From Patescibacteria group bacterium (GTDB lineage Bacteria; Patescibacteriota; Microgenomatia; UBA1406; GWC2-37-13): a stretch of 64,000 nt of DNA. This document shows, one piece after another, positions 1-64,000 of this stretch. The position numbers and the translations under genes are program-made. The notes under the pieces were generated by a model, which saw only the letters and a list, made by a program, of their open reading frames with translations, had not been told where the DNA came from and did no database searches. How positions within the stretch are numbered: position 1 is the first letter of the stretch; every line of letters starts with the position of its first letter. The stretch is from positions 69,207 to 133,206 of the forward strand of contig BPJE01000002.1 in NCBI GenBank assembly GCA_026004455.1, given 5' to 3'.

Positions 1-1
1 T

Positions 2-1036
2 GAACTTATTAAAACTGAAATTTTAATAAGTTTATTTAAATTTAATCTTTTCCAATCACTACATAATTATGTAAAAAAAATTATTACCAATGAAAAACTA
101 CAAAAAATTTTAGAATACACAACAGTTTTTTTAGGAGGCTCGCCTTATAACACACCAGCTTTTTATCAATTAGTAACTCATGCTGATTTTAATTTAGGTA
201 TATATTATCCTAAAGGTGGAATTTATCAAATAATCGAAGCTTTAAAAAAATTATGCCAAGAATATAAAGTAAAAATTATTACTAATCAATCAGTAAAAAA
301 ATTATTTTTTCAAAATAAAAAAATTATTGCCGTTGAAACAAATAAAAAAAATAAATATTTTGGGGATATCTTTATTGTTAATGCTGATTATCCTTTTTTT
401 GAGACCAATCTTATTCCAAAAGAATATCAAACTTATAAAAAAAATTATTGGCAAAAGAAAGTTTTTTCACCATCAGCATTTTTAATATATTTTGGAATAA
501 AAGATGAGTTAAAAAATAGTGATCATCATAATCTTTATTTTACCGAAGATTGGTCAAAACATTTTGATAATGTTTACTTAACAAAAAAAATTCCAGAAAA
601 TCCATCTTTTTATTATCATATTCCCTCGAAAACAGATCCAAATATGGCACCAAAAAATCATCATAGCGTAATGATTCTGGTTCCAATGCCACCTGGACTT
701 TATCTAAACAAAATTCAAAGTGAAAATTTTTATAAAAAAATAATAAAAAAGTTTGCTGATTTAAATAATATTAAAAACATCGAAGAAAAAATAATTGTAA
801 GAAAAATTTTTCAAGCTAAAGATTTTCTAAACGATTATAACGCTTACAATGGTAGTGCTTTTGGAATTGCTCACACTTTATTTCAAACTGCTTTATTTAG
901 ACCAAGAAATTACTCAAAAAAAATCAATAATCTTTTTTATGTCGGTCATCATACTAATCCAGGTGTTGGTATGCCTCCGGTTTTAATTTCTGCTCAAATC
1001 GTTTATAATCTCATAAAAAAATATGAAAAACAGTAG
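2..1036 (+). CDS. crtI: Phytoene desaturase (CrtI-type), 3' part of gene
   Basis: The reading frame is open from the window edge to the stop at 1036, so the N-terminal FAD-binding part lies outside the window. CrtI enzymes introduce the double bonds that turn phytoene into lycopene, using FAD at the membrane. The C-terminal third shows the family signature: a GSAFGIAHTLFQ stretch, then RPRNYS, then a GHHTNPGVGMPPVLISAQ segment that matches the conserved end of CrtI-type carotenoid desaturases. It overlaps the next gene by 14 bases, which indicates one transcript with the phytoene synthase. The family is clear. Whether it makes lycopene or a less desaturated product cannot be told from sequence. 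Confidence 0.93.
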   Translation, partial: ELIKTEILISLFKFNLFQSLHNYVKKIITNEKLQKILEYTTVFLGGSPYNTPAFYQLVTHADFNLGIYYPKGGIYQIIEALKKLCQEYKVKIITNQSVKKLFFQNKKIIAVETNKKNKYFGDIFIVNADYPFFETNLIPKEYQTYKKNYWQKKVFSPSAFLIYFGIKDELKNSDHHNLYFTEDWSKHFDNVYLTKKIPENPSFYYHIPSKTDPNMAPKNHHSVMILVPMPPGLYLNKIQSENFYKKIIKKFADLNNIKNIEEKIIVRKIFQAKDFLNDYNAYNGSAFGIAHTLFQTALFRPRNYSKKINNLFYVGHHTNPGVGMPPVLISAQIVYNLIKKYEKQ

Positions 1037-1874
1037 TAATATTTATAGAAAAATTACAAAAAAATATACGAAAACTTTTTATTACTCAACATTATTTTTT
1101 CCACAAGATATAAGAGATAAAATTTTTTTGCTTTATTCATTTGTTAGGATCATTGATAATTTTGTTGACAAGAAAAAACCAGATAAAAAAAATTTTTTTA
1201 TCTACAAAAACGAATTGAGAAATTTTGTTGAAAATAACAAAGTATCAAAAATAAAGATCATTAATGATTTTGGCAAATTGGTAAAAGAATATAATTTAAA
1301 AAAAGAAGTTTATGACTATCTTTTAACTCAGGAAAAAGAAATAAAAATAAAAAAATACAAGACTTTTGACGATTTTTTAAATTTCACATACGGAGTTGCT
1401 GGTGTAATTGGGATAATGATTGCTAAAATTCTAAAATTACCAAAAAATTCTTACGAATATGCAAAAAAACTAGGTCAATCATTGCAAATTATTAACAATA
1501 TAAGAGATATCTATGAAGATAGTAAAATAAAAAAAATTTATATACCAAGAGAAGTACTAAATAAATTTAATTTAAATCATAAAAACTTCTTAAAAAAAGA
1601 AAAAAGAAAAAATTTATATTTACTAATTAACTATTTTTTAAATTATGCCTTTAAAATTCAAAATGAAGCAAAAACTTACTTTAAATATTTTGATAAACAA
1701 ATTTTATTACCAATAAAAGTAGCAACAGATTTATATAAAAATATTGGTTTAAAAATATCAAAAAATCCAGAAATAATATTTAATAAATCAAAAGTTAAAC
1801 CAAGTAAATTGGAAATATTTTTAATAGTTATTAAAAACTTTATTTTAATTTATGGATTTAATAAAAAAAATTAA
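1023..1874 (+). CDS. crtB: Phytoene synthase (squalene/phytoene synthase family)
   Basis: This 283-residue protein should join two geranylgeranyl diphosphates head to head to make phytoene, the first dedicated carotenoid step. Two acidic Mg-binding motifs are visible: DNFVD at residues 45-49 and RDIYED at about 161-166, followed by the typical YIPREVL segment. The N-terminal YTKTFYYSTLFFP stretch matches the family's substrate-pocket helix. Length is normal for bacterial CrtB. It overlaps the desaturase upstream by 14 bases and the prenyl transferase downstream by 23 bases. Squalene or diapophytoene synthase is the alternative, but the desaturase, prenyl transferase and lycopene cyclase neighbours favour phytoene. 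Confidence 0.93.
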   Translation: MKNSSNIYRKITKKYTKTFYYSTLFFPQDIRDKIFLLYSFVRIIDNFVDKKKPDKKNFFIYKNELRNFVENNKVSKIKIINDFGKLVKEYNLKKEVYDYLLTQEKEIKIKKYKTFDDFLNFTYGVAGVIGIMIAKILKLPKNSYEYAKKLGQSLQIINNIRDIYEDSKIKKIYIPREVLNKFNLNHKNFLKKEKRKNLYLLINYFLNYAFKIQNEAKTYFKYFDKQILLPIKVATDLYKNIGLKISKNPEIIFNKSKVKPSKLEIFLIVIKNFILIYGFNKKN

Positions 1875-2904
1875 AACTAAAAGAGAAAAAATTTTTTTAT
1901 TTTTAGATAAAAAAATCAAAGATCATCAATATTTATTTGAAACTTACGATAAAAATAAAAATGAATATTTTGAGTTATTAAAAAATTTTATCAAAAGAGG
2001 AAAAGGAATCAGGGGTGCTTTAGTTTTATTAACTGATGAAATATTTGATGATAAAAAAATTGACGAATTAAATTTGCTTTATTTAGCCTCTTTTTTTGAG
2101 ATTATGCATTCAGTTTTACTTATCCATGATGATTTTATGGACAATGATAAATTTAGAAGAAATGAAAAAACTATAAACTATTATTTTTATAATCAATTTA
2201 ACAATCTTAAAAAAAATCAAAATCATTTAGCTAATTCATTAGCAGTGAATATCGGAGATATAGGTTTTTTTATTGGATTTGATTTCTTTAATAAAATAAA
2301 TAGTGATTATAAAAATAAAAAAAAAATATTCTCATTTATTGTATCAGAATATATAAAAGTAGCATTAGCACAAACTGATGATGTTATTTTTAGTCAAACT
2401 AATATTGAACCTGATATTGACACAATAAAAAAAATTTATCTTCATAAAACTGCTCGTTATACTTTTGTCTTACCCATTATTTCAACTTTATATCTTAAAA
2501 AAAATAATCTTTATAAAAATAAAAATTTGATAACTATTCTTGAAGATTTAGGATTAGTTTTTCAAATTACTGATGATTTTATTGGTTTTTTATCTGATGA
2601 AACTGGTAAAGATAAAGGGTCAGATATCAGAGAAAACAAAAAAACAATTATTAGATATTTTCTAATTGAAGAATTAAAAGATTCTTCTTTAAAAAATATT
2701 TTTGGTAAGACTAATTTGACTAATAAAGACATTTTTCAAATAAGACAATTTTATCAGCAATCAAAAACTAAAGAAAAAATTGATTTTTTATTAAAAAATA
2801 TAGAAAAGGATATTTATTCAAACTTAAAAAAAATCAACCTTCCAAAACAATTTCATCAATTAATTTTAGATTTTTTTAGTTATTTAATCGAAAGAAAAAA
2901 ATGA
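1852..2904 (+). CDS. crtE: Polyprenyl diphosphate synthase, probably geranylgeranyl diphosphate synthase
   Basis: This all-trans prenyl transferase of 350 residues extends allylic diphosphates with isopentenyl diphosphate. The first aspartate-rich motif is DDFMD at residues 93-97 and the second is DDFIG at about 241-245, both in standard places, with the downstream GKDKGSDIRENKKT segment that helps bind diphosphate. Product length is set by residues just upstream of the first motif, which I cannot read reliably. The crt context makes the C20 product the most likely one, supplying the phytoene synthase encoded just upstream. It overlaps crtB by 23 bases and the cyclase gene by 4 bases. Confidence 0.9.
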   Translation: MDLIKKIKTKREKIFLFLDKKIKDHQYLFETYDKNKNEYFELLKNFIKRGKGIRGALVLLTDEIFDDKKIDELNLLYLASFFEIMHSVLLIHDDFMDNDKFRRNEKTINYYFYNQFNNLKKNQNHLANSLAVNIGDIGFFIGFDFFNKINSDYKNKKKIFSFIVSEYIKVALAQTDDVIFSQTNIEPDIDTIKKIYLHKTARYTFVLPIISTLYLKKNNLYKNKNLITILEDLGLVFQITDDFIGFLSDETGKDKGSDIRENKKTIIRYFLIEELKDSSLKNIFGKTNLTNKDIFQIRQFYQQSKTKEKIDFLLKNIEKDIYSNLKKINLPKQFHQLILDFFSYLIERKK

Positions 2905-3572
2905 AGTTTGAATACTTAATTTTTAATTTAATTATTTTTTTATCGCCATTATTATCATTTTTTATTTATCCAAAAATAATTTATCCTTTTAATCTAATTT
3001 CAATTTTATCAATTACTATATCCTCCTTGATATTTATTTTTCATGATATTTTAGTAACAAATCGTTGGTGGAAGTTTAATGAAAAATATATTATTAATAA
3101 AATTAAAATTTTAAATTTACCAATTGAAGAAGTTTTATTTTTCTTTATTGTTGGTTTTTCTTGTTTAACTTTATGGATTAACTTAAGACTACTTGAATTA
3201 AAATTAAATTTAAATTTTTATCTTTTATATTTTTTTATTTTTATTTATTATCTGTATATTTTTTTAAAATTTAAAAAACCTTATACAAAAATTGTTACTT
3301 CTTTTTATTTGTTTTTAATAACTTTAGATTTAATATTAAAAACAAAATTAATATTAAATAATTTATTTTTTATTTTTTTATTAATATTTTTTTTACTAAC
3401 TCTAATATTTAACTTGTATCTTACTAAAAGACCTGTTGTCATTTATAATCAAACTTTTTTAAGCGGTAAAAAAATTTTAACAATTCCTATTGAAGATTTT
3501 TTATATGGAATAAATTTTATTTATTTACTTGTCATTATTTATGAATTTTTATTAAGACTTTCAATCTTTTGA
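2901..3572 (+). CDS. Lycopene cyclase, fused CrtYc/CrtYd-type membrane protein
   Basis: This 223-residue, multi-pass membrane protein carries two copies of the lycopene cyclase domain in one chain. The first half has NRWWKFNEKYI followed by LPIEEVLFF. The second half has YNQTFLSGKKILTIPIEDF. The paired PxE(E/D) motifs are the hallmark of the CrtYc/CrtYd family, known as heterodimers in actinobacteria and as fusions in archaea, Bacteroidetes and fungi. It would convert lycopene to beta-carotene or a monocyclic product. It is the last gene of the operon (4-base ATGA overlap with the prenyl transferase gene). Its 3' end overlaps the convergent photolyase gene by 34 bases. Confidence 0.88.
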   Translation: MKFEYLIFNLIIFLSPLLSFFIYPKIIYPFNLISILSITISSLIFIFHDILVTNRWWKFNEKYIINKIKILNLPIEEVLFFFIVGFSCLTLWINLRLLELKLNLNFYLLYFFIFIYYLYIFLKFKKPYTKIVTSFYLFLITLDLILKTKLILNNLFFIFLLIFFLLTLIFNLYLTKRPVVIYNQTFLSGKKILTIPIEDFLYGINFIYLLVIIYEFLLRLSIF

Positions 3573-4903
3573 AGATACACTTGCATATCAAACTTTCTTT
3601 CTAATCCTTTTTCATTCATATATCTTACCATCCCAAAAATTTTTCTTTCTCCCCATGGATGATCAAATTGACCAAAACTCCAAGCAATTCCAGCATAACC
3701 ATTTGGATCACGACCATCAAGTTCATACTTATCATTTAAATAGACTAACCATTGATAAGCTTTTTTCCAATCCAAACTCCATTCAATCACTTTTTTAGCC
3801 CAATACATTCTCATATAATTATGCATCTTTCCAGTTAAAATCATTTCTTTTTGACAAGCATTCCAATATTTATCATGAGTTAAGCCTTTCTCTAAATGTT
3901 TTAAATCATATACATAATCTCTTTTATCTAAAGCATGCTTATCTAGACTAGTAATTGACCATTTAGGTAAATTTTTCCAATTATTATAATTTTGTTCATA
4001 ATAAACAAAGTTATGTGAAAGCTCTCTCCAAACTAAAAGTTCGTTTAAAAAAGATATAAAATTTTCATCTTTTAAAGAATAATGCTTTGAAATTCCATAA
4101 ACAATCTTCACAGGAGATATAAACCCAAAATGCAAATACGGAGATAAATTTGATTGATAATCTTTTCCCGGGTCACTTCTAAATTGTTTATAAAAAGATA
4201 ATTTTTCTTCAATAAACTCTTTTAAATATTTGTCAGCTTGAGACTCACCACCAATAAATTTACTCGGTAAAACTTTATCCTTAAACTTAAGGAGATTAAA
4301 TTGTTTTTCAATATCATCAATACTTTGATTGATAATTTTTTCTTTGTTTTTAACTTCACTAATAGAAAATTTTTTTAAAAAATAGGGAATAAGTTCAAAA
4401 ATTTTTTTTCTTATTTGAAAAGCAAAATTAACTTTTTTATCACTTAATAAATTAATTGGGAAAAAAGTATTATTTTCAACTACATAAACTGGTGTACTAA
4501 TTTTTTTTATTAAAAAATTAATAAAGCTTCTTTGACTTCTTAAATAACCAAAATCAACAATTACTAATGAAGCATCATCTAAAATTTTTAAATCATCTAA
4601 AAAACTATCAACTTTTTTCAAAAAAAAGTTTGCACCTAAATTTTCTAATTTTTCTTTTAATTCTAAAATCCCTTGTTTTAAAAATTGATATTGTCGCCAA
4701 TTAGCATTTTTAATCTCTTTTAAAGAAAAAAATACTAAAAGAGGTAAATTAAAACTATTAGCTTCATCTATTGCTAATTTTAAAGAATAATTGTAATCAA
4801 TTCTTAGTCCTCGCTGAACCCAGTACAAAACATGCTTATTTTTTTCACTCTTTTTTTCTGTGTTATATTTTTTAATTCTTATCAACAAATTATCATCATT
4901 CAT
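3539..4903 (-). CDS. phr: Class II CPD photolyase
   Basis: Flavoprotein that uses blue light to split cyclobutane pyrimidine dimers. The C-terminal FAD domain shows class II signatures: GKMHNYMRMYWAKK, then LNDKYELDGRDPNGYAG, then a WGERKIFGMVRYM stretch. The N-terminal photolyase domain starts with VLYWVQRGLRID. I place the start at 4903 rather than at an upstream in-frame ATG at 4999. The longer version would overlap the rhomboid gene by 89 bases and add a non-conserved hydrophobic leader. From 4903 the protein is 454 residues, the usual class II length. Seven bases separate it from rhomboid, so the two are probably cotranscribed. Its position beside carotenoid genes suggests a light-exposed habitat. 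Confidence 0.93.
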   Translation of the reverse strand: MNDDNLLIRIKKYNTEKKSEKNKHVLYWVQRGLRIDYNYSLKLAIDEANSFNLPLLVFFSLKEIKNANWRQYQFLKQGILELKEKLENLGANFFLKKVDSFLDDLKILDDASLVIVDFGYLRSQRSFINFLIKKISTPVYVVENNTFFPINLLSDKKVNFAFQIRKKIFELIPYFLKKFSISEVKNKEKIINQSIDDIEKQFNLLKFKDKVLPSKFIGGESQADKYLKEFIEEKLSFYKQFRSDPGKDYQSNLSPYLHFGFISPVKIVYGISKHYSLKDENFISFLNELLVWRELSHNFVYYEQNYNNWKNLPKWSITSLDKHALDKRDYVYDLKHLEKGLTHDKYWNACQKEMILTGKMHNYMRMYWAKKVIEWSLDWKKAYQWLVYLNDKYELDGRDPNGYAGIAWSFGQFDHPWGERKIFGMVRYMNEKGLERKFDMQVYLQKIESLNKNS

Positions 4904-4910
4904 AAAATTA

Positions 4911-5558
4911 TTATCTATAAAATTTTTTAACAAAATAATATCCAAATAAAAATCCACCGATATGAGCAAACCAAGCCACGCCTCCTTGTTGAATATCAAA
5001 AGTAACTAAAGATCCTAATCCAGAAAAAACTTGAATAAAAAACCAATATCCCAAAAAAAACCAAGCAGGTAGCTTAATTAAATGAAAAAAACCAAAAAAA
5101 CTAGGTACAATAGCCTCTATATTTGATCTTTTAAAAAAAACAATATAAGCTCCAGCAACACCAGAAATTGCACCAGATGCCCCAATCATTGGGATGTCGC
5201 TATTAAAATTAAAAATTAACTGAAAAAAAACAGCTAAAAATCCAGCCAATAAATAAAAAACAAAATAAAAAAAATGACCAAGCCTATCTTCAACATTGTC
5301 ACCAAAAATATGCAAAAACCAAAGATTAGAAATAAGATGAAAAAAACCACCATGAAGAAAAATTGAAAATAAAATATATTTATAAGAATCAAGATCTAAA
5401 AAATTAAATCGTGAAGGAATAAAACCATATTGAAAAATAAAATCTTCAAAATTAGAAGCTGATATTTGAAGCAAAAAAACAAAAATCGTTGTTATAATAA
5501 TCAAATAATTAACGAAAGGAAAACTTCGTCTTGGAGTAGAATCGCGAATTGGAAACAT
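4911..5558 (-). CDS. Rhomboid-family intramembrane serine protease
   Basis: This 215-residue polytopic membrane protein cleaves substrates within the bilayer. The catalytic serine lies in GASGAISG (Ser128) and the catalytic histidine in WFAHIGGFLFG (His199). HGGFFHLISNLWFLHIFG at about 69-86 is the conserved transmembrane-2 signature. The substrate cannot be inferred. The start at 5558 is supported by a TATAAT box at 5565-5570 on the same strand, ending 6 nt before the ATG with no Shine-Dalgarno motif, so the transcript is probably leaderless. It diverges from the Pus10-like gene, and photolyase follows 7 bases downstream. Confidence 0.92.
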   Translation of the reverse strand: MFPIRDSTPRRSFPFVNYLIIITTIFVFLLQISASNFEDFIFQYGFIPSRFNFLDLDSYKYILFSIFLHGGFFHLISNLWFLHIFGDNVEDRLGHFFYFVFYLLAGFLAVFFQLIFNFNSDIPMIGASGAISGVAGAYIVFFKRSNIEAIVPSFFGFFHLIKLPAWFFLGYWFFIQVFSGLGSLVTFDIQQGGVAWFAHIGGFLFGYYFVKKFYR

Positions 5559-5578
5559 TTAATAATTATATATAAAAA

Positions 5579-6511
5579 ATGTTAAAAAATAACCTTTTAA
5601 ATTTTTTTTATCAAAAAATAAAACAACAATTAAAAAAATATCAATTCCAAACTTTTCTTCTTGGAATAAAAAACAACAATCTTAATGAAAATCAAAAAAA
5701 GAAAATAAAAATTGAGCTAGGAAGATTACTTGAAAAAACATTAGAAAAAAAAGTTGATTTTAAAAATCCTGATATTTTAATTGAGATTGATACTGAAAAT
5801 AAAAAAATTAATTTAAAAATTAAATCTCTTTATATTTTTGGCTATTATGAAAAAATAAAAGCCGGCATACCTCAAACTTTTTGGCATAAAAAAAGATATC
5901 AAACATCGGTACAAGAAGAAATCGGCAATATTATCTTATCCTATACTCAAGGTGACTCTCATAGTTTTCATGGTTGCGGAAGAGAGGATATTGATGTAAA
6001 AACAATTGGTAGTGGTAGACCTTTTGTTATTGAAATAAAAAATCCAAAAATAAGAAATATTGATTTAAAAAAAATTGAAGATGAAATTAATAAAAAATCA
6101 ACATATGTCAAAGTTCATAATCTTGAATTTTCAAACAAAGAAAAAATTAACGAAATCAAAAAAGCCACTCCAGATAAGACATATCAAGCAAAAGTTTTAC
6201 TTGAAAAAGAAGTTGACAAAAAAACTTTAATTGCTGCTTGTCAAAAATTAACTAACATCACTATCAATCAACAAACACCAACAAGAGTTTTAAGGCGAAG
6301 AGCAAATCTACTAAGAAAAAGAAAAGTATATTATTTCAAACTTTTAAAATATCATCCATTAATACCTATTTTTGAGATAAAAACTCAATCAGGTACTTAT
6401 ATAAAAGAGCTTGTTAGTGGTGATAATCAAAGAACAAGACCATCTCTATCAGAGATCCTTTCTCAAAAAACAATTGTCACTGAGTTAATTGTCGTAAAAA
6501 TAGATTATTAA
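5579..6511 (+). CDS. pus10: Pus10-family tRNA pseudouridine synthase
   Basis: Pus10 enzymes of archaea and eukaryotes make pseudouridine 54/55 in the tRNA T-loop. This 310-residue protein has the catalytic-domain signature HGCGREDIDVKTIGSGRPF (catalytic Asp is one of D137/D139) followed by VIEIKNPK. The C-terminus has YIKELVSGDNQRTRPSLSEI, which corresponds to the Pus10 KExVxGDxxRTxPS block. It is shorter than archaeal homologues (about 400 residues or more), and I see no N-terminal zinc-binding CxxC pairs, so only a reduced N-terminal RNA-binding part remains. The bacterial equivalent is TruB. A Pus10 here suggests transfer or replacement. The ATG lies a few nt after a TATA-rich box. Confidence 0.82.
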   Translation: MLKNNLLNFFYQKIKQQLKKYQFQTFLLGIKNNNLNENQKKKIKIELGRLLEKTLEKKVDFKNPDILIEIDTENKKINLKIKSLYIFGYYEKIKAGIPQTFWHKKRYQTSVQEEIGNIILSYTQGDSHSFHGCGREDIDVKTIGSGRPFVIEIKNPKIRNIDLKKIEDEINKKSTYVKVHNLEFSNKEKINEIKKATPDKTYQAKVLLEKEVDKKTLIAACQKLTNITINQQTPTRVLRRRANLLRKRKVYYFKLLKYHPLIPIFEIKTQSGTYIKELVSGDNQRTRPSLSEILSQKTIVTELIVVKIDY

Positions 6512-6516
6512 AAAGG

Positions 6517-6522
6517 TATAAT
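6517..6522 (+). promoter_or_regulatory. -10 box upstream of the tRNA-Ser 5' remnant
   Basis: A perfect TATAAT sits 28 nt before the broken tRNA-Ser half at 6551. I see no good -35 at normal spacing. It plausibly was the promoter of the original tRNA-Ser gene. It may now drive a transcript that runs through the remnant, the GIY-YIG gene and the intact tRNA-Ser. Confidence 0.45.
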
Positions 6523-6550
6523 ATAAAGATAAAAAGTAGCTTAGAATAGA

Positions 6551-6628
6551 GGAGAGGTGCGAGAGTGGTTTAATCGGCACGACCTGGTCGCCTAAAACGG
6601 CGACCCGCCGTCTTAGGCGGGAGAGCGT
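6551..6628 (+). pseudogene. Broken tRNA-Ser 5' half with two hairpins inserted in the anticodon loop
   Basis: The first 31 bases (6551-6581) are identical to the 5' end of the intact tRNA-Ser at 6895, covering the acceptor 5' strand, the D-arm and the start of the anticodon stem. After one extra A the copy continues CCTGG. It is then interrupted by two abutting hairpins: GGTCGCC-TAAAAC-GGCGACC at 6586-6605 and CCCGCC-GTCTTA-GGCGGG at 6604-6621. The tRNA sequence resumes as GAGAGCGT and stops. The variable arm, T-arm and 3' acceptor strand are missing. The hairpins belong to a short palindrome family seen elsewhere in the window. It is not a functional tRNA. Confidence 0.85.
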
Positions 6629-6655
6629 AATAAAAATATAATTTTGTTTAATTTA

Positions 6656-6895
6656 ATGTTTTATTATATTTACGTTCTAAAAAGCTTAAAAGACGGTAAT
6701 TTATATATCGGTAAAACAAAAGATTTGAAAAAAAGATTAAAATATCACAATCAAGGTTTAGTATTGGCAACAAAAAATAGAAGACCTTTAAAACTTGTTT
6801 ATTATGAAGCGTATACCAATAAAGAAAAATGGAGTAAACAAGAACTTTTTTATAAAACAGGAATTGGTAGAGAAACATTAAGACATAAATTGTAG
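6656..6895 (+). CDS. GIY-YIG nuclease-family small protein
   Basis: A 79-residue single-domain GIY-YIG protein of the YhbQ/UvrC-N type. The core is YYIYVLKSLKDGNLYIGKT, followed by the catalytic-type arginine and histidine in LKKRLKYHNQG and the metal-binding glutamate in KQELFYKTGIGRETL, so all key residues appear to be present. I prefer the Met at 6656 (MFYYIYVLKS) over 6644 because it matches the normal family start. The gene lies between a broken tRNA-Ser 5' half and an intact tRNA-Ser, and the last base of its TAG stop is the first base of that tRNA. This suggests a mobile or homing role, but housekeeping GIY-YIG proteins of this size also exist. Confidence 0.88.
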   Translation: MFYYIYVLKSLKDGNLYIGKTKDLKKRLKYHNQGLVLATKNRRPLKLVYYEAYTNKEKWSKQELFYKTGIGRETLRHKL

Positions 6896-6981
6896 GAGAG
6901 GTGCGAGAGTGGTTTAATCGGCACGCCTGGAGAGCGTGTGTGACGGAGACGTCACCGCGGGTTCGAATCCCGCCCTCTCCG
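6895..6981 (+). tRNA. tRNA-Ser (anticodon GGA)
   Basis: A complete 87-nt class II tRNA. The acceptor stem is GGAGAGG/CCTCTCC and the anticodon stem CACGC/GCGTG encloses the loop CTGGAGA, which gives anticodon GGA (serine codons UCC/UCU). A long variable arm GTGACGGAGACGTCAC and a T-arm GCGGGTTCGAATCCCGC complete it. The discriminator is G and CCA is not encoded. The 5' end overlaps the stop codon of the GIY-YIG gene by one base, and a truncated copy of its 5' half lies 344 bases upstream. Confidence 0.97.
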
Positions 6982-7025
6982 CAAAATTAAAAAAATCGAA
7001 TCTATTTTATTAACTGACTCTGCAG

Positions 7026-7085
7026 ACAGAATTCCTCCCACACCCCCCCTTCCGCCCATCTCGCCTTAAACCAAAGCGAAAAGAC
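7026..7085 (-). repeat. Island-boundary repeat, left inverted copy
   Basis: Read on the minus strand, this contains CTTTTCGCTTTGGTTTAAGG, then GCGAGATGGGCGGAA, then GTGGGAGGAATTC. It aligns with the right-hand copy at 9951-10070 (CTTTTCGCTTCCGCTTCAAG, GCGAGGCGGGCGGAA, TCGGGAGAATTC) in opposite orientation. It marks the left edge of the G+C-richer island just downstream of tRNA-Ser. Nothing recognisable lies between it and 7206 apart from a 30-codon open stretch at 7109-7201. Confidence 0.6.
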
Positions 7086-7205
7086 AAACTACCAAAGAAT
7101 CTGAAAAAATGTCGGCTTCAACTTTATTAAGGCCAGAAGCGGGCTTTTATTTACTGAATCAAAATTTTTTTGATATCTTCATTGAAGAATTGTTAAAATA
7201 ACCTT

Positions 7206-7855
7206 ATGAAAAAGAACAAAGTATTTTTTGACATGAGTATGTCGGTTCGACGGCTTCATCGCTCCTGAAGGTATGGACATGGAGCATGTAGGCAGTCCCG
7301 GAATATAAGCAGTGGCTTAACAAGTGGATGGTGCTGTAAAACTGGGTGTTCGAACAAAAGTTTTTTCGCCGAGAATCTCAAACTCGGCGAGCGGCGAGGA
7401 AACCGGCGAAGAAAATCGTCTCGTTGAAGAAACATTCAATCGTACAGGCGTGAGCATCATGGGGTATAACATGTTCCAAGGCGGCGAGAAGTTCTGGCCG
7501 GAAGAGGCGCCATTCCACACGCCTGTATTTGTTTTGACGCACACCGTTCGTGAGCCGTGGGAGCGGCCGGGAGGCACCCACCTTTTATTTCGTCAATGAC
7601 GGCATCGAGAGCGCGCTTGAACAGGTAAAAAAGGCGGCAGGCGACAGAGACATACGGATAGCCGGAGGTGCTAACGTTGTTCAGCAATACTTAAACGCTG
7701 GACTGATAGATGAATTCACTATTCACTACTCGCCGGTATTTTTCGGAGGTGGTATACCTTTGTTTCTGAATATCAGAGACGACATACGATTTAAGATAAC
7801 TAATACCATTATTTCAGATTTAACCACACACGTTAAGTACGAAATTGAGAAATAG
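7206..7855 (+). pseudogene. RibD C-terminal-like dihydrofolate reductase family protein, frameshifted
   Basis: Pieces in different frames add up to one reductase of the RibD_C/DHFR-like superfamily. The start ATGAAAAAGAACAAAG is at 7206. A shifted segment then reads DGFIAPEGMDMEHVGSP. From 7324 comes NRTGVSIMGYNMFQGGEKFW, and from about 7570 FYFVNDGIESALEQVKKAAG, IRIAGGANVVQQYLNAGLID and PVFFGGGIPLF, the typical C-terminal motifs. At least three frame breaks are needed, so it is most likely inactive. Such proteins usually bind NADPH, but their substrate is rarely known. G+C content is clearly above that of the surrounding genome, suggesting acquisition by transfer. A second member of the same family follows. 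Confidence 0.75.
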
Positions 7856-7940
7856 GAACTTAAATGACACCTATCTCAGTTCCGCCTGAACATTAATACG
7901 AACTGTGGCAATTTTGTAACAAAATAAGTAGAATGCATAT

Positions 7941-8514
7941 ATGAGAAAAATAATTGCGACGGAATTTTACACCATTGACGGCCTCATGTCTGACCCAGAT
8001 GATAAAATGGATTGGGTTAGTGAAAACTTAACCCCAGACATGGGCAAAGCTATAGATGAAGTATACAAAAGGATTGACACGCTCTTTCTGGGCGCGACTA
8101 CGTATAAAATCATGGCGGCATATTGGCCGACCGCCGACACCAATCCTAACGCATTCGAGGGAGACGCCGAGTTTGCATCAGTTATTAATAATCTCAAAAA
8201 AATTGTGTTTGCCAAGACCGCACTTGAACCAGAATGGGCAAATACGGAATTTCGACCAAGTATCGATGCGGATGAGATAAGAAAAATGAAGAATAATCCG
8301 GGTAAGGATATGCTCATTGCGGGGAGTGCGTCGATCGTACAGCAATTCACCAATTTAGGTTTGAGTCGACGAGTATCATTTACTGGTTCATCCAGTCATT
8401 CTTGGCAAAGGAAAGCCCCTATTTCAAAATATCACTGAGAAACATCCGCTAAAACTCCTCGAAACAAGAACCTTTGAGAACGGTGCTGTGCTACTACACT
8501 ATCAAATACGGTAA
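7941..8514 (+). pseudogene. Second RibD C-terminal-like reductase, frameshifted near the 3' end
   Basis: The frame from 7941 gives MRKIIATEFYTIDGLMSDPD, a mid segment FLGATTYKIMAAYWP and DMLIAGSASIVQQFTNLGL, all typical of the DHFR-like RibD_C superfamily. At about 8360 the frame breaks. In the next frame the protein continues VDEYHLLVHPVILGKGKPLF and ends with LETRTFENGAVLLHYQIR and a TAA at 8512-8514. One single-base indel therefore separates an otherwise complete gene of about 190 codons. It may be a recent pseudogene or a sequence error. It is a distant paralogue of the broken gene upstream, in the same island. Confidence 0.8.
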
Positions 8515-8541
8515 AGTTGTTCTGCCGCCAAAGAAAATCAA

Positions 8542-8934
8542 ATGAAAAATCTAAACTACACAAACCAGATACAAATACGCGAGGTGATAAAGCAGTGGGA
8601 AGAGGCGGTATGCTCTGGAGATATAAAAGGCATACTCGCCAATCATACAAAGGACATTATAATGTTTGATGTGCCGGAACCACTGCAATCGAAAGGGCTT
8701 GCGGCGTACAAAAAGACGTGGGATTTGTTCTACCGGTACGGTGCACCAAGTAAAGACATTTTTATTATTGAAGATCTAAAAATTACCGCTGGAAATGATG
8801 TAGCATTTGCGACCGGCTTGTTGCGCATTGGTGGTTCAAAGAAGCCGATATGCCGTTTGACGCTGGGATTAAAGAAAATACGGGGAAAATGGCTCATTGC
8901 CCATGAACATAACTCCGCGCCGCATAAACTATGA
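8542..8934 (+). CDS. SnoaL/NTF2-like protein (SgcJ/EcaC-type)
   Basis: A 130-residue protein with the NTF2-like fold pattern: an N-terminal helix (IREVIKQWEEAVCSGDIKGI), then NHTKDIIMFDVPEPLQSKGL, then LKITAGNDVAFATGLLRI, ending GKWLIAHEHNSAPHKL. The conserved D-V-x-x-P and HEHxS elements are typical of the SgcJ/EcaC or DUF4440-like branch. Members are often stress or resistance proteins of unknown substrate. It is intact, which contrasts with its broken neighbours, and G+C-rich compared with the genome. Function in detail is unknown. Confidence 0.8.
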   Translation: MKNLNYTNQIQIREVIKQWEEAVCSGDIKGILANHTKDIIMFDVPEPLQSKGLAAYKKTWDLFYRYGAPSKDIFIIEDLKITAGNDVAFATGLLRIGGSKKPICRLTLGLKKIRGKWLIAHEHNSAPHKL

Positions 8935-8952
8935 TCTAATTAAATTAGAAAT

Positions 8953-9108
8953 ATGAAAAATACCATTACAACGTGTCTTGGGTTTATAGACAACGCAGAA
9001 GAAGCCGTCAAAATGTACGTTGATCTATTTAGTTCTGTTTTTGGAAATTCAACAATACTACAAAAAACGTACTTCAAAGAGCTTGCGAAAGACTCTGATG
9101 ATTTGCCG
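8953..9108 (+). pseudogene. VOC/PhnB-family fragment (N-terminus only)
   Basis: The start encodes MKNTITTCLGFIDNAEEAVK followed by MYVDLFSSVFGNSTIL, the first beta-alpha unit of PhnB-like VOC (glyoxalase/3-demethylubiquinone methyltransferase-like) proteins. Family members run about 130-160 residues. Here the homology stops after about 50 codons, where the frame enters the repeat at 9104-9215. The open frame continues to 9276 through repeat sequence, but that part is not VOC-like. It is probably a truncated, non-functional unit. Confidence 0.65.
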
Positions 9109-9215
9109 CCAAAGAAAAACTTAAAATCGTCCCCCAGTAGTAGAACGCTTCGCGTTCACTACGGGGCGGGCTTTTCGCTTCCGCTTCAGGGCGAGGTGGG
9201 CGGGAAAAGAGGATT
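9104..9215 (+). repeat. Modular hairpin repeat, internal copy
   Basis: This copy shares three blocks with 9951-10070: TTGCCGCCAA at the start, AAAACTTAAAATCGT in the middle, and CTTTTCGCTTCCGCTTCAGG plus GCGAGGTGGGCGG at the end. Between the middle and last blocks is a strong hairpin at 9132-9166: CCCC-a-GTAGT-a-GAACGC, loop TTC, then GCGTTC-ACTAC-GGGG with two single-base bulges. The other copy has different hairpins, in the first gap. It directly follows, and probably truncated, the VOC gene fragment. Confidence 0.65.
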
Positions 9216-9370
9216 TGCAAAGAAGCCAGGTGTGAGATATAATATAAAAATAACAAGATTTAAGGTAGGGCTATGAAAATAATGTCCGTTATCATAAAAG
9301 CAAATTGTGAAAATTATCATCGTTTCTATTTAGGATTTATTAAAATAAATTTTGAAGAGAAAATTCTGTT

Positions 9371-9946
9371 ATGCAAAATTTAGAACAATCAAAGAAAGAT
9401 GCTCTTAGCATATTACGGCAACAACTTGAAAGTGCTGGGATTGATGTTTCTGAATGGGGAAAAGGGCAAGCAAAAACATTAGCGCATCTCCAAAAGGAAA
9501 TTGAGAGCGGTGAAACCGTTTTGGTAAAAGGCGAACAAGGGGAACTTTTAAGAAGGGTTTTAGTCTGCGGCGCCGATATTTTCTATATTTCACCCGACGG
9601 TAAAAAATATCGTTTGAAAGAATATAAGCAGGTTTTCAAAGATGGTCGTGAGAGAAGAAGAAATTTGGGACAAGCAGTATCAGAAAAAATGAAGCCGGGT
9701 GAAGATCCAGAAAATGCAATGATTCGTGGGGTAAGAGAAGAGCTCGGCATAGAAGGAGAAATATCTTTAGTAGAAACAGGTGTCGAGGAACAATTACTTT
9801 CTTCTCCTAGTTACCCCGGTTTACAATCCCAATATATTCGTCATATCTTTGAAATAACTTTGAACGATCAACAGTTTAAACCAGAGGGATATTTAGAAGA
9901 ACAAGACGATAAGATCACCTATTTTGTTTGGGAAGAAACCAAATAA
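9371..9946 (+). CDS. NUDIX hydrolase-like protein with degenerate Nudix box
   Basis: A 191-residue protein. The C-terminal half is NUDIX-like. The Nudix helix reads EDPENAMIRGVREELGI, but the family pattern GX5EX7REUXEEXGU is altered: the leading Gly is Glu and the REU motif is RGV. The two glutamates of EEL that bind metal are retained. The N-terminal ~90 residues (SKKDALSILRQQLESAGIDV onward) form an extra helical part seen in some NUDIX proteins, with no clear function. Activity could be reduced or altered. It is the last gene of the G+C-rich island and is followed at once by the right-hand repeat. Confidence 0.75.
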   Translation: MQNLEQSKKDALSILRQQLESAGIDVSEWGKGQAKTLAHLQKEIESGETVLVKGEQGELLRRVLVCGADIFYISPDGKKYRLKEYKQVFKDGRERRRNLGQAVSEKMKPGEDPENAMIRGVREELGIEGEISLVETGVEEQLLSSPSYPGLQSQYIRHIFEITLNDQQFKPEGYLEEQDDKITYFVWEETK

Positions 9947-9950
9947 GGAA

Positions 9951-10070
9951 TTTGCCGCCAAGCTCGGCAAAGCCGAGCAATCCGACAAAGTCGGATTAGA
10001 AAAACTTGAAATCGTTCTTTTCGCTTCCGCTTCAAGGCGAGGCGGGCGGAAAAGGGTTCGGGAGAATTCC
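9951..10070 (+). repeat. Island-boundary repeat, right copy
   Basis: It starts TTTGCCGCCAA, then has two perfect hairpins with AAA loops: GCTCGGC-AAA-GCCGAGC and ATCCGAC-AAA-GTCGGAT. It then shares AAAACTTGAAATCGT and CTTTTCGCTTCCGCTTCAAG with the internal copy, and finishes GGCGGAAAAGGGTTCGGGAG then AATTCC. The final part also matches the left boundary copy at 7026-7085 in inverted orientation. It marks the return to AT-rich sequence. Confidence 0.65.
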
Positions 10071-10134
10071 ACCATCCGAACTAGTTAATAAAATCAATTT
10101 GGATTTTTTTCGAATAAACACATTTCTAACTTCT

Positions 10135-11415
10135 TTACCCACATTTCACATCCCCACCACATTTTGGACATTTTTCAATTAAAGTATTTTCTGGTCTTTC
10201 AACTTTTTTATGACAATGAGGACATTCAAACTCTAAAGAACCATATTTATCTGATTTTTCTTCAAACAATATCCCTCTTGGTCCAAATATATTATTTTCA
10301 AACGACCCTCGCCATGAATTTACTCCAAATAATTTTTCACTTTTATTATTTCCACCACCACTACATCCTGACATCATTTTTAAGCTATTAAATAAACTCT
10401 CATAATTTGGTTGATAAACTAAAAGATATCTTGTATCAGGATAAAAATTAAATTCTTGTTGTTTTCTTGGGTCAAAATTAATCATTGTTTTTTCTTGTTC
10501 TTTTTCTGTTAACTTCATCAAAATAAATCCAAAAAGAAAATCAATACCTCGCTCTAATTCTTGTTGTTGACTATTTTTTAATAAATTCATTAAATAATCT
10601 CTTGACCAATCAACTATATCGCTTATCTCATCATAAAATCTAAATAAATCATGATTTCCAATCATTTGGCTAATTCTATTTTCATTAATAGCTTCATTTC
10701 TATTAGTTTTTTGAAAATAATTTAAAAATAATCTTAAAAAACTTTCAAAATCAGAAAATTGAATATTTAATCCTGTGATCACTTTTAATTTTTCTTTTTC
10801 AGGTAGATTAGAGTTTATTTCTATATCTAAACTTTTTAAAAAATTTAAAATAGCATCTAAAGAAGTGTCTGTCCTTATTGTTAACCCTCTAATTTTACCG
10901 CCATCCCTCCAATAAATTTGACTCTGTGTTTCAGTATATTGATAATTTTTGCCGGTCCAACCCTGAGGAGAGGTCCTAAAAATAAACTCTCCTTCTTTTA
11001 ATTGTTTAAGTTTTAATTCTAAATCTAAAATTCCTTGATATACTGCCCCTTCTCTTTCTTCTTTATCTACCATATCAGACATTGGTTTATCAATATAAAG
11101 ATCTCCAATTAGCCTTCCACGATTATCAAATCTTAAACTAAAAGGTAAATAAGACTCTTGTTTTATATATTCCAAATAATATCCATAAACATCAAGTCTT
11201 AAAGTTGCAAAAGCCTCATCAAAACCTTTTTTTTGCAAAGTATCAATAAATAAATCTCTTTGATTATTTATTCTAAAACTAAAATCATTAAATCTTGAAG
11301 AGTTTAATTCCCACCATGAAGAAAAATTTTCTAATTGAGAACTATAGTCAAATTTTAATTGTAATCTTTCATCTGTATAAAAAAATCTTGGATTTTTTTC
11401 AGCTAAATACACCAT
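10135..11415 (-). CDS. Unknown protein with C-terminal zinc ribbon, under a cobalamin riboswitch
   Basis: I do not recognise this 426-residue protein. It is soluble, with no signal peptide or membrane segment, and rich in aromatic and charged residues. The C-terminus carries a zinc-ribbon pattern: ECPHCHKK, about 16 residues, then EKCPKCGGDVKCG. Just before it is an odd MMSGCSGGGNNKSEK stretch with another cysteine. The 5' leader is a cobalamin riboswitch, and the start codon is preceded by AGGGTGA at normal spacing. Known B12-riboswitch targets are B12 transport or synthesis genes and B12-independent isozymes or B12-dependent enzymes such as class II ribonucleotide reductase; I see no motif of these. 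A B12-linked job is inferred from the leader alone. Confidence 0.8.
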   Translation of the reverse strand: MVYLAEKNPRFFYTDERLQLKFDYSSQLENFSSWWELNSSRFNDFSFRINNQRDLFIDTLQKKGFDEAFATLRLDVYGYYLEYIKQESYLPFSLRFDNRGRLIGDLYIDKPMSDMVDKEEREGAVYQGILDLELKLKQLKEGEFIFRTSPQGWTGKNYQYTETQSQIYWRDGGKIRGLTIRTDTSLDAILNFLKSLDIEINSNLPEKEKLKVITGLNIQFSDFESFLRLFLNYFQKTNRNEAINENRISQMIGNHDLFRFYDEISDIVDWSRDYLMNLLKNSQQQELERGIDFLFGFILMKLTEKEQEKTMINFDPRKQQEFNFYPDTRYLLVYQPNYESLFNSLKMMSGCSGGGNNKSEKLFGVNSWRGSFENNIFGPRGILFEEKSDKYGSLEFECPHCHKKVERPENTLIEKCPKCGGDVKCG

Positions 11416-11438
11416 AATTCACCCTGCTCGGGGTAGAG

Positions 11439-11584
11439 AAGATCTAGTCGGTCTTCGGACTTTCCCGACTTTCGTCGAGGATCACCGCTGCGGCACAGTC
11501 CCGGATTTTCACCGGAGTTCCCAAATATTTTAAAGCCTTCCCATTCCGCCTAAAACGGCGAAACAGTGGCTTAAACTAGATCTT
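11439..11584 (-). promoter_or_regulatory. Cobalamin (B12) riboswitch
   Basis: On the minus strand the element is closed by a P1 stem AAGATCTAGT/ACTAGATCTT (11439-11448 with 11575-11584). Inside are, in order, AGCCACTG, GGGAAGGC, GGGAACTCCGGTGAAAATCC, GGGACTGTGCCGCAGCGGTGA and AGTCCGAAGACC, the conserved blocks of the cobalamin family including the B12 box. A small hairpin ACCC-CGAGCA-GGGT just before the ATG at 11415 includes the AGGG of the ribosome site, which suggests control of translation. The arm between AGCCACTG and GGGAAGGC is occupied by the window's CCGCCTAAAACGGCG palindrome (11546-11560). A TATAAT at 11597-11602 could be the -10 box. Confidence 0.95.
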
Positions 11585-11658
11585 TAAACTTTAAATATTA
11601 TAAAAATACTAAATCACTTAATAATTTTCAATGCTATTTTTTCATTATTCATTATGAA

Positions 11659-12240
11659 TTAATTCCTCATCTTCCTTATTACTGCTTGAACAACACCAAA
11701 AATATCTAATTTAAATTTAGGGTAGAGAAGAGGATAATTAGGATTAGCTGGTTCAAGATAAGGAATACCTTTTTTATCTTTTCGAAATACTTTCAAAGTC
11801 CACTCTCCATCAATCTCTGCTAAAACTACATCTCCAGGATAAGCTATCTTTGTTTTTTTAATAACAACAAAATCTCCTTCAAATATACCAATCTCAATTA
11901 AAGAATCGCCTTTAACTTTTAATAAAAAAGAAGAATTAGGATCATCGATTAAATACTCTTCTAAACTTAGATACTCTCTTTGTTCATCGGCCATTATTGG
12001 AAAACCAGCCTTAATAACACCTAAAACTGGTAGACTAAAAAAAAGCGAAGTTGGGGAGAGCTTGCCATCTTTTTTTTGCAAAAAACCTTTTTCAATAAAT
12101 TTATTGACAAGATCAAAAATTGATTTTTTAGAAGATAATCCAAATATTTTTAACATCTCAGAATAAGAAGGTAGACGCTTATTTTTAAAATAAAACTTTT
12201 TGATCTTATTTAATTTTTCCTCTAAATCTTTCATAATCAA
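11659..12240 (-). CDS. lexA: LexA-type SOS repressor
   Basis: A 193-residue repressor with an N-terminal winged-helix part (KNKRLPSYSEMLKIFGLSSK) and a C-terminal S24 autoprotease. The self-cleavage site is Ala78-Gly79 in VIKAGFP. The catalytic serine is Ser113 in GDSL and the lysine is Lys150 in TLKVF. The 37-residue spacing equals that of E. coli LexA. DNA damage, through RecA, would trigger cleavage. The start could be the ATG at 12240 or two codons later. It diverges from the YibE/F gene, and two short inverted repeats in the shared promoter region are candidate operators for autoregulation. Confidence 0.9.
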   Translation of the reverse strand: MIMKDLEEKLNKIKKFYFKNKRLPSYSEMLKIFGLSSKKSIFDLVNKFIEKGFLQKKDGKLSPTSLFFSLPVLGVIKAGFPIMADEQREYLSLEEYLIDDPNSSFLLKVKGDSLIEIGIFEGDFVVIKKTKIAYPGDVVLAEIDGEWTLKVFRKDKKGIPYLEPANPNYPLLYPKFKLDIFGVVQAVIRKMRN

Positions 12241-12262
12241 TTTAAATAACTTTTAATAAACT

Positions 12263-12291
12263 ATTGTTTACAATATAACAAACTTTCGTTT
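12263..12291. promoter_or_regulatory. Two candidate operator palindromes between lexA and the YibE/F gene
   Basis: ATTGTTTACAAT (12263-12274) is a perfect inverted repeat, and AAACTTTCGTTT (12280-12291) is a second one with AAAC/GTTT arms. Their centres are 17 bp apart, and the second overlaps the -35 of the rightward promoter. They are the natural candidates for LexA binding, but they do not match the E. coli or Bacillus boxes exactly. Confidence 0.4.
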
Positions 12292-12318
12292 ACTTTGTCA
12301 AGAGATATCTGATATAAT
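12289..12318 (+). promoter_or_regulatory. Leaderless promoter of the YibE/F gene
   Basis: TTTACT (12289-12294), an 18-bp spacer and TATAAT (12313-12318). The -10 box ends 6 nt before the ATG at 12325, so transcription should start at or next to the start codon. No Shine-Dalgarno sequence can fit. Confidence 0.65.
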
Positions 12319-12324
12319 TTTAAT

Positions 12325-13338
12325 ATGATAAAAAAAGTTCTTGTCTTTATAATTGTTTTAATAACTATTTTTTATACAGAAAATTCTTATTTATTAAAAA
12401 ATCAAGCAATATTAATAAAAAAAATCTCTGAAAATAAAAATCAATTGATTTTTGAAGGAAAGCAAAAAAATAAAAATTTAAAACTAATTTTTTTTAAAAA
12501 TGAAAAGCAAAATTTTTACCCAGAAATAAATGATAAAGTAATCTTTGAAAAATTAAATAATCAATACGTGATTACAGATTTTTATCGAATTAAAGGTATT
12601 TTTTACATATTAATTCTTTTTTTATTAATTTCATTTTTTGTCATAAAAAAACAATTTATTACTACTTTTTTAGGATTATTTTTATCTTTTTTTATAATCT
12701 TCTCATCTATTATTCCTAATATTTTATCTGGATATAATCCAGTGATATCAGTAATATTAGCCACTATTTTTGTTATTCCAATAAATTATTACTTAACTCA
12801 TGGATTTAATAATAAATCTCATTCAGCTATACTAGGATCAATTTTTGGCTTAATAATTTCATTAATTTTAGGTTATATATTTACAAAAATTACTTATATC
12901 ACCGGTACCTCATCTGAAGAATCAAATTTTATCTTGGCTTTAACTGAAAAAAATTATGATTTTAGAGGTATTTTTATTGCCTCAATAATTATTGGCGTTT
13001 TAGGGTCAATTGACGATGTGACAATTAATCAAGCATCAGTAGTAGAAAAAATTGTTGAATCAAATAAAAGTTTAAAAATAAAAGAAATTTACAAAAAAGC
13101 AATCGATATCGGCAAAGATCATATTAACTCAATCATCAACACTTTAATCTTAGTTTACACTAGTGCCAGTCTACCACTTTTGCTTTTATTTCAAATATCA
13201 AAAAAAGATTTTTTAGAAGTTTTAAATTATGAAATAATTGCCTCAGAAATTATCAGAACTTTAGTAGCAACAATATCAACTATAATTGTTATTCCTTTAA
13301 CTACATATTTTGCTATCAGACTTTACAAAAAAGATTAA
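12325..13338 (+). CDS. YibE/F-like multi-pass membrane protein
   Basis: A 337-residue membrane protein with an N-terminal anchor, a soluble beta-rich segment and about seven further membrane helices. It carries the YibE/F family signatures GVLGSIDDVTINQASVVEKI and GKDHINSIINTLILVYTSAS followed by LPLLLLFQ. The function of the family is not established; a transport role has been suggested for some members. It is transcribed divergently from lexA from a leaderless promoter, and its 3' end overlaps the convergent fur gene by 4 bases. Possible co-regulation with lexA is inferred from the shared promoter region only. Confidence 0.85.
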   Translation: MIKKVLVFIIVLITIFYTENSYLLKNQAILIKKISENKNQLIFEGKQKNKNLKLIFFKNEKQNFYPEINDKVIFEKLNNQYVITDFYRIKGIFYILILFLLISFFVIKKQFITTFLGLFLSFFIIFSSIIPNILSGYNPVISVILATIFVIPINYYLTHGFNNKSHSAILGSIFGLIISLILGYIFTKITYITGTSSEESNFILALTEKNYDFRGIFIASIIIGVLGSIDDVTINQASVVEKIVESNKSLKIKEIYKKAIDIGKDHINSIINTLILVYTSASLPLLLLFQISKKDFLEVLNYEIIASEIIRTLVATISTIIVIPLTTYFAIRLYKKD

Positions 13339-13691
13339 AGACATTTTTGACAATAACCAAAAAATTCAAATTGATGAGAGTCTATATTTATTTTATTTTT
13401 CTTTATTAGCTTTTTTTCTAATTTTTTTATTGCTTTATCTAAATCTTGATCATAAAAATCATAGACTTTTTTACATTTTCGACAAATAACATGATGATGA
13501 TGATCTCTTTCTTTTAACTCATATCTTATCTTGCCATCACCAAAATTTACTTTAATTAAAAAGTTATTTTCTGTTAAATAGTTAAGATTTCTAAAAACAG
13601 TCGATCGATTAAAATCTATTTTCTTTTTTTTCAAATAATCAATTAGATCATCATATGAAAGGGGATATTTTGATTTTTTTAAAATAATCAA
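13335..13691 (-). CDS. Fur-family metal-dependent regulator, 5' truncated
   Basis: Fur proteins are metal-sensing DNA-binding repressors. The 118-residue frame has the winged-helix segment FNRSTVFRNLNYL, the metal motif HHHHVICRKCKKVYDF and the C-terminal HQFEFFGYCQKC with its CxxC. The frame begins with a TTG at 13691. In-frame sequence runs a few codons further upstream (ending SYSTA before that TTG) and then meets a TAG, and the usual first helix is missing. The break coincides with the start of the transposase remnant on the other strand, so the 5' end was probably replaced. Whether a shortened protein is made is doubtful. Confidence 0.8.
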   Translation of the reverse strand: MIILKKSKYPLSYDDLIDYLKKKKIDFNRSTVFRNLNYLTENNFLIKVNFGDGKIRYELKERDHHHHVICRKCKKVYDFYDQDLDKAIKKLEKKLIKKNKINIDSHQFEFFGYCQKCL

Positions 13692-13692
13692 A

Positions 13693-14196
13693 GCAGTTGA
13701 GTATGATAAAAAAATTGCCTATGCCAGATGCTATAGTAACAAATCCTCTTTATCTGCTTTTGATTTTTTATTAAGACTTAGTATGTTGGTTAATGGAAAG
13801 ATATCAGCAGTACTTTCTTCTGATAATGGCAGTGAGTTTGCTAAATACTTTGATGAGGCTTGCAGAAAATTAAAAATTACTCATATATACACAAGAGTTA
13901 AAACTCCAAAAGACAACTCTATCAATGAAAGATTCAACAGAACAATACAAGAGGAGTTTATGGAGGTGGATGAATATTTTGAACCTTTTTTAACTGAATC
14001 TAACTTAAAAAGCGCAAATGAAAGACTAACTGAATGGTTGATATTTTATAATTTCAAAAGTCCTCATCAAGTTCTTGATTATTTAACACCTTTTGAGTAT
14101 TATGAGTTACAAGTTAAAAAACAAAGAGTGTTACCTATGTACCCGACTTATATATTTGCTAGATTTTATTTAAAAAATAATATATCATTATCTTAA
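13693..14196 (+). pseudogene. IS481/IS3-like transposase (rve integrase) remnant
   Basis: The open frame runs from 13693, upstream of the first ATG at 13783. It encodes the second half of a DDE integrase core: VEYDKKIAYARCY, then SSDNGSEFAKYFDE with the second catalytic Asp, then RVKTPKDNSINERFNRTIQE with the catalytic Glu, and the C-terminal NFKSPHQVLDYLTPFEYYE block. The N-terminal HTH and the first catalytic Asp are absent. It abuts the truncated fur gene and precedes a defence operon, so it may mark the edge of an acquired segment. I see no inverted repeats that I can assign as IS ends. Confidence 0.85.
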
Positions 14197-14272
14197 GCAA
14201 TCTTAAGCAGGTTGAGTTTAATTTATTATAAATTAGTATATTAAAATAGTTTACGAAAATCAAGGAAGAATT

Positions 14273-14473
14273 ATGACAAACATAATTACTGATAATATAA
14301 GAAAATTAAGACAAAAAAGGGGTATGTCTCAAAATCGTCTTTCAAAAGAGACAAATTTGACATTAAATACTATTAAGTTTGAAACAGGCGAAAAACCCAA
14401 TCCCACTGTAGAAACCTTAAAAAAAATAACTAAAGTTTTTAAAGCTTCACTCGTCGATTTATTTAAGGAATAA
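14273..14473 (+). CDS. XRE-family HTH regulator, probable restriction-modification controller (C) protein
   Basis: A 66-residue single helix-turn-helix protein: NIRKLRQKRGMSQNRLSKET, then LTLNTIKFETGEKPNPTVET, then LKKITKVFKASLVDLFKE. Proteins of this size directly upstream of a methylase and nuclease are usually C proteins that time nuclease expression after methylation. Unlike most genes here, it has a clear Shine-Dalgarno site (AAGGAAG, 5 nt before the ATG), consistent with acquisition from elsewhere. The methylase starts 5 bases after its stop, so they share a transcript. Confidence 0.85.
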   Translation: MTNIITDNIRKLRQKRGMSQNRLSKETNLTLNTIKFETGEKPNPTVETLKKITKVFKASLVDLFKE

Positions 14474-14478
14474 AAAAT

Positions 14479-15336
14479 ATGGCAACAGTTCACAAACTTA
14501 TAATCGGAAATTGTATGAGTATGGAAGAAATTCTAGATGCGAGTTGTCATCTTATGATAACTTCACCTCCTTATTTTAATGCACCATTTGACTATAATGG
14601 ATTATTCAAAAACTATGCTCAATACTTAGGAGTATTGCGACGATTTGCCATGGAAACATTTAGAGTTTTACAAGAAGGCAGAATTGCTGTTTTAAATATT
14701 GATGACATGTTAATTAATGGTGAAAAATTTCCGATTGTTGCCGACGCTATAAAAATTTTTCAAGAAGCCGGTTTTAGATATAGAGATAGAATTATTTGGA
14801 AAAAACCAGATGGCTATTTAAGAATTAGTAGAAGGAGTGGGGTTATTCTTCAAAATCCTTATCCAATGTATTTTTATCCCGATAATTTATTAGAGAGCAT
14901 CATTATATTTCAAAAAGGAAAATTTAATTATCGTTCCATATCTAAAGAAATTCGTGAGGCTTCAAAAATTGATACAAAAGAATTTTCCAGTAAAAAATGG
15001 TATATGACGCTTTGGGAGATGAATAATGTTTTGCCTGGTTCTCCATTAGAAAAGAATATCGCTGCTTTTCCTTATGAATTACCTTATCGCATTATTAAAT
15101 TATTTTCCTATAAAGGAGAAACTGTTTTAGATCCTTTTGTAGGTAGTGGCACAACAATGAAAGCAGCAAGAGATTTAGGAAGAAATAGCATCGGCATTGA
15201 AATAAAAAAATCATTAGTGCCAATTATAAAAGAAAAACTAGGTTTTGATTGTAAACAAGGAAATTTGCTCGCAGATAAAGATGATAAATTAGAAATAATT
15301 TATCGTAAACCCGGAAAATATGGACCTATTAGCTAA
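14479..15336 (+). CDS. Type II DNA methyltransferase (N4-cytosine or N6-adenine, beta class)
   Basis: A 285-residue methylase. Catalytic motif IV is SPPY at residues 29-32 (TSPPYFNAPFDYNG). The S-adenosylmethionine motif I comes later, as VLDPFVGSGTTMKAARDLG, the order of the beta class. SPPY is common in N4-cytosine methylases but also occurs in N6-adenine ones, so the base is uncertain. It should protect the host from the putative nuclease encoded next, whose start lies 17 bases inside this gene. The recognition site cannot be read from sequence. An AAGGA ribosome site precedes the ATG. Confidence 0.9.
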   Translation: MATVHKLIIGNCMSMEEILDASCHLMITSPPYFNAPFDYNGLFKNYAQYLGVLRRFAMETFRVLQEGRIAVLNIDDMLINGEKFPIVADAIKIFQEAGFRYRDRIIWKKPDGYLRISRRSGVILQNPYPMYFYPDNLLESIIIFQKGKFNYRSISKEIREASKIDTKEFSSKKWYMTLWEMNNVLPGSPLEKNIAAFPYELPYRIIKLFSYKGETVLDPFVGSGTTMKAARDLGRNSIGIEIKKSLVPIIKEKLGFDCKQGNLLADKDDKLEIIYRKPGKYGPIS

Positions 15337-16366
15337 AATAAAAGGAATAAAATATAGACCGCTACTTTGCAGAAAACTAGAGGTTTTTGATTTTAAAGAC
15401 TTAGGAAACGCTTTAAGCTCTTGTGCTTCTTTTATATTAAACATTGATAAAGAAAATAAAGTTGCGGTTAGCTGGTGGGTTTCGGCTAAACGCACTCGTT
15501 CATATCCTTATGCCAGAGTTTATGACACTTTAGGATTTACGGGAAAGAAAATAACTATAATTCCAATTATTAAAGATGAAGGAAAAGAAGGCGATAGAGA
15601 TTTTTTACAATGGGATACGGTTTCGTTGATGAGTTTACTGGGCGTTTATGTTATCGTCGCCTATTATGAAGACGCTAAAAGAAGTGAAAGATATAAACAT
15701 AAAATTACAAATCAACGTTTTAATATTAGATATCTAAAACAACAAATTAAAAATATTCTCTCCTATCAATCGGATGCTTTACACTGGAATCTTGCCCACA
15801 TTGACAATGTTGGGCAAATTGGACAGAAAGCTCTAGAGTCCTATGATAGAATTTCAGAAAAATTAGGAGTAACGATGCATTCTCGGCAGAGCGCCGAAAA
15901 AAGAATTGCTGAATTATTAAAAGGCAAAGAAGAATTTATGAAATTATCAAGAGCATTAGCGAAAAAGGCGCAAAAACGCGAAAGATTAACCATTCAACCA
16001 AAAGAAAATTTATCAGGGACAAAAGCAATAATAACAATCCAAAATTATTTAGGCGGATATTATTATTTCACTGCCGATGAGGCTGAAATTAAAGAAGGTA
16101 ATGTTTTTCTTGTTGAAGGAAAACACAGCAAATCTAACTCATTACCATCGTTAGAAGATATAAAAGATGGATTATTGAAGATGATTTTGTTTACTAATCT
16201 TGAGAATGTAAAAATTGATAATAAGAACTATAATTCAATAGCGGTGTTAAAACTAACGGTCGAAAATCATTTTGATGAGAATCGGCTTTCCTTTTCTCAA
16301 AAAGAAATTTTAAACCTTTTAAGAGAAGAAGCGAAAATTAATAGTTTCCAAATTATGCTAAAATGA
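15320..16366 (+). CDS. Putative type II restriction endonuclease
   Basis: A 348-residue protein with no family I can name for certain. Its position, overlapping the end of the methylase gene and following a C protein, makes the cognate nuclease the most likely role. A possible PD-(D/E)XK-type active-site half, FLVEGKHSK, lies near residue 260 after a predicted beta strand. An N-terminal segment VSWWVSAKRTRSYPYARVYD and a long helical region in the middle may serve DNA recognition. The last bases form an ATGA overlap with the TIR-like gene, so translation of the two is coupled. Confidence 0.6.
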   Translation: MDLLAKIKGIKYRPLLCRKLEVFDFKDLGNALSSCASFILNIDKENKVAVSWWVSAKRTRSYPYARVYDTLGFTGKKITIIPIIKDEGKEGDRDFLQWDTVSLMSLLGVYVIVAYYEDAKRSERYKHKITNQRFNIRYLKQQIKNILSYQSDALHWNLAHIDNVGQIGQKALESYDRISEKLGVTMHSRQSAEKRIAELLKGKEEFMKLSRALAKKAQKRERLTIQPKENLSGTKAIITIQNYLGGYYYFTADEAEIKEGNVFLVEGKHSKSNSLPSLEDIKDGLLKMILFTNLENVKIDNKNYNSIAVLKLTVENHFDENRLSFSQKEILNLLREEAKINSFQIMLK

Positions 16367-16782
16367 GCTATTATAATTACTTCTACAAATCGAGTTCAAA
16401 AGTCAGAGTCTTCATCAGTTTTGATTATGACCATGATATAGATTTAAAAAATTTGCTTGTTGGTCAAGCAAAAAACGAAGACAGTCCTTTTGAAATTACA
16501 GATATGTCTGTAAAAGAAGAGTTAACTGGAGATTGGAAAGAAAAAGTTCGTCAGAGAATTAAAAGAGTTGATCAAGTTATTATTATCTGCGGAGAACATA
16601 CAGATAGTGCAAGCGATGTCGCTGCAGAATTAAAAATTACTCAAGAAGAAGGCAAGCCATATTTTTTATTATGGGGTAGAAGCGATAAGAATTGCGTAAA
16701 ACCAAAGACTGCAAAAGATAATGATAAAATTTATAAATGGACCTGGGATAATCTAAAGCGGTTATTAAATGGCGAAAGATAA
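16363..16782 (+). CDS. TIR-like (DUF1863 / ThsB-type) domain protein
   Basis: A 139-residue protein made of one MTH538/ThsB-type TIR-like domain. Visible are the first strand VRVFISFDYDHDIDLKNLLV, the segment EITDMSVKEELTGDWKEKVR and RIKRVDQVIIICGEHTDSAS. In Thoeris systems, ThsB-type TIR proteins sense phage and make a nucleotide signal from NAD. I see no ThsA partner here, but the next gene encodes a small membrane protein that could act as effector. It lies in an operon with restriction-modification genes, so antiviral defence is a reasonable inference. Confidence 0.8.
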   Translation: MSYYNYFYKSSSKVRVFISFDYDHDIDLKNLLVGQAKNEDSPFEITDMSVKEELTGDWKEKVRQRIKRVDQVIIICGEHTDSASDVAAELKITQEEGKPYFLLWGRSDKNCVKPKTAKDNDKIYKWTWDNLKRLLNGER

Positions 16783-16785
16783 ATT

Positions 16786-17280
16786 ATGTCGGAAGAATTA
16801 TTTTCAAAAACCGAAAAAGAATATGGAGATAAATATAAAGAACATCTTTTTGAACAATATAAACTCTATGTGGAAAGCATAGAGAAGACAAGTGATAGAA
16901 GACAGCAAGCTAATAATTATTTTTTGACAATAAATACCGCATTAATTTCTCTTATTGGCTTATCATTTCAGTTTAAGGTTTTTGAAAACGTCAACTGGAT
17001 AAAGGCTTTACTTGCGATAGTAGGTATAATTATTTGCGTTGTTTTTTGGTTTCTTATCCGTTCTTATAAACAACTTAATACAGGTAAGTTTAAGGTCATT
17101 CACGAAATTGAAAAAAAATTTACCTCTTGCATTATACAAATATGAATGGAAAATTTTAGGTAAAGGAGAGGATAGTCAAAATATTTTCCATTTTCGCATA
17201 TTGAACTTTTGATTCCTTGGGTTTTTGGAATAATTTATACTGCTTTAGGAATTTATTTTATTGGGTTAATATTGAGTTAG
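16786..17280 (+). pseudogene. RipA-like 2-TM membrane protein, two frameshifts
   Basis: The first 119 codons encode a helical N-terminus (LFEQYKLYVESIEKTSDRRQ), then two membrane helices (ANNYFLTINTALISLIGLSF; WIKALLAIVGIIICVVFWFL). This resembles RipA-type octameric membrane proteins that sit next to TIR-like proteins in many genomes. The frame breaks in an A-run near 17115. The next frame continues LALYKYEWKILGKGEDSQN. After a second break near 17200 it reads HIELLIPWVFGIIYTALGIY and ends with TAG at 17280. With two indels repaired it is one ordinary protein of about 165 residues. Either a recent pseudogene or sequence errors. Confidence 0.7.
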
Positions 17281-17553
17281 TTAAATACTTTCTATCCCGC
17301 TCTCGTTAAAATTTTTAGGAGTAATGCGGGCGAGCAAAAGAAAGGAAGACTTAGGAAGAAATTTTTTTGCTCACATGCTGATTTTTGGTGGTAAGGAATA
17401 CACGACTGCCTTTGAGAACATACAAATTATATTTCAACATTAGAATTTTTTTCAAAATAGCTTCGATTTTTTTCGTAAAGAGATCAAAGATTAATATCCC
17501 AGATCAAACTTAACCGTCTCCTGAAAAAATAAAAAATTTGATACAATTATAAA

Positions 17554-18309
17554 ATGAATTTTGTCTGGTTTTATTCCATTTTTAGCGTTATAGTCATTAG
17601 TCTTATTTCCTTCGTTGGCATAATTACCATATTAATAAATCAAAAAACCTTAAAAAATTTTCTTATTTATTTTATTTCTTTTTCAGCTGGCGCGCTTTTA
17701 GGCGATGTTTTTATTCATCTTTTACCAGAAGTAGTTAAAGAGTTTTCAAATCAAATATCGTTAATTTTTATCTTAGTTTTAGTAGGAATTTTTGCCTCAT
17801 TTATTTTAGAAAAAATAATTTGCTGGCGTCATTGTCATTTGCCAATTACCAAAAATCATGTTCACAACTTTGCTTGGATGAATTTATGGGGTGATTTTTT
17901 TCATAATTTTTTAGATGGTTTAACTGTGGCTGCTAGTTACTTAGTGAATATCCCAACAGGTATTGCTACTACTATTGCAGTGATTTTTCATGAGATACCT
18001 CAAGAAATTGGTGATTTTGGTGTTTTACTTCATGGAGGATTTTCAGTAAAAAAAGCTCTTGTTTTTAATTTTTTAACTGCTTTAAGCGCAATTTTAGGAG
18101 CATTAATTGGATTAACATTAGCAAGTAGAGTAAAGGATATTACTTTATTTTTAGTACCATTTGCTGCTGGTAATTTTATCTACATTGCCGGTTCAGACTT
18201 AATTCCTGAACTTCACAAAGAAACTGCGATTAAAAAAGGTTTTTTGCAAATCTTAAGTTTTATAATTGGTGTTTTAGTAATGTATAGTCTGCTTTTTATT
18301 GGAGAATAA
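17554..18309 (+). CDS. ZIP-family metal transporter
   Basis: A 251-residue protein with about eight membrane helices and the ZIP signature. The first metal helix reads FHNFLDGLTVAASYLV and the second VIFHEIPQEIGDFGVLLHGG, with the HEIPQExGDF core that binds Zn or Fe. It probably imports or balances a divalent metal across the cytoplasmic membrane. A TACAAT box at 17542-17547 ends 6 nt before the ATG, so the mRNA is probably leaderless. The Mur ligase gene follows 17 nt downstream. Confidence 0.9.
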   Translation: MNFVWFYSIFSVIVISLISFVGIITILINQKTLKNFLIYFISFSAGALLGDVFIHLLPEVVKEFSNQISLIFILVLVGIFASFILEKIICWRHCHLPITKNHVHNFAWMNLWGDFFHNFLDGLTVAASYLVNIPTGIATTIAVIFHEIPQEIGDFGVLLHGGFSVKKALVFNFLTALSAILGALIGLTLASRVKDITLFLVPFAAGNFIYIAGSDLIPELHKETAIKKGFLQILSFIIGVLVMYSLLFIGE

Positions 18310-18326
18310 TTTGCTAAAATAATAAA

Positions 18327-19559
18327 ATGAGCTATTCGCCAAAAGGCATAAAAAAAATCTATCACCAAACAAGACGCTTATTAGCTAAAAACTGGCTTCA
18401 TCTTTGGCATCCCACTCAAATTGCGATTACCGGCAGTCAAGGAAAAACAAATACCACTCAAACTTTATATCAAGTTTTAAAAAACATTGCCCCAACAATA
18501 GTTACTGATATTAATCTTGACACTAATTTTAACGTTCCCATCACTGCTTTAAAAGTCACTCCTTGGACAAAGTTTGCTGTCTTTGAACTTGGTGTTGATC
18601 ATCCAAACGAAATGGATCTTCATCTAGAAATAGTTAAACCAAAAATTGGTATGATAACTGGCTTATCACCAGTTCACACTGATAAAGAACATTTTGGAAG
18701 TATTAAAAAATATTATTTAGAAAAAAGAAAACTGATTGAAAAATTAACTCAAAATGATTTTGCTGTTTTAAACTATGATGATGAAAATGTCAGAAAAATG
18801 GCAGATTTCACAAAAGCAAAAGTCATCTTTTACGGTTCAGATAAAAATAATTGTCAGTTTTACTATGATAAAAACTCAGTTAAAATCACTCTTTCAGGGA
18901 CTCATTTTAAACTATTTTCAACTAATTATAACCATTTTCAACCAATTTCAACTAAATTAATCGGCCTTCATCACTCTTCAAATTTAACTGCTGTCTATGC
19001 AGTTTTAAAAACTCTTTTTCCAAAAGATAAAAAAATTGACTCTGTTTTCAAAAAAACAGTTTTCAATTTAAAACCGCTTCGCGGTCGAATGAATATTGAA
19101 AAAGGACCAATGAAAACAATTTTATTAAATGATTCTTTACGCGCTAATCCCAAATCAACTGATGAAGGTATAAAAACTTTTTATAAAATAAACTACAAAA
19201 AAGGCAAAAAAATCGCTGTTTTAGGAGTAATGGGCGAGCTTTATGATCCTGTCATTGAACACAAAAAAACCGCTCAAACTCTTATTGATTTTCCACCTGA
19301 TATTGTCATTGGAGTAGGGAATTATCGAAAATACACAATTGATGAACTAATTAAACTTGGTTTTTCAAAAGAAAAAGCCTTTTTTGCAAAAAATGTTTTT
19401 GGAGCGGCTGAAATTTTAAAAAAAATTATTCATCCGGGTGATTTTATCTATTTGAAAAGCTCTCTTCTTCGCAATCTTTGGCGAATAATAAAAATCTTAA
19501 AAGGAGAAAAAATCTGTTGCCAAGAAGAATTTTGTCCTTATAATCATTGTAAGTTTTAG
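18327..19559 (+). CDS. MurF-like Mur ligase family protein
   Basis: A 410-residue ATP-dependent ligase of the Mur family. The P-loop is ITGSQGKTNTTQTL near residue 30, and the central domain has ELGVDHPNEMDLH and GLSPVHTDKEHFG. The C-terminal domain begins LKPLRGRMNIEKG and LLNDSLRANPKSTDEGIKTF, which corresponds to the MurF-type DxxNANPxS loop. It most likely adds a dipeptide to the peptidoglycan precursor, though it lacks the MurF N-terminal domain, so related ligases are possible. The tail EKICCQEEFCPYNHCKF is cysteine-rich and unusual. A 10-bp repeat tract at 18917-18957 is translated in frame. TAAAAT ends 6 nt before the ATG. Confidence 0.82.
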   Translation: MSYSPKGIKKIYHQTRRLLAKNWLHLWHPTQIAITGSQGKTNTTQTLYQVLKNIAPTIVTDINLDTNFNVPITALKVTPWTKFAVFELGVDHPNEMDLHLEIVKPKIGMITGLSPVHTDKEHFGSIKKYYLEKRKLIEKLTQNDFAVLNYDDENVRKMADFTKAKVIFYGSDKNNCQFYYDKNSVKITLSGTHFKLFSTNYNHFQPISTKLIGLHHSSNLTAVYAVLKTLFPKDKKIDSVFKKTVFNLKPLRGRMNIEKGPMKTILLNDSLRANPKSTDEGIKTFYKINYKKGKKIAVLGVMGELYDPVIEHKKTAQTLIDFPPDIVIGVGNYRKYTIDELIKLGFSKEKAFFAKNVFGAAEILKKIIHPGDFIYLKSSLLRNLWRIIKILKGEKICCQEEFCPYNHCKF

Positions 19560-19595
19560 TTACAAATAAAGTCAATTAATTTTTAATTTAAATAT

Positions 19596-20897
19596 TTATT
19601 TATTAAAAAAAATAAATTTTAAATAAAGAATACTTAATAAAATTGAAATAAGAGTCACAATAAAACCATATTTTAAAAATATTTTAAAATTAATTTCTTG
19701 TTCTTTTTTATTATTATCACTCATTAATTGTTTTTTATAAATATCAACACTTACAATATTTGCCGAAGAGCCAATAATGGTTAAATTAGCACCAAAACAA
19801 GCACCTAAAGAAAGTGCCCACCAAAGAGGAAAAACATTCATACCAGTCAAAGACAATTCTTGTATAATTTTAATAAAAAAAATAGTAATCGGAATACTGC
19901 CAACAAATCCAGAAGCAATGCCAACAAAAATAAGAATTAAATAAGAAGTCAATTCAACATTTCCTTTGGTTAGATAGATTATATATTTAGATAAAAATCC
20001 TAAAAAACCAGTTTTTTCCAATGAGCTTACCAAAATAAAAAGTCCAATAAAAAAGAAAATTGAAGTCCATTCGATTTCTTTGTAAATACTATCTGGTTCT
20101 TTTGTGGTTAGAAGCAAAAGCATAAAACCACCAAATAAAGCAATAACAGAATTTTCAATATGAGTTATACTATGAGTTATAAAACCAATAAAAACTATTG
20201 ATAGAATAATTATAGATATTATTAGTTGTCTTTTATCTTTAATTAAATTATCTTCTTTTATTTTTTTTAAAGTGTTAATAGAAATTTTTTTAGACCTCAA
20301 CTGCCTAATAAATATTAAAAATAGAAAAATTAATATAAAAATACTAACTATTAAAACAATAGGTACATTGTATTTTAAAAAATCATTAAAACTTAAATTT
20401 GCTTCACTTCCAATAATTATATTAGGAGGATCTCCAATTAAAGTTGCTGTACCGCCAATATTTGAAAAAAATATAATCGACATTAATAGAGGAAAAGGAG
20501 AAATCTCTAATATTTTTGTCATATATAAAGTCACTGGTACAATTAATAAGACAGTTGTAACATTATCTAAAAAAGCTGAAAGAATAGCTGTTAAAAAAGA
20601 TAACAAAACTAGTAATCTTACTGGTCTTCCTTTGGCTAATTTTAAAGTTTTTATTGCTAAATATTGAAAAATTCCAGTTTTAGATAATATAGAAACAATC
20701 ATCATCATTCCTATCAATAAACCAATTGTATTAAAATCAATACTCTTTAAAGCTTCTTCATAATTAATAAAACCAAATAAAATAAAACATATGGAAAAAA
20801 CGAATGTAATAACAGATCTATTGAATTTTTCTGTAACTATAAAAATTAATAATAAAACAAAAAAAATAAAGGGTAAAAAATTAATAGAATTGATCAT
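19596..20897 (-). CDS. NhaD/ArsB-type ion permease (IT superfamily)
   Basis: A 433-residue membrane protein with about twelve helices. Family signatures are SAFLDNVTTVLLIVPVT in the first half, IGGTATLIGDPPNIIIGS just after it, and GACFGANLTIIGSSANIV in the second half, the paired re-entrant motifs of the ion transporter superfamily. Members move Na+/H+, arsenite or organic anions, and sequence alone does not decide which. A CBS-domain protein gene lies 49 bases upstream on the same strand, so adenine nucleotides could regulate transport (inference). Confidence 0.85.
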   Translation of the reverse strand: MINSINFLPFIFFVLLLIFIVTEKFNRSVITFVFSICFILFGFINYEEALKSIDFNTIGLLIGMMMIVSILSKTGIFQYLAIKTLKLAKGRPVRLLVLLSFLTAILSAFLDNVTTVLLIVPVTLYMTKILEISPFPLLMSIIFFSNIGGTATLIGDPPNIIIGSEANLSFNDFLKYNVPIVLIVSIFILIFLFLIFIRQLRSKKISINTLKKIKEDNLIKDKRQLIISIIILSIVFIGFITHSITHIENSVIALFGGFMLLLLTTKEPDSIYKEIEWTSIFFFIGLFILVSSLEKTGFLGFLSKYIIYLTKGNVELTSYLILIFVGIASGFVGSIPITIFFIKIIQELSLTGMNVFPLWWALSLGACFGANLTIIGSSANIVSVDIYKKQLMSDNNKKEQEINFKIFLKYGFIVTLISILLSILYLKFIFFNK

Positions 20898-20946
20898 AAA
20901 TAATTTTTTTTGAAGAATAAAAATAATAAAAATAATTATTTAAACT

Positions 20947-21429
20947 TTATTTAAAATTGTTTTCTATTAATTCTACTATTGTTTTTTCAACTTTTAATCT
21001 ATTAACAACACCAACATACTTGTTTTTTTTATTAACAATTGGAATATAATCAAAGTTTTTAACATACATCAATGAGATTGCCTTTATAAAATCATCTTCT
21101 TCTTTTAATGAATAAACTTTTTTTATCATTATATCTCTAACCTTTAAGCAAGAAAGTTGTTTGATTTTTTCTTTTGAAATAATCTCATTAACTGATATAT
21201 AGCTAATTATGGAATCTACTTTTAAAAAAAATGGTAAAATTTTATCTAAAATATCATATAAAGTAAATAATCCTTGTATCTCTTTTTTTTCATTTAAGGC
21301 TATGAAGATGTTAGTATGTTTATTTATCATTAACTTTATTGCATCTTTTAAATTTAAATCTTTTTCTCCAATAGGCACATCTTTTTCTAAAATATCTTTG
21401 ATTTTTATATTTTTATTGTTTATTTTCAT
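20947..21429 (-). CDS. CBS-domain pair protein
   Basis: A 160-residue protein made of two CBS repeats and little else. The first repeat includes LKDAIKLMINKHTNIFIALN and GLFTLYDILDKILPF. The second includes VRDIMIKKVYSLKEEDDFIK and YVGVVNRLKVEKTIVEL. CBS pairs bind adenosine nucleotides and usually regulate a partner. The likely partner is the permease encoded 49 bases downstream. No catalytic domain is present. Confidence 0.85.
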   Translation of the reverse strand: MKINNKNIKIKDILEKDVPIGEKDLNLKDAIKLMINKHTNIFIALNEKKEIQGLFTLYDILDKILPFFLKVDSIISYISVNEIISKEKIKQLSCLKVRDIMIKKVYSLKEEDDFIKAISLMYVKNFDYIPIVNKKNKYVGVVNRLKVEKTIVELIENNFK

Positions 21430-21689
21430 TTTAAAAAAATTTTTAATTTATTTAATAAAAAAATTTATTTTTTAATAATAGAATAAAAATAAAAAAAAAT
21501 CAATATTATTTTTTTAAAGTTTTTTAGTTAATTATGAAATTATTTTACTGAATCTATTATTAAAAAACAAGAATAGATAAAAAATTTTATTTTTTCTTCC
21601 TCAATTTAATCATTATCAAAAAATTACTAATCTTCAAATTAATTCTGAAAACAAACTACCAAATCATAAATAAAAAAATGAGGAGACAA

Positions 21690-22290
21690 AATCATAATAA
21701 GTCAACCCAAAACTCAAATCAAACAACAATTGCTTTTAACTACAATCCATTAATAAAAAAACAAACAATAAAAATTTCGCTATTTAATTCTTATAAAAAA
21801 AATTTCCCAAACTCTACCTTGCCTCCAATCGATTTATAAACAATTAAAATCCTCAAATAAAAATTTTAACAAAAAAAATAATTGGCCAAGAAAAAATCTT
21901 TCTCAAATAATAAAAAAACTTTGTGATTTTACTTTAGGTTATCTAAATTATTGAAAACCAACTTAAAGGACTTTATTCATACAAACAAGCATTAAAGAAA
22001 AAATTATTGACTGTGGCGGCTTCTCCAATTTTTTAATCTCTCTGCTTCAATATCAAAACATTCCCTGTCGTTTAGTTGCCGGTTTTGTCATCAAAGATAA
22101 TTTCTTAAAAAGAATTTTAAATACGTTTCACGTTTTACGTTTCACGTTACACATTAACCAATTAGGTCAATTTTTTAAATGTTAGATGTTAGACGTTAGA
22201 TGTTAAATGATTAATACTAATTTCGCTCACAATGCAAATTTTTCTGACGCTTGGCTTTCTTTTAAGCTCTTATTTCAACCTTGGCGCTGA
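21690..22290 (+). pseudogene. Transglutaminase-like protein, multiply frameshifted
   Basis: Translated pieces read SYKQALKEKIIDCGGFSNFL with shifts, then LISLLQYQNIPCRLVAGFVI, then NFAHNANFSDAWLSFKLLF. This is the Cys (in DCGGF) and the following His/Asp region of transglutaminase/protease-like domains. Several stops interrupt it. Between the Cys and later parts lies a tandem 7-bp repeat block (22126-22209). The upstream end is indistinct. It directly precedes the DegT-like gene and may have belonged to a surface-polymer cluster. The call rests on short motifs, so confidence is moderate. Confidence 0.5.
22126..22209. repeat. 7-bp tandem repeat block (ACGTTTC and TGTTAGA types)
   Basis: Two degenerate heptad runs follow each other: CGTTTCA-CGTTTTA-CGTTTCA-CGTTACA-like units at 22126-22152 and ATGTTAG-ATGTTAG-ACGTTAG-like units at 22179-22208. 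Between them is AATTAGGTCAATTTTTT, a motif found beside similar arrays at 25570, 43380, 43440, 49310 and 51630. Confidence 0.8.
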
Positions 22291-22714
22291 ATGAAAGGTA
22301 AAGAAATTAAAACTATCAAAACAAAGATTTTAAAAAAAATCTTAAACGTTTCACGTTATACGCTATACGTTATACTTTTTTTCTCTGGTCGCTCAGCTTT
22401 ATATAATCTTTTAAAATCTTTAGATCTAAAACCAAGTGATGAAGTCTTAGTTCAAACCTTTACTTGTGAAGCAGTTTTTTGCCTATTATAGCCCTAAATT
22501 TAAAACCAGTTTATGTTGATATTAAAAATCAGTCTTTTTCAATGAATCCTATAGATTTAGAAAAAAAGCTGTCAAAAAAAGCTAAAGTCTTAATTCTTCA
22601 ACACACTTTTGGTATCACACCAAGCCACAGAGAAACCATTATTTCTGTTATCAAAAAACATAAATTAGTGCTAATTGAGGATATAGCACACGGCATAAAA
22701 AACTCAAATCTCAA

Positions 22715-22730
22715 TCCGCCAGCTGACGGA
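22715..22730. repeat. Short palindrome TCCGCCAGCTGACGGA
   Basis: Near-perfect 16-bp palindrome followed by a heptad AAAAGTC. A sister element, TCCGCCAATTGGCGGA, lies at 27180-27195, again flanked by ACTTTTG heptads. They resemble, in their CCGCC/GGCGG arms, the TAAAAC-loop palindromes elsewhere in the window. Confidence 0.6.
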
Positions 22731-23165
22731 CAAAAGTCAAAATTAAAAAATCATTATTTCCTACTTTCTTTCGGCCGATCAAAAAGCTTTTCTTCAGTTT
22801 TTGGGGGAGCAATTGCGGGAAGTAATAAAAAAATAATGGATAAACTTGAAAAAATAATCCTTAAATATACTTCCTATAGTACGATATTTAAACTCTTACT
22901 TTATAAACCTATAGTTTATTTGATAAAATTAACCTATAATATATATTTAGGTAGAATTATTCATTTTTTAGCTAGAAAATTAAAGCTTTTAACACTCGAA
23001 ATCAGCCAAAAAGAAAAACAAGGTGAATTTGATGAGTTTTTTTAATAAGGCCTATCCCAATGCTTTAATTATATTATTATTAAATCAATTTAAGCTCCTC
23101 AAATCAATCCAAAATCAAAGAAAAAAAAACTATTAAGCATTATGATCAAAGTTTAAAAATTTATT

Positions 23166-23192
23166 GTCATCCTGAACTTGATTCAGGATCTC
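23166..23192. repeat. PELDSGS-type palindromic repeat
   Basis: This copy reads GTCATCCTGAACTTGATTCA then GGATCTC, with inverted arms ATCCTGAA/TTCAGGAT. It is translated as CHPELDSGSPL within the broken aminotransferase. Related copies are at 39293-39319, 40453-40480 and 40623-40649. This dispersed repeat type occurs in many bacterial genomes. Confidence 0.85.
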
Positions 23193-23459
23193 CTCTTATT
23201 CGATATCCCTTATTAGTAAATAACCCTTCTTTAATCCTAAAAAAAATGGCAAAATTTGGCATTTTTTTAGGTAATTGGTACAATCAAACCAGTAGCACCA
23301 AAAGATCTCCCCTTAAATAGAGTAGGTTATAAACTAGGCAGTTGTCCTGTAACTGAAAAAACTTGTGAAAAAATTATTAATTTACCGACTAATATTTCTC
23401 TAAATCAGGCTAAAAGAGTAGTGGAATTATTATTAAAAACATTAAACGACGTTTAAAAT

Positions 23460-24424
23460 ATGCAAGTTAAAATAATATCAAATTCAAGCAATTAGCTAAA
23501 GAATAAAACTAAAAACTCATCGAGGTAAATTTTTGTTTATACCGCATGGAATCATTATAGAACGTAAAACGTATAACGTGAAACGTTTTAAAAAAAATCC
23601 TTAAAGAAATACTAAAATATCTTATCAAAATCTCTAAAAAAGAAGGTTTTGATTTTATAAGAATTGCGCCAATAATTGAAAATATTCCAGAAAATCAAAA
23701 AATTTTTAAAGATCTAGGCTTTAAAACCGCTCCAATTTATATGCATGCCGAAACTACTTGGCAATTGTCACTAACCGACAAAACTGAAGATGAACTTCTT
23801 GCCTCAATGCGAAAAACTCATCGATATCTGATAAAAAAAGCCATTCGCGACGGTGTTATAATTGAAAAAAACCACTGATCCAAAAGCCTTAAATATTTTT
23901 TATGAAATTTATAAAAAAACTGCCAAAAGAGAAAAATTTACTCCATTTTCTTTTAATTATATAAAAAACGAGTTTGAGGAATTTAATAAATCAAACAATT
24001 GCCTAATCTTTCTTGCTAAAATAACTAATTTAACCAATTTTAAACCAATTTCAACTAATTTCAACTGATTTCAACCATTTTCAACCAGTTCCAACTAATT
24101 TAAACTATTTAGTTAGTTTCAGCCTTAATTATCTTTACAAAAAATGCCGTTTTTTATCATCAGGCCGCTTCAATTAACACAAAAATTCCTGTTACTTATC
24201 TTTTGCAATAAGAGACAATTCGTGAGGCAAAAAAACGCGGTTGTCAGTTTTATAATTTCTGGGGCATATATGATGAAAGCTCAAATCGAACGCCAAAATC
24301 TTGGCAAGGCTTAACTATTTTTAAAACCGGCTTTGGTGGCGAAAAAGTTAACTGTTACCGACCCAAGATTATATCATCTCCCCAAAATACTATTTTTTTA
24401 CCTGGCTTTAGGAAAAATTTTTGA
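23460..24424 (+). pseudogene. FemAB-like peptidyl/aminoacyl transferase, multiply frameshifted
   Basis: Assembled from several frames: FDFIRIAPIIENIPENQKIF, then LGFKTAPIYMHAETTWQLSL, LLASMRKTHRYLIKKAIRDG, and later IREAKKRGCQFYNFWGIYDE followed by SWQGLTIFKTGFGG. These are the hallmarks of FemAB/FemX proteins, which attach amino acids to peptidoglycan precursors from aminoacyl-tRNA. It would be about 320 residues if intact. A 10-bp repeat tract at 24032-24108 (AATTTCAACT units) interrupts it, and at least five frame breaks are needed. Its function fits a cell-wall cluster with the neighbouring broken genes. Confidence 0.75.
24032..24108. repeat. 10-bp tandem repeat tract (AATTTCAACT)
   Basis: About seven degenerate copies of a decamer: AATTTCAACT twice, then GATTTCAACC, ATTTTCAACC, AGTTCCAACT, AATTTAAACT. 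The same decamer occurs at 18917-18957 inside the Mur ligase gene, where it stays in frame. Period 10 distinguishes it from the 7-bp arrays. Confidence 0.75.
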
Positions 24425-24991
24425 TGTAGAAAAGAATTTAGTTATAATTTTTAATTTTTGATTTTTTCCGCCAGTTAGCGAATTTATTTCCCTCTCACCT
24501 AACATATAAGAAACTAGAGTAGAGGAATAAATTAGATTATCATAGCAACCTAAAAATTATTTTTAACTAGTAGAGAAGTCATAAAAACCCAAAAAAAGGT
24601 CATTTCCAGTAAAAGAGAGTAAATAAGCTGATTTGTAAATTTTTTTCAAATTTTTAATTAATTAATTATTTTTAACAATTTTTAATTTTAGAGCAATATA
24701 AAAATCCAATCACTTCTCTTCTGCTGTCTCTCCATAACATCGTAAAAGATACAATTTACGACGTTATATAGACTTTATTCTCCCAATATATGTCCATTAA
24801 ATTTGCCGGATTCTAGATCTAGGGATTTTTTTGTAAATATAATTTAGAGGACAAACATTTAAGCTTCGCTTATATTTGTGTTAAATATTTATTATTTTTA
24901 ATTTTTAATTATTCATTATTAATCATTAAATTATTTTGATTTTATTATCACTACTCCGAAAGCTAATTTTTCATCCTCTAAGTGTTGATAT

Positions 24992-25291
24992 ATTTAGATT
25001 GTTTTTATGCTCCAAATTAATATTTTTGAGGCTAAATGTTTAAAAAAATAGTCAACAAATATATAAAAGAAGTGATGATAAGATGTAATTTAGATTGTTA
25101 AATCAATCTATTTATTAATTTTTGAGACTAAATTTAATAAATAATTAAGTAAAAATATCTTTTGATTTAGATTGTTATAACAATCTAAAAATAAAATTTC
25201 AAGGCTAAATTATTAACTTTATCCACAAATTGTCTATATACTCTCTGGAGTATAAAGACAATCTACACCATAAAATTTAGCCTCAAATTTA
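24992..25291. repeat. Three direct and one inverted copy of a ~46-nt unit with inverted ends
   Basis: Units begin ATTTAGATTGTT (at 24992, 25088 and 25165) and end GAGGCTAAAT or close variants about 46 nt later. The outer six bases, ATTTAG and CTAAAT, are complementary. Inner sequences differ. An inverted partial copy (AATTTAGCCTCAAATTT) is at 25275-25291. Spacing between units is 96 and 77 bp. Function unknown. Confidence 0.55.
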
Positions 25292-25350
25292 CATATGATT
25301 TAATAATTTTTTTTATATATTTAAAAATTAATTTTATTTTTTTAAATATT

Positions 25351-25416
25351 TATCCTATAGTTTTATTCACGTTCGTAAAAATAATATACTATAGGATATT
25401 TATTCACGTTCGTAAA
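25351..25416. repeat. 18-bp direct repeats with inverted TATCCTATAG arms
   Basis: TTTATTCACGTTCGTAAA occurs at 25362-25379 and 25399-25416. TATCCTATAG at 25351-25360 and CTATAGGATA at 25389-25398 form an inverted pair, each directly ahead of one repeat copy. No gene is near enough to assign a role. Confidence 0.65.
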
Positions 25417-25647
25417 TTCTCCACTTCCCTCTTCTCTACTTGATGGTCTTATTAAAAAAATCATGAGCCTAAATTAATTTAATCTTTAATTTATTAAATT
25501 ATTTATTATTGATTAAAAATTTATTAATTAAAAATTTATTATTTGTTTATTTATTATTATTTTTATTTTTTTAGATCAATTAGGTTAATTAGAAATTAAG
25601 TCAATTTTTTTAAATGTTAGACGTTAGATGTTAGATGTTAGTTTTTT

Positions 25648-26452
25648 TTACCACGACAACGACAATAAAGTAATAAGAAAAACAAATAACCAAACAAAAA
25701 TATATTCTCGAACAGTTTCTTTAAAAAGCTTTTTATCTAAATAGTTATAAATAATTCCAGCCAGACTATAAAATGTTGCTGTTAAAAAAAGTGAGCTACT
25801 TGTTGATCTTAAAGGTACAAAGCTAATTAAAATCGTCAATTCTCCTAAAACAATAGCCATCAATAACGCATAATTAAAAATAATCGGTTCAGGTTTTTTG
25901 TCTAATTTAATTGTCCAAAAAAGCTGAAATGAAAGCAAATACCCTACTATACCAACAAAAAAGCCATTAACATAAAAATCAGCTTTTTAAAGAAAAAATT
26001 ACATTAAATAACAAAAAAGCAATTAATGTCTGATAAAAAAAATTGATAGAAAAAGCTGCTCGATAAAGCTGTAAGCTCTTCTCTATTCCAACATTAAAAA
26101 TATTTGAACAAAGCAAAACTGCATATATAGATACTCCATAAACTAAAAATAAAAGGCAATCTTGTTAGCCAACGGCTAGAAAATAAAAAATAAAACATAT
26201 AAAAAGATATTGTTAAAAGCATTGGTATTAAAAAAAGATTTAACCAACCAATCTTTTCAATTTTTTCAATCAAGGAAATATAAGTAAAAAAATAACTTGC
26301 TAAAAGAAGTAGTGGTATAAAAATTGGGGGCTTTATCAAAATATAAAAAATGTCGATAATAAAAGCAAAAATGTTAACGCCAAAGAAGAGATCACTAGCC
26401 TTAATCTTTTTTCAATTTTAATGGGCTCTTTTTTTAATAAACTTATCCAAGG
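25648..26452 (-). pseudogene. Multi-pass membrane protein of unknown function, frameshifted
   Basis: Segments in three frames form one protein of roughly 265 residues. It begins LLKKEPIKIEKRLRLVISSL near 26450, continues IFIPLLLLASYFFTYISLIE, then YMFYFLFSSRWLTRLPF, and ends with a part containing IIFNYALLMAIVLGELTILI and REYIFVWLFVFLITLLSLSW. About eight membrane helices are predicted by eye. I do not recognise the family. It starts right after the stop of the yebC-like gene on the same strand, so they may have been cotranscribed. Confidence 0.6.
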
Positions 26453-27164
26453 TTTGTAAATACTTTTTGAATATCATCAAATGATTCTAAAAATTCTATT
26501 AATTTTAAAATCTCATTAATTTTATTTTCATCATTAAGCTCCATTTTCATTTGAGGCTTAAAATCAACCTCAACTGTTTCATAAGCAATATCACCTATTT
26601 TATCTTTAATATGTCCCATCAACTCATATGGAAAATATAAATAATATTTTTTCCTCATCCTCATCAAGATCAAAAGCCTCAAGTTTATCTGATATCTCAA
26701 AAATTTGATTTTGATCAATCTTATTTTTGCTAAAAACAGCTAAAGCACATTTTTTAAATTGATAAGAAACTGCTCCTGATTGAGCTATTTTTCCTCCGTG
26801 TTTTTTCTAAGTTTGTTTCGCAGTTCTGTTAATAGTCCGATTAGGATTATCGGTCGTTGCTAAAATCAAAAGCGATACTCCATAAGGAGCAAATCCTTCA
26901 TAAATCACTTCTTTTAAACTGATCTTTTTGTGGCCCCAATCCTCTTTCAATCGCTCGCTTGATATTTTCTTTTGGCATATTTGAAGCTTGTGCTTTTTCA
27001 ATCGCTAAACGAAGTTTACTATTAAGTTGAGGATCGCCAATTCCTCCACCCTCAATCACTGCCAAAGTAATCACTCGACTAAGCTTTGCAAAAACATTAC
27101 CTTTTACTTTATCATTAGCCTCTTTTTTTCTTTTAATATTTGCCCATTTTGAATGCCCCGACAT
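26443..27164 (-). pseudogene. yebC: YebC/PmpR-family protein, frameshifted
   Basis: The N-terminus from 27164 is the classic [20 protein letters not shown], with [20 protein letters not shown] and [13 protein letters not shown]. The frame then breaks. A second frame gives [20 protein letters not shown] and TDNPNRTINR, and the last gives YETVEVDFKPQMKMELNDEN and LIEFLESFDDIQKVFTNLG, the C-terminal domain. At least two or three single-base indels are needed. YebC proteins are near universal and help ribosomes at difficult peptide stretches or act as regulators, so losing it would be surprising. Sequence error is a real possibility. Confidence 0.88.
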
Positions 27165-27261
27165 AATTTTTGACTTTTGTCCGCCAATTGGCGGATTAAA
27201 CTTTTGACTTATTTATTATACTTGACTTTTTATTTTTTTTAAATATACTAATCCTTAATCT

Positions 27262-28068
27262 ATGGAAAATTTAACTGAAATAGAAAAACAAGCAATTGAA
27301 TGCTGCTATTAATGGACAATGGGATGAAGCAATTGTCTTAAATGAAAAAAATTATTGCCGAGGACAACAATAATCTTGAAGCTTATCTTCGCCTAGGTTT
27401 TGCTTATTTACAAAAAGGTGATTTAAAAAAAAGCTAAAGAGGCTTATAACAAAGCCAAAAAAAATTCAACCAGAAAATTATATAGCAATAAAAAAATTTA
27501 GAAAAAATAAAAATTCTTGAAACAAAAAAAAAACAAACCCTACTCTACCTCGACTTTAAGCCCCATATGCATTTTTAGATATTCCTGGAAAAACAAAGTC
27601 AATTACCCTTGTTTAATCGCTGGGTCAAAAAACTGTTTTAAAGCGGGTTTGTCAATTGGCCAAGAAGTGTTTTTAAACATAAAAAAAAAGACGAATAGAG
27701 GTAAGAACAAAAAATAAAGAATATATTGGATACCTACCAGATGATATTTCAAAACGATTGATTATTCTTATTAAAGCCGGCAAGTAGTTTTAAATGTTAT
27801 ATAAAAAGAGGCTGACCTTAAAAACATTGTTATTATTTTGTCCAAAGAAGAAAAAACGTGGAAAAAAAGTAAACCGATATGCTCCTTTTCCAATAAATAA
27901 TGTCTTTACTAGTAATATTAATGTTAGTGATGAAAATCAAGAAACAGAATCTGAAGAAATTCTCAGATCTTGATCTTGAAAAATTAGCCGCAACTTTAAC
28001 TAAACGAAGAAAAAGAATATCTTCCTTTTGAAACTACTGATGAAGAAAACGAAGAAAATGAGGAATAA
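27262..28068 (+). pseudogene. TPR-repeat protein with C-terminal domain of unknown function, frameshifted
   Basis: Joined frames read MENLTEIEKQAIE, then AINGQWDEAIVLNEK, NNLEAYLRLGFAYLQKGDLK and AKEAYNKAKK, which are two tetratricopeptide repeats. They are followed by LDFKPH, LDIPGKTKSITLV, RRIEVRTKNKEYIGYLPDDI and SKRLIILIKAG, and an acidic tail ending EENEEN near 28060. About six frame breaks occur, mostly at A-runs. TPRs mediate protein contacts. The middle part is an unrecognised compact domain, perhaps conserved among related bacteria. Confidence 0.65.
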
Positions 28069-28069
28069 A

Positions 28070-28239
28070 TTTATCATTTTATAATGCTTTATCTTTCCCT
28101 TAAAAAATTATAATTGTTCCTTTGATTCTTTTTTGCATCAATTAATTCGCCTGATTTCTTTTGGTACTTGAAAGTCAGACATTGAGCGCCAGGCTAAAAT
28201 AAAAGACAAAACAAAAATTAATAAAAACCAGATAAACAT
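28070..28239 (-). pseudogene. Small single-helix membrane protein, probably frameshifted
   Basis: From the ATG at 28239 the frame encodes MFIWFLLIFVLSFILAWRSM then SDFQVPKEIRRIN and a stop at 28138, 33 residues. In other frames sequence continues with QKRIKGTIIIF and KGKIKHYK, so the intact protein probably had about 60 residues. One N-terminal membrane helix and a basic tail. Its start overlaps the end region of the LytR_C-like gene upstream. Function unknown. Confidence 0.45.
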
Positions 28240-28240
28240 A

Positions 28241-29119
28241 TTATTTCACTGACCAATCTTTTTCTAAACTTTCTAACTTTAAAATTATATCAGAAACTAA
28301 AGTCTCTCCTTTTTCAAGATTACAGTTAAAATAAAAGGCTAAAGCTTTTGAAACTAGATTTATCTCTTTAGTAATTATCTTACATTTATTATCATTTAGA
28401 TTTTCATCTTGGCTTAAATCAACCACTTTTATCCCCTCACCTTCAATTATCTGACTTAAAAAATAAGCAGTTGAATAACTTTTTTTATAAAATATTTGAA
28501 CAGTTGGCATAAAATCTCGATAATTTTTTTTATAAAAAATTCCTTGATAATCTTTATTAAAATTCTCTTGATTAAATATTTTATTAATCTTAATCACTCG
28601 ATAATCAGATTTATTTTTATTTAATATTTTAAAAAACAAAATCAATCTATCAAGAAAGTTGGCGTTAGATGATGAAAAAATAATTGAACTTATTTTTGGA
28701 GTGTTCAAATTCTTTTCATCTTCTTGATAGTAAACTTTACCTGTTGTATAAAAATATAGATCAACAAAAGAAGACGTTGCTCCTGAATAAGCTTTTTTGA
28801 TAATCTCTGGTTTTTTTTCCAAAAATACTAATTTGCCTAAAGCTCCATTTCTATACCAACCATAACCACCAGGAACTAAAATTTTTGTATCTGTAGGAAT
28901 CTTTAACAAATAATTAACACCAGTATTTGATAAAGACAAATAAAAACTATCAGCTCCATAAAAAACAATATTTACCCTTTCTTGACCCTTCAAAAACACC
29001 GACGAAATAATATTTCTATATAAAAAAAATATAATAATTAAAAAAAGCCCAAAAAAAATAATTACTTTTGACTTTTGACTTTTGACTTTTGACTTATTAT
29101 TTTTATATCCCATGCTCAA
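28241..29119 (-). CDS. Membrane-anchored protein with LytR C-terminal-like domain
   Basis: A 292-residue protein with one N-terminal membrane helix (VIIFFGLFLIIIFFLYR) and an extracytoplasmic part. The segment after the anchor, ERVNIVFYGADSFYLSLS, recalls the start of LCP/LytR-like domains. The region TVQIFYKKSYSTAYFLSQII followed by GIKVVDLSQDENLNDNKC resembles a LytR_C domain. A wall-polymer role is plausible but unproven. The N-terminal KSKVKSQKSKV is encoded by an ACTTTTG heptad array (29065-29094), so the true start could lie after it. The 5' end overlaps the Kef gene by 17 bases. Confidence 0.65.
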   Translation of the reverse strand: MSMGYKNNKSKVKSQKSKVIIFFGLFLIIIFFLYRNIISSVFLKGQERVNIVFYGADSFYLSLSNTGVNYLLKIPTDTKILVPGGYGWYRNGALGKLVFLEKKPEIIKKAYSGATSSFVDLYFYTTGKVYYQEDEKNLNTPKISSIIFSSSNANFLDRLILFFKILNKNKSDYRVIKINKIFNQENFNKDYQGIFYKKNYRDFMPTVQIFYKKSYSTAYFLSQIIEGEGIKVVDLSQDENLNDNKCKIITKEINLVSKALAFYFNCNLEKGETLVSDIILKLESLEKDWSVK

Positions 29120-30833
29120 TCTTTAATCTTTTAATTTTATTAACAATCTCCTCTTTATCTAATCGATGAAGAAGATAAATTTTTTTTATGATCGATAAAG
29201 CTGCTTCAAACTCTGGTTGAATAATTATATTAACACCTAGATCCTTCATTCTTATTTGATCTTGTTGCTTATGAGCTCGACTAATAATAAAAATGTCCTT
29301 GTTTAATTTTTTAGCATTTAAAATAATTGCTTCTTGAATATTTCTTTCTGGCACTGCCAAAATCAAAACTCTTGCTTCATCAACTTGAGCATAGTCTAAA
29401 ATATCAATATCAGATGGATCGCCATAAATAATATTTATTCCTTGTTTTTTTGCTTTTTCTACAATATAAAGATTGTAATCTATGGCAATATAAGGAATGT
29501 TCGCCATCATTAAAGATCGACCAATATAACTACCGATCCTACCATAACCACAAATAACCACATGATTTTTTAAATCAATTTCATCAATTGGTGATTTATC
29601 ACTATCAAGTTTATAGGAAATATAATTTTCCAAAAAAGGTAAATATCTTTTTATTAATCCGCGAATATTTTTATAAAGCCTGTCTTTTTTCCTAATTAAA
29701 ATTGGCGTAATAATCAAAGTAATCAAAACACTGGTAATAATAAAAAGATAATCTTCATTAGAAACTAAATTATTTAATAGCGCCGTTGACATCAAGATAA
29801 AAGCATCCTCATCGATCTGAAAAAGATATAAAGCGAGATTAAAACTTGCTCTTGTATGAAATTTTAAAAACAAAAATATTAATAAAATTATTAATGCCTT
29901 AACAAAAATCACTAAAAAAGTAAACAAAAATATTTTTGGCAAAATCGTAATTTCAGAAAAAATCCTAATATTTGTGCCAATATAAACAAAAAAAATCACT
30001 GCTAAAAGATCACGCATTGGTCTAATTTGAGTAAAAATATGATGATGTTCAAGAGTTTGCGCTAAAAGAATTCCAGCAATAAAAATACCAATCAGAGTAG
30101 GAATATTTAAAAGTAATGATAAATAAGTAATAAAAAATATAAAAAGAATAATAAAAAGATTAAAAAGTTCTCTTGATCCCTTAGCAATCCGATTAAATAA
30201 ATAAGGAATAATTTTTTGGCCAAGATAAAAAAGACCAGTAATGATTATTCCTGATTTAACTAAACTTATAAAAATTTCAACAAATAATTTTAAAAAAGTA
30301 ATCTCTTTACCATCAGTAATTGAGGTAAAAATAATCATAAAAGGAATAAAAGCAATATCTTGAAAAAGCAAAATCCCCATGGCAATTTCTCCTAAAAATG
30401 ACGACTCCTCTCCTCTATCTTGGATTATCTTGGCAACAAGAGTTGTGCTTGATGAAGATAAAGCAATACCTATTAAAAATGAAGTTAACAAAGAAAATTT
30501 AAAAAATTAAAGAAATAATAAAAATAAAGATAATTGACAATAATATCTGAAGACTGGCTCCAATTAAAATAATTCTTTTAAAAGAAAAAATTCGGGAAAA
30601 AATTAGTCTCAAGTCCAACTGTAAAAAGCAAAAGCAATATACCAAAATAAGCAAAATTTTTTATTGCTTCAGATGATGGGAATAGAAGAAAAAATATTAC
30701 CATAAACCAAACCACCAATAATATAACCTACTAAAGGAGGCAAATTCATTTTTTTAGCAATTACTCCAAAGAAAAAAGGTAAAGATAAAAAAATAAAAAA
30801 ATTAAATATCAAAGAAGCACTAATTTCACTCAT
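29103..30833 (-). pseudogene. Kef-type cation/proton antiporter with TrkA-N domain, 5' frameshifted
   Basis: From 30491 a 462-codon frame encodes the main part: SSSSTTLVAKIIQDRGEESS, IAMGILLFQDIAFIPFMIIF, HHIFTQIRPMRDLLAVIFFV, and a C-terminal Rossmann domain with VVICGYGRIGSYIGRSLMMA, which binds NAD(H). The N-terminus is in other frames: from 30833, MSEISASLIFNFFIFLSLPF and KKMNLPPLVGYIIGGLVYGN, then FGILLLLFTVGLE. With two or three indels repaired it is a standard CPA2 antiporter of about 575 residues for K+/H+ or Na+/H+ exchange. Confidence 0.85.
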
Positions 30834-30939
30834 AATCATAAGTATAAACTGAATTTAAAAAAATAACATAGTTTTTATTTTTTAAATATAAAGGAAATTT
30901 TCAGAAGTTTTAAATATTTTTATTTTTTATTTTAAAATC

Positions 30940-31470
30940 TTAAAAAGCAAGCAATTTCGTTTTATATCTTCTGATATATTAGGATGAATAATAAAATTTT
31001 TTAGTAACTTTACAAATTTTCATTCCTGATTTTATCATCACTTTTTTTGAAGCTATATTATCTACATCACAAAAAGCTTGAATTTCTTTAATATTTTTTT
31101 GCGAAAATAAATAATTAATCATTTCTTTTAAAATCATAGTCATATAACCTTTTCCCCCAATATTTTTTTTCCTAAAGCATAACCTATTTGCGCCTTATTT
31201 TTATTTAAAAAAAACAATTTTAAAAAGACCAAGTATATTATTATCTTTTTTCGATAATAAAATTAAATTTCTTCGTTTTTTTTTTCCCATTTTTCTAAAA
31301 TATATCTTAAAAAATTTTTTGTTTCTTGTATACTTTTATGTGGTTGCCAAGTTGTGTAATAAGCAACATTTATATCAGAAGCATAATTTAAAAATAAACT
31401 CTTTACTGTCTGATATTTTTGGTTTTCTAAGAATGAATTTATCAATAATGATTTTTTTAGAAAAAATCAT
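30940..31470 (-). pseudogene. GNAT-family acetyltransferase (RimJ/RimL-like), frameshifted
   Basis: Joined segments: MIFSKKIIIDKFILRKPKIS, then LFLNYASDINVAYYTTWQPH, KSIQETKNFLRYILEKWEKK, LILLSKKDNNILGLFKI, a piece with IGYALGKKNIGGKGYMT, and FCDVDNIASKKVMIKSGMKI. The last parts are the acetyl-CoA binding motif and C-terminal beta strands of RimJ/RimL-type N-acetyltransferases. At least three frame breaks. The substrate is unknown. Confidence 0.7.
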
Positions 31471-31490
31471 AATAATATTTTTACTTTCTC

Positions 31491-31847
31491 AATTTTTTCT
31501 CGCAGTCTATACAAAATGGAGCTTCAGGAATAAGCTTAAGACGAGCGACAGCAATTGGTTTTTTTACATCTTTCACAAACTCCATATCTATCTTTAGCAA
31601 TCTTTCTTAAAGCATTATCAATATCAGCAACTTTTTGCTCTAAATCTTTAATTTGCGCTTCAATAGTCTCATGACCCATCTGTTCTCTCACATCAGTATC
31701 AATTGCAGCATTATCTGAAGCATGATCTGGATCTTGAAATGGATCCTCTTTTTTTAATTCTTCTATTTGTGTTAAACTTTTTTCCTTATCTTTAAGAAGC
31801 TTTTCTTTTAACTCTAAAATTAATTTTTTTGATAATTTTTTGTCCAT
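31491..31847 (-). pseudogene. DksA/TraR-family zinc-finger protein, one frameshift
   Basis: A coiled-coil N-terminal part (LELKEKLLKDKEKSLTQIEE) precedes DPDHASDNAAIDTDVREQMG and the zinc finger. The main frame reaches YGVCERCKK and then shifts in an A-run. With one base removed it continues PIAVARLKLIPEAPFCIDCE and ends KKLRK with a stop at 31491. The four cysteines, CxxC plus CxxC, match DksA/TraR proteins, which modulate RNA polymerase through its secondary channel. It overlaps the end of lgt. Confidence 0.85.
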
Positions 31848-32615
31848 AATATTTAATAAAACTTAAAATAGCGCTCCTAAAATAATAAACAAAATACCCA
31901 CCAATTGTCAATAACAAAATTAATGATACTAGCCAATTAAAACTAAAACCTAAAAAGTATAATTGATTTTCTTTGATTTTGTCAAATAGAAAATTTATTA
32001 AAGCAAAATAAAAGATTGATAAATAAAAAAGAAACCCTTTAAAAAACTTTTCTTTTCTGATTTCCAATAAAATTTTTTGAGAAAAAAAAGCCGCAACTAG
32101 AAAAAATAGCGACTCATAAAAAGCAGTTATGTGTCTTAAACCTTGATAACCTAGATATTTTACGCTTATAAAAAATGTTGTTTTTGTCCCAACTTCAGCT
32201 CCTGAAAAAAATCCTCCCAGCTTTCCTAGAACTAAAGCGATAAAAAAAGATGTCATCAAATAATCAACTACTTCCAAAAACTTAATTTTTTTAAAATGTG
32301 AAAAAATTAAAAAATAGAGAAAAAAAACCAACTAAAAATCCATAAATAGCAATTCCTGGATAACCATTGATTAAAATAAACTTTAATAAATTAAAACCAA
32401 ATTTATCAAAATTCAAAATCACATAAACTAATCTCCCCAAAAAAAGACCAAAAAAAATTGATAAAAAAACTCCATCAAATATCTCCTCTTCTTTGTATGA
32501 AGTTAATCTGATATTTCTCCACAAAATAAAAAGCGCCCAAAAAAAAAGCCAAAACTAAAAAAACTCCAAAAGTATAGATTTTAATTGGACCGATTGTCAA
32601 TAAAACTGGAAGCAT
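31792..32615 (-). pseudogene. lgt: Prolipoprotein diacylglyceryl transferase, frameshifted
   Basis: Start at 32615: MLPVLLTIGPIKIYTFGVFL, typical of Lgt. A second frame gives EIFDGVFLSIFFGLFLGRLV and GYPGIAIYGFLVGFFS; a third gives LGGFFSGAEVGTKT, then GLRHITAFYESLFFL, matching the conserved Gly-rich and HxxxxYE segments. Lgt transfers a diacylglyceryl group to lipoprotein cysteines in the membrane and is usually essential in bacteria that make lipoproteins. Two or three indels break it here. Sequence errors are therefore as likely as loss. Confidence 0.85.
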
Positions 32616-32619
32616 AAAA

Positions 32620-32805
32620 TAACATCTAACATCTAATTTCTAACATTTATAAAATTGACCTAATTTTTAATTAACCTAAAATAATAATGTAAATAATTCA
32701 AAAGTCAAAATTCAAAAGGCAAAAATTTAAGTTAAAAAGTTAAAAGTTTTTTTAATTTTTAATTTTGAATTTTAATTTTGACTTTTGACTTTTGCATTTT
32801 GACCT
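32620..32805. repeat. Intergenic 7-bp tandem repeat block
   Basis: Begins with AACATCT-AACATCT-AATTTCT-AACATTT units, then TTGACCTAATTTTTAATTAA, then a long run of AAAAGTC, AAAAGTT, TTTTAAT and TTTTGAC-type heptads up to 32805. The last heptads contain TTGAC, which resembles a -35 box, just ahead of the TATAAT (32814-32819) that serves the HAD gene. Confidence 0.8.
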
Positions 32806-32828
32806 TTTATTAGTATAATTTATTTTTA

Positions 32829-33406
32829 ATGAAAAATAAAGTTTTGAAAGTTGGTTTTGATTTAGATGGAGTTTTACTTTATAATCCTGCTAGAATTTTT
32901 CGACCAATAATCTATTTTTTGAAAAAATATCTTTTAAAAAGAAAAACTGATCAATTTTACTATCCAAAAAACAGATTAGAACAGTTTATCTGGCTTTTAC
33001 TTCATAAAAGCAGTCTTTTTCCTCAACCAGGAATAGATAAAATAAAACAACTTATTAAAGAAAAAAAAAATTAAAGCCTATGTAGTTTCAGCCCGTTATG
33101 AATCTTTAAAAAAAGATTTTTATTATTGGAAAAAAACAATTGATCCGAAAAATCTTTTTTCCGGTTGGTATTACAATGAAAAAAAATCAACAACCATATG
33201 ATTTTAAAGCCCAGATGATAAAAAAACTTAATCTTGATATTTTTGTTGAAGATAATTGGGACATTGTTAAAAAGTTAAAAGTTAAAAGTCAAAAGTCAAA
33301 AGTGAAAACAAAGATTTTTTGGATATGTAATTTGCTTGATAGAAATATAAAATATCAATATAAATTTAAAAATTTAAAAGAAGTGGTTAGTAAAGGACTA
33401 TTATGA
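32829..33406 (+). pseudogene. HAD-superfamily hydrolase-like protein, frameshifted
   Basis: The first frame has the HAD nucleophile motif GFDLDGVLLYNPARIF. It stops in an A-run near 33072. Other frames continue IKAYVVSARYESLKKDFYYW and LFSGWYYNEKK, then QPYDFKAQMIKKLNLDIFVE DNWDIVKKL with the third HAD motif. A heptad array (33270-33309), translated KLKVKSQKSKVK, lies near the C-terminus. Two indels are needed. The last 4 bases overlap the epimerase gene start. A TATAAT ends 9 nt before the ATG. Confidence 0.72.
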
Positions 33407-34386
33407 AAATTCTTATTACTGGCGGAGTGGGATTTATTGGTACTAATGCCGCTATTTATTTTGCCAATAAAAAACACGAAATTGTCTTGGTTGATAATTT
33501 TTCAAGAAAAGGAGTTGAGATTAATGCTTTGTTTTTGAAAAAAAATTATCCAAAAATAAAAATTATAAAATCAGATGTTCTTGAAGTTAAAAATTACCTT
33601 TCATATCTTAAAAAAACTGATGTTATTATTCATCTTGCCGGACAAACTGCCGTAACCACCTCAATTCAAAATCCAGAAAATGATTTTAAAAATAATCTTT
33701 TAGATAGTTTTACTTTACTTGAAAGTGTTAGAAAATATAATCCAAAAGCAATAATCATTTATTCATCAACTAACAAAGTTTACGGTGATCTTTCAAAATT
33801 AAAAAAATTTTCACCAGTTGATGAATCTGCTCCCCTTGATTTTATCTCACCTTATGGCTGTTCTAAAGGAGCTACAGATTGTTATTTTTTAGATTATCAT
33901 AGAATTTATGGTCTTAAAACTGTTGTTTTCCGTCAATCATGTATTTATGGTAAGCATCAACTTGGAGTTGAGGATCAAGGTTGGGTGGCTCATTTTACTA
34001 AACAATTTTTGTTTAAAAAACCAATTACTATTTTTGGCAATGGAAAACAAATAAGAGATTTGCTTTATGTTGAAGATTTAGTTGAGGCTTATGAAAAAGC
34101 AATTTTAAATATTAATAAAGTTACTGGTAAACCAATTAATATTGGTGGCGGAGAAAAAAATGCTTATAATCTCCTACAAGTGATAAAAATGTTAGAAAAT
34201 GAATTTGGTTATCAAGTAAAAATAAATTTTGAAAAAGCAAGAGTAGGCGATCAAAAATATTTTGTCTCAAAAAATCTTCTTGCCAAAAGACTCCTCTCTT
34301 GGCAACCAAAAAATCCCTTTTCTAAAGCCTTAAAATCTCTTATCAATTGGCAAAAAGAAAATTTAAATTATTTAGCTAAAATTTAA
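33403..34386 (+). CDS. NAD-dependent sugar epimerase/dehydratase, CDP-paratose/tyvelose 2-epimerase-like
   Basis: A 327-residue extended SDR enzyme. The NAD motif is ITGGVGFIGTNAAIYFA at the N-terminus and the catalytic YxxxK is SPYGCSKGATDCY. The stretch VVFRQSCIYGKHQLGVEDQG followed by WVAHFT and PITIFGNGKQIRDLLYVEDL closely follows CDP-paratose/CDP-tyvelose 2-epimerases. It would act on a nucleotide sugar in the cytoplasm for surface glycan synthesis. Glycosyltransferase and methyltransferase genes follow with spacings of 0-2 bases, so they form an operon. Confidence 0.88.
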   Translation: MKILITGGVGFIGTNAAIYFANKKHEIVLVDNFSRKGVEINALFLKKNYPKIKIIKSDVLEVKNYLSYLKKTDVIIHLAGQTAVTTSIQNPENDFKNNLLDSFTLLESVRKYNPKAIIIYSSTNKVYGDLSKLKKFSPVDESAPLDFISPYGCSKGATDCYFLDYHRIYGLKTVVFRQSCIYGKHQLGVEDQGWVAHFTKQFLFKKPITIFGNGKQIRDLLYVEDLVEAYEKAILNINKVTGKPINIGGGEKNAYNLLQVIKMLENEFGYQVKINFEKARVGDQKYFVSKNLLAKRLLSWQPKNPFSKALKSLINWQKENLNYLAKI

Positions 34387-34388
34387 CA

Positions 34389-35528
34389 ATGAAAATCCTC
34401 TTTTTTTCTCCATATTTTTATCCCTATACTTCAGGTCTAACGACTTATCCTTGGAAAATCTTAAATTATCTTGGAAAAAAACATCAAATTAAAGTTTTAA
34501 CATTTAATCATAAAAAAAATATATATAAACAATTCAAAAGTCAAAAGTCAAAAGTCAAAATTACCTATCTCCCTTATCTTTTCAAAATCTCAAAAGGCTA
34601 TATTTCACCCCAATCGCTTTTTTATTTTTTAAAAGAAGTAAAAAATGCTGATCTAGTTTTTTTAAATTTACCTTCAGTTGAAGGATTACCGCTTTTGCTT
34701 TTAGCAAAAATTTTTAAGAAAAAAACCATATCTTTAATTCATTGTTTTTTAAACGGCGGAAAAAATATTTTTGAAAAAATTATTTTTAAAATCGCTAATT
34801 TTTTTGTTTATTTACAACTTCTATTTTCCGATAAAATTGTCGCCTATACAAAAGATTATTTAAAAAAATATTTTATTTTTAATTTGATAAAAAACAAAAC
34901 TCACTTTCAATTACCGCCAATTTTAAAAACTCAAGAAGATAAAAAATATTTTAATTTTTTAAAAAAATTTACTAACAAAAAAATTGTTATTGGCTATGCT
35001 GGTCGTATCTCTTCTGAAAAAGGCTTAGAATATTTAATAAGTTCAATTAAACGTTACAAGTTACACGTTACACGTTACACGTTATTATTCGCTGGCCCTT
35101 TTGGCAAAGATGTTACCGGTGAGGAAAAATATTTTTTAAAAATAAAAAAACTTCTTGATAAAAATAAAATAAATTATCATTTTTTGGGAAATTTAACACC
35201 GGAAAAACTTTTTGCTTTTTATAAAACAATTGATGTTTTGGTACTTCCTTCAATTAACTCAACTGAGGCTTTTGGTATGGTCCAAGCTGAAGCAATGATA
35301 TCAGGTACACCAGTGATTGCAACAAATTTGCCTGGTGTTAATATTCCTATTAATTTAACAAAAATGGGGATAATTGTTGAACCAAAAAATGAAAAACACA
35401 TTCATCAGGCGATTTTAAAAATCATAAAAAATCGCAAAAAATACACTAATAAAAAACTTGTCGCGAATGCTAATAAAATTTTTAATATAAATAAAATTTA
35501 TAAATTTTGGGAACAAATTATCTTTTAA
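34389..35528 (+). CDS. Glycosyltransferase family 4 (GT-B fold)
   Basis: A 379-residue retaining glycosyltransferase. The N-terminal domain begins KILFFSPYFYPYTSGLTTYP. The donor-binding C-terminal domain has VIGYAGRISSEKGLEYLISS and the E-x7-E motif in STEAFGMVQAEAMISGTPVI. Donor and acceptor sugars are unknown. Two heptad repeat tracts are translated in frame: QFKSQKSKVK (34534-34560) and RYKLHVTRYTLL (35050-35084). The second lies between a helix and the strand LLFAGPFG. It belongs to the surface polysaccharide operon. Confidence 0.88.
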   Translation: MKILFFSPYFYPYTSGLTTYPWKILNYLGKKHQIKVLTFNHKKNIYKQFKSQKSKVKITYLPYLFKISKGYISPQSLFYFLKEVKNADLVFLNLPSVEGLPLLLLAKIFKKKTISLIHCFLNGGKNIFEKIIFKIANFFVYLQLLFSDKIVAYTKDYLKKYFIFNLIKNKTHFQLPPILKTQEDKKYFNFLKKFTNKKIVIGYAGRISSEKGLEYLISSIKRYKLHVTRYTLLFAGPFGKDVTGEEKYFLKIKKLLDKNKINYHFLGNLTPEKLFAFYKTIDVLVLPSINSTEAFGMVQAEAMISGTPVIATNLPGVNIPINLTKMGIIVEPKNEKHIHQAILKIIKNRKKYTNKKLVANANKIFNINKIYKFWEQIIF

Positions 35529-36302
35529 ATGAAAACCATTAATTTTTTTATAAAAAAATATCTTTATTATCGACCGGCGTTTTTTTCCTTTATAAGGCCT
35601 CAAGAGGCTTTTTATTTTAAAAGCTACAAAAATCTAATAAAATCACCAATTCTTGATTTTGGCTGTGGTGATGGTTTTTTTACTAATATCGTTTTTGGAA
35701 AAAGAAAAATTGATATTGGTCTTGATTTGATAAATAATCAAAGAGTTATTGAGGCAGAAAAAAATCAAGTTTACAAAAAAATTGTTCTTTATGATGGCTT
35801 AAAAATTCCTTTTAAAAATAATTATTTCAAAACTATTATCTCAAACTGTGTTTTAGAACATATTCCAAATCTTGATTTATCTTTAAATGAAATTTATCGA
35901 ATTTTAAAACCCGGAGGTTATTTTTTAACAACGGTTATGACTAATAATTGGGAAAAGTATCTTGTTGGCAAAAAATTTTTTGGCAAAAAATATACCTTTT
36001 GGTTGAGAAAAAAACAAGAACATTTTAATCTTTTATCAGAAAAAAACTGGTCAAGAAAATTTAAAAAAGCTGGTTTTAAAATTGAAAAAATTTTTGGTTA
36101 TATTGATGAAAAAAACGCTAGAGTTTTGGAACTAATGCATTTTTTCTCAATTGACTCTCTTTTATCTTATAAACTATTTAAAAAATGGGTACTTTTCCCA
36201 AAACTCAACTCTCTTCTCTACTTTAATCTTGCCTTAAAAAATATTAAATTAAATGTCGATATTGAAAAAAGTTGTGGATTGTTCTTTATTTTAAAAAAAT
36301 GA
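35529..36302 (+). CDS. Class I SAM-dependent methyltransferase
   Basis: A 257-residue methyltransferase of the Methyltransf_11 type. The SAM motif is ILDFGCGDGFFTNIVFG near residue 40. It continues DIGLDLINNQRVIEAEKN, and the post-I motif is TIISNCVLEHIPNLDLSLNE followed by IYRILKPGGYFLTTVM. The substrate is probably a sugar or lipid carrier in the neighbouring glycan pathway. The start is one base after the glycosyltransferase stop, and its TGA overlaps the next ATG (ATGA), which implies translational coupling. Confidence 0.87.
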   Translation: MKTINFFIKKYLYYRPAFFSFIRPQEAFYFKSYKNLIKSPILDFGCGDGFFTNIVFGKRKIDIGLDLINNQRVIEAEKNQVYKKIVLYDGLKIPFKNNYFKTIISNCVLEHIPNLDLSLNEIYRILKPGGYFLTTVMTNNWEKYLVGKKFFGKKYTFWLRKKQEHFNLLSEKNWSRKFKKAGFKIEKIFGYIDEKNARVLELMHFFSIDSLLSYKLFKKWVLFPKLNSLLYFNLALKNIKLNVDIEKSCGLFFILKK

Positions 36303-37028
36303 AAAAATTCAAAAAAATTTCCATATTAATACCAATCTTTAATGAAGAAAACTATATAAGAAAAACAATTAATGCTGTTTTAAAGGCTAATACTTTAGGT
36401 TTAAAAAAGGAAATTATTATTATTAACGATGTTTCAACTGATAATACAAAAAAGATTTTGGAAAATATTAAAAGAAAACATAAAAATTTAATCATAATTC
36501 ATAATCAAAAAAATCAAGGAAAAGGATATTCCTTAAAAAAAGGTTTTTTAAAATCAACTGGAGATATTGTTTTAGCACAAGACGCTGATTTAGAATACTC
36601 TCCTTCTGATTACCCAAAACTTATTAATCCTTTTTTAAAAAATGACGCTGATGTTGTTTATGGATCAAGATTTATTAGTAGTGAACCTCATCGAGTTTTG
36701 TATTTTTGGCATTATTTAGTCAATATATTCTTAACTACTCTATCTAACATGTTAACTAATCTTAATTTAACTGATATGGAAACTGGTTTTAAGATTTTTA
36801 AAGGTGATCTTATTAGAAAAATTGCTCCTCATTTACAATCAAAAAGATTTGGCTTTGAACCGGAAATTACTGCCAGAATCGCAAAAATAAAAGATATTAA
36901 AATATATGAAAATATATGAAGTTGGCATCTTTTATTGTGGAAGAACCTATAAAGAAGGTAAAAAAATTAATTGGATAGATGGAGTAAAGGCAATTTTTGA
37001 AACTATTAAATATAACTTATTTAGTTAG
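36299..37028 (+). pseudogene. Glycosyltransferase family 2 (polyprenyl-phosphate sugar synthase-like), late frameshift
   Basis: I start at 36299, which gives MKKFKKISILIPIFNEENYI and an ATGA overlap with the methyltransferase. The GT-A core is clear: IIINDVSTDNTKKIL, KGYSLKKGFLKSTGDIVLAQ then DADLEYSPSDYP, and DADVVYGSRFISSEPHRVLY. The frame ends early at 36919, where AAAATATATG is tandemly duplicated. One frame further, the normal C-terminus follows: KIYEVGIFYCGRTYKEGKKI and NWIDGVKAIFE, ending at 37028. Slippage duplication of 10 bp likely caused this. Such enzymes make polyprenyl-phosphate-linked sugars for GT-C transferases like those encoded next. Confidence 0.85.
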
Positions 37029-38502
37029 TTAAAATAATTTTATTACTTACTAACTGATCATTAAAAATAAGTTTTTGTATTTGTAAGTTAATTTTTTTAT
37101 TTTGAAAAAAAGAATAGTTAAAATTAGTAATAAAAGGATTAGTATAAATAATTATTTTCTTTGATTTATTAATATCAATAAGATTAATCAATTCTTCATA
37201 ATCATAAATAAAAATATAATTATTAAAATAAGAATATTTTTTACTTATCAAATAATTTTCGATACTTTTTGGTTCTGGCTGACCCCACTCACCCCAACAA
37301 CAAGTAAATAAAAAAATTTTACTATTAGATTTATTGTAATTTTTTATAATATCCTCAACAATTAATCTGCCAAACGGTATGTTTTTATTAGGTAGGGTTT
37401 GTGGATAAATAAAAAAATAATTATAAAAATTAAAAATTGCATAAAAGCTTAAATAAATTATTAAAAAAAGCTTACTTAATAATAAATTTTTAGATTTTAT
37501 TTTTTCATATAAAAAAACTAATCCTTTAGCTAATATAAAATATATAAAAAAAGCACTGCCAATCATTCTACCAAACGAAGGCGAATTCTGCGGATTAGCA
37601 ATATCTAAAAACGAAGCTAATTGGCTAAAAATAAACACTAAAAATATAACAATATAATTAAATCTAATTTTTTTATTTTTTATAAACTCTTTAATAAAAA
37701 TAATAAATCCAATAAAAAAAATAATTGATGAAAAAATATCTAAAACCGGCTGATAAGGTATATTATGTCTAAAAACAACGTCGCCTCTAAAAAAATAAGA
37801 CTGAAAATTATCAAAAACATTTGAAAAAAAATTTATTATTTTAGTATTAAAAGATAAGTACTTTCCAGTCTTTTCTCCTAAATAAGACAAATTATTATTT
37901 AATATCTCTGGTTTAATCTCGTTAAAAAAAAGAAAAATAACAAAAGGCAAGGCGCTTAAAAAAATTTTCCAATTAAAAAAAATTAAAAACATCATTCCCC
38001 AAAACGAAGATTGAGCAAATAATCCTACACCCAAAATTATTCCACTTAAAAAATATTTTTTGTTTAAAAAAAAATATAAAAATAATTCAACAAAAAGTAA
38101 AACTAAAATATAAGGTTTTGCTTGTCTGGAAAATGAAATCAACCAAAAAGAAAAGGACATTAAAAATGGAGTTAAATAGTAAATCAACTTTTTATTAGAT
38201 AATTTTTTTGATATTACATAACTTAAATAAATTATTAAAACTCCTAAAAATGCTGTAGTTAATTTAATAATCTCAAAACTATACCCAAATATCTTAAAAA
38301 AAATTGCTACTAAATAATCAAAAATCGGTCCATCTCCTCCCCAAAATTTATATCGAAGATTTCCATTTAAAATTTCTCTTGCGTATTGAAAATGCTCATT
38401 AACATCTCCCCACATTTCAGCCGGTATTTTATCAATCAAAAATATCCTTACTAATAATGAAAATATAATTATTAAAAAAATATATTTTTTACTTCTCTCC
38501 AT
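37021..38502 (-). CDS. GT39-like (GT-C) membrane glycosyltransferase
   Basis: A 493-residue polytopic membrane protein with about eleven helices. The first extracytoplasmic loop has the acidic motif EMWGDVNEHFQYAREILNGN, where an Asp/Glu pair is expected for GT-C enzymes that use polyprenyl-phosphate sugars. Homology is to the ArnT/PMT family in general; the acceptor (protein, lipid or glycan) is unknown. A C-terminal domain of about 120 residues with KIFLFTCCWGEWGQPEPKSI lies outside. Its 5' end overlaps the methyltransferase gene upstream by 14 bases. Confidence 0.78.
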   Translation of the reverse strand: MERSKKYIFLIIIFSLLVRIFLIDKIPAEMWGDVNEHFQYAREILNGNLRYKFWGGDGPIFDYLVAIFFKIFGYSFEIIKLTTAFLGVLIIYLSYVISKKLSNKKLIYYLTPFLMSFSFWLISFSRQAKPYILVLLFVELFLYFFLNKKYFLSGIILGVGLFAQSSFWGMMFLIFFNWKIFLSALPFVIFLFFNEIKPEILNNNLSYLGEKTGKYLSFNTKIINFFSNVFDNFQSYFFRGDVVFRHNIPYQPVLDIFSSIIFFIGFIIFIKEFIKNKKIRFNYIVIFLVFIFSQLASFLDIANPQNSPSFGRMIGSAFFIYFILAKGLVFLYEKIKSKNLLLSKLFLIIYLSFYAIFNFYNYFFIYPQTLPNKNIPFGRLIVEDIIKNYNKSNSKIFLFTCCWGEWGQPEPKSIENYLISKKYSYFNNYIFIYDYEELINLIDINKSKKIIIYTNPFITNFNYSFFQNKKINLQIQKLIFNDQLVSNKIILTN

Positions 38503-39163
38503 AAATAATCAATCTATAGGCAAAAATTTTTAGTATTGGTAGATTAGCTAAAAAATTATTAATTTTGTGAAGTAACTCAATTTTTCCAAAAATCTGCGGC
38601 GGCAACAAACCATAACCAATAATTTTAATTTTTTGAAAACCAGCATTTTTAAAAACATTAATTAAGTTAAAATAATTACAAGCAAAAATTCCTTTTTCTT
38701 CACTCCAGTTTAAAAATAAACTAATAAAAAATAGCCAAGAAATATTTAATGGATTTGGTTCGGAAAAAACAATTTTTCCTCTTTTTTTTAGATTATTAAA
38801 AAAAACTTTCCCATAATGATTAATTTTTATATGATGCAAAATATCTGTGCCAACAATATAATCTAAATCACTGCTAGAAATTTTTTTGGCAATTTTTAAA
38901 TAATTAAGTTTATTAATTTTTTTCGCGTTTTCTTTTAGATTGATTAAAGCATTATCATCTATATCAATAGCAATAACTTTGATATTATTTTTTAAAAGTG
39001 GTATAGTTAATCTTCCTGCCCCACAACCAAAATCAACAACTTTTAAATTTTTTTTAAATTTTATTAATGAAGATAGAAAATCAATCTCTTTTTTTACATG
39101 ATAAGGAGAATTAAAAATTTTTTCTTGATTATAATACTCAAGATTTTTATTTATTTTTTTCAT
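38489..39163 (-). CDS. Class I SAM-dependent methyltransferase
   Basis: A 224-residue methyltransferase with VVDFGCGAGRLTIPLLKNNI as SAM motif I, then VIAIDIDDNALINLKENAKK and DYIVGTDILHHIKINHYGKV, followed by KRGKIVFSEPNPL. It overlaps the GT39-like genes on both sides (17 and 14 bases), so the three are one translational unit. The substrate is presumably a glycan or lipid intermediate of the same pathway (inference). Confidence 0.85.
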   Translation of the reverse strand: MKKINKNLEYYNQEKIFNSPYHVKKEIDFLSSLIKFKKNLKVVDFGCGAGRLTIPLLKNNIKVIAIDIDDNALINLKENAKKINKLNYLKIAKKISSSDLDYIVGTDILHHIKINHYGKVFFNNLKKRGKIVFSEPNPLNISWLFFISLFLNWSEEKGIFACNYFNLINVFKNAGFQKIKIIGYGLLPPQIFGKIELLHKINNFLANLPILKIFAYRLIIYGEK

Positions 39164-41018
39164 AGATTAACACTGTCTGCTGATCATAGACAGTAAAAGT
39201 CTCCTCTACCCAACTGTCTGGATAACGAATAAATTGGTAATAAAAAGGCAAAAATTCTTTAATTTTTTTAAAACAAAATTGTGATTTTTTTTGAGATCCC
39301 GACGTTAAGTCGGAATGACAAGAATCTTGAAAACAATTTTCTTCTATTGAAAAGCATTTTTCTTTAAATAAATAATCATAAAATTTACTCATCAAGGGAT
39401 ATCTTTCTGGAACTTTTGGAATACTTCCCCAACCGCGATTAGAAGACAAAACATAATAATCTGCTTTTTCAAGTAAATTTTTCATTATCTGCCATTTTTC
39501 TTTTTTGTCTGGATCAAATATTGGCAACTGCAACACTTGAAAATTTTTTCCATAATTATTCTCAATCAATAAAGGCAATGGGTCATCCCAATGTTCTCCC
39601 AAAATTACTGCTTGATTAGGTACGTTTTTATAAATCCACTCTGATGCCTCAACTCGAGTATTTTTGTGAAAATAAATTGTAAAAAAAAGCAAAGGCCAGA
39701 ATAATAGTGTAACGTAAAACGTAAAACGTATAACGTATTTAAGAAAATTGTTCAATTTCATTTTATTAATCTGATTAAATATAAGCGCAATTCCAACTCC
39801 ACCAAAAATTGCATAAAAAGGATAAAGATAGATTGTATAACGAATTGACTTAACAAATTGACTTGATTGATAAATAAAATAACCAACTACCCAAAATAAA
39901 ACTAGATAAATAATTGAATTAATAAAAACTGATTCTAAATTTATTTTTTTATCTTTTTTATATTTGCTATGAATATTTGATATTTGATATTTGATATTTG
40001 ATATTATTTTGATAATTCCTATAACCATGACCATAAAATTCACCGGTCCCAATCCCACCAAAAACGTTGTCAGCAATAATCCATACCACGGTTTGTTTAT
40101 CCATTGAACTCCAGGTGGATACCAGGCTTCTTTTGTAGTAAAAAATTTAAGCGAATTAATACTATCAACAAAATCTTTATTCAAACGAAAATCAAAAAAA
40201 GATGGATTTTGAAAATAATAAGGATTAAAAAGACGAAGGAAAAAATAAACTAATAACGTGTAACATAGAACGTGAAACGTGTAACGTATAACGTGAAATG
40301 TATAATATTTTTTATCATTATTTTTAACTAAATTTAAAATTTCCCGAACAAAAATTACTGCTAAATTTAAAGGTAAAATATATAAAGCAGAAATTTTTGA
40401 AGATAAAGCAAGTGAGAAAAATAACGCTGATAAAACAAAATACAGTTTTTTTGTTATTCCGAACTTGATGCGGAATCCACAACAAAATTTCAAAGCAAAA
40501 TAAAAACTTCCTAGCATAAAAAAATTCAAAAAAGTATCAGTAGTAAAAAAATGAGCTGATTGAATCGGATAAACAGAAATCGCATAAAAAAAACTTATAA
40601 AAATAGGAATATTTTTCTTTTTGTCATCCCAAACTAGTTTCGGGATCTCATTAATTAATAACCTTCCAATCTTATACACTAACACTACACATAAAAAATC
40701 CATTAATGCTGATAAAAATCGACCTAAAATCGCAAAATCATTATAATTATCTAAGCCTAATTTAACTGCTAAATATTTTGTCAAAACCAAAGGAAAGGTT
40801 CCGTAAACATAAAATTTATAACCAAGGTTGTAAGGACTTAAAGTTGATTTTTCTTGATTAAAATAATCCTGAAAATTATCAGGAATTTTCATTGCGTTTG
40901 CCACCATAGTTAAAAAGCGCTCATCGGGATGAAGGTGCTGATTATTATCCCAATTTAAGTTATAAAATCGCAAAAAAATCGCCAAAAGCAAAATAAAAAT
41001 GAAAAAAAATTTTTTCAT
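39147..41018 (-). CDS. GT39-like membrane glycosyltransferase carrying many in-frame repeat insertions
   Basis: A 623-residue GT-C protein: signal-anchor-like N-terminus, then LNWDNNQHLHPDERFLTMVA with the acidic loop motif, and about ten further helices. It is longer than usual, partly because repeats are translated in frame. Palindromes encode EIPKLVWDDKKK (40623-40649), FRIKFGITKK (40453-40480) and SCHSDLTSGSQKK (39293-39319). Heptad arrays encode FHVIRYTFHVLCYT (40255-40304), KYQISNIHSKY (39971-40006) and KYVIRFTFYVT (39708-39740). Most lie in loops or at helix edges. It follows the CBS gene with a 3-base gap. Donor and acceptor unknown. Confidence 0.82.
   Translation of the reverse strand: MKKFFFIFILLLAIFLRFYNLNWDNNQHLHPDERFLTMVANAMKIPDNFQDYFNQEKSTLSPYNLGYKFYVYGTFPLVLTKYLAVKLGLDNYNDFAILGRFLSALMDFLCVVLVYKIGRLLINEIPKLVWDDKKKNIPIFISFFYAISVYPIQSAHFFTTDTFLNFFMLGSFYFALKFCCGFRIKFGITKKLYFVLSALFFSLALSSKISALYILPLNLAVIFVREILNLVKNNDKKYYTFHVIRYTFHVLCYTLLVYFFLRLFNPYYFQNPSFFDFRLNKDFVDSINSLKFFTTKEAWYPPGVQWINKPWYGLLLTTFLVGLGPVNFMVMVIGIIKIISNIKYQISNIHSKYKKDKKINLESVFINSIIYLVLFWVVGYFIYQSSQFVKSIRYTIYLYPFYAIFGGVGIALIFNQINKMKLNNFLKYVIRFTFYVTLLFWPLLFFTIYFHKNTRVEASEWIYKNVPNQAVILGEHWDDPLPLLIENNYGKNFQVLQLPIFDPDKKEKWQIMKNLLEKADYYVLSSNRGWGSIPKVPERYPLMSKFYDYLFKEKCFSIEENCFQDSCHSDLTSGSQKKSQFCFKKIKEFLPFYYQFIRYPDSWVEETFTVYDQQTVLIYEKNK
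39293..39319. repeat. PELDSGS-type palindrome, in-frame in GT39-like gene
   Basis: GAGATCCCGACGTTAAGTCG then GAATGAC, with arms ATCCCGAC/GTCGGAAT. On the gene strand it is translated within SCHSDLTSGSQ. Three sister copies are in this window, two of them in the same gene. Confidence 0.8.
39708..39740. repeat. 7-bp repeat array (AACGTAA), in-frame in GT39-like gene
   Basis: Units AACGTAA, AACGTAA, AACGTAT, AACGTAT after GT. Translated on the minus strand as KYVIRFTFYVT. Confidence 0.85.
39971..40006. repeat. 7-bp repeat array (GATATTT), in-frame in GT39-like gene
   Basis: Five units of GATATTT or GAATATTT-like variants. Translated on the minus strand as ISNIKYQISNI. Confidence 0.85.
40255..40304. 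repeat. 7-bp repeat array (AACGTGT), in-frame in GT39-like gene
   Basis: About seven degenerate heptads (AACGTGT, AACATAG, AACGTGA, AACGTGT, AACGTAT, AACGTGA, AATGTAT). Translated as TFHVIRYTFHVLCYT. Confidence 0.85.
40453..40480. repeat. PELDSGS-type palindrome, in-frame in GT39-like gene
   Basis: GTTATTCCGAACTTGATGCG then GAATCCAC, arms ATTCCG/CGGAAT. Translated within CGFRIKFGITKK. Confidence 0.75.
40623..40649. repeat. PELDSGS-type palindrome, in-frame in GT39-like gene
   Basis: GTCATCCCAAACTAGTTTCG then GGATCTC, arms ATCCCAAACTAG/CTAGTTTCGGGAT with one mismatch. Translated as EIPKLVWDDK. Confidence 0.8.
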
Positions 41019-41021
41019 AAA

Positions 41022-41879
41022 TTATTTTTTAGGCAGAATTAATTTGATTTTAGAAGTGATTTTTTTAAAAAATCCTGCTTTTGATTGATTGATATAAAAT
41101 TGCAAAAGGTCTCGGGTAGTAATGATATTAAGCGGCTTTTTAGTTTTATCAACTATAATCACACTACCGATTTTTTTATCAAGAATTAATTCAACTGCTT
41201 TTTTTAAGGAATCATCTTCAGTCAAAACCAAAACAGTTGTTTTATAATACTCATAAACTGGTTTATTTAAAAGATGAAATTTGGATCCTAATCGATCTCC
41301 TTTTGATTCTTTAACTTTTGGAGTAATTAAAAGATTTATCAAATCATAATAACTTAAAACGCCTTTTAACTTATTATCTTTATCAACAACAATTAGTTTT
41401 GAAACTTTTTCTTTTTTAAAAAGATTTATTGCTTCTGAGACTGGTGTATTTGTTTCGATAATAACCGGTAATTTTTTAAATTTTATGAATTCTCCTATTT
41501 TCTCTTCAAAAAGTGGCAAAGAACGAAGATAACTTAACACTCTTCTTGCTGAAATAATACCTAAAAAATTATCTTGTTTATCAAAAACTGGCAAATAATG
41601 AACTTTTGATTGAATAAAAAGTTCAGTCACTTTAGTTAATGGATAATTAATATAAATTTTTGGTGGATGAAAAAGACAATTAATAACTTTAGTATTACTA
41701 GGATAAGAACTACGAATTGCATGATAATAAGGATTAATCAATCCTAAAAATTTTTCCTTATCATCAAAGACAAATACTGCATCATGAGAGGTAGAAAGCT
41801 TGCTTAAGGCTTGTGATAAAGTAGCATCTGGTGAAATTTTAATAATATTATTTTCCTTAAGCAAATTTAAAAGCCTCAT
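41022..41879 (-). CDS. Four-CBS-domain protein
   Basis: A 285-residue protein consisting of two tandem CBS pairs. The repeats start near DATLSQALSKLSTSHDAVFV, YPLTKVTELFIQSKVHYLPV, TPVSEAINLFKKEKVSKLIV and DSLKKAVELILDKKIGSVII, each followed by a short DxxGxI-like strand. Such stand-alone CBS proteins bind adenine nucleotides or SAM and probably sense energy or metabolite status; the target is unknown. A TATAAA box at 41887-41892 ends 7 nt before the ATG, suggesting a leaderless transcript that continues into the glycosyltransferase operon 3 bases downstream. Confidence 0.88.
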   Translation of the reverse strand: MRLLNLLKENNIIKISPDATLSQALSKLSTSHDAVFVFDDKEKFLGLINPYYHAIRSSYPSNTKVINCLFHPPKIYINYPLTKVTELFIQSKVHYLPVFDKQDNFLGIISARRVLSYLRSLPLFEEKIGEFIKFKKLPVIIETNTPVSEAINLFKKEKVSKLIVVDKDNKLKGVLSYYDLINLLITPKVKESKGDRLGSKFHLLNKPVYEYYKTTVLVLTEDDSLKKAVELILDKKIGSVIIVDKTKKPLNIITTRDLLQFYINQSKAGFFKKITSKIKLILPKK

Positions 41880-41893
41880 AAACTATTTTATAG

Positions 41894-43096
41894 TTATAAC
41901 ATAAATTTTCCGTCTTTGTAAATAAGTTTTTTTACGCCGTTTTTTAAAATCGCATAAACTTCTTTTTGCTGAGTGTTAATGATATCACAATGCTCGACTG
42001 ACTCATTAAAACCTAATTTCTTCCAATCTTTTTCCTTCATTTTGTTTTTATTCCCCGAATAACAATCATGATATGATGAACCAATTGCTAAATGGCTATT
42101 ACCCCAATCTCCGCCAAAGTTTTCATCATACAAAGTATTAGCCATAAATCGATTGATTTTTGAAAATCTTTTATCAGTTAAAGAAAATTCACCTATCTTA
42201 TCAGCATTTTTTTGACGAATCATCTCGTGAAGTAGTTTTTCATTTTTTTTCGCTTTTGCTTTGACAATAACACCATCTTTAAACTCCAAATAAATATCTT
42301 TTATCAAATTACCATAACGATAAAGGGGGAAATCAAAATAAATTTTTCCATTGACTCCCCGCCAATCAGGTGAAGTAAAGATCTCAAATGAAGGAATATT
42401 TGCTCCTCTGCCTCCTTGCCAAATCCGCTTTTCTCCTAAACTAATATAAATATCAGTGTCTTTTGAGATCATATGAAATTTTTCAACTGGCAAAGAATTC
42501 ATTTTTTTTCGCAAAGCCTCAATCTCTGAAAACACTTTTTTCCATTTTTCAATTGGTGACTCTTCATTTAAAAAACAAGCGTTGATTATTTGCTGCCAAA
42601 AATCCTCAATTGTCAATCCTGCTTCTTTTGCCATCCCTTCAGTGCCATAAAGACAAAGGGACCAAGTGAGCTTACCTTTATCCTCTTTTTCAAAAAGCCA
42701 TTTTTTCAAAATCTGACGAGATGAATTAGCCAAAACAATTTTTTTTGGATCAACATCTTTTAATAAAAATGGATTTTCCGGCGCAATCAGATAAAGCCGA
42801 TGATCAATTGTATCAACAAGAGATTTTAAATATTTTTTTGGGGTAAATTTAAGTTGTTCATCATTGGCTTTATCAAAAAATATCTTTTCAAACTCCTCTC
42901 TCGCCTCTTTAACAATTGGATGAGCGCCAATTTCTAAAATTCGCTCATAAATTGAGATAGCCAAAGGCAAAGCTGCTGCATCATAAACAAGATAAACTAC
43001 CTCTCCTTTTTTTACTCCTTTCCCCCTTCCTAAAGCAAAATCAACCATCACCGAAGCGTAATTTTTAAGAATTTTTTTATCTGGTTGATAGGACAT
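41894..43096 (-). CDS. M29-family metallo-aminopeptidase
   Basis: Cytoplasmic aminopeptidase of the thermophilic M29 type, 400 residues from the start I prefer at 43096 (MSYQPDKKILKNYASVMVDF). A TATACT box at 43103-43108 ends 6 nt before that ATG, so the longer frame to 43123 is unlikely. Family blocks are WQGGRGANIPSFEIFTSPDW, DRRF-like LTDKRFSKINRFMANTLYDE, and NFGGDWGNSHLAIGSSYHDC with metal-binding His/Glu/Asp residues. It probably recycles peptides, which suits a scavenging lifestyle. Possible -35 TTGATT with a 16-bp spacer. Confidence 0.9.
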   Translation of the reverse strand: MSYQPDKKILKNYASVMVDFALGRGKGVKKGEVVYLVYDAAALPLAISIYERILEIGAHPIVKEAREEFEKIFFDKANDEQLKFTPKKYLKSLVDTIDHRLYLIAPENPFLLKDVDPKKIVLANSSRQILKKWLFEKEDKGKLTWSLCLYGTEGMAKEAGLTIEDFWQQIINACFLNEESPIEKWKKVFSEIEALRKKMNSLPVEKFHMISKDTDIYISLGEKRIWQGGRGANIPSFEIFTSPDWRGVNGKIYFDFPLYRYGNLIKDIYLEFKDGVIVKAKAKKNEKLLHEMIRQKNADKIGEFSLTDKRFSKINRFMANTLYDENFGGDWGNSHLAIGSSYHDCYSGNKNKMKEKDWKKLGFNESVEHCDIINTQQKEVYAILKNGVKKLIYKDGKFML

Positions 43097-43102
43097 AAAA
43101 AT

Positions 43103-43130
43103 AGTATACAAAGAAAAAATCAAAAATCAA
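43103..43130 (-). promoter_or_regulatory. Leaderless promoter of the M29 aminopeptidase gene
   Basis: Minus-strand TTGATT (43125-43130), a 16-bp spacer and TATACT (43103-43108), ending 6 nt before the ATG at 43096. Confidence 0.55.
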
Positions 43131-43563
43131 AATTCAAAATGAAAATTAAAAATTTAAAATGAAAAAAATAAAAAAAGATATTGGATATTAGATATTAGAT
43201 ATTAGATATTTGATATTAAGAGAGTAAAATATTTTTTTAGTTTTAAGTTGTAGTTTTTAGTTTTAACATGTAGGTTTTGAGTTTTTAATGTATTTAATTA
43301 TTTATTATTGATTAAAAATTTATTTATTAAAAATTAAAAATTTTTATTAGGATTTAGAGTTTAGAATTTAGGATTTATTTTAATTAGGTCAATTTTTTTA
43401 TTTTTACACATTCCACGTTACACATTATTAATTAGAGCAATTATTAGGTCAATTTTTTTAAATTTTAGATGTTAAATGTTAGATGACAATTCACAGACAA
43501 CCACATAGGTCATCTTATTAACTAATCATTGAACAAACTTTAGAAATGTTTTATAGTTAAAAA
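43124..43563. other. Intergenic gap made of repeats plus one promoter
   Basis: No gene. It contains heptads GATATTA x4 at 43181-43218, a degenerate TTTTAGT/TTTGAGT heptad stretch to about 43290, and ATTATTTATTATTGATTAAA blocks shared with 25490-25640 and 51540-51665. GGATTTA/GAATTTA heptads lie near 43351, and AATTAGGTCAATTTTTT occurs twice. The right end carries the promoter of the next gene. Confidence 0.75.
43529..43557 (+). promoter_or_regulatory. Leaderless promoter of the deoxyribosyltransferase-like gene
   Basis: TTGAAC (43529-43534), a 17-bp spacer and TATAGT (43552-43557), ending 6 nt before the ATG at 43564. One of the clearest promoters in the window. Confidence 0.7.
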
Positions 43564-43959
43564 ATGAAAGCTTTTTTGTCTTACAGTTTTGAAAATAAAA
43601 AAGAGTTTGAAAAGTTAAATAAAAATTTAAAAGAGTTTCTTAAAAAAGAATTTGATATTGATTGTTATTCTTTTGTTTTTGATTATAAAGAAAAAACTAC
43701 TAATAAAAAAATGATGAAAGATGCTTTAGAATTAATTAATAAAAGCGACTTGATTATTGCTGAATTGTCTTATAAATCAATTGGAATTGGAATAGAAATC
43801 GGTTATGCAAAAGCTAAAAACAAAAAAATAATCTATCTAAAAAAACCCAACACTCCCCTATCAACAACCGCTGAAGGAATTACTGATTATTTAATTGAAT
43901 ATAAAAACGAAAAAGATTTATTTGAAAAATTAACTAATGTTTTGAGTAAAATCTTTTAA
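43564..43959 (+). CDS. Nucleoside 2-deoxyribosyltransferase-like protein
   Basis: A 131-residue single-domain protein: KAFLSYSFENKKEFEKLN at the start, then DALELINKSDLIIAELSYKS and IGIGIEIGYAKAKNKKIIYL. The SDLIIAELS...GIEIGYA pattern is that of the nucleoside 2-deoxyribosyltransferase/DNPH1-like fold, with the glutamate of GIEIG as candidate nucleophile. Members swap bases on, or hydrolyse, deoxynucleosides. It lies convergent to pyrF, overlapping it by 30 bases, so a nucleotide-salvage role is reasonable. Exact activity is not certain. Confidence 0.72.
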   Translation: MKAFLSYSFENKKEFEKLNKNLKEFLKKEFDIDCYSFVFDYKEKTTNKKMMKDALELINKSDLIIAELSYKSIGIGIEIGYAKAKNKKIIYLKKPNTPLSTTAEGITDYLIEYKNEKDLFEKLTNVLSKIF

Positions 43960-44787
43960 TTTTTCTCTTGGATCCTCTGCAAATATCACGCTTCGAGAAA
44001 TATTGATAATTAATCCTTTTCCATTTTTATTTAATCCCTTTTTTAAGACTTGATTAATATCTCCTCCTTGAGAGCCAATACCTGGGACTAAAAACCAGAT
44101 ATCATCACCAACAATACTTCTTATCTCTTTTAACTGCCTTGGATAAGTGGCACCAATTACAAGTAAACAATTTTTATTCTTATTCCACTTATTTACCACC
44201 TGATAAGCTAAATATTGATACAAATTTAATTTTTTAAATTTTTGTTTACCCGCCGTTTTAGGCGGGATTTTTAACTTTTGACTTTTAACTTTTAACTTTA
44301 AATTTTGTATTTCCCCACTTCCCTCATTTGAAGTCTTACATAAAATAATTATTCCTTTATCTTTCATTTCCAAAAACGGCTTTAGGGCTTCACTACCTAA
44401 ATAAGGATTAACTGTCACCGCATCGGCTTGAAGATATTTAAAAACAAAATCAACATAACCACGGTTAGTATTACCAATATCAGCTCTTTTTGCATCAATT
44501 ATAATTGGAATTTCCGGATATTTTTCTCGCAAATAATCACAGGTAAGTTTTAACTCATAAATCCCCTGATGACCTATAGCCTCATAAAAAGAAGTGTTTA
44601 ATTTATATGAACAAACTAAATCAAAAGTCTTGTTAATTATATACTTATTAAAACTGTATTGAGGATATTTTTTTGCTTTAAATTTTTCCGTTATTTTTTC
44701 TAAATCACTATCCAACCCAACACAAATAAAACTTTTATTTTTTTCGACAATATTTTCTAACTTATAGAAAAAATTTTTATTATTCAT
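43930..44787 (-). CDS. pyrF: Orotidine 5'-phosphate decarboxylase (type 2) with repeat-derived insertion
   Basis: Last step of UMP synthesis. Catalytic signature IIIDAKRADIGNTNRGYVDF, N-terminal FICVGLDSDLEKITEKF, and C-terminal WFLVPGIGSQGGDINQVLKK with the phosphate loop. It is 285 residues. Between NEGSGEIQNLK and LYQYLAYQVVNKW lies an extra stretch reading KVKSQKLKIPPKTAGKQKF. This is encoded exactly by an ACTTTTG heptad array (44271-44303) and the CCCGCCGTTTTAGGCGGG palindrome (44249-44266), so repeats expanded a surface loop in frame. It is the last gene of the pyrimidine operon, after a hairpin. Confidence 0.93.
   Translation of the reverse strand: MNNKNFFYKLENIVEKNKSFICVGLDSDLEKITEKFKAKKYPQYSFNKYIINKTFDLVCSYKLNTSFYEAIGHQGIYELKLTCDYLREKYPEIPIIIDAKRADIGNTNRGYVDFVFKYLQADAVTVNPYLGSEALKPFLEMKDKGIIILCKTSNEGSGEIQNLKLKVKSQKLKIPPKTAGKQKFKKLNLYQYLAYQVVNKWNKNKNCLLVIGATYPRQLKEIRSIVGDDIWFLVPGIGSQGGDINQVLKKGLNKNGKGLIINISRSVIFAEDPREKLKDFTQNIS
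44249..44303. repeat. Palindrome plus 7-bp array inserted in frame in pyrF
   Basis: CCCGCC-GTTTTA-GGCGGG (44249-44266) is a perfect hairpin of the TAAAAC-loop family. It is followed by ACTTTTG, ACTTTTA, ACTTTTA, ACTTTAA heptads. The whole block keeps the pyrF frame open. Confidence 0.88.
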
Positions 44788-44813
44788 TTTTATTTATTAA
44801 AAAACTATTTATT

Positions 44814-44845
44814 AAAGACTGTCTTTAACAAAGACAGTCTTTTTT
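44814..44845. terminator. Hairpin of the AAAGACTGTCTTT family between pyrE and pyrF
   Basis: A perfect 13-bp stem AAAGACTGTCTTT, loop AAC, AAAGACAGTCTTT, followed by T's on the plus strand. It may terminate or attenuate transcription between pyrE and pyrF. Sister hairpins are at 49219-49254 and 63792-63834. Confidence 0.6.
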
Positions 44846-45440
44846 AAAAATTATTAAGCCAATTAATGACTTCCTGATATTTTTCTTGACTAATTTTTTT
44901 CTTTTCAAAAAGCACTTTAAGCCATTGTTTTAAAGTAAAAGCATAGTGAAGTTTTAAGCCATTTGAAGCTAAAAACTCTTTTCCACCTTGCTCTCTATCA
45001 AACAAAACTACAACATCTTTTATAACTAAACCACTATTTTTAAGTAAATTAATTGACTCAATCTTTGATTCACCAGTAGTAATCATATCATCAACTAAAA
45101 CCCCTATTTCTCCTTTTTCAAAACTTCCCTCATAAGCTTTTTTTGTACCATAATCTTTTACCTCTTTTCTCGTATAAATCCAAGGCTTGTTGTTGTAAAA
45201 ACTAATGGCTGCCACAATTGGTAAAGCCGTATATGGTACAGCAATCATCTGATGAAAATTTAATTTATCTAAAATCTCAAGATAGACTTTAGCTACATTT
45301 TTTAATATTTTTGGATAAGAGACTAAAACGCGAAGATCAATATAAACTGGAGAGATCATTCCTGATTTCAATTTAAAAGAACCAAATTTGATCGCTCCAA
45401 TTTTAAAAAGATCAATCATTAATCCTTCTTTATTTTTCAT
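44844..45440 (-). CDS. pyrE: Orotate phosphoribosyltransferase
   Basis: A 198-residue type I phosphoribosyltransferase that turns orotate and PRPP into orotidine monophosphate. The PRPP motif is GVLVDDMITTGESKIESINL, and the N-terminal FGSFKLKSGMISPVYIDLRV and VAKVYLEIL match OPRT. The flexible-loop KEVKDYGTKK is also present. It follows pyrD by 17 bases and precedes pyrF by 56 bases, with a hairpin between. Function is secure. Confidence 0.95.
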   Translation of the reverse strand: MKNKEGLMIDLFKIGAIKFGSFKLKSGMISPVYIDLRVLVSYPKILKNVAKVYLEILDKLNFHQMIAVPYTALPIVAAISFYNNKPWIYTRKEVKDYGTKKAYEGSFEKGEIGVLVDDMITTGESKIESINLLKNSGLVIKDVVVLFDREQGGKEFLASNGLKLHYAFTLKQWLKVLFEKKKISQEKYQEVINWLNNF

Positions 45441-45457
45441 AAATTAAATTAAAAATT

Positions 45458-46384
45458 TTAATAATCTTTTAACTGACCTAATTTATCTTCAATTTTATTT
45501 ATCTTTTTTTCTCTAAATATTTTTTCCAATTGTTTTTTTAAATTGCTAAAAATTTTTGGCCCTTTAAGAAGTCTTGTTCCAACTCCTACTAACTTTGCTC
45601 CTGCTAAAATATACTGATAAACATCATCGCCTGTCTCAACTCCACCAACACCAATAATATCAATTTTTCCTTGAGAAAATTTATGAAACAAAATCACTTG
45701 CGCTAAACTAATTGGTTTTAAAACTCTTCCTCCCAATCCGCCAATTCCTTGATTTGGCTTAATCACTAATCTTTCATTTTTTGTATCAATAAAAGCACCT
45801 AATGGATAAGAATTTATTAAAGTGACAAAATCAATTTTTAACTGCAGAAATTTTTCCGCGATTTTTTTAATTGTTTCTCGATCATTATATGGAGGAAGTT
45901 TAACACCAATAACTTTTTTTGTAATTTTTTTTAAGTTTTTTAAAATCTTAAAACTTAAGTCTAAATCATAAGCAAAAATTCCTTTTCCCTCTAAATTTGG
46001 ACAAGATAAATTCACTTCCAAACCATCAAAATCAGTATTATCAATTTTTTCTGCTAAAATATAAAACTCTTTTTCCTTAAAACCAGCAAAACTAGCAATT
46101 AATGGCTTTTGATATTTTTTTAATTTTGAGGCTATTTGACAATAATAATCAACACCAAGATTAGGAAGACCCATACTGTTTATAGAAAAATCATCAGTAA
46201 CATAAAGTCTTGGTTCAGGATTACCAACTCGTTTTTCTAGTGTCATTGTCTTAAACACCACTCCACCTGCCTCACTTTTTAAAATCTCATCAATTTCATT
46301 TTCCGTCGTACACCAGACACCAGAAGCATTTAAAAAAGGAGTCTCAAATTTTAAATTTTTAATTCTTACTGATAAATCAATCAT
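45458..46384 (-). CDS. pyrD: Dihydroorotate dehydrogenase (class 1)
   Basis: A 308-residue FMN enzyme that oxidises dihydroorotate to orotate. Clear motifs: FLNASGVWCTTENEIDEIL, VNLSCPNLEGKGIFAYDLDL, VTLINSYPLGAFIDTKNERL and IIGVGGVETGDDVYQYILAG. The residue at the usual catalytic Cys/Ser position is the Cys of LSCPNL or nearby; I cannot assign it with certainty, so subclass 1A versus 1B is open. I see no PyrK-type electron-transfer gene. It overlaps the amidohydrolase gene upstream by 4 bases. Confidence 0.92.
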   Translation of the reverse strand: MIDLSVRIKNLKFETPFLNASGVWCTTENEIDEILKSEAGGVVFKTMTLEKRVGNPEPRLYVTDDFSINSMGLPNLGVDYYCQIASKLKKYQKPLIASFAGFKEKEFYILAEKIDNTDFDGLEVNLSCPNLEGKGIFAYDLDLSFKILKNLKKITKKVIGVKLPPYNDRETIKKIAEKFLQLKIDFVTLINSYPLGAFIDTKNERLVIKPNQGIGGLGGRVLKPISLAQVILFHKFSQGKIDIIGVGGVETGDDVYQYILAGAKLVGVGTRLLKGPKIFSNLKKQLEKIFREKKINKIEDKLGQLKDY

Positions 46385-47361
46385 TTTTTAATTCCTAAAA
46401 CTTTTAATCCATTAATAGTTGCAATTTTTACTAATTCATCAATCTCATAAAAATGATTAGCTTCAAGCAAAAATCGCAGTTCAGTCCACATATCAGCATC
46501 AGTAAAAGGCTTATAAATATCAGCAATATTATCTGTTCCCAAAGCAACTACTAATCCATAAGGCACCATCTCATCAACCGGAGTCACAGCATTATGAGTC
46601 ACTGACAACTCTTCACTTCGTCGACTATCAATCCAAGCAGTGGGGCAAGATACAAACATCAGATTGACTTCTTTTGCCATCTGATAAATCTTTTCCCGAT
46701 ATTTTTTTGGATGAGACGCTAAAGAAATCGCATGAACCGCCACCACTTTTCCCTCCATTTTCGCTTGTTTTGTCTTTTTAATTAAAAGTTCTGTTTCTTT
46801 TTCTTTTGAGGTATTTAATTGATCAACATGAACATGAACCATCTTCCTTAAATCTTTTCCTTTTTGCAAAATTATCTCTAAATGTTCCTCCTCTTTTCCT
46901 TTATCTTTTCCCGGAAGTCCACCAATAATATCCACAAACTCTGCTCCATAATCAAACCAATAACGAGCTTCTTTATCAATCACTCCTTTTAAAACTTGAT
47001 TAATAAACTTTATTTTTATTTGTTTTTCATATCTGTCCTTAATTTTTTGAGCTGCTTTAATTGCTTTGTCTTTTATCACCTCATCAATATCAATGAAGCT
47101 TCCAATTGTCTGCACTCCTTGAGAAAGCATTATCTCTACTGCATAAGCCATTCGATCATAAATCTGAGAAACGGTTGATTTTCTTTTAATCTCATCAACC
47201 AAACTCCATTTTTCTTGTAATCTTGCTCCAGTAAAAGAAAAATTTTTTTTCGTCAAAGTAAAAGCCCGATCTAAATGACTGTGAGCATTGACAAAACCAC
47301 CATTTTTTTTAATTTTTTTTAAAATCTCTGTTTTTAAATCAAAATAATTAATTTTTTTCAT
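46381..47361 (-). CDS. Amidohydrolase, cytosine-deaminase-like fold, in the pyrimidine operon
   Basis: A 326-residue metal-dependent hydrolase. Metal ligands are visible as NAHSHLD (His27, His29), HVHVDQ (His178), VAVHAIS (His210) and ALGTDN (Asp277), the layout of the cytosine deaminase (CodA) branch. In CodA the His is followed by CDE, where Glu is the key acid/base. Here the matching residue is Gln181, so deamination as in CodA is doubtful. It sits between the ArgG-MGS gene (2-base gap) and pyrD (4-base overlap). No pyrC is present in the operon. A dihydroorotase-like or related ring-closing role is an attractive inference, unproven. Confidence 0.82.
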   Translation of the reverse strand: MKKINYFDLKTEILKKIKKNGGFVNAHSHLDRAFTLTKKNFSFTGARLQEKWSLVDEIKRKSTVSQIYDRMAYAVEIMLSQGVQTIGSFIDIDEVIKDKAIKAAQKIKDRYEKQIKIKFINQVLKGVIDKEARYWFDYGAEFVDIIGGLPGKDKGKEEEHLEIILQKGKDLRKMVHVHVDQLNTSKEKETELLIKKTKQAKMEGKVVAVHAISLASHPKKYREKIYQMAKEVNLMFVSCPTAWIDSRRSEELSVTHNAVTPVDEMVPYGLVVALGTDNIADIYKPFTDADMWTELRFLLEANHFYEIDELVKIATINGLKVLGIKK

Positions 47362-47363
47362 AG

Positions 47364-48980
47364 TTAATGAGTTAATTTTTCTAATTTTTCAATAAATTTT
47401 TTTGCTACTTCAACATCAGTGATCAGATAAGTCTTATTTTTCAAAGCATATTCTCTGATCATCTGACCATCAGTTTTTTCTTTTGGTGATACTCTTCTTC
47501 CTGTCGGAATATTGATAATCAAATCAAATCGATTTTGTTCTAACAAATCAAGCAAATTTGGTTTTAAATGTGGTTGGAAAATTTTATTGACTAAAATTGA
47601 CTCAATTCCCAAACTTTTTAAAAATTTATGAGTTTTGTAAGTAGCATAAATTTTGTATTTCATTTCCGCCAGTTTTTTTATTTCTTTTGTTAATTTGATT
47701 TTATTAGCTCTTTTTCCAATTGATAAAAGAACAGTTTTTTCTGATCGTTGGGCCAAACGCATTTGCAAAGTATAAAGCTCAATAAATCCAGCTGAAGCAT
47801 TTTGATTAAAAGCTTTTGAAGACATAAATGTTGCTAGTTTTTCATCAAATATTGTATTTGGTGTCTCAACTGCCACTGCCTCAACTGATCCTTTATAAAG
47901 TTTTAAAGTGACTTTACCAGTGACTTTTTGATTTAAATGATCAATGAAAGCATTTAAATCAGCCATCAAAGGCTCATACCAAAAACCTCCATAACACAAA
48001 TATGCCCATTTAATATCAACCTCACTTTTGAACTCATTCTCAACTCTGGTGCAAACATATTTTTCCAAATTGCGATGAGCAGTAATGATAATCTCAGCTG
48101 CTGGCGCCTCATAAACTCCTCTAACCTTCAAACCAACTACTCTATCTTCAATATGATGAGTAATACCGACACCGTGTTTAGCACCAATTTTATTTAAGGT
48201 TAAAATCAAATCAGCTAACTTCATATTTTTACCATTCAAAGCCACTGGAATTCCTTTAATAAAATTTAAATCAATATACTCTGGTTTATCAGGAGCTTTT
48301 TCTGGAATATTGCAAACAAGTAAAATTTTTTCAAGCGGTGGAATTAAAGCTGGATTTTCAATCTCTCCTCCCTCTCCTGTCACTCCCCACATATTATCAT
48401 CATAAGAATAAGGTTTGTCTGAAGTTTGCCTCACTGGAATACCGTGTTTTTTTGCATACTCAAGCTCTTCATCTCGACCCATTGACCACTCGCGAACCGG
48501 CGCAATAATCTTAATGTCAGGATTTAAAGTCAAAGCTGTCCCCTCAATTCTCACCTGATCATTGCCTTTTCCAGTACAACCATGAGCAATACAATCAGCT
48601 CCTTCAATAGCTGCAATTTTTACTGCCCATTTTGCTAAAAGTGGTCGACCTAAGGGAGTTGATAAATGATAATTGCCTTGATATGAGGCATTGGCTTTTA
48701 TTCCTTTAGCAATATATTCATTAGCAAACTCTTCTTTAGCATCAACTACATAAGCTTTAATCGCTCCAAGTTTTAAAGCTTTTTTTCTAATCTCCTCCAA
48801 ATCATCTGCTTGCTGACCAATATCAATTGTTAAAGCAATTACTTGAGCTTTATACTCATCTTGTATCCATTTAAGCATAACTGAGGTATCCAGTCCACCT
48901 GAATAAAGCAAAACAACTTTTTTTACCTCACCCTTTCTTCCTTCATAAGATGAGACCTTGATATACTCTGTTTTTTTCAT
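47364..48980 (-). CDS. argG: Argininosuccinate synthase fused to a CarB-type MGS-like regulatory domain
   Basis: This 538-residue protein is about 120 residues longer than normal ArgG. Residues 1-412 are a full ArgG: VVLLYSGGLDTSVMLKWI (PP-loop), YHLSTPLGRPLLAKWA, IAHGCTGKGNDQVRIEGTAL (aspartate site), APVREWSMGRDEELEYAKKH, and KPYSYDDNMWGVTGEGGEIE. From about 413 comes an MGS-like domain: KTVLLSIGKR, YKIYATYKTHKFLKSLGIES, VNKIFQPHLKPNLLDLLEQN, then FDLIINIPTGRR and DGQMIREYALKNK. It resembles the allosteric C-terminus of carbamoyl-phosphate synthase, and the phosphate-contact Thr/Thr/Lys pattern (ATxxT, NK) is kept. It leads the pyr operon, so feedback control by a nucleotide is likely (inference). 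Confidence 0.92.
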   Translation of the reverse strand: MKKTEYIKVSSYEGRKGEVKKVVLLYSGGLDTSVMLKWIQDEYKAQVIALTIDIGQQADDLEEIRKKALKLGAIKAYVVDAKEEFANEYIAKGIKANASYQGNYHLSTPLGRPLLAKWAVKIAAIEGADCIAHGCTGKGNDQVRIEGTALTLNPDIKIIAPVREWSMGRDEELEYAKKHGIPVRQTSDKPYSYDDNMWGVTGEGGEIENPALIPPLEKILLVCNIPEKAPDKPEYIDLNFIKGIPVALNGKNMKLADLILTLNKIGAKHGVGITHHIEDRVVGLKVRGVYEAPAAEIIITAHRNLEKYVCTRVENEFKSEVDIKWAYLCYGGFWYEPLMADLNAFIDHLNQKVTGKVTLKLYKGSVEAVAVETPNTIFDEKLATFMSSKAFNQNASAGFIELYTLQMRLAQRSEKTVLLSIGKRANKIKLTKEIKKLAEMKYKIYATYKTHKFLKSLGIESILVNKIFQPHLKPNLLDLLEQNRFDLIINIPTGRRVSPKEKTDGQMIREYALKNKTYLITDVEVAKKFIEKLEKLTH

Positions 48981-49009
48981 AATTTTTAAAAAATTTATAA
49001 AAATTTATA

Positions 49010-49038
49010 AAAAAAATGAGCCCGAAGGCTCATTTTTT
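49010..49038. terminator. Bidirectional Rho-independent terminator
   Basis: ATGAGCC, loop CGAA, GGCTCAT, with A-run before and T-run after, so it works in both directions. It separates the pyrimidine operon start from the gap to the right. Confidence 0.75.
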
Positions 49039-49156
49039 AAAAAAATTAACAAAAATTTGCAAAAAATTAATTTTCATTCTAAAAAGAAATCCTAATATAT
49101 TTTTTTTCCTTTGTCAACTGAAAATTTATTTTTTGATTTTATATTATTAAAACAAC

Positions 49157-49205
49157 AAAAAATATTTTATTATCATCAAAAAATGATGCGATCGTTTCAT
49201 TTTTT
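49157..49205. repeat. 49-nt repeat, first copy
   Basis: Identical over 49 nt to 63701-63749. It contains the near-palindrome ATGATGCGATCGTTTCAT between A- and T-rich flanks. In both places CAACAA lies just upstream, and an AAAGACTGTC-family hairpin lies downstream. Confidence 0.9.
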
Positions 49206-49218
49206 GGTGATTTAATAA

Positions 49219-49254
49219 AAAGACTCTCTTTGCAATTATGCAAAGACAGTCTTT
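49219..49254. terminator. Hairpin of the AAAGACTGTCTTT family
   Basis: Stem AAAGACTCTCTTTGCA/TGCAAAGACAGTCTTT with one mismatch and loop ATTA. Probably terminator-like. Together with the 49-nt repeat upstream it forms a composite also present at 63701-63834. Confidence 0.55.
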
Positions 49255-49276
49255 AATAGGATAAAAAGAATATAAA

Positions 49277-49308
49277 AGACAAAACCTTTTAAAAAAAGGT
49301 TCTGTCCT
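49277..49308. terminator. Hairpin of the GGACAGAACC family
   Basis: Imperfect stem AGACAAAACCTTTT with AAAGGTTCTGTCCT. Sister hairpins are at 52972-53000 and 62589-62623. The rest of the gap 48981-49439 holds only the listed repeats, AATTAGGTCAATTT at 49314, and the TATAAT at 49426-49431, which ends 8 nt before the next ATG. Confidence 0.55.
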
Positions 49309-49439
49309 TAATAATTAGGTCAATTTAAAATTATTCATTTTTTGTTATTTTTATATTATCCTGATAATCCATAGACAATTGCATAGGTCGGATTGAGAGT
49401 TCTTTTGTTCATAAAAATTTTTAGTTATAATTAAATTTA

Positions 49440-50030
49440 ATGAAAAAAAACATTTTAATTTTAATATTGTTTGTAATTTTTATTTTAGTAATAACTTTTT
49501 TAATTAAAAAAATAAATTATATAAATTCAAATCAACAAAACAATAAATTAAAAAATAATTTTAATCAAAATGTTACACAAATAACTCCAATTCTTGAATC
49601 AAAAAATTTAATTTCATATATGTTTTTTTCATATAAATTAGAGTCAATAAATCAAAATAAAAAAATATTAACTATCTATCTTAACGGAAGTGAGGATAGT
49701 TTAGCTGACGCCGCCGATCTTACACTTACTTTTGATAAAAATATTATTATAGAAAAAATTATTGAAGGAGATAGCTTTGTTCTTTATCCAAGAAAATTAA
49801 TCAAAGATAATTCTTTAATTATTACCGGTGTCAGTTTAAGCGAAGAAAATAAATTAAAATTTGCAAAACCTAATACTAAATTTATTACAATAATTTTAGA
49901 TTTAAATTATAAAATAAATAAAACTAAACCACTTTTTATAATTATAAATAACTCTGAAAGTAAAATATTTTTTAATGGTAAAGATATTACTAATTTAGAT
50001 AAACAATTTAAACAAATAACTATAAATTAA
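49440..50030 (+). CDS. Membrane-anchored protein with cohesin-like domain
   Basis: A 196-residue protein with an N-terminal membrane anchor (ILILILFVIFILVITFLI) and an outside domain. The region ILTIYLNGSEDSLADAADLT and LTFDKNIIIEKIIEGDSFVL followed by SLIITGVSL has the strand pattern of cohesin-type beta sandwiches (AADLTLxFD...GD). The call is by pattern only. The next gene overlaps by one base and encodes a dockerin-like module, so the two may bind each other on the cell surface. Leaderless promoter: TATAAT ends 8 nt before the ATG. Confidence 0.6.
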   Translation: MKKNILILILFVIFILVITFLIKKINYINSNQQNNKLKNNFNQNVTQITPILESKNLISYMFFSYKLESINQNKKILTIYLNGSEDSLADAADLTLTFDKNIIIEKIIEGDSFVLYPRKLIKDNSLIITGVSLSEENKLKFAKPNTKFITIILDLNYKINKTKPLFIIINNSESKIFFNGKDITNLDKQFKQITIN

Positions 50031-51520
50031 TGAAAAAAATAAAATTATTCAAATTATTATTAATTTTATTATCATTAAGTTTTTTTATTCTAAATATTTT
50101 ATTCATTAAAAATGTAATTAAAATCAAAGCTAATGATGTAGAAGTTAAATTAATATTAAAACTTCAAGGTGATTATTCTAGATATAATAAAAATCCAATT
50201 TTGACAAAAATAACTTTATACAATCCTTATCAAAAAATTATAGATTTTGAAAATATTTACCTTACACAAGAAAAAAACAATATATTTTCAACCAATATTA
50301 AGTTAAACAATATAGATTTAAATCAAATTTACTCCATTTTTATAAAACCCAATAAATATTTAGGTAAATTAGTCAAAAACCAAATTTTTAAAACAACAGA
50401 TATAAATATTATTGATATTTCAAATGAATATTTTTTTTCTGGTGATTTAGATCCTGTTGATGGTAAAATAACTGCATATGAGCTCTCATTAATAATTAGA
50501 GATTTAGGTAATATTAATAAACCTCAAACAGATATTAATTCAGATGGTATAACTGATACTCAGGATTATAGTTTACTTCTATATTCTTTAAAAGAAAATG
50601 TTACAGAAGATGAAATTATTTTATTACCAACACCAACCCCTACAATAACCACAACCTCTATTCCTAGTATGACCCCAACACCAACTACCACATCTACATC
50701 TACACCTACCCCAACACCTACACCTACACCTACACCTACATCTACATCTACACCTACCCCAACACTAACTCCTACACCTACATCTACTCCAACACCAACT
50801 CCAACACCAACTCCAACTACAACTGTCATAATTAATCAAACAACAAATTCATCATCATCTTTAAATGTCGATCCATACTGTAAAATAATGGAAAAAGAAT
50901 TACCAAATTCAAGCATGATTTATCCAAATTCATCTACAAAGACTCCTGAAACGACAAATAAAATTTGTGCATGGAATAAAGGCAAGTATTATTCTTTACC
51001 TTATCGCAACCCAAATTGTACTGTAACACAAGAAATGATTGATAGAGCTTATGAAAGAATGAAAACTTTTTATCCAAAATATTATCAACAATCAAAACTT
51101 AAAGAACAATGGCAGATAGTTCAAGATCTAGCAATTAAATATAACTTTAATCCCCTTTTTGTTATCTCTTTATGGATAGAAGAATCAGCTGCTGGTGGAG
51201 CAACTCAAGCTCAACAATTAGGTTGTCTTTATAGAAGAAATAAAAATGGCACATTTACTTTTCTAGGACCCGAATCTAATATTTGTCAACAAATGGAATG
51301 TCTATTTGGTAGTACTGCTGTAATTCCTGATAATTTTGCTCGCTGGGCTTGCCCATACCAACATGGATATCAAAACTGGAACAATAATGATTGTCTAAAA
51401 GTAACCACTTTTACTAGAATAATTGATTTTTGGTATAACTACATGAGTGATCAAGGAAAATTATTAAAACAAGGTTGTCAAATAGAATATTCATCGCCGT
51501 CTGATTATAGATGTCCATAA
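50030..51520 (+). CDS. Secreted modular protein: dockerin-like module, Pro/Thr linker, lysozyme-like domain
   Basis: A 496-residue exported protein with an N-terminal signal or anchor (LLLILLSLSFFILNILFI). Residues 30-130 are a beta-rich part. Then comes a dockerin-like pair of calcium loops: GDLDPVDGKITAYELSLIIR and DINSDGITDTQDYSLLLYSL. A Pro/Thr/Ser linker of about 65 residues follows (TPTPTP-type repeats). The C-terminal domain has IVQDLAIKYNFNPLFVISLW followed by IEESAAGG, with a Glu placed as in lytic transglycosylases, and six or more cysteines. It could cut or bind peptidoglycan of a host or of the cell itself. The linker DNA is a near-repeat of ACACCT/ACTCCA hexamers. Confidence 0.72.
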   Translation: MKKIKLFKLLLILLSLSFFILNILFIKNVIKIKANDVEVKLILKLQGDYSRYNKNPILTKITLYNPYQKIIDFENIYLTQEKNNIFSTNIKLNNIDLNQIYSIFIKPNKYLGKLVKNQIFKTTDINIIDISNEYFFSGDLDPVDGKITAYELSLIIRDLGNINKPQTDINSDGITDTQDYSLLLYSLKENVTEDEIILLPTPTPTITTTSIPSMTPTPTTTSTSTPTPTPTPTPTPTSTSTPTPTLTPTPTSTPTPTPTPTPTTTVIINQTTNSSSSLNVDPYCKIMEKELPNSSMIYPNSSTKTPETTNKICAWNKGKYYSLPYRNPNCTVTQEMIDRAYERMKTFYPKYYQQSKLKEQWQIVQDLAIKYNFNPLFVISLWIEESAAGGATQAQQLGCLYRRNKNGTFTFLGPESNICQQMECLFGSTAVIPDNFARWACPYQHGYQNWNNNDCLKVTTFTRIIDFWYNYMSDQGKLLKQGCQIEYSSPSDYRCP

Positions 51521-51736
51521 AATAATAAAAAATATTTTTCCTTTTATTAATTTAATTTATTGAATTATTTATTTTATTATTGATTAAAAATTTATTATTT
51601 GTTTATTTATTATTGTTTTTATTTTTTTTTAGGTCAATAAAATAAATTAGAAATTAGATAGATTTTTCAATCTCTATATTATAATTTAATCTTTATAATG
51701 TATAATATTAATGTTAAAGTTAAACGTTAGATTTTT

Positions 51737-51819
51737 GGGCGAGTGGCGGAATGGCAGACGCGTAGGTCTCAAAAACCTATGAGGGCAACCTCGTGAGAGT
51801 TCAACTCTCTCCTCGCCCA
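51737..51819 (+). tRNA. tRNA-Leu (anticodon CAA)
   Basis: An 83-nt class II tRNA: acceptor GGGCGAG/CTCGCCC, anticodon stem TAGGT/ACCTA with loop CTCAAAA (anticodon CAA), variable arm TGAGGGCAACCTCG, T-arm GAGAGTTCAACTCTC, discriminator A. CCA is not encoded in full. Confidence 0.96.
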
Positions 51820-51893
51820 CCCAATAACTTTAAAATATTCTTATTCTTAAAAATAATCAAAACCTGTTTTAAAACAAGTTAAAATATGACATT

Positions 51894-52952
51894 TCACATC
51901 ACTTCAACATCGTGCAGACCAGACTCAATGAGAGATGCTTGGGTGATCTGAATAAATTCTGCTTTTTTCCAAAGTTCTTCAATATTTTTTGCTCCTGAAT
52001 ATGAAAATCCTGATTTTACTCCGCCAATAAGCTGAGTCACTAAATCAGAAACAGTCCCTCGATAAGGAACAACCGCCTCAACTCCTTCAGTCGCATATTT
52101 TTTTAAATCGCGTTTAAATGACTCATCTTTTTGTTGCCTGTCAACATTAGCCATAAGTGAGGCCATACCGCGAGTTAATTTATATTTTTTATTATTTCTA
52201 AAAAAAGTCAAAGCCGGACTTTCCTCACAACCAGCAAAAAGCGATCCAATCATTACAGTTGATGCTCCAGCTGCTAAAGCTTTAACAATATCTCCAGATT
52301 GCTTTATCCCACCATCAGCAATAATCGGCACTTGATATTTTTTTGCCACTTCAACACAATCAGCAATTGCTGTCAACTGTGGTACTCCAGCACCAGTAAC
52401 AATTCTTGTTGTACATAAAGCACCCGGACCAATACCAACCTTTACTGCTGAAGCACCATTTTTTATCATCTCCTCTGTTACCTCAGCTGTTGCCACATTG
52501 CCAACAATAAAATCAGTTTTTGGAAATTTTTTAGTTAATTCACTTAAAATTTTAAGTAGAAAAGTACTATAACCATGAGCAATATCAATAACAATCACAT
52601 CAGCACCTGCTTTAATTAAAGCTTTAGTTCGCTCTAAATAATCGCCTCTTATCCCAATTGCCGCACCAACCAAAAGCTTTTCTTTTTTGACCTTTTTTAT
52701 TTCTTCAACTTGTGCCTCAATTGTTAAAAATCGATGAATTATTCCAATTCCACCCATTCTTGCAATTGCAATTGCCATTTCGCTTTCTGTAACTGTATCC
52801 ATATTAGCAGAAATAATAGGAATTTTTAGAGTAATTCTTTTAGTTAGTTTTGTTGTTAAATCAACATAACTTCGTGACTCAATTGAAGTTTTTTTTGGAA
52901 CTAGTAAAACATCATCAAAAGTCAAACCAATATCTTTTCTGATATTTAACAT
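51894..52952 (-). CDS. guaB: IMP dehydrogenase lacking the CBS domains
   Basis: Oxidises IMP to XMP, the first step toward GMP. The catalytic loop is [20 protein letters not shown] (Cys in ALCTTR), with [20 protein letters not shown] and [20 protein letters not shown], and the C-terminal [20 protein letters not shown]. At 352 residues it is about 130 shorter than most IMPDHs. The segment between [11 protein letters not shown] and [13 protein letters not shown] has no CBS pair, so allosteric control by purine nucleotides is absent. GMP reductase is the main alternative, but the ESGLHDVEV end and the loop favour IMPDH. It follows purB and purA on the same strand. Confidence 0.88.
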
Positions 52953-52971
52953 ATTTAGGGACGGTCCTTTA

Positions 52972-54278
<1,307 letters not shown>

Positions 54279-54286
54279 TTAAATTT

Positions 54287-55651
54287 TTAACTTTTTTCAA
54301 CTAATTTTTTTACCAGCCCAAGATATTTTTCTGGTGTTAAATCTTTTAATTTTTTATTGTCTTTAAGCCCCAATTTATTTAATAATGCCAAATATTCATC
54401 TTTTGTCATTTTTTTACCGCGACTTAATTCTTTAACTTTATCATAAGCTTTTATATTATTTTTTAGCCTTAAAACAATCTGAACTGCCTCGGTTAACACT
54501 TGATAATTATTATTTAACTCCTCTTTTAAAAAACTTTTGTTAGGAAAAATTTTTTTTAAACCGTTTTCCAAACTTTGCCAGCCTAAAATAGTAAATCCTA
54601 AACTTTCACCAAAAATCCGCCTAATAATTGAATCTGATAAATCCCTTTGTAGCCTTGAATGTGATAATTTTTGTATAAAAAAATTAAACATTGAATTAGC
54701 AACACCTAAACTTCCCTCTGCCTGTTCAAAATTAATCGGATTAACTTTTTGAGGCATAGTTGACGAGCCAACTTCTTCTTCTTTTTTTCTTTGCTCAAAA
54801 ATTTCAAGCATTATCATCTGCCAAATATTTACTGAAAAATCAATTAAGATTAAATTTATTAATTGAATTATCTGAAAAAACTCTAAGTAGTTATCATAAA
54901 ATAAAATCTGAGTTGTGTATAAGTTTGGCTGAAGACCAAAAGATCTGACAAACTCCTCTGATATTTTCAACCAATTTTTATCAGAATAAGCAAAATCCAA
55001 AGCATTAAAATTACCAACTGCTCCATTGAATTTTCCTTCAAATTGAAAATTTTTAATTTTTTGAAATTGTTTTTTTAAACGATGATAATAATTTATCAGT
55101 TCTTTTCCAATTGTTGTTGGTAAAGCTATTTGACCATGAGTACGTGCCAGGATAACCTCATTTTTCCATTCTTTTGCTAAAAGAAAAATTTGATTGATTA
55201 ATCTATCAAGTCTTTTTTCTAAAATCTCTTTTTTAAAATGAGATAAAATTAAACTGTATGATAGATTGTTAATATCCTCTGAAGTTAAACCAAAATGAAT
55301 AAAAGAAATAATATCTTTCAAACTTGTTTTTATTAATTTTTTTTGTAAATAATACTCAACTGCTTTGACATCGTGATTTATCTTTTCCTCAATTTTTTTT
55401 ATTTTCTCAAATTCTTTTTTATCAAAATTAATAAAAAGATTGTTTAAAAAATCTTGTTCATCTTTTTGAAAATCTCTAATAATTTTTTGTTTTGATAATA
55501 AACACAAATATGTTATCTCAATCAAAATTCGATGTTTTACAAGAGAAAATTCTGAAAAATAATCTTTTAAATTATGAAGTTTTAAAAAATATCTTCCGTC
55601 TAGCGGTGAAATAGAATCAAAAAAATTTAGTGAAGTAGTATTTTTCTTCAC
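54287..55651 (-). CDS. purB: Adenylosuccinate lyase
   Basis: Cleaves adenylosuccinate to AMP and fumarate, and SAICAR in de novo purine synthesis. The signature SSTMPQKVNPINFEQAEGSL is the catalytic loop of the fumarase/ASL superfamily, with LARTHGQIALPTTIGKELIN upstream. The N-terminus reads FFDSISPLDGRYFLKLHNL. I choose the GTG at 55651 (MKKNTTSLNFF) rather than a TTG at 55666. A consensus promoter (TTGACA, 18 bp, TACACT) ends 6 nt before the GTG, and the TTG would lie upstream of the expected transcript start. The protein is then 454 residues. The ArgG-type lyase ArgH is related, but the motif and purA neighbour support purB. Confidence 0.94.
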   Translation of the reverse strand: MKKNTTSLNFFDSISPLDGRYFLKLHNLKDYFSEFSLVKHRILIEITYLCLLSKQKIIRDFQKDEQDFLNNLFINFDKKEFEKIKKIEEKINHDVKAVEYYLQKKLIKTSLKDIISFIHFGLTSEDINNLSYSLILSHFKKEILEKRLDRLINQIFLLAKEWKNEVILARTHGQIALPTTIGKELINYYHRLKKQFQKIKNFQFEGKFNGAVGNFNALDFAYSDKNWLKISEEFVRSFGLQPNLYTTQILFYDNYLEFFQIIQLINLILIDFSVNIWQMIMLEIFEQRKKEEEVGSSTMPQKVNPINFEQAEGSLGVANSMFNFFIQKLSHSRLQRDLSDSIIRRIFGESLGFTILGWQSLENGLKKIFPNKSFLKEELNNNYQVLTEAVQIVLRLKNNIKAYDKVKELSRGKKMTKDEYLALLNKLGLKDNKKLKDLTPEKYLGLVKKLVEKS

Positions 55652-55657
55652 TGTTTT

Positions 55658-55687
55658 AGTGTACAATAAAATAATTTTCTATGTCAA
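55658..55687 (-). promoter_or_regulatory. Leaderless promoter of purB
   Basis: On the minus strand: TTGACA (55682-55687), an 18-bp spacer and TACACT (55658-55663). The -10 box ends 6 nt before the GTG at 55651. The -35 overlaps the start codon of the divergent gene at 55681. Confidence 0.75.
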
Positions 55688-56232
55688 TAACATTTTTAAT
55701 AATTTTAATAATTTTTTTTGGAATAATTTTTTTATTTTCCTCAAAAACTCTCTCTCCTATTCCCTATTTTCCCTCAAATAAAAAAGATTTGCCTTTAATT
55801 ATTAAGGCTTTAAATTTGAAAAATAATCAAGCAGTTTTTGATTTAGGTGCCGGTGATGGAATTGTTATTTTTGAAGCGGCTAAAAAAGCTTATGAAAAAA
55901 ATCTTAACACTCAATTTTTTGCTGTCGAGATCAATCCTGTTTTAATCTTAATTATGTATATTAAACTCCTTTTTCACCCAAATAAAAAAAATATAAAAAT
56001 CGTCTATGATGATATTTTTAAAATTAATATAAAAAAATTTTTGAATTTTGACTTTTCACTTTTGACTTTTTATCTTTACATTTCTCCTTGGTATCTTGAA
56101 AAAACAGTATCAAATCTTAAATCTCAACTCTCAAATTTAAAAATTGTTTCTTATATGTATTCGATTAAATCATTAAAAAATAAACAAAAAACAATCAATG
56201 GAAAAAATAAAATTTATGTTTATAAAAACTAA
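55681..56232 (+). CDS. Membrane-anchored methyltransferase-like protein
   Basis: A 183-residue protein with an N-terminal membrane helix (ITFLIILIIFFGIIFLFSS) and a Rossmann methyltransferase core: QAVFDLGAGDGIVIFEAAKK, then FFAVEINPVLILIMYIKLLF and IKIVYDDIFKINIKKF. It resembles small bacterial class I methyltransferases of unknown substrate. A heptad-like DNA stretch at 56043-56072 is translated LNFDFSLLTFYLYI in place of the usual motif IV. It diverges from purB; the start ATG overlaps purB's -35 box, so expression of the two may interfere. Confidence 0.7.
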   Translation: MSITFLIILIIFFGIIFLFSSKTLSPIPYFPSNKKDLPLIIKALNLKNNQAVFDLGAGDGIVIFEAAKKAYEKNLNTQFFAVEINPVLILIMYIKLLFHPNKKNIKIVYDDIFKINIKKFLNFDFSLLTFYLYISPWYLEKTVSNLKSQLSNLKIVSYMYSIKSLKNKQKTINGKNKIYVYKN

Positions 56233-56233
56233 T

Positions 56234-57871
56234 TCATTGATTGCTTTTTTCAATAATAGTAAATCTTATTGTATATGTGCCATTTTCATTTTTATTACTA
56301 GTTGGAATTATGTCTATTCCTTCACTTAAAGCCAAAAATTTACTAATAAAAAGCCCGTATCCAGTATTAGCTTTTTTATCACTACCTTTTCCTTGTAATT
56401 GAAATAGCCTATCTTCAGATGGTAAATTAGTTTGGCTTAAATTTTCGACAAAAATATTACCATTTTCATCTAAATCTAAAATAATTTTATTACTATATCT
56501 TCGAGCATTTTTTAATAAATTAAAAATAATAACTGTATAAAAAGCATTTACTTGCCTACCTCTTATCCTATCTCCAATTTGTAATTCTTCTGGTCGAAAA
56601 AATTGACTAATATCTTCTAATGCAATACTTGTCATTTTTATTGAATTTAATTTTTCATTTGTCGGTTGATTTAAAAAATCAATTATTAATAAATCAAATA
56701 AAGAGAAATTAGCTATTTTTACAAAAACAATATTAGTGAAAGCTATAGGAAAATTAATTTTTTCATTAAATTTTGGATTATCTAAAAAAAATCTTTTAAT
56801 AAACTCAAGAAGTAATTTTATTTTTTGATTATCTATTTCTCTTTTTTTCAATAAATCCAAAATTGAAATATATGCATTATATAATTCAGGAAAATGTTCT
56901 AAAAAATTATCTAAAGATAAAATAGAAAAAGGATTAATAATATCTTTAAAATCATGATAAATAAAACTTTTATAATCTTCATCTTTTAATAATTTAGTCT
57001 TTATATACATAATTGGCAATTCTGGATGAATACCATGTAAAAATGCTAATGCTTCTTTTTTGATAGTTATTTGATTTTCGTTATATTCAATTTTATTAGG
57101 TAAAGATTTTCCAAAAATTCGCAATATATCATTCCTTAAATTCTCATCTCCTACTAATTCAGGAAATCTATTAACAACAAAATTAAATAATACATTTGGA
57201 GTAAAAGTAGATTCTCCTTTTTCATAAATAGTTTCATATAAAACTCCTAATGATAGATCTTGTTGGTCATTAGGATAATCTTTACTAAACAAATTCCCAC
57301 CAATCTGATCAACCACTCTTACAAATCGAGCAAAAAGTTTATCTTTATTATCTCCTTCATCAAAAAAATACTTTGTTTGATCAATTAAATGAGTAATTAA
57401 TGGTAAAAATCTTCGTTTTTGATCGTCAGTTAATTTTGATTGAGAAATTAAACGTTCTGCTATTTGTTTGCTTCTGTCTTCAGCGCCATCTGCCTGATAT
57501 TTATCTAAATAAATGATTTTACCATTTTCAACATAGGCAATATTTCCCAAATCATGAGCCGCAAAAGCCATTCGAACAACATAAATAAAATCATCTTGCC
57601 CAACAACAGCATCTCGATGATTATCATTCCATATTTGTAGATCATTAAGTATTCCCAAAGGATCATTATTATCCTTTAATGCTGCATCAACTAATTTTTG
57701 AGCCGCATCAAGAGTCGCATTTACATGATTTTCATTATGGTAAGAAACTCTTCCTTTTTTTCGCCATTCAATATCAAATTTTTCGTGATATTCTAAACAC
57801 TTATTAACAAATTCTTTTATTTTTGGTCCTAATTCATTATTAACTACAGTGCTTTCAGGAGAATCTAACAT
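56234..57871 (-). CDS. HD-domain / histidine-kinase-like fusion protein
   Basis: A 545-residue soluble protein with two parts. Residues 40-190 form an HD-type metal phosphohydrolase domain: RVSYHNENHVNATLDAAQKL, FAAHDLGNIAYVENGK (His106-Asp107), and RFVRVVDQIGGNLF. Residues 300-540 look like a histidine kinase: FIYHDFKDIINPFSILSL with His306 placed like an H-box, VIIFNLLKNARRYSNKIIL as N-box, and QGKGSDKKANTGYGLFISKF as G-boxes. No membrane helix, PAS or receiver domain is seen. It may link nucleotide or small-molecule sensing through the HD domain to phosphotransfer. No response regulator gene is nearby. Confidence 0.8.
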   Translation of the reverse strand: MLDSPESTVVNNELGPKIKEFVNKCLEYHEKFDIEWRKKGRVSYHNENHVNATLDAAQKLVDAALKDNNDPLGILNDLQIWNDNHRDAVVGQDDFIYVVRMAFAAHDLGNIAYVENGKIIYLDKYQADGAEDRSKQIAERLISQSKLTDDQKRRFLPLITHLIDQTKYFFDEGDNKDKLFARFVRVVDQIGGNLFSKDYPNDQQDLSLGVLYETIYEKGESTFTPNVLFNFVVNRFPELVGDENLRNDILRIFGKSLPNKIEYNENQITIKKEALAFLHGIHPELPIMYIKTKLLKDEDYKSFIYHDFKDIINPFSILSLDNFLEHFPELYNAYISILDLLKKREIDNQKIKLLLEFIKRFFLDNPKFNEKINFPIAFTNIVFVKIANFSLFDLLIIDFLNQPTNEKLNSIKMTSIALEDISQFFRPEELQIGDRIRGRQVNAFYTVIIFNLLKNARRYSNKIILDLDENGNIFVENLSQTNLPSEDRLFQLQGKGSDKKANTGYGLFISKFLALSEGIDIIPTSNKNENGTYTIRFTIIEKSNQ

Positions 57872-57877
57872 ATTTAA

Positions 57878-58516
57878 TTAAACAACTTTTATTATTTCTA
57901 AAGGCTTTTTAATTATAAAATCAACCTTATATTTTTTTAAATTTTTCTCTCCTGCCAATCCCCAACCAACACCAATCATCTTAATGCCAACTTTTTTACA
58001 AGCTAAAACATCTCTTATTTCATCAGCTACATAAACCACCTCATTTTTTTTCAGTCGCTCTTTTTTTAAAATATTTTTTAAATCTTTATATTTGCCAAGA
58101 AGATTATTACCAACATAAACTTTTTCAAAATATTTTTTCAAATCATTTTTTTCTAAAAAATAATCAATATTTTTTTTAAGATTTGATGAATAAATAAAAA
58201 CCTTAATATTTTTTTTGTTTAAAAGTTGCAAAACTTTTTTAATTCCAGAAAAAACTTTAATTTTATCTAAATGATAAAATAATAACTTTTGAGCTTTTTT
58301 AATATCCCAAATAATAAAAGGATATTTTAACCAACTAATATTAAAAGATCTCAAAAGCTCGTTTGGTGTCATTGACCGCAGTTTTTCAATAATTTTATTT
58401 TCTTCTTTTATTTTATACTTTCTAGCAATCTCAATAATTTTTTCAAAAGTATAAGGCAAAGTATCAGCAATTGTTCCATCAAAATCAAAAATTATGGCTT
58501 TAATTTTTTTTCTCAT
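57878..58516 (-). CDS. HAD-superfamily phosphatase (phosphoglycolate phosphatase-like)
   Basis: A 212-residue HAD hydrolase. Motif I is IIFDFDGTIADTLPYTFEKI with the nucleophile Asp, motif II is VFIYSSNLKKNIDYFLEKND, motif III is the Lys in GKYKDLKNILKKERL, and motif IV is VVYVADEIRDVLACKKVGIK. The helical cap of about 70 residues between motifs I and II fits the Gph/PGMB type. The substrate is unknown. A TATAAT at 58523-58528 on the minus strand ends 6 nt before the ATG; it shares the small divergent promoter region with the PAP2 gene. Confidence 0.87.
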   Translation of the reverse strand: MRKKIKAIIFDFDGTIADTLPYTFEKIIEIARKYKIKEENKIIEKLRSMTPNELLRSFNISWLKYPFIIWDIKKAQKLLFYHLDKIKVFSGIKKVLQLLNKKNIKVFIYSSNLKKNIDYFLEKNDLKKYFEKVYVGNNLLGKYKDLKNILKKERLKKNEVVYVADEIRDVLACKKVGIKMIGVGWGLAGEKNLKKYKVDFIIKKPLEIIKVV

Positions 58517-58524
58517 TTATTTAT

Positions 58525-58530
58525 TATAAT
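58525..58530 (+). promoter_or_regulatory. -10 box of PAP2 gene within a 22-bp divergent promoter region
   Basis: TATAAT ends 8 nt before the ATG at 58539. The oppositely oriented TATAAT of the HAD gene (58523-58528) overlaps it, so both genes start from nearly the same position and both transcripts would be leaderless. Confidence 0.6.
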
Positions 58531-58538
58531 ATTTTATA

Positions 58539-59093
58539 ATGTTTAATTTATTATTAAATATTGATCAATCAGTTACATTATTTTTTTACAAACTTTTCTC
58601 TCACAACGTTTTTTTTGATATATTTTTTTCTTTTTTTTCTTTTTTAGGTTCAACAGTTTTTGTATGGTTAATAATAATTTTCTTAGTTGTTTTTTTTGAA
58701 GAAAAAGCCCATCCTGGCATCTCAAAAAATGATAAAAAATTTATTGTTATCTTTACCTTAACAATTTTTTTAAGTTTTTTAACAAGCGAAGTTATTTTAA
58801 AAAATATTTTTCAGCGTCCAAGACCGTTTTCACAAATTAAAAATTTAAAATTAAAAATTAAAAATTATCCTTCTGATTTTTCTTTTCCTTCAGGTCATGC
58901 TACTATTGCTTTTGCTACTGCCACAACTTTATCTTTCTTCGATAAAAAAAGAAAATGGTTTTATTATTTTCTTGCCTCTCTCATCGCTTACTCTCGCCTC
59001 TATCTTGGCGTTCATTATTTTTTTGATGTTGTTATTGGGGGAATAATTGGAACAATGATAAGCAGGATAATATTGAAAAAACTCAAAACTTAA
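58539..59093 (+). CDS. PAP2-family membrane phosphatase
   Basis: A 184-residue protein with about five membrane helices and the three PAP2 motifs: KNIFQRPRPF (KxxxxxxRP), SFPSGHATIAFATATTLSFF (PSGH) and SRLYLGVHYFFDVVIGGIIG (SRxxxxxHxxxD). It removes phosphate from lipid phosphates, possibly undecaprenyl diphosphate or phosphatidic acid, on the outer face of the membrane. Undecaprenyl-PP recycling would fit the cell-wall genes in the window, but the substrate is inferred. Confidence 0.9.
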   Translation: MFNLLLNIDQSVTLFFYKLFSHNVFFDIFFSFFSFLGSTVFVWLIIIFLVVFFEEKAHPGISKNDKKFIVIFTLTIFLSFLTSEVILKNIFQRPRPFSQIKNLKLKIKNYPSDFSFPSGHATIAFATATTLSFFDKKRKWFYYFLASLIAYSRLYLGVHYFFDVVIGGIIGTMISRIILKKLKT

Positions 59094-59144
59094 AAATCGT
59101 TAATTTTAAATTGCAATTTTTAACTTTTTAATTTTTAATTTTCT

Positions 59145-61760
59145 TTACTTCTCCACACTATAAAACTTCACTCTATCGCCTCTGAACATTAGGTCAATTT
59201 CGCCAATTGGACCGTTTCGGTGTTTGGCAATAAAAAGTTTAATCAACCTCTTGTTTTGATCAAGCAAATCCTCAGTCTCTTCTTCCTGGTATAAAAACAT
59301 CACTACATCCGCATCTTGTTCTATACTGTTGTGAACAACAATTTTATTGGCAACAAAGTTATGAACTCCTTCAACTGTGGCATCAAATACTTCTTCCTCT
59401 TTTAATTTTTTTATCTCAACTATTCTATCCCAATAAAGATCAGAATTTGCCAAATTAGATAAAACTTTACTTTTTAAAATTTTAGCGATTTTTTCTAATC
59501 TGTCTCTGCCCACATTGTTTCTAAAAATACTACTGCCGCTATAACTTCCTCCATAAAATTTTGCTAAATCACGCCAGCTTAATCCAATTTTTTCCTTTTC
59601 TTTTTTAATAAAAAGTTGCCAGACAAATTTTGGAATAATGTCTAAATTAGTATTAGTTTTGATTTTCTCAATTTCATTAATTAACTTTTTTACTAGTTTT
59701 TCTTTGCCAAAAACACCGATTTCTTTTAAAAATTTTAATTGATTGTCTTTTCCTTGAATATGAAGTTGATAATTAGGTCGATAATTTTTCTTTTTAGAAA
59801 CTCTTATTGTTGACAAAATTCCTAGTCTTAAAAGTAAGTATTGTAGTTGATCAATTAATTTTTTTGAGGTTGATGAATAATAAATACTTGCCGATGGTTT
59901 TCGTCCTTTGATTTTTTTCCAAGACAAATTACCATCAGTAGCCCAAAGATGATGAAGAAACAATTTTATCTTTTCTTCTTCTAAAGCCATAAACTCTAAA
60001 GGCAAAACTTTCTCGTAAGAATGGGCAAAATCAAGATTTTTTGATCTTAACCAATTAACAAAAGGATGGTGTTTGTTGTGTGTTAATTTAAATGGAGATG
60101 GTAAATAAAGGTGATACCAATTTTCTTGTTTTACAATTCTTGGATTAATATTAAAAAGCTTTTTTGCTGATTTTTCAACAACTTTGATATTTTCAATGTT
60201 AGCGCTTGTATAATGAATTGGTTGGTTTTTTACATAACACCCATCGCCAATCATATGGGCAAAAAATACAATCTCCTCACTGTCAATTTTATCTTTTATT
60301 TTTAAAGCTATTACTCTTGGAGTAGCAAGTAGATCATTAATTTTTAATTCATCAAGCCGTTTCCAACCATCAAGACAATAAAACTTATGATTAACTGTGG
60401 CTTTAATCTCTCGACCAGACCGAGTTTTTAATAAATAAATAGTTTTTACTCCAGTCTTAAAAGCTTTAATTAATTTAGCTTTTTTGATTTTGTAATCTTC
60501 AGTCATTGCTAAAATCTCAATTGGTCTTTGATTTTTTCTTTCAGCTAAATCTTTTATTTTTATTAAATTTCCTGTTTTTGCTTCAATTAATTCTGTATCA
60601 CCACTCAAACAACCACTTTCTCTTAAATCAGACAACTGCGGTTTTTTTGAACCTCGTTGCTCTACTGCTCGAGATAACTGTGATATTGCCAAAACAGGAA
60701 TTTTTAGTTCACGAGCAAGATTTTTTAAACCTTGAGAAATCGCTGAAACCTCATTTACTCGTGACTCATAAAATCTACCAGCATTAGCAAGTTGCAAATA
60801 ATCAACAATTAAAAATCTGATATCTTTTTCTATCTTCAATTTTCTTGCTTTTGTGCGCATTTCTAAAATTGAAATACCTGGAGTATCATCAATAAAAATT
60901 GGCGCCTCAGAAAGAATCGCCATTGCTTCAGTCAATCTTTTATAATCATCATCTGAAAGTCGACCAGTTTTTAGTCGCCAAGCATCAACATCAGCTGCCC
61001 CAACCAAAAGTCTATCAACAAGCTCTTCTTTGCTCATCTCAAGAGAAAAAAATCCGATTGGTATTTTATCTTTTGTCGCTGCATTTAAAGCTATGTTTAA
61101 AGCAAAAGTGGTTTTTCCTACTCCTGGTCTTGCAGCTAAAATCAACAAATTTGACTCTTGCATTCCAGCTAATTTATTATCCAAATCAGGAAAACCAGTT
61201 GGCACCCCACGAAGATGAGTACCTTTTTTCATAAACTCCTCTAGCCTCTCAAAACTTTCTGCTAATATCTCCTTTAACTCAACAAAATCTTTATGCAAAT
61301 GCTCTTGTGATAAAGAAAAAATCGCCACTTCAGCCTCATCAAGTAATTTTTTCACATCGCCCTTATCATCAAAAGCTTTCTCCACCATTCGAGAAGACAG
61401 ATCAATCAGTTTTCGTCTCACAAAATGACCTTTAACAATCAATCCATAATGCTCCACATAAGCTGAAGTTGGCACAGTATTGATTAAATCCGAAAGATAA
61501 GCTTTGCCACCAATTTTTTTTAAAGAATCAGTTTTTTTAAGCTCGTCTTGAATAGTGACAATATCAATTGGTTGTTGTTTTTCATACAAAGACAACATAC
61601 AACTAAAAATTGTTTTATGTTCTGGAGCGTAAAAATGTTCTGGTTTTAAAAACTCAGCTACCAATCCCATCGCCTCAGAATCAATCAAAATCGCTCCCAA
61701 TACTGATCGTTCAGCCTCCAAATCATGTGGTGGTACTTTTAAAGAATCAGAAGAAGCCAT
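59145..61760 (-). CDS. dnaB: Replicative DNA helicase DnaB with intein
   Basis: An 871-residue precursor. The N-terminal DnaB domain (PPHDLEAERSVLGAILIDSE) is followed by the RecA-like motor: Walker A LAARPGVGKTTFALNIALNA (about 208-227), FFSLEMSKEELVDRLL, and Walker B FLIVDYLQLA. The chain is interrupted after DLRESG by an intein of 428 residues (384-811), then resumes SIEQDADVVMFLYQ to the C-terminus. Without the intein the helicase is 443 residues, normal length. It unwinds DNA at the replication fork and loads primase. The intein must splice for a working helicase. Confidence 0.97.
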   Translation of the reverse strand: MASSDSLKVPPHDLEAERSVLGAILIDSEAMGLVAEFLKPEHFYAPEHKTIFSCMLSLYEKQQPIDIVTIQDELKKTDSLKKIGGKAYLSDLINTVPTSAYVEHYGLIVKGHFVRRKLIDLSSRMVEKAFDDKGDVKKLLDEAEVAIFSLSQEHLHKDFVELKEILAESFERLEEFMKKGTHLRGVPTGFPDLDNKLAGMQESNLLILAARPGVGKTTFALNIALNAATKDKIPIGFFSLEMSKEELVDRLLVGAADVDAWRLKTGRLSDDDYKRLTEAMAILSEAPIFIDDTPGISILEMRTKARKLKIEKDIRFLIVDYLQLANAGRFYESRVNEVSAISQGLKNLARELKIPVLAISQLSRAVEQRGSKKPQLSDLRESGCLSGDTELIEAKTGNLIKIKDLAERKNQRPIEILAMTEDYKIKKAKLIKAFKTGVKTIYLLKTRSGREIKATVNHKFYCLDGWKRLDELKINDLLATPRVIALKIKDKIDSEEIVFFAHMIGDGCYVKNQPIHYTSANIENIKVVEKSAKKLFNINPRIVKQENWYHLYLPSPFKLTHNKHHPFVNWLRSKNLDFAHSYEKVLPLEFMALEEEKIKLFLHHLWATDGNLSWKKIKGRKPSASIYYSSTSKKLIDQLQYLLLRLGILSTIRVSKKKNYRPNYQLHIQGKDNQLKFLKEIGVFGKEKLVKKLINEIEKIKTNTNLDIIPKFVWQLFIKKEKEKIGLSWRDLAKFYGGSYSGSSIFRNNVGRDRLEKIAKILKSKVLSNLANSDLYWDRIVEIKKLKEEEVFDATVEGVHNFVANKIVVHNSIEQDADVVMFLYQEEETEDLLDQNKRLIKLFIAKHRNGPIGEIDLMFRGDRVKFYSVEK
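59328..60611 (-). mobile_element. DnaB intein with LAGLIDADG homing endonuclease
   Basis: The intein starts with Cys (CLSGDTELIEAKTGNLIKIK), block B is REIKATVNHKFYCLDGW, and it ends FVANKIVVHN, followed by Ser as +1 residue; all splicing residues are present. The middle holds two LAGLIDADG-like helices, FFAHMIGDGCYV and LFLHHLWATDGNLSW, so the homing endonuclease may be active. The insertion point, between RESG and SIEQDAD, is the same as that of the well-known cyanobacterial DnaB intein. Codon use looks like the host's. Confidence 0.95.
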
Positions 61761-61770
61761 AAAATTAAGT

Positions 61771-61840
61771 TAAAATTTAAAATTCAAAAGTCAAAAGTTT
61801 TTTTAAATTTTTAATTTTGAATTTTGCATTTTGAATTTTG
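61771..61840. repeat. 7-bp repeat arrays between dnaB and the MBL gene
   Basis: AAAAGTC, TTTTAAT, TTTTGAA and TTTTGCA-type heptads fill nearly the whole spacer. AT-rich motif TTAACT ends 7 nt before the dnaB ATG on the minus strand and could be its -10. Confidence 0.75.
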
Positions 61841-61842
61841 AA

Positions 61843-62508
61843 TTAAATTTCCAGCACTACAACCTTCATCTCCTCTTCTTCCTCCTCTTTTTTATAAACT
61901 AATTTTTGCTGTGGCACTGGATTTTCAATTCCAAATTTTTTTGTAAATTCAGTTAAGGGCTTCAAATAGCCAAAATTTTTTTGATTAAGTTTCTCATGAT
62001 TAAAGTGCATTGGGATAATAATTGAAGGTTCAATTTTTTTAATCAATTCTATTACCTCATCAGGTCCGATAGTGTAAAAACCACCTGTTGGAACAAGTAA
62101 AATATCAACATCGCCAATATTCTCTAAAAAACTATCATTTGGCACATGCCCCAGGTCACCACAATGCAAAATATTCGCTCCTTCAGCCTCAATTTTATAG
62201 ATTACATTTTCTCCTCTTTCTTCACCATTTTTATTATCATGAAAACTCCTAAAACCAAATACCCTTACTCCCATTTTTTCAAACTCACCTGGCATATTGA
62301 TAATTAAAGGTGGTGGTGATGGAGGTAATGGCATTTGCACTGCTTCAACATTATTATGATCACTATGATCATGAGAAACTGTAATGATATCTGCCTCAAC
62401 CTTAGGAAATTTTAAGCCAGTCATCTCTGGAGAAAAAGGATCAGTGACAATTTTAGCAGTTTTTGTCTTGATTAAAAAAGATGAATGACCTAGATATTTG
62501 ATCTCCAT
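61843..62508 (-). CDS. MBL-fold metal-dependent hydrolase (UlaG-like)
   Basis: A 221-residue metallo-beta-lactamase-fold protein. It begins MEIKYLGHSSFLIKTKTAKI. The metal motif is TVSHDHSDHNNVEAV (HxHxDH), later ligands are ANILHCGDLGHVP and IIPMHFNHEK. It resembles the UlaG/RNase Z-like hydrolases often annotated only by fold; substrate unknown. The acidic C-terminal stretch YKKEEEEEEMKVVVLEI is unusual. A TATAAA ends 5 nt before the ATG, consistent with leaderless expression. Confidence 0.87.
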   Translation of the reverse strand: MEIKYLGHSSFLIKTKTAKIVTDPFSPEMTGLKFPKVEADIITVSHDHSDHNNVEAVQMPLPPSPPPLIINMPGEFEKMGVRVFGFRSFHDNKNGEERGENVIYKIEAEGANILHCGDLGHVPNDSFLENIGDVDILLVPTGGFYTIGPDEVIELIKKIEPSIIIPMHFNHEKLNQKNFGYLKPLTEFTKKFGIENPVPQQKLVYKKEEEEEEMKVVVLEI

Positions 62509-62588
62509 ATTTTTTTATAAATTTCTAATATTAAAATACCTTAAAAATACTAACAAATTAAAAAGTAAAATTCAATTATAAAAAAACA

Positions 62589-62623
62589 AGGACAGAACCT
62601 TTTTTTCAAAAAGGTTCTGTCCT
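62589..62623. terminator. Hairpin of the GGACAGAACC family
   Basis: A perfect 16-bp stem AGGACAGAACCTTTTT, loop TTC, AAAAAGGTTCTGTCCT, directly after the hypothetical gene at 62629 (minus strand). Likely terminator; third copy of this hairpin family in the window. Confidence 0.65.
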
Positions 62624-62628
62624 CAATA

Positions 62629-63036
62629 TTATTTACATATTTCCTTTTTAACTCTTTGTTTTTGATCCTCAGGCAATTTTTCAAACTGATTAACAATTGG
62701 CTCCAAAGATGTTTTATAAATCACTTGAGATACAGATGAAGCAATTTTCTCCTGAGTATTTTTAACAAATTGAGTGGTCTCTCCCAAAACTTGCTCACCC
62801 AACTCCTCTATTTTTTTACCAGCGCTATTTAAAGTATCATTTATAAAAGATTCTTTTGGCTTTTCAATATGTTTTTCTTCGCCTAAAATTTCGCTTGTTG
62901 AAGATAAAGTTGATTTTTTAACTAAAAACAATCTATCCAATAAAATTCCAGTAATAATCAAGCTTAAAAGAAAAAGAATCTTAAAAACTACTGCTTTTTG
63001 ATTATTGTTTTTTTCTTTTTCTATAGGTTTTATCAT
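62629..63036 (-). CDS. Hypothetical membrane-anchored protein
   Basis: I do not recognise this 135-residue protein. It has one membrane helix (VFKILFLLSLIITGILL, about 18-34) and a charged, largely helical outside part with AGKKIEELGEQVLGETTQFV then KNTQEKIASSVSQVIYKTSL, which may form a coiled coil. It ends KLPEDQKQRVKKEICK. Such proteins are common and poorly studied in small-genome bacteria. The remnant of a tRNA-Thr lies just upstream of its start. Confidence 0.6.
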   Translation of the reverse strand: MIKPIEKEKNNNQKAVVFKILFLLSLIITGILLDRLFLVKKSTLSSTSEILGEEKHIEKPKESFINDTLNSAGKKIEELGEQVLGETTQFVKNTQEKIASSVSQVIYKTSLEPIVNQFEKLPEDQKQRVKKEICK

Positions 63037-63045
63037 AAAAAGAAG

Positions 63046-63082
63046 ATTTGACCCTGGAGCGGGAACCCGCCTAAAACGGCGG
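63046..63082 (-). pseudogene. tRNA-Thr 3'-end remnant joined to a palindrome
   Basis: ATTTGACCCTGGAGCGGGAA (63046-63065) matches the intact tRNA-Thr's 3' end and its flank (ATTTGAGCCTGGAGCGGGAA from 63106) with one change. It is followed by CCCGCCTAAAACGGCGG (63066-63082), the same palindrome type that interrupts the tRNA-Ser remnant at 6586. The rest of the tRNA is missing. Confidence 0.75.
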
Positions 63083-63111
63083 ATAAACCACTCTTAATTT
63101 TAAACATTTGA

Positions 63112-63182
63112 GCCTGGAGCGGGAATCGAACCCGCACTCTAACCCTTACCAAGGGTTTGTTTTACCACTAAACTATCCAGGC
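63112..63182 (-). tRNA. tRNA-Thr (anticodon GGT)
   Basis: A 71-nt tRNA on the minus strand: acceptor GCCTGGA/TCCAGGC, D-arm GTTTAGTGGTAAAAC, anticodon stem AACCC/GGGTT with loop TTGGTAA (anticodon GGU, codons ACC/ACU), T-arm GCGGGTTCGATTCCCGC. The next base, which would be the discriminator, is T rather than the usual A for threonine. CCA is not encoded. Confidence 0.93.
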
Positions 63183-63700
63183 AAAATAAATTCAATTATA
63201 CAAAAAAATTATTATTTTTTAATACATAAAAAACGCACCGAGCCTTTGGAAAAGTTCCTCTGACCCGGTGGCGCTTAAGTAAATTAAAAATTAAAAATTA
63301 GAAATTAGAAATTATCCTGACCAAAGTCCTGGAAAAAGGTCAGCTTCTTTGAAAAATCTTTTCATATTTTTTTAAAAAACTTTTAATCGGATCCTTCAAA
63401 ATTTTATAATTTATAATCTTATAATTTCAGACTACAAGATATTTTTTTATTTGTCAAGAGGTATTTTAAATATCATCTAACATCTAACGTTTAACATTTA
63501 AAAATAATTCAAAAGTTAAAAGGCAAAAGTCAAAATTTAAATTAAAAATTAAAAATTAAAAATTTTAAAATTTTATTTTAAAATCATCTATTTTTATTTA
63601 AACTAATTTATCAATCCAAAATTTATTTGGCGATTACAATTATATGACGATCGTCACATAATTTTCATCGCTTATAGTAGGTTTAGATTATTTCAACAAT

Positions 63701-63749
63701 AAAAAATATTTTATTATCATCAAAAAATGATGCGATCGTTTCATTTTTT
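63701..63749. repeat. 49-nt repeat, second copy
   Basis: Identical to 49157-49205, including the core ATGATGCGATCGTTTCAT. Confidence 0.9.
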
Positions 63750-63791
63750 TAGGATTGGTAAAAATTTTAGATTGATTTAATAATATAAATT

Positions 63792-63834
63792 ATCAAAGAC
63801 TGTATTTGCAAAAATTGCAAAGACAGTCTTTGAT
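63792..63834. terminator. Hairpin of the AAAGACTGTCTTT family
   Basis: A 20-bp stem ATCAAAGACTGTATTTGCAA with TTGCAAAGACAGTCTTTGAT, one mismatch, loop AAA. Longest member of the family here; it separates the 49-nt repeat from tRNA-Leu. Confidence 0.55.
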
Positions 63835-63902
63835 AAAAAATAAATCAATTTTTTATTTTTACACGTTACACGTTCTAAGTTATACGTTATAATATATTAA
63901 TT

Positions 63903-63987
63903 GGGCGAGTGGCGGAATTGGCAGACGCGCAGTCTTGAGGAGGCTGTGGGGCAACCCGTGGGAGTTCAAGTCTCCCCTCGCCCACCA
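63903..63987 (+). tRNA. tRNA-Leu (anticodon GAG)
   Basis: Class II tRNA: acceptor GGGCGAG/CTCGCCC, anticodon stem CAGTC/GGCTG with loop TTGAGGA (anticodon GAG, codons CUC/CUU), variable arm TGTGGGGCAACCCG, T-arm GGGAGTTCAAGTCTCCC, discriminator A and an encoded CCA at 63985-63987. It shares its outer arms with the tRNA-Leu at 51737. Confidence 0.96.
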
Positions 63988-64000
63988 CTTTTATTTTTTT

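Follow-up and report, generated by a model that had tools for sequence, protein, structure and literature searches.

As far as we are aware, aspartate transcarbamylase (ATCase) and dihydroorotase (DHOase) are regarded as steps that every de novo route to pyrimidines includes. In Thermococcus an arginine synthetase (ArcE) allows arginine or citrulline to feed pyrimidine synthesis without a carbamoyl-phosphate synthase (CPS), OTC regenerating carbamoyl phosphate for ATCase (PMC13260591). Thr977 and Lys993 are among the UMP-pocket residues of the CarB MGS domain (PMC6245113), and AtzC, the N-isopropylammelide isopropylaminohydrolase, frees an alkylamine from a heterocycle (PMC4577212).

The window, the whole stretch of 64,000 nucleotides that was analysed, carries a pyr operon that begins with an argininosuccinate synthase fused to a CarB-type MGS domain (ArgG-MGS) and an amidohydrolase (AH). 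These two proteins quite probably take the place of CarA, CarB, PyrB and PyrC and carry out the opening steps of de novo pyrimidine synthesis by way of argininosuccinate. No earlier report of such a route was found in the literature searched.

Organization of the operon

The features of the operon and of the slot in which it lies are:

41894..43123, minus strand: operon-flanking gene, marking the syntenic slot (72% identity to the flank of the canonical pyr operon of G003)
43930..44787, minus strand: pyrF, OMP decarboxylase (type 2) (TIGR02127, 225.3 bits, cut-off 110.6)
44844..45440, minus strand: pyrE, orotate phosphoribosyltransferase (TIGR00336, 125.8 bits, cut-off 106.8)
45458..46384, minus strand: pyrD, dihydroorotate dehydrogenase, class 1A-like (NF002702, 327.8 bits, cut-off 301)
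46381..47361, minus strand: AH, NF005365/PRK06886 amidohydrolase (455.7 bits; metal ligands; AtzC-like structure match)
47364..48980, minus strand: ArgG-MGS, argininosuccinate synthase with CarB-type MGS allosteric domain (profile matches, pocket residues)
51894..54269, minus strand: guaB-like (IMPDH) gene and purA, the other flank of the syntenic slot (identity to G003 genes)

ArgG-MGS, AH, pyrD, pyrE and pyrF all lie on the minus strand and follow one another with gaps of 2, -4, 17 and 56 bases, as the first-pass annotation had read them, pyrD and AH overlapping by four. It had also pointed out that the operon lacks carAB, pyrB and pyrC; so it does, and the rest of the genome lacks them too. 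In G003, a genome of the same genus, the operon runs pyrF-pyrE-purB-pyrD-pyrC-carB-carA-pyrB, and that of the window (pyrF-pyrE-pyrD-AH-ArgG-MGS) lies between the same flanking genes, the guaB-like gene and purA sharing 79% and 72% identity with their counterparts upstream of the G003 pyrB. ArgG-MGS and AH occupy the slot held there by pyrB-carA-carB-pyrC.

Gene content of the genome

When all 894,682 bases were searched with tblastn, neither CarA, CarB, PyrB and PyrC (either class) nor OTC (argF), ArgH, ADI and DDAH were recognised. With carAB, pyrB, pyrC, argF and argH all missing, the earlier reading of ArgG-MGS as a pyrimidine enzyme stands. The full-sequence search revealed no source of citrulline in this genome; arginine deiminase and DDAH were rejected as such a source, neither being present in the full sequence, and the ArcE-like candidate from L245 (putatively identified as ArcE) is likewise absent. 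ArgH, which would be expected if ArgG served arginine synthesis, is missing here and from seven other genomes with AH; with no ArgH in these eight genomes, ArgG is therefore not there for arginine, and that role was rejected.

ArgG-MGS

Residues 18-414 match argininosuccinate synthase over its full length and above the curated cut-offs (NF001770, 525 bits, cut-off 334; TIGR00032, 474.5 bits, cut-off 268.2), the PP-loop SGGLDTS being present. Residues 434-521 form a PF02142 MGS domain (51.6 bits, cut-off 24.1), and CarB models also match this C-terminus. The domain keeps the UMP-pocket residues K954, T974, T977, K993 and N1015 (E. coli CarB numbering); at T1017 ArgG-borne MGS domains have another residue, mostly Pro. 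Control of ArgG-MGS by UMP through this domain is likely, as predicted from the sequence. The aspartate site is kept, and the citrulline site departs from that of Thermus at two positions, where S89 is Pro and S182 is Thr, these residues having the roles that we take them to have in solved ArgG structures. Both pockets resemble those of CPR ArgG proteins that adjoin argF/argH in sister genomes, the citrulline site being equal to theirs. Citrulline is a more probable ureido donor than urea. Structure models of ArgG-MGS and AH, built from two-row alignments, were of low confidence (mean pLDDT 44 and 50) and were left unused.

AH

The first-pass annotation described the second gene product as a cytosine-deaminase-like amidohydrolase. 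It falls within NF005365/PRK06886 (455.7 bits, above the curated cut-off of 340), an amidohydrolase family labelled 'hypothetical', and the cytosine deaminase models match it only weakly (72.5 bits to the NCBIfam model of CodA, cut-off 483). The nearest solved structures are AtzC, then cytosine deaminase. The metal ligands H27, H29, H178 and D277 are invariant. The position of the catalytic Glu217 of CodA is taken by Gln (Q181) in AH, as in 26/26 sequences compared, for which reason a plain cytosine deaminase, acting in salvage, was rejected; CodA Gln156 aligns with L124 of the window protein. The metal site of AtzC (H60, H62, H217, D303) and its H249 are kept, K65 corresponds to a basic residue and N304 to Asn in most sequences; Q160 and H219 are not kept. 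Since AH departs from CodA and AtzC where these carry the catalytic Glu or His and the Gln, its homologues do not directly reveal which reaction it performs. AH pairs with ArgH in other lineages, and citrulline-forming enzymes neighbour ArgG-MGS; both suggest that AH acts on argininosuccinate, the metabolite common to ArgG and ArgH and the likely intermediate.

Distribution among related genomes

Forty-five related genomes were grouped by the presence of ArgG-MGS, kinship being ignored in the tests. AH is present in 13/14 ArgG-MGS genomes versus 1/31 others (p=2.6e-9), CarB in 1/14 versus 15/31 (p=0.008) and PyrC in 1/14 versus 16/31 (p=0.007). The sole ArgG-MGS genome with CarB and PyrC, G021, carries both systems, and in G051, the only one without AH, the operon of ArgG-MGS includes an amidohydrolase of the TRZ/ATZ type. 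A grouping by AH genomes minus G021 and G059 (small contig-end fragments) was dropped because the exclusion had been chosen after seeing the data. Many CPR genomes lack the early pyr genes altogether.

Within the phylum, 13 further genomes have ArgG-MGS and AH side by side or separated by a single gene, as do 13 loci of another phylum, so that the pairing is not due to chance. In most genomes the neighbours of ArgG-MGS are AH and pyr genes, not argH or argF, and ArgH lies near it only in genus g13 (G031, G058). Some AH genomes also code for an AsnRS-like ligase with an MGS domain of its own, which is absent here. Legionella is a further candidate carrier of family NF005365.

In other lineages AH adjoins ArgH instead of ArgG. 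These genomes were rejected as further cases of replacement, since 9/11 keep pyrB, eight of the nine with pyrC beside it; and because the canonical pathway persists in other classes whose genomes pair AH with ArgH, the presence of AH does not by itself indicate replacement.

The second phylum is represented by the Silvanigrellales (Bdellovibrionota), with the gene order ArgG(-MGS)-AH-pyrD-pyrE; ArgG and AH go together in 13/13 loci, and ArgG bears MGS in 12/13. All ten transcarbamylases typed in this order are OTC (HCLP motif), with no aspartate transcarbamylase among them, and carA-carB-OTC operons are present. CarB of the Silvanigrellales is without PF02142, its tail having lost the UMP residues, and ArgG of the same order has PF02142 at 55-58 bits. 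A related-locus search of genome contigs matched only Spirobacillus.

Genes that could supply citrulline recur in other genomes with ArgG-MGS. DDAH/arginine-dihydrolase-like genes lie beside it at L109, L111 and L157 (the PF02274 genome search was not fully sensitive, having missed the DDAH-like gene of G051), carbamate kinase and OTC share a genome with it in L245 and L246, and a Spirobacillus genome with ArgG-MGS has ADI. At L119 its neighbour is an aspartase-like gene.

Proposed route and alternatives

We infer the substrates, the ring closure and the binding of UMP as follows. In what would be the committed step, ArgG-MGS would form argininosuccinate from citrulline, aspartate and ATP, with UMP feeding back through the MGS domain. 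AH, as an AtzC-like metal-dependent hydrolase, would cut where the guanidino carbon joins the nitrogen of ornithine, acting on argininosuccinate or on its six-membered cyclic form (2-alkylamino-dihydroorotate), giving ornithine and carbamoyl-aspartate or, directly, dihydroorotate, which PyrD, PyrE and PyrF would take to UMP. Ornithine would serve as the carbamoyl carrier, reloaded by CarAB and OTC in the Silvanigrellales and by carbamate kinase and OTC in a few genomes; elsewhere ADI- or DDAH-like enzymes may make citrulline from arginine, and in the present genome we assume that it is probably imported. The first-pass suggestions that pyrimidine synthesis has its regulated entry step in ArgG-MGS, and that this enzyme and the amidohydrolase together supply carbamoyl-aspartate or dihydroorotate, gain support from the missing genes and from the AH and pyr neighbours, the UMP control and the chemistry being putative.

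Urea or a small ureide might instead be the donor, ArgG-MGS making guanidinosuccinate; once this had cyclised, AH would deaminate it to dihydroorotate and ammonia in the manner of cytosine deaminase. The place of AH within the cytosine deaminase/AtzC group and the lack of a citrulline source in this genome would suit such a scheme; it is nevertheless unlikely, given a citrulline pocket like that of CPR ArgG adjoining argF/argH, the recurrence of citrulline-making genes with ArgG-MGS and the pairing of AH with ArgH elsewhere. A shade more unlikely still is a role of ArgG-MGS and AH in arginine or citrulline metabolism, with no de novo pyrimidine synthesis and pyrD, pyrE and pyrF as relics or for orotate salvage. 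ArgG does keep the hallmarks of argininosuccinate synthase, and early pyr genes are wholly missing in many CPR, but argH is lacking in eight AH genomes, linkage to pyrD/E/F is repeated in two phyla, the swap with G003 is exact and the ArgG-borne MGS has UMP-pocket residues.

That AH merely stands in for dihydroorotase, carbamoyl-aspartate coming from another, unrecognised enzyme, is very unlikely. Both belong to the amidohydrolase superfamily and PyrC is absent from 13/14 ArgG-MGS genomes; AH, however, matches AtzC/CodA and not dihydroorotase, PyrB and PyrC are already present in eight of the genomes that pair AH with ArgH, and ArgG-MGS would be left unexplained.

Returning to hydrolysis of argininosuccinate by AH, the balance tips modestly towards a wider scheme, an ornithine-carried 'pyrimidine cycle' (OTC, ArgG-MGS, AH) common to CPR and one order of Bdellovibrionota. 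It would be a third pyrimidine entry besides ATCase/DHOase and salvage, with dihydroorotate arising from argininosuccinate, argininosuccinate synthase having taken over the UMP sensor of carbamoyl-phosphate synthase and, in some genomes, an AsnRS-derived MGS ligase driving ring closure. If true, central metabolism would gain a piece that bypasses ATCase and dihydroorotase, with ornithine as carrier and UMP sensed by another enzyme than usual; the uncharacterised family NF005365 would be assigned a function; and some CPR genomes scored as lacking early pyrimidine genes may make pyrimidines, given citrulline or arginine. The route is directly testable in cultured Silvanigrellales.

Comparison with known systems

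With the canonical pathway (CarAB-PyrB-PyrC-PyrD-PyrE-PyrF) the operon has in common pyrD, pyrE, pyrF, the chromosomal slot and a presumed entry enzyme that bears an MGS domain, whereas CarAB, PyrB and PyrC are missing and ArgG-MGS and AH stand in their place. PF02142 and the UMP-pocket residues are shared with the allosteric domain of CarB, which is carried there on CPS and here on ArgG (elsewhere also on the AsnRS-like ligase). AtzC, the closest solved relative of AH, has the same metal ligands and catalytic His but differs at the H219 and Q160 positions, and the substrate of AH is proposed from its context. The Thermococcus ArcE system has a feed from arginine or citrulline in common with the proposed route; it uses ATCase, and none was found here. 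The urea cycle and arginine biosynthesis (OTC-ArgG-ArgH) share the path from ornithine through citrulline to argininosuccinate, which ArgH splits to arginine and fumarate, whereas AH would hydrolyse it to ornithine and a pyrimidine precursor.

The pyrimidine operon

The five genes that the first-pass annotation had proposed as a pyrimidine operon were confirmed on the window in their order and spacing (gaps of 2, -4, 17 and 56 bases), as was the fusion at its head. ArgG-MGS (47364-48980, - strand) comprises a complete ArgG, by profile match a full argininosuccinate synthase (NF001770; 525 bits, cut-off 334), and an MGS domain at residues 434-521 (PF02142; 51.6 bits, cut-off 24.1), which is also matched by the C-terminus of CarB models. 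The second gene (46381-47361, - strand) specifies AH, a member of the uncharacterised amidohydrolase family NF005365/PRK06886 (455.7 bits, cut-off 340), and the pyrD, pyrE and pyrF products exceed their NCBIfam cut-offs. The following features flank the operon; Rfam matched nothing in the leader around the hairpins.

49309-49227, - strand: two terminator-like hairpins in the operon leader, upstream of a promoter-like site (49117-49089)
43564-43959, + strand: nucleoside 2-deoxyribosyltransferase-like ORF (PF05014, 31.7 bits), convergent with pyrF with a 30-base overlap

Elsewhere in the window, a cobalamin riboswitch (11429-11569, - strand; Rfam RF00174, 48.3 bits) lies ahead of a 426-aa ORF (10135-11415) that has no Pfam match.

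A genome of the same genus, G003, has a canonical operon in the order flanking gene, x, pyrF, pyrE, purB-like, divergent pyrD, pyrC, carB, carA, pyrB, x, guaB-like, purA. The window reads flanking gene, small + strand ORF, pyrF, pyrE, pyrD, AH, ArgG-MGS, two + strand genes, guaB-like, purA. Since the flanks are common to both (identities of 72% for the flanking gene, 79% for guaB-like and 72% for purA), ArgG-MGS and AH sit in place of pyrB-carA-carB-pyrC.

Gene content and co-occurrence

The lack of carAB, pyrB and pyrC noted for the operon extends, together with argF and argH, to all 894,682 bases of this 895 kb genome, probably one of Patescibacteria (CPR) type (5 contigs, completeness about 92%, contamination 2.4%). 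The sequence was searched in stretches, with imperfect sensitivity, and queries for CarA, CarB, PyrB, class I PyrC, ornithine transcarbamylase (OTC), ArgH, carbamate kinase, arginine deiminase and DDAH-like proteins gave nothing significant; nor did E. coli PyrC, and family searches (PF02729, TIGR00857, PF02787, TIGR00838) concurred. The sole significant match to E. coli CarB was the MGS domain of ArgG-MGS, the only one detected in the genome. PyrG and a cytidine-deaminase-like protein are encoded, and no citrulline source was found in this genome.

Among 45 related genomes, in which open frames of at least 530 aa were labelled ArgG-MGS, the fusion occurs in 13 of the 14 with AH and 1 of the 31 others (p=2.6e-9). 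CarB is present in 1/14 ArgG-MGS genomes versus 15/31 others (p=0.008) and PyrC in 1/14 versus 16/31 (p=0.007), all three p-values being indicative because the tests ignore kinship. The exception, G021, carries both systems plus a second, ordinary argG adjoining argF and argH. The lone ArgG-MGS genome lacking AH, G051, has within its ArgG-MGS operon a possible non-orthologous replacement:

Locus L157, 5760-7103, - strand: TRZ/ATZ-type amidohydrolase (8-oxoguanine-deaminase-like)

Two loci encode a divergent PyrD of about 630 aa (L018, 5192-7111; L022, 4675-6576), whose C-terminal extension has no Pfam match. The extension resembles a phosphoribosyltransferase, with a VLIDDVFTSGKT motif in L018, and these proteins are possibly PyrD-PyrE fusions.

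Silvanigrellales

The search for related loci led to a second phylum, with Spirobacillus cienkowskii (order Silvanigrellales, Bdellovibrionota). AH occurs in 14 of 58 genomes of its class, which we infer to be Silvanigrellales from their clustering with Spirobacillus. ArgG adjoins AH in all 13 loci fetched and carries MGS in 12, the Spirobacillus type being without it; a divergent PyrD and PyrE follow in 12/13. All ten transcarbamylases typed were ornithine-type (HCLP motif), one weaker second match in G512 being set aside, and no transcarbamylase was found in G514, G518 and G522. In six genomes (L238-L241, L243, L244) OTC resides in a carA-carB-OTC operon.

L238-L241: CarB encoded in carA-carB-OTC operons, with no MGS domain recognisable

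PF02142 was absent from all four of these CarB proteins, and their tails have lost the residues lining the E. coli CarB UMP pocket; three Silvanigrellales ArgG proteins match PF02142 at 55-58 bits. K954, T974, T977, K993 and N1015 are kept in 28/28 aligned ArgG-MGS copies, K954, T974 and N1015 being positions that we take, from CarB structures, to belong to the pocket. In CarB, inhibition and binding by UMP have been linked to Thr977 and Lys993 (PMC6245113). On the straightforward interpretation, judged from sequence, UMP sensing has passed from CarB to ArgG, because ArgG would now be the committed pyrimidine step while carbamoyl phosphate would make citrulline only. In Spirobacillus, the one member of the order searched for PyrC, neither PyrC nor CarB nor OTC/ATCase was found; it encodes arginine deiminase (210 bits).

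In the AH tree the Silvanigrellales form a single clade (100/100) within the ArgG-associated Patescibacteria (CPR) set, and the ArgG tree places them as the sister group of CPR genome G077 (100/99). The best fit is a single lateral transfer of the ArgG-AH pair between these groups, in a direction that depends on rooting.

Substrate and reaction of AH

Three hints point to argininosuccinate as the substrate of AH. At the citrulline pocket, ArgG-MGS has the same residues as the ordinary ArgG that CPR genomes encode together with argF and argH. Citrulline-forming genes also accompany the system: a DDAH/arginine-dihydrolase-like gene adjoins ArgG-MGS in three genomes (L109, L111, L157) and lies away from it in G031 and G058, carbamate kinase-OTC occurs in G062 and G512, and Silvanigrellales have carAB-OTC. 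Finally, eleven genomes from other classes of CPR have AH adjoining ArgH rather than ArgG, which hints at argininosuccinate, common to ArgG and ArgH.

L110, L112, L113, L114, L115, L118, L120-L124: AH with short-form ArgH, in CPR classes mostly keeping the canonical pyrimidine pathway

Nine of these eleven genomes retain pyrB, with pyrC beside it in eight, and AH is therefore an addition there. Speculatively, ArgH working in reverse on arginine and fumarate may allow AH to form carbamoyl-aspartate, the pair acting as a shunt. In G441 (L118) carAB lies beside the pair, and an OTC/ATCase search was negative.

The closest solved structures to AH are AtzC (E 2e-39), which hydrolytically removes isopropylamine from a triazine ring (PMC4577212), and then cytosine deaminase. 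All 26 homologues share the metal ligands H27, H29, H178 and D277, as well as the catalytic histidine, H210. Compared with AtzC, there is a basic residue at the Lys65 position and usually Asn at that of Asn304. The region of CodA Glu217/AtzC His219 is D180-Q181 in AH, and in the window protein Leu occupies the CodA Gln156/AtzC Gln160 position, two residues after a near-invariant Gln. With these departures from CodA and AtzC, AH constitutes its own subfamily.

Argininosuccinate has a six-membered cyclic form. By hydrolysing the ornithine C-N bond of this form AH would yield dihydroorotate directly, and the missing PyrC would thereby be explained. Argininosuccinate is known to lose water to give cyclic anhydrides, of which the five-membered form has been described (PMC6918381). 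Alternatively, AH would hydrolyse open argininosuccinate to carbamoyl-aspartate, and ring closure would still be required. An AsnRS-core paralogue lacking the N-terminal anticodon-binding region is encoded in seven AH genomes (G020, G031, G032, G058, G062, G076, G150). In most of them it carries an MGS domain of its own, and its gene often lies between AH and pyrD; none was found in the AH-negative genomes screened or in the window genome. One idea for its role is ATP-dependent ring closure through an activated aspartyl beta-carboxylate.

L018, 7092-8582; L021, 15756-17297; L027, 6911-8398; L028, 10180-11598; L116, 12471-13970: AsnRS catalytic-core paralogue fused to MGS, making it a second ligase with this domain

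Neither an ArgG-MGS fusion nor an argininosuccinate-based pyrimidine route was reported in the literature covered, most subscription papers lying outside its scope. The nearest precedent is Thermococcus, in which carbamoyl phosphate is derived from arginine and ATCase is still in use (PMC13260591).
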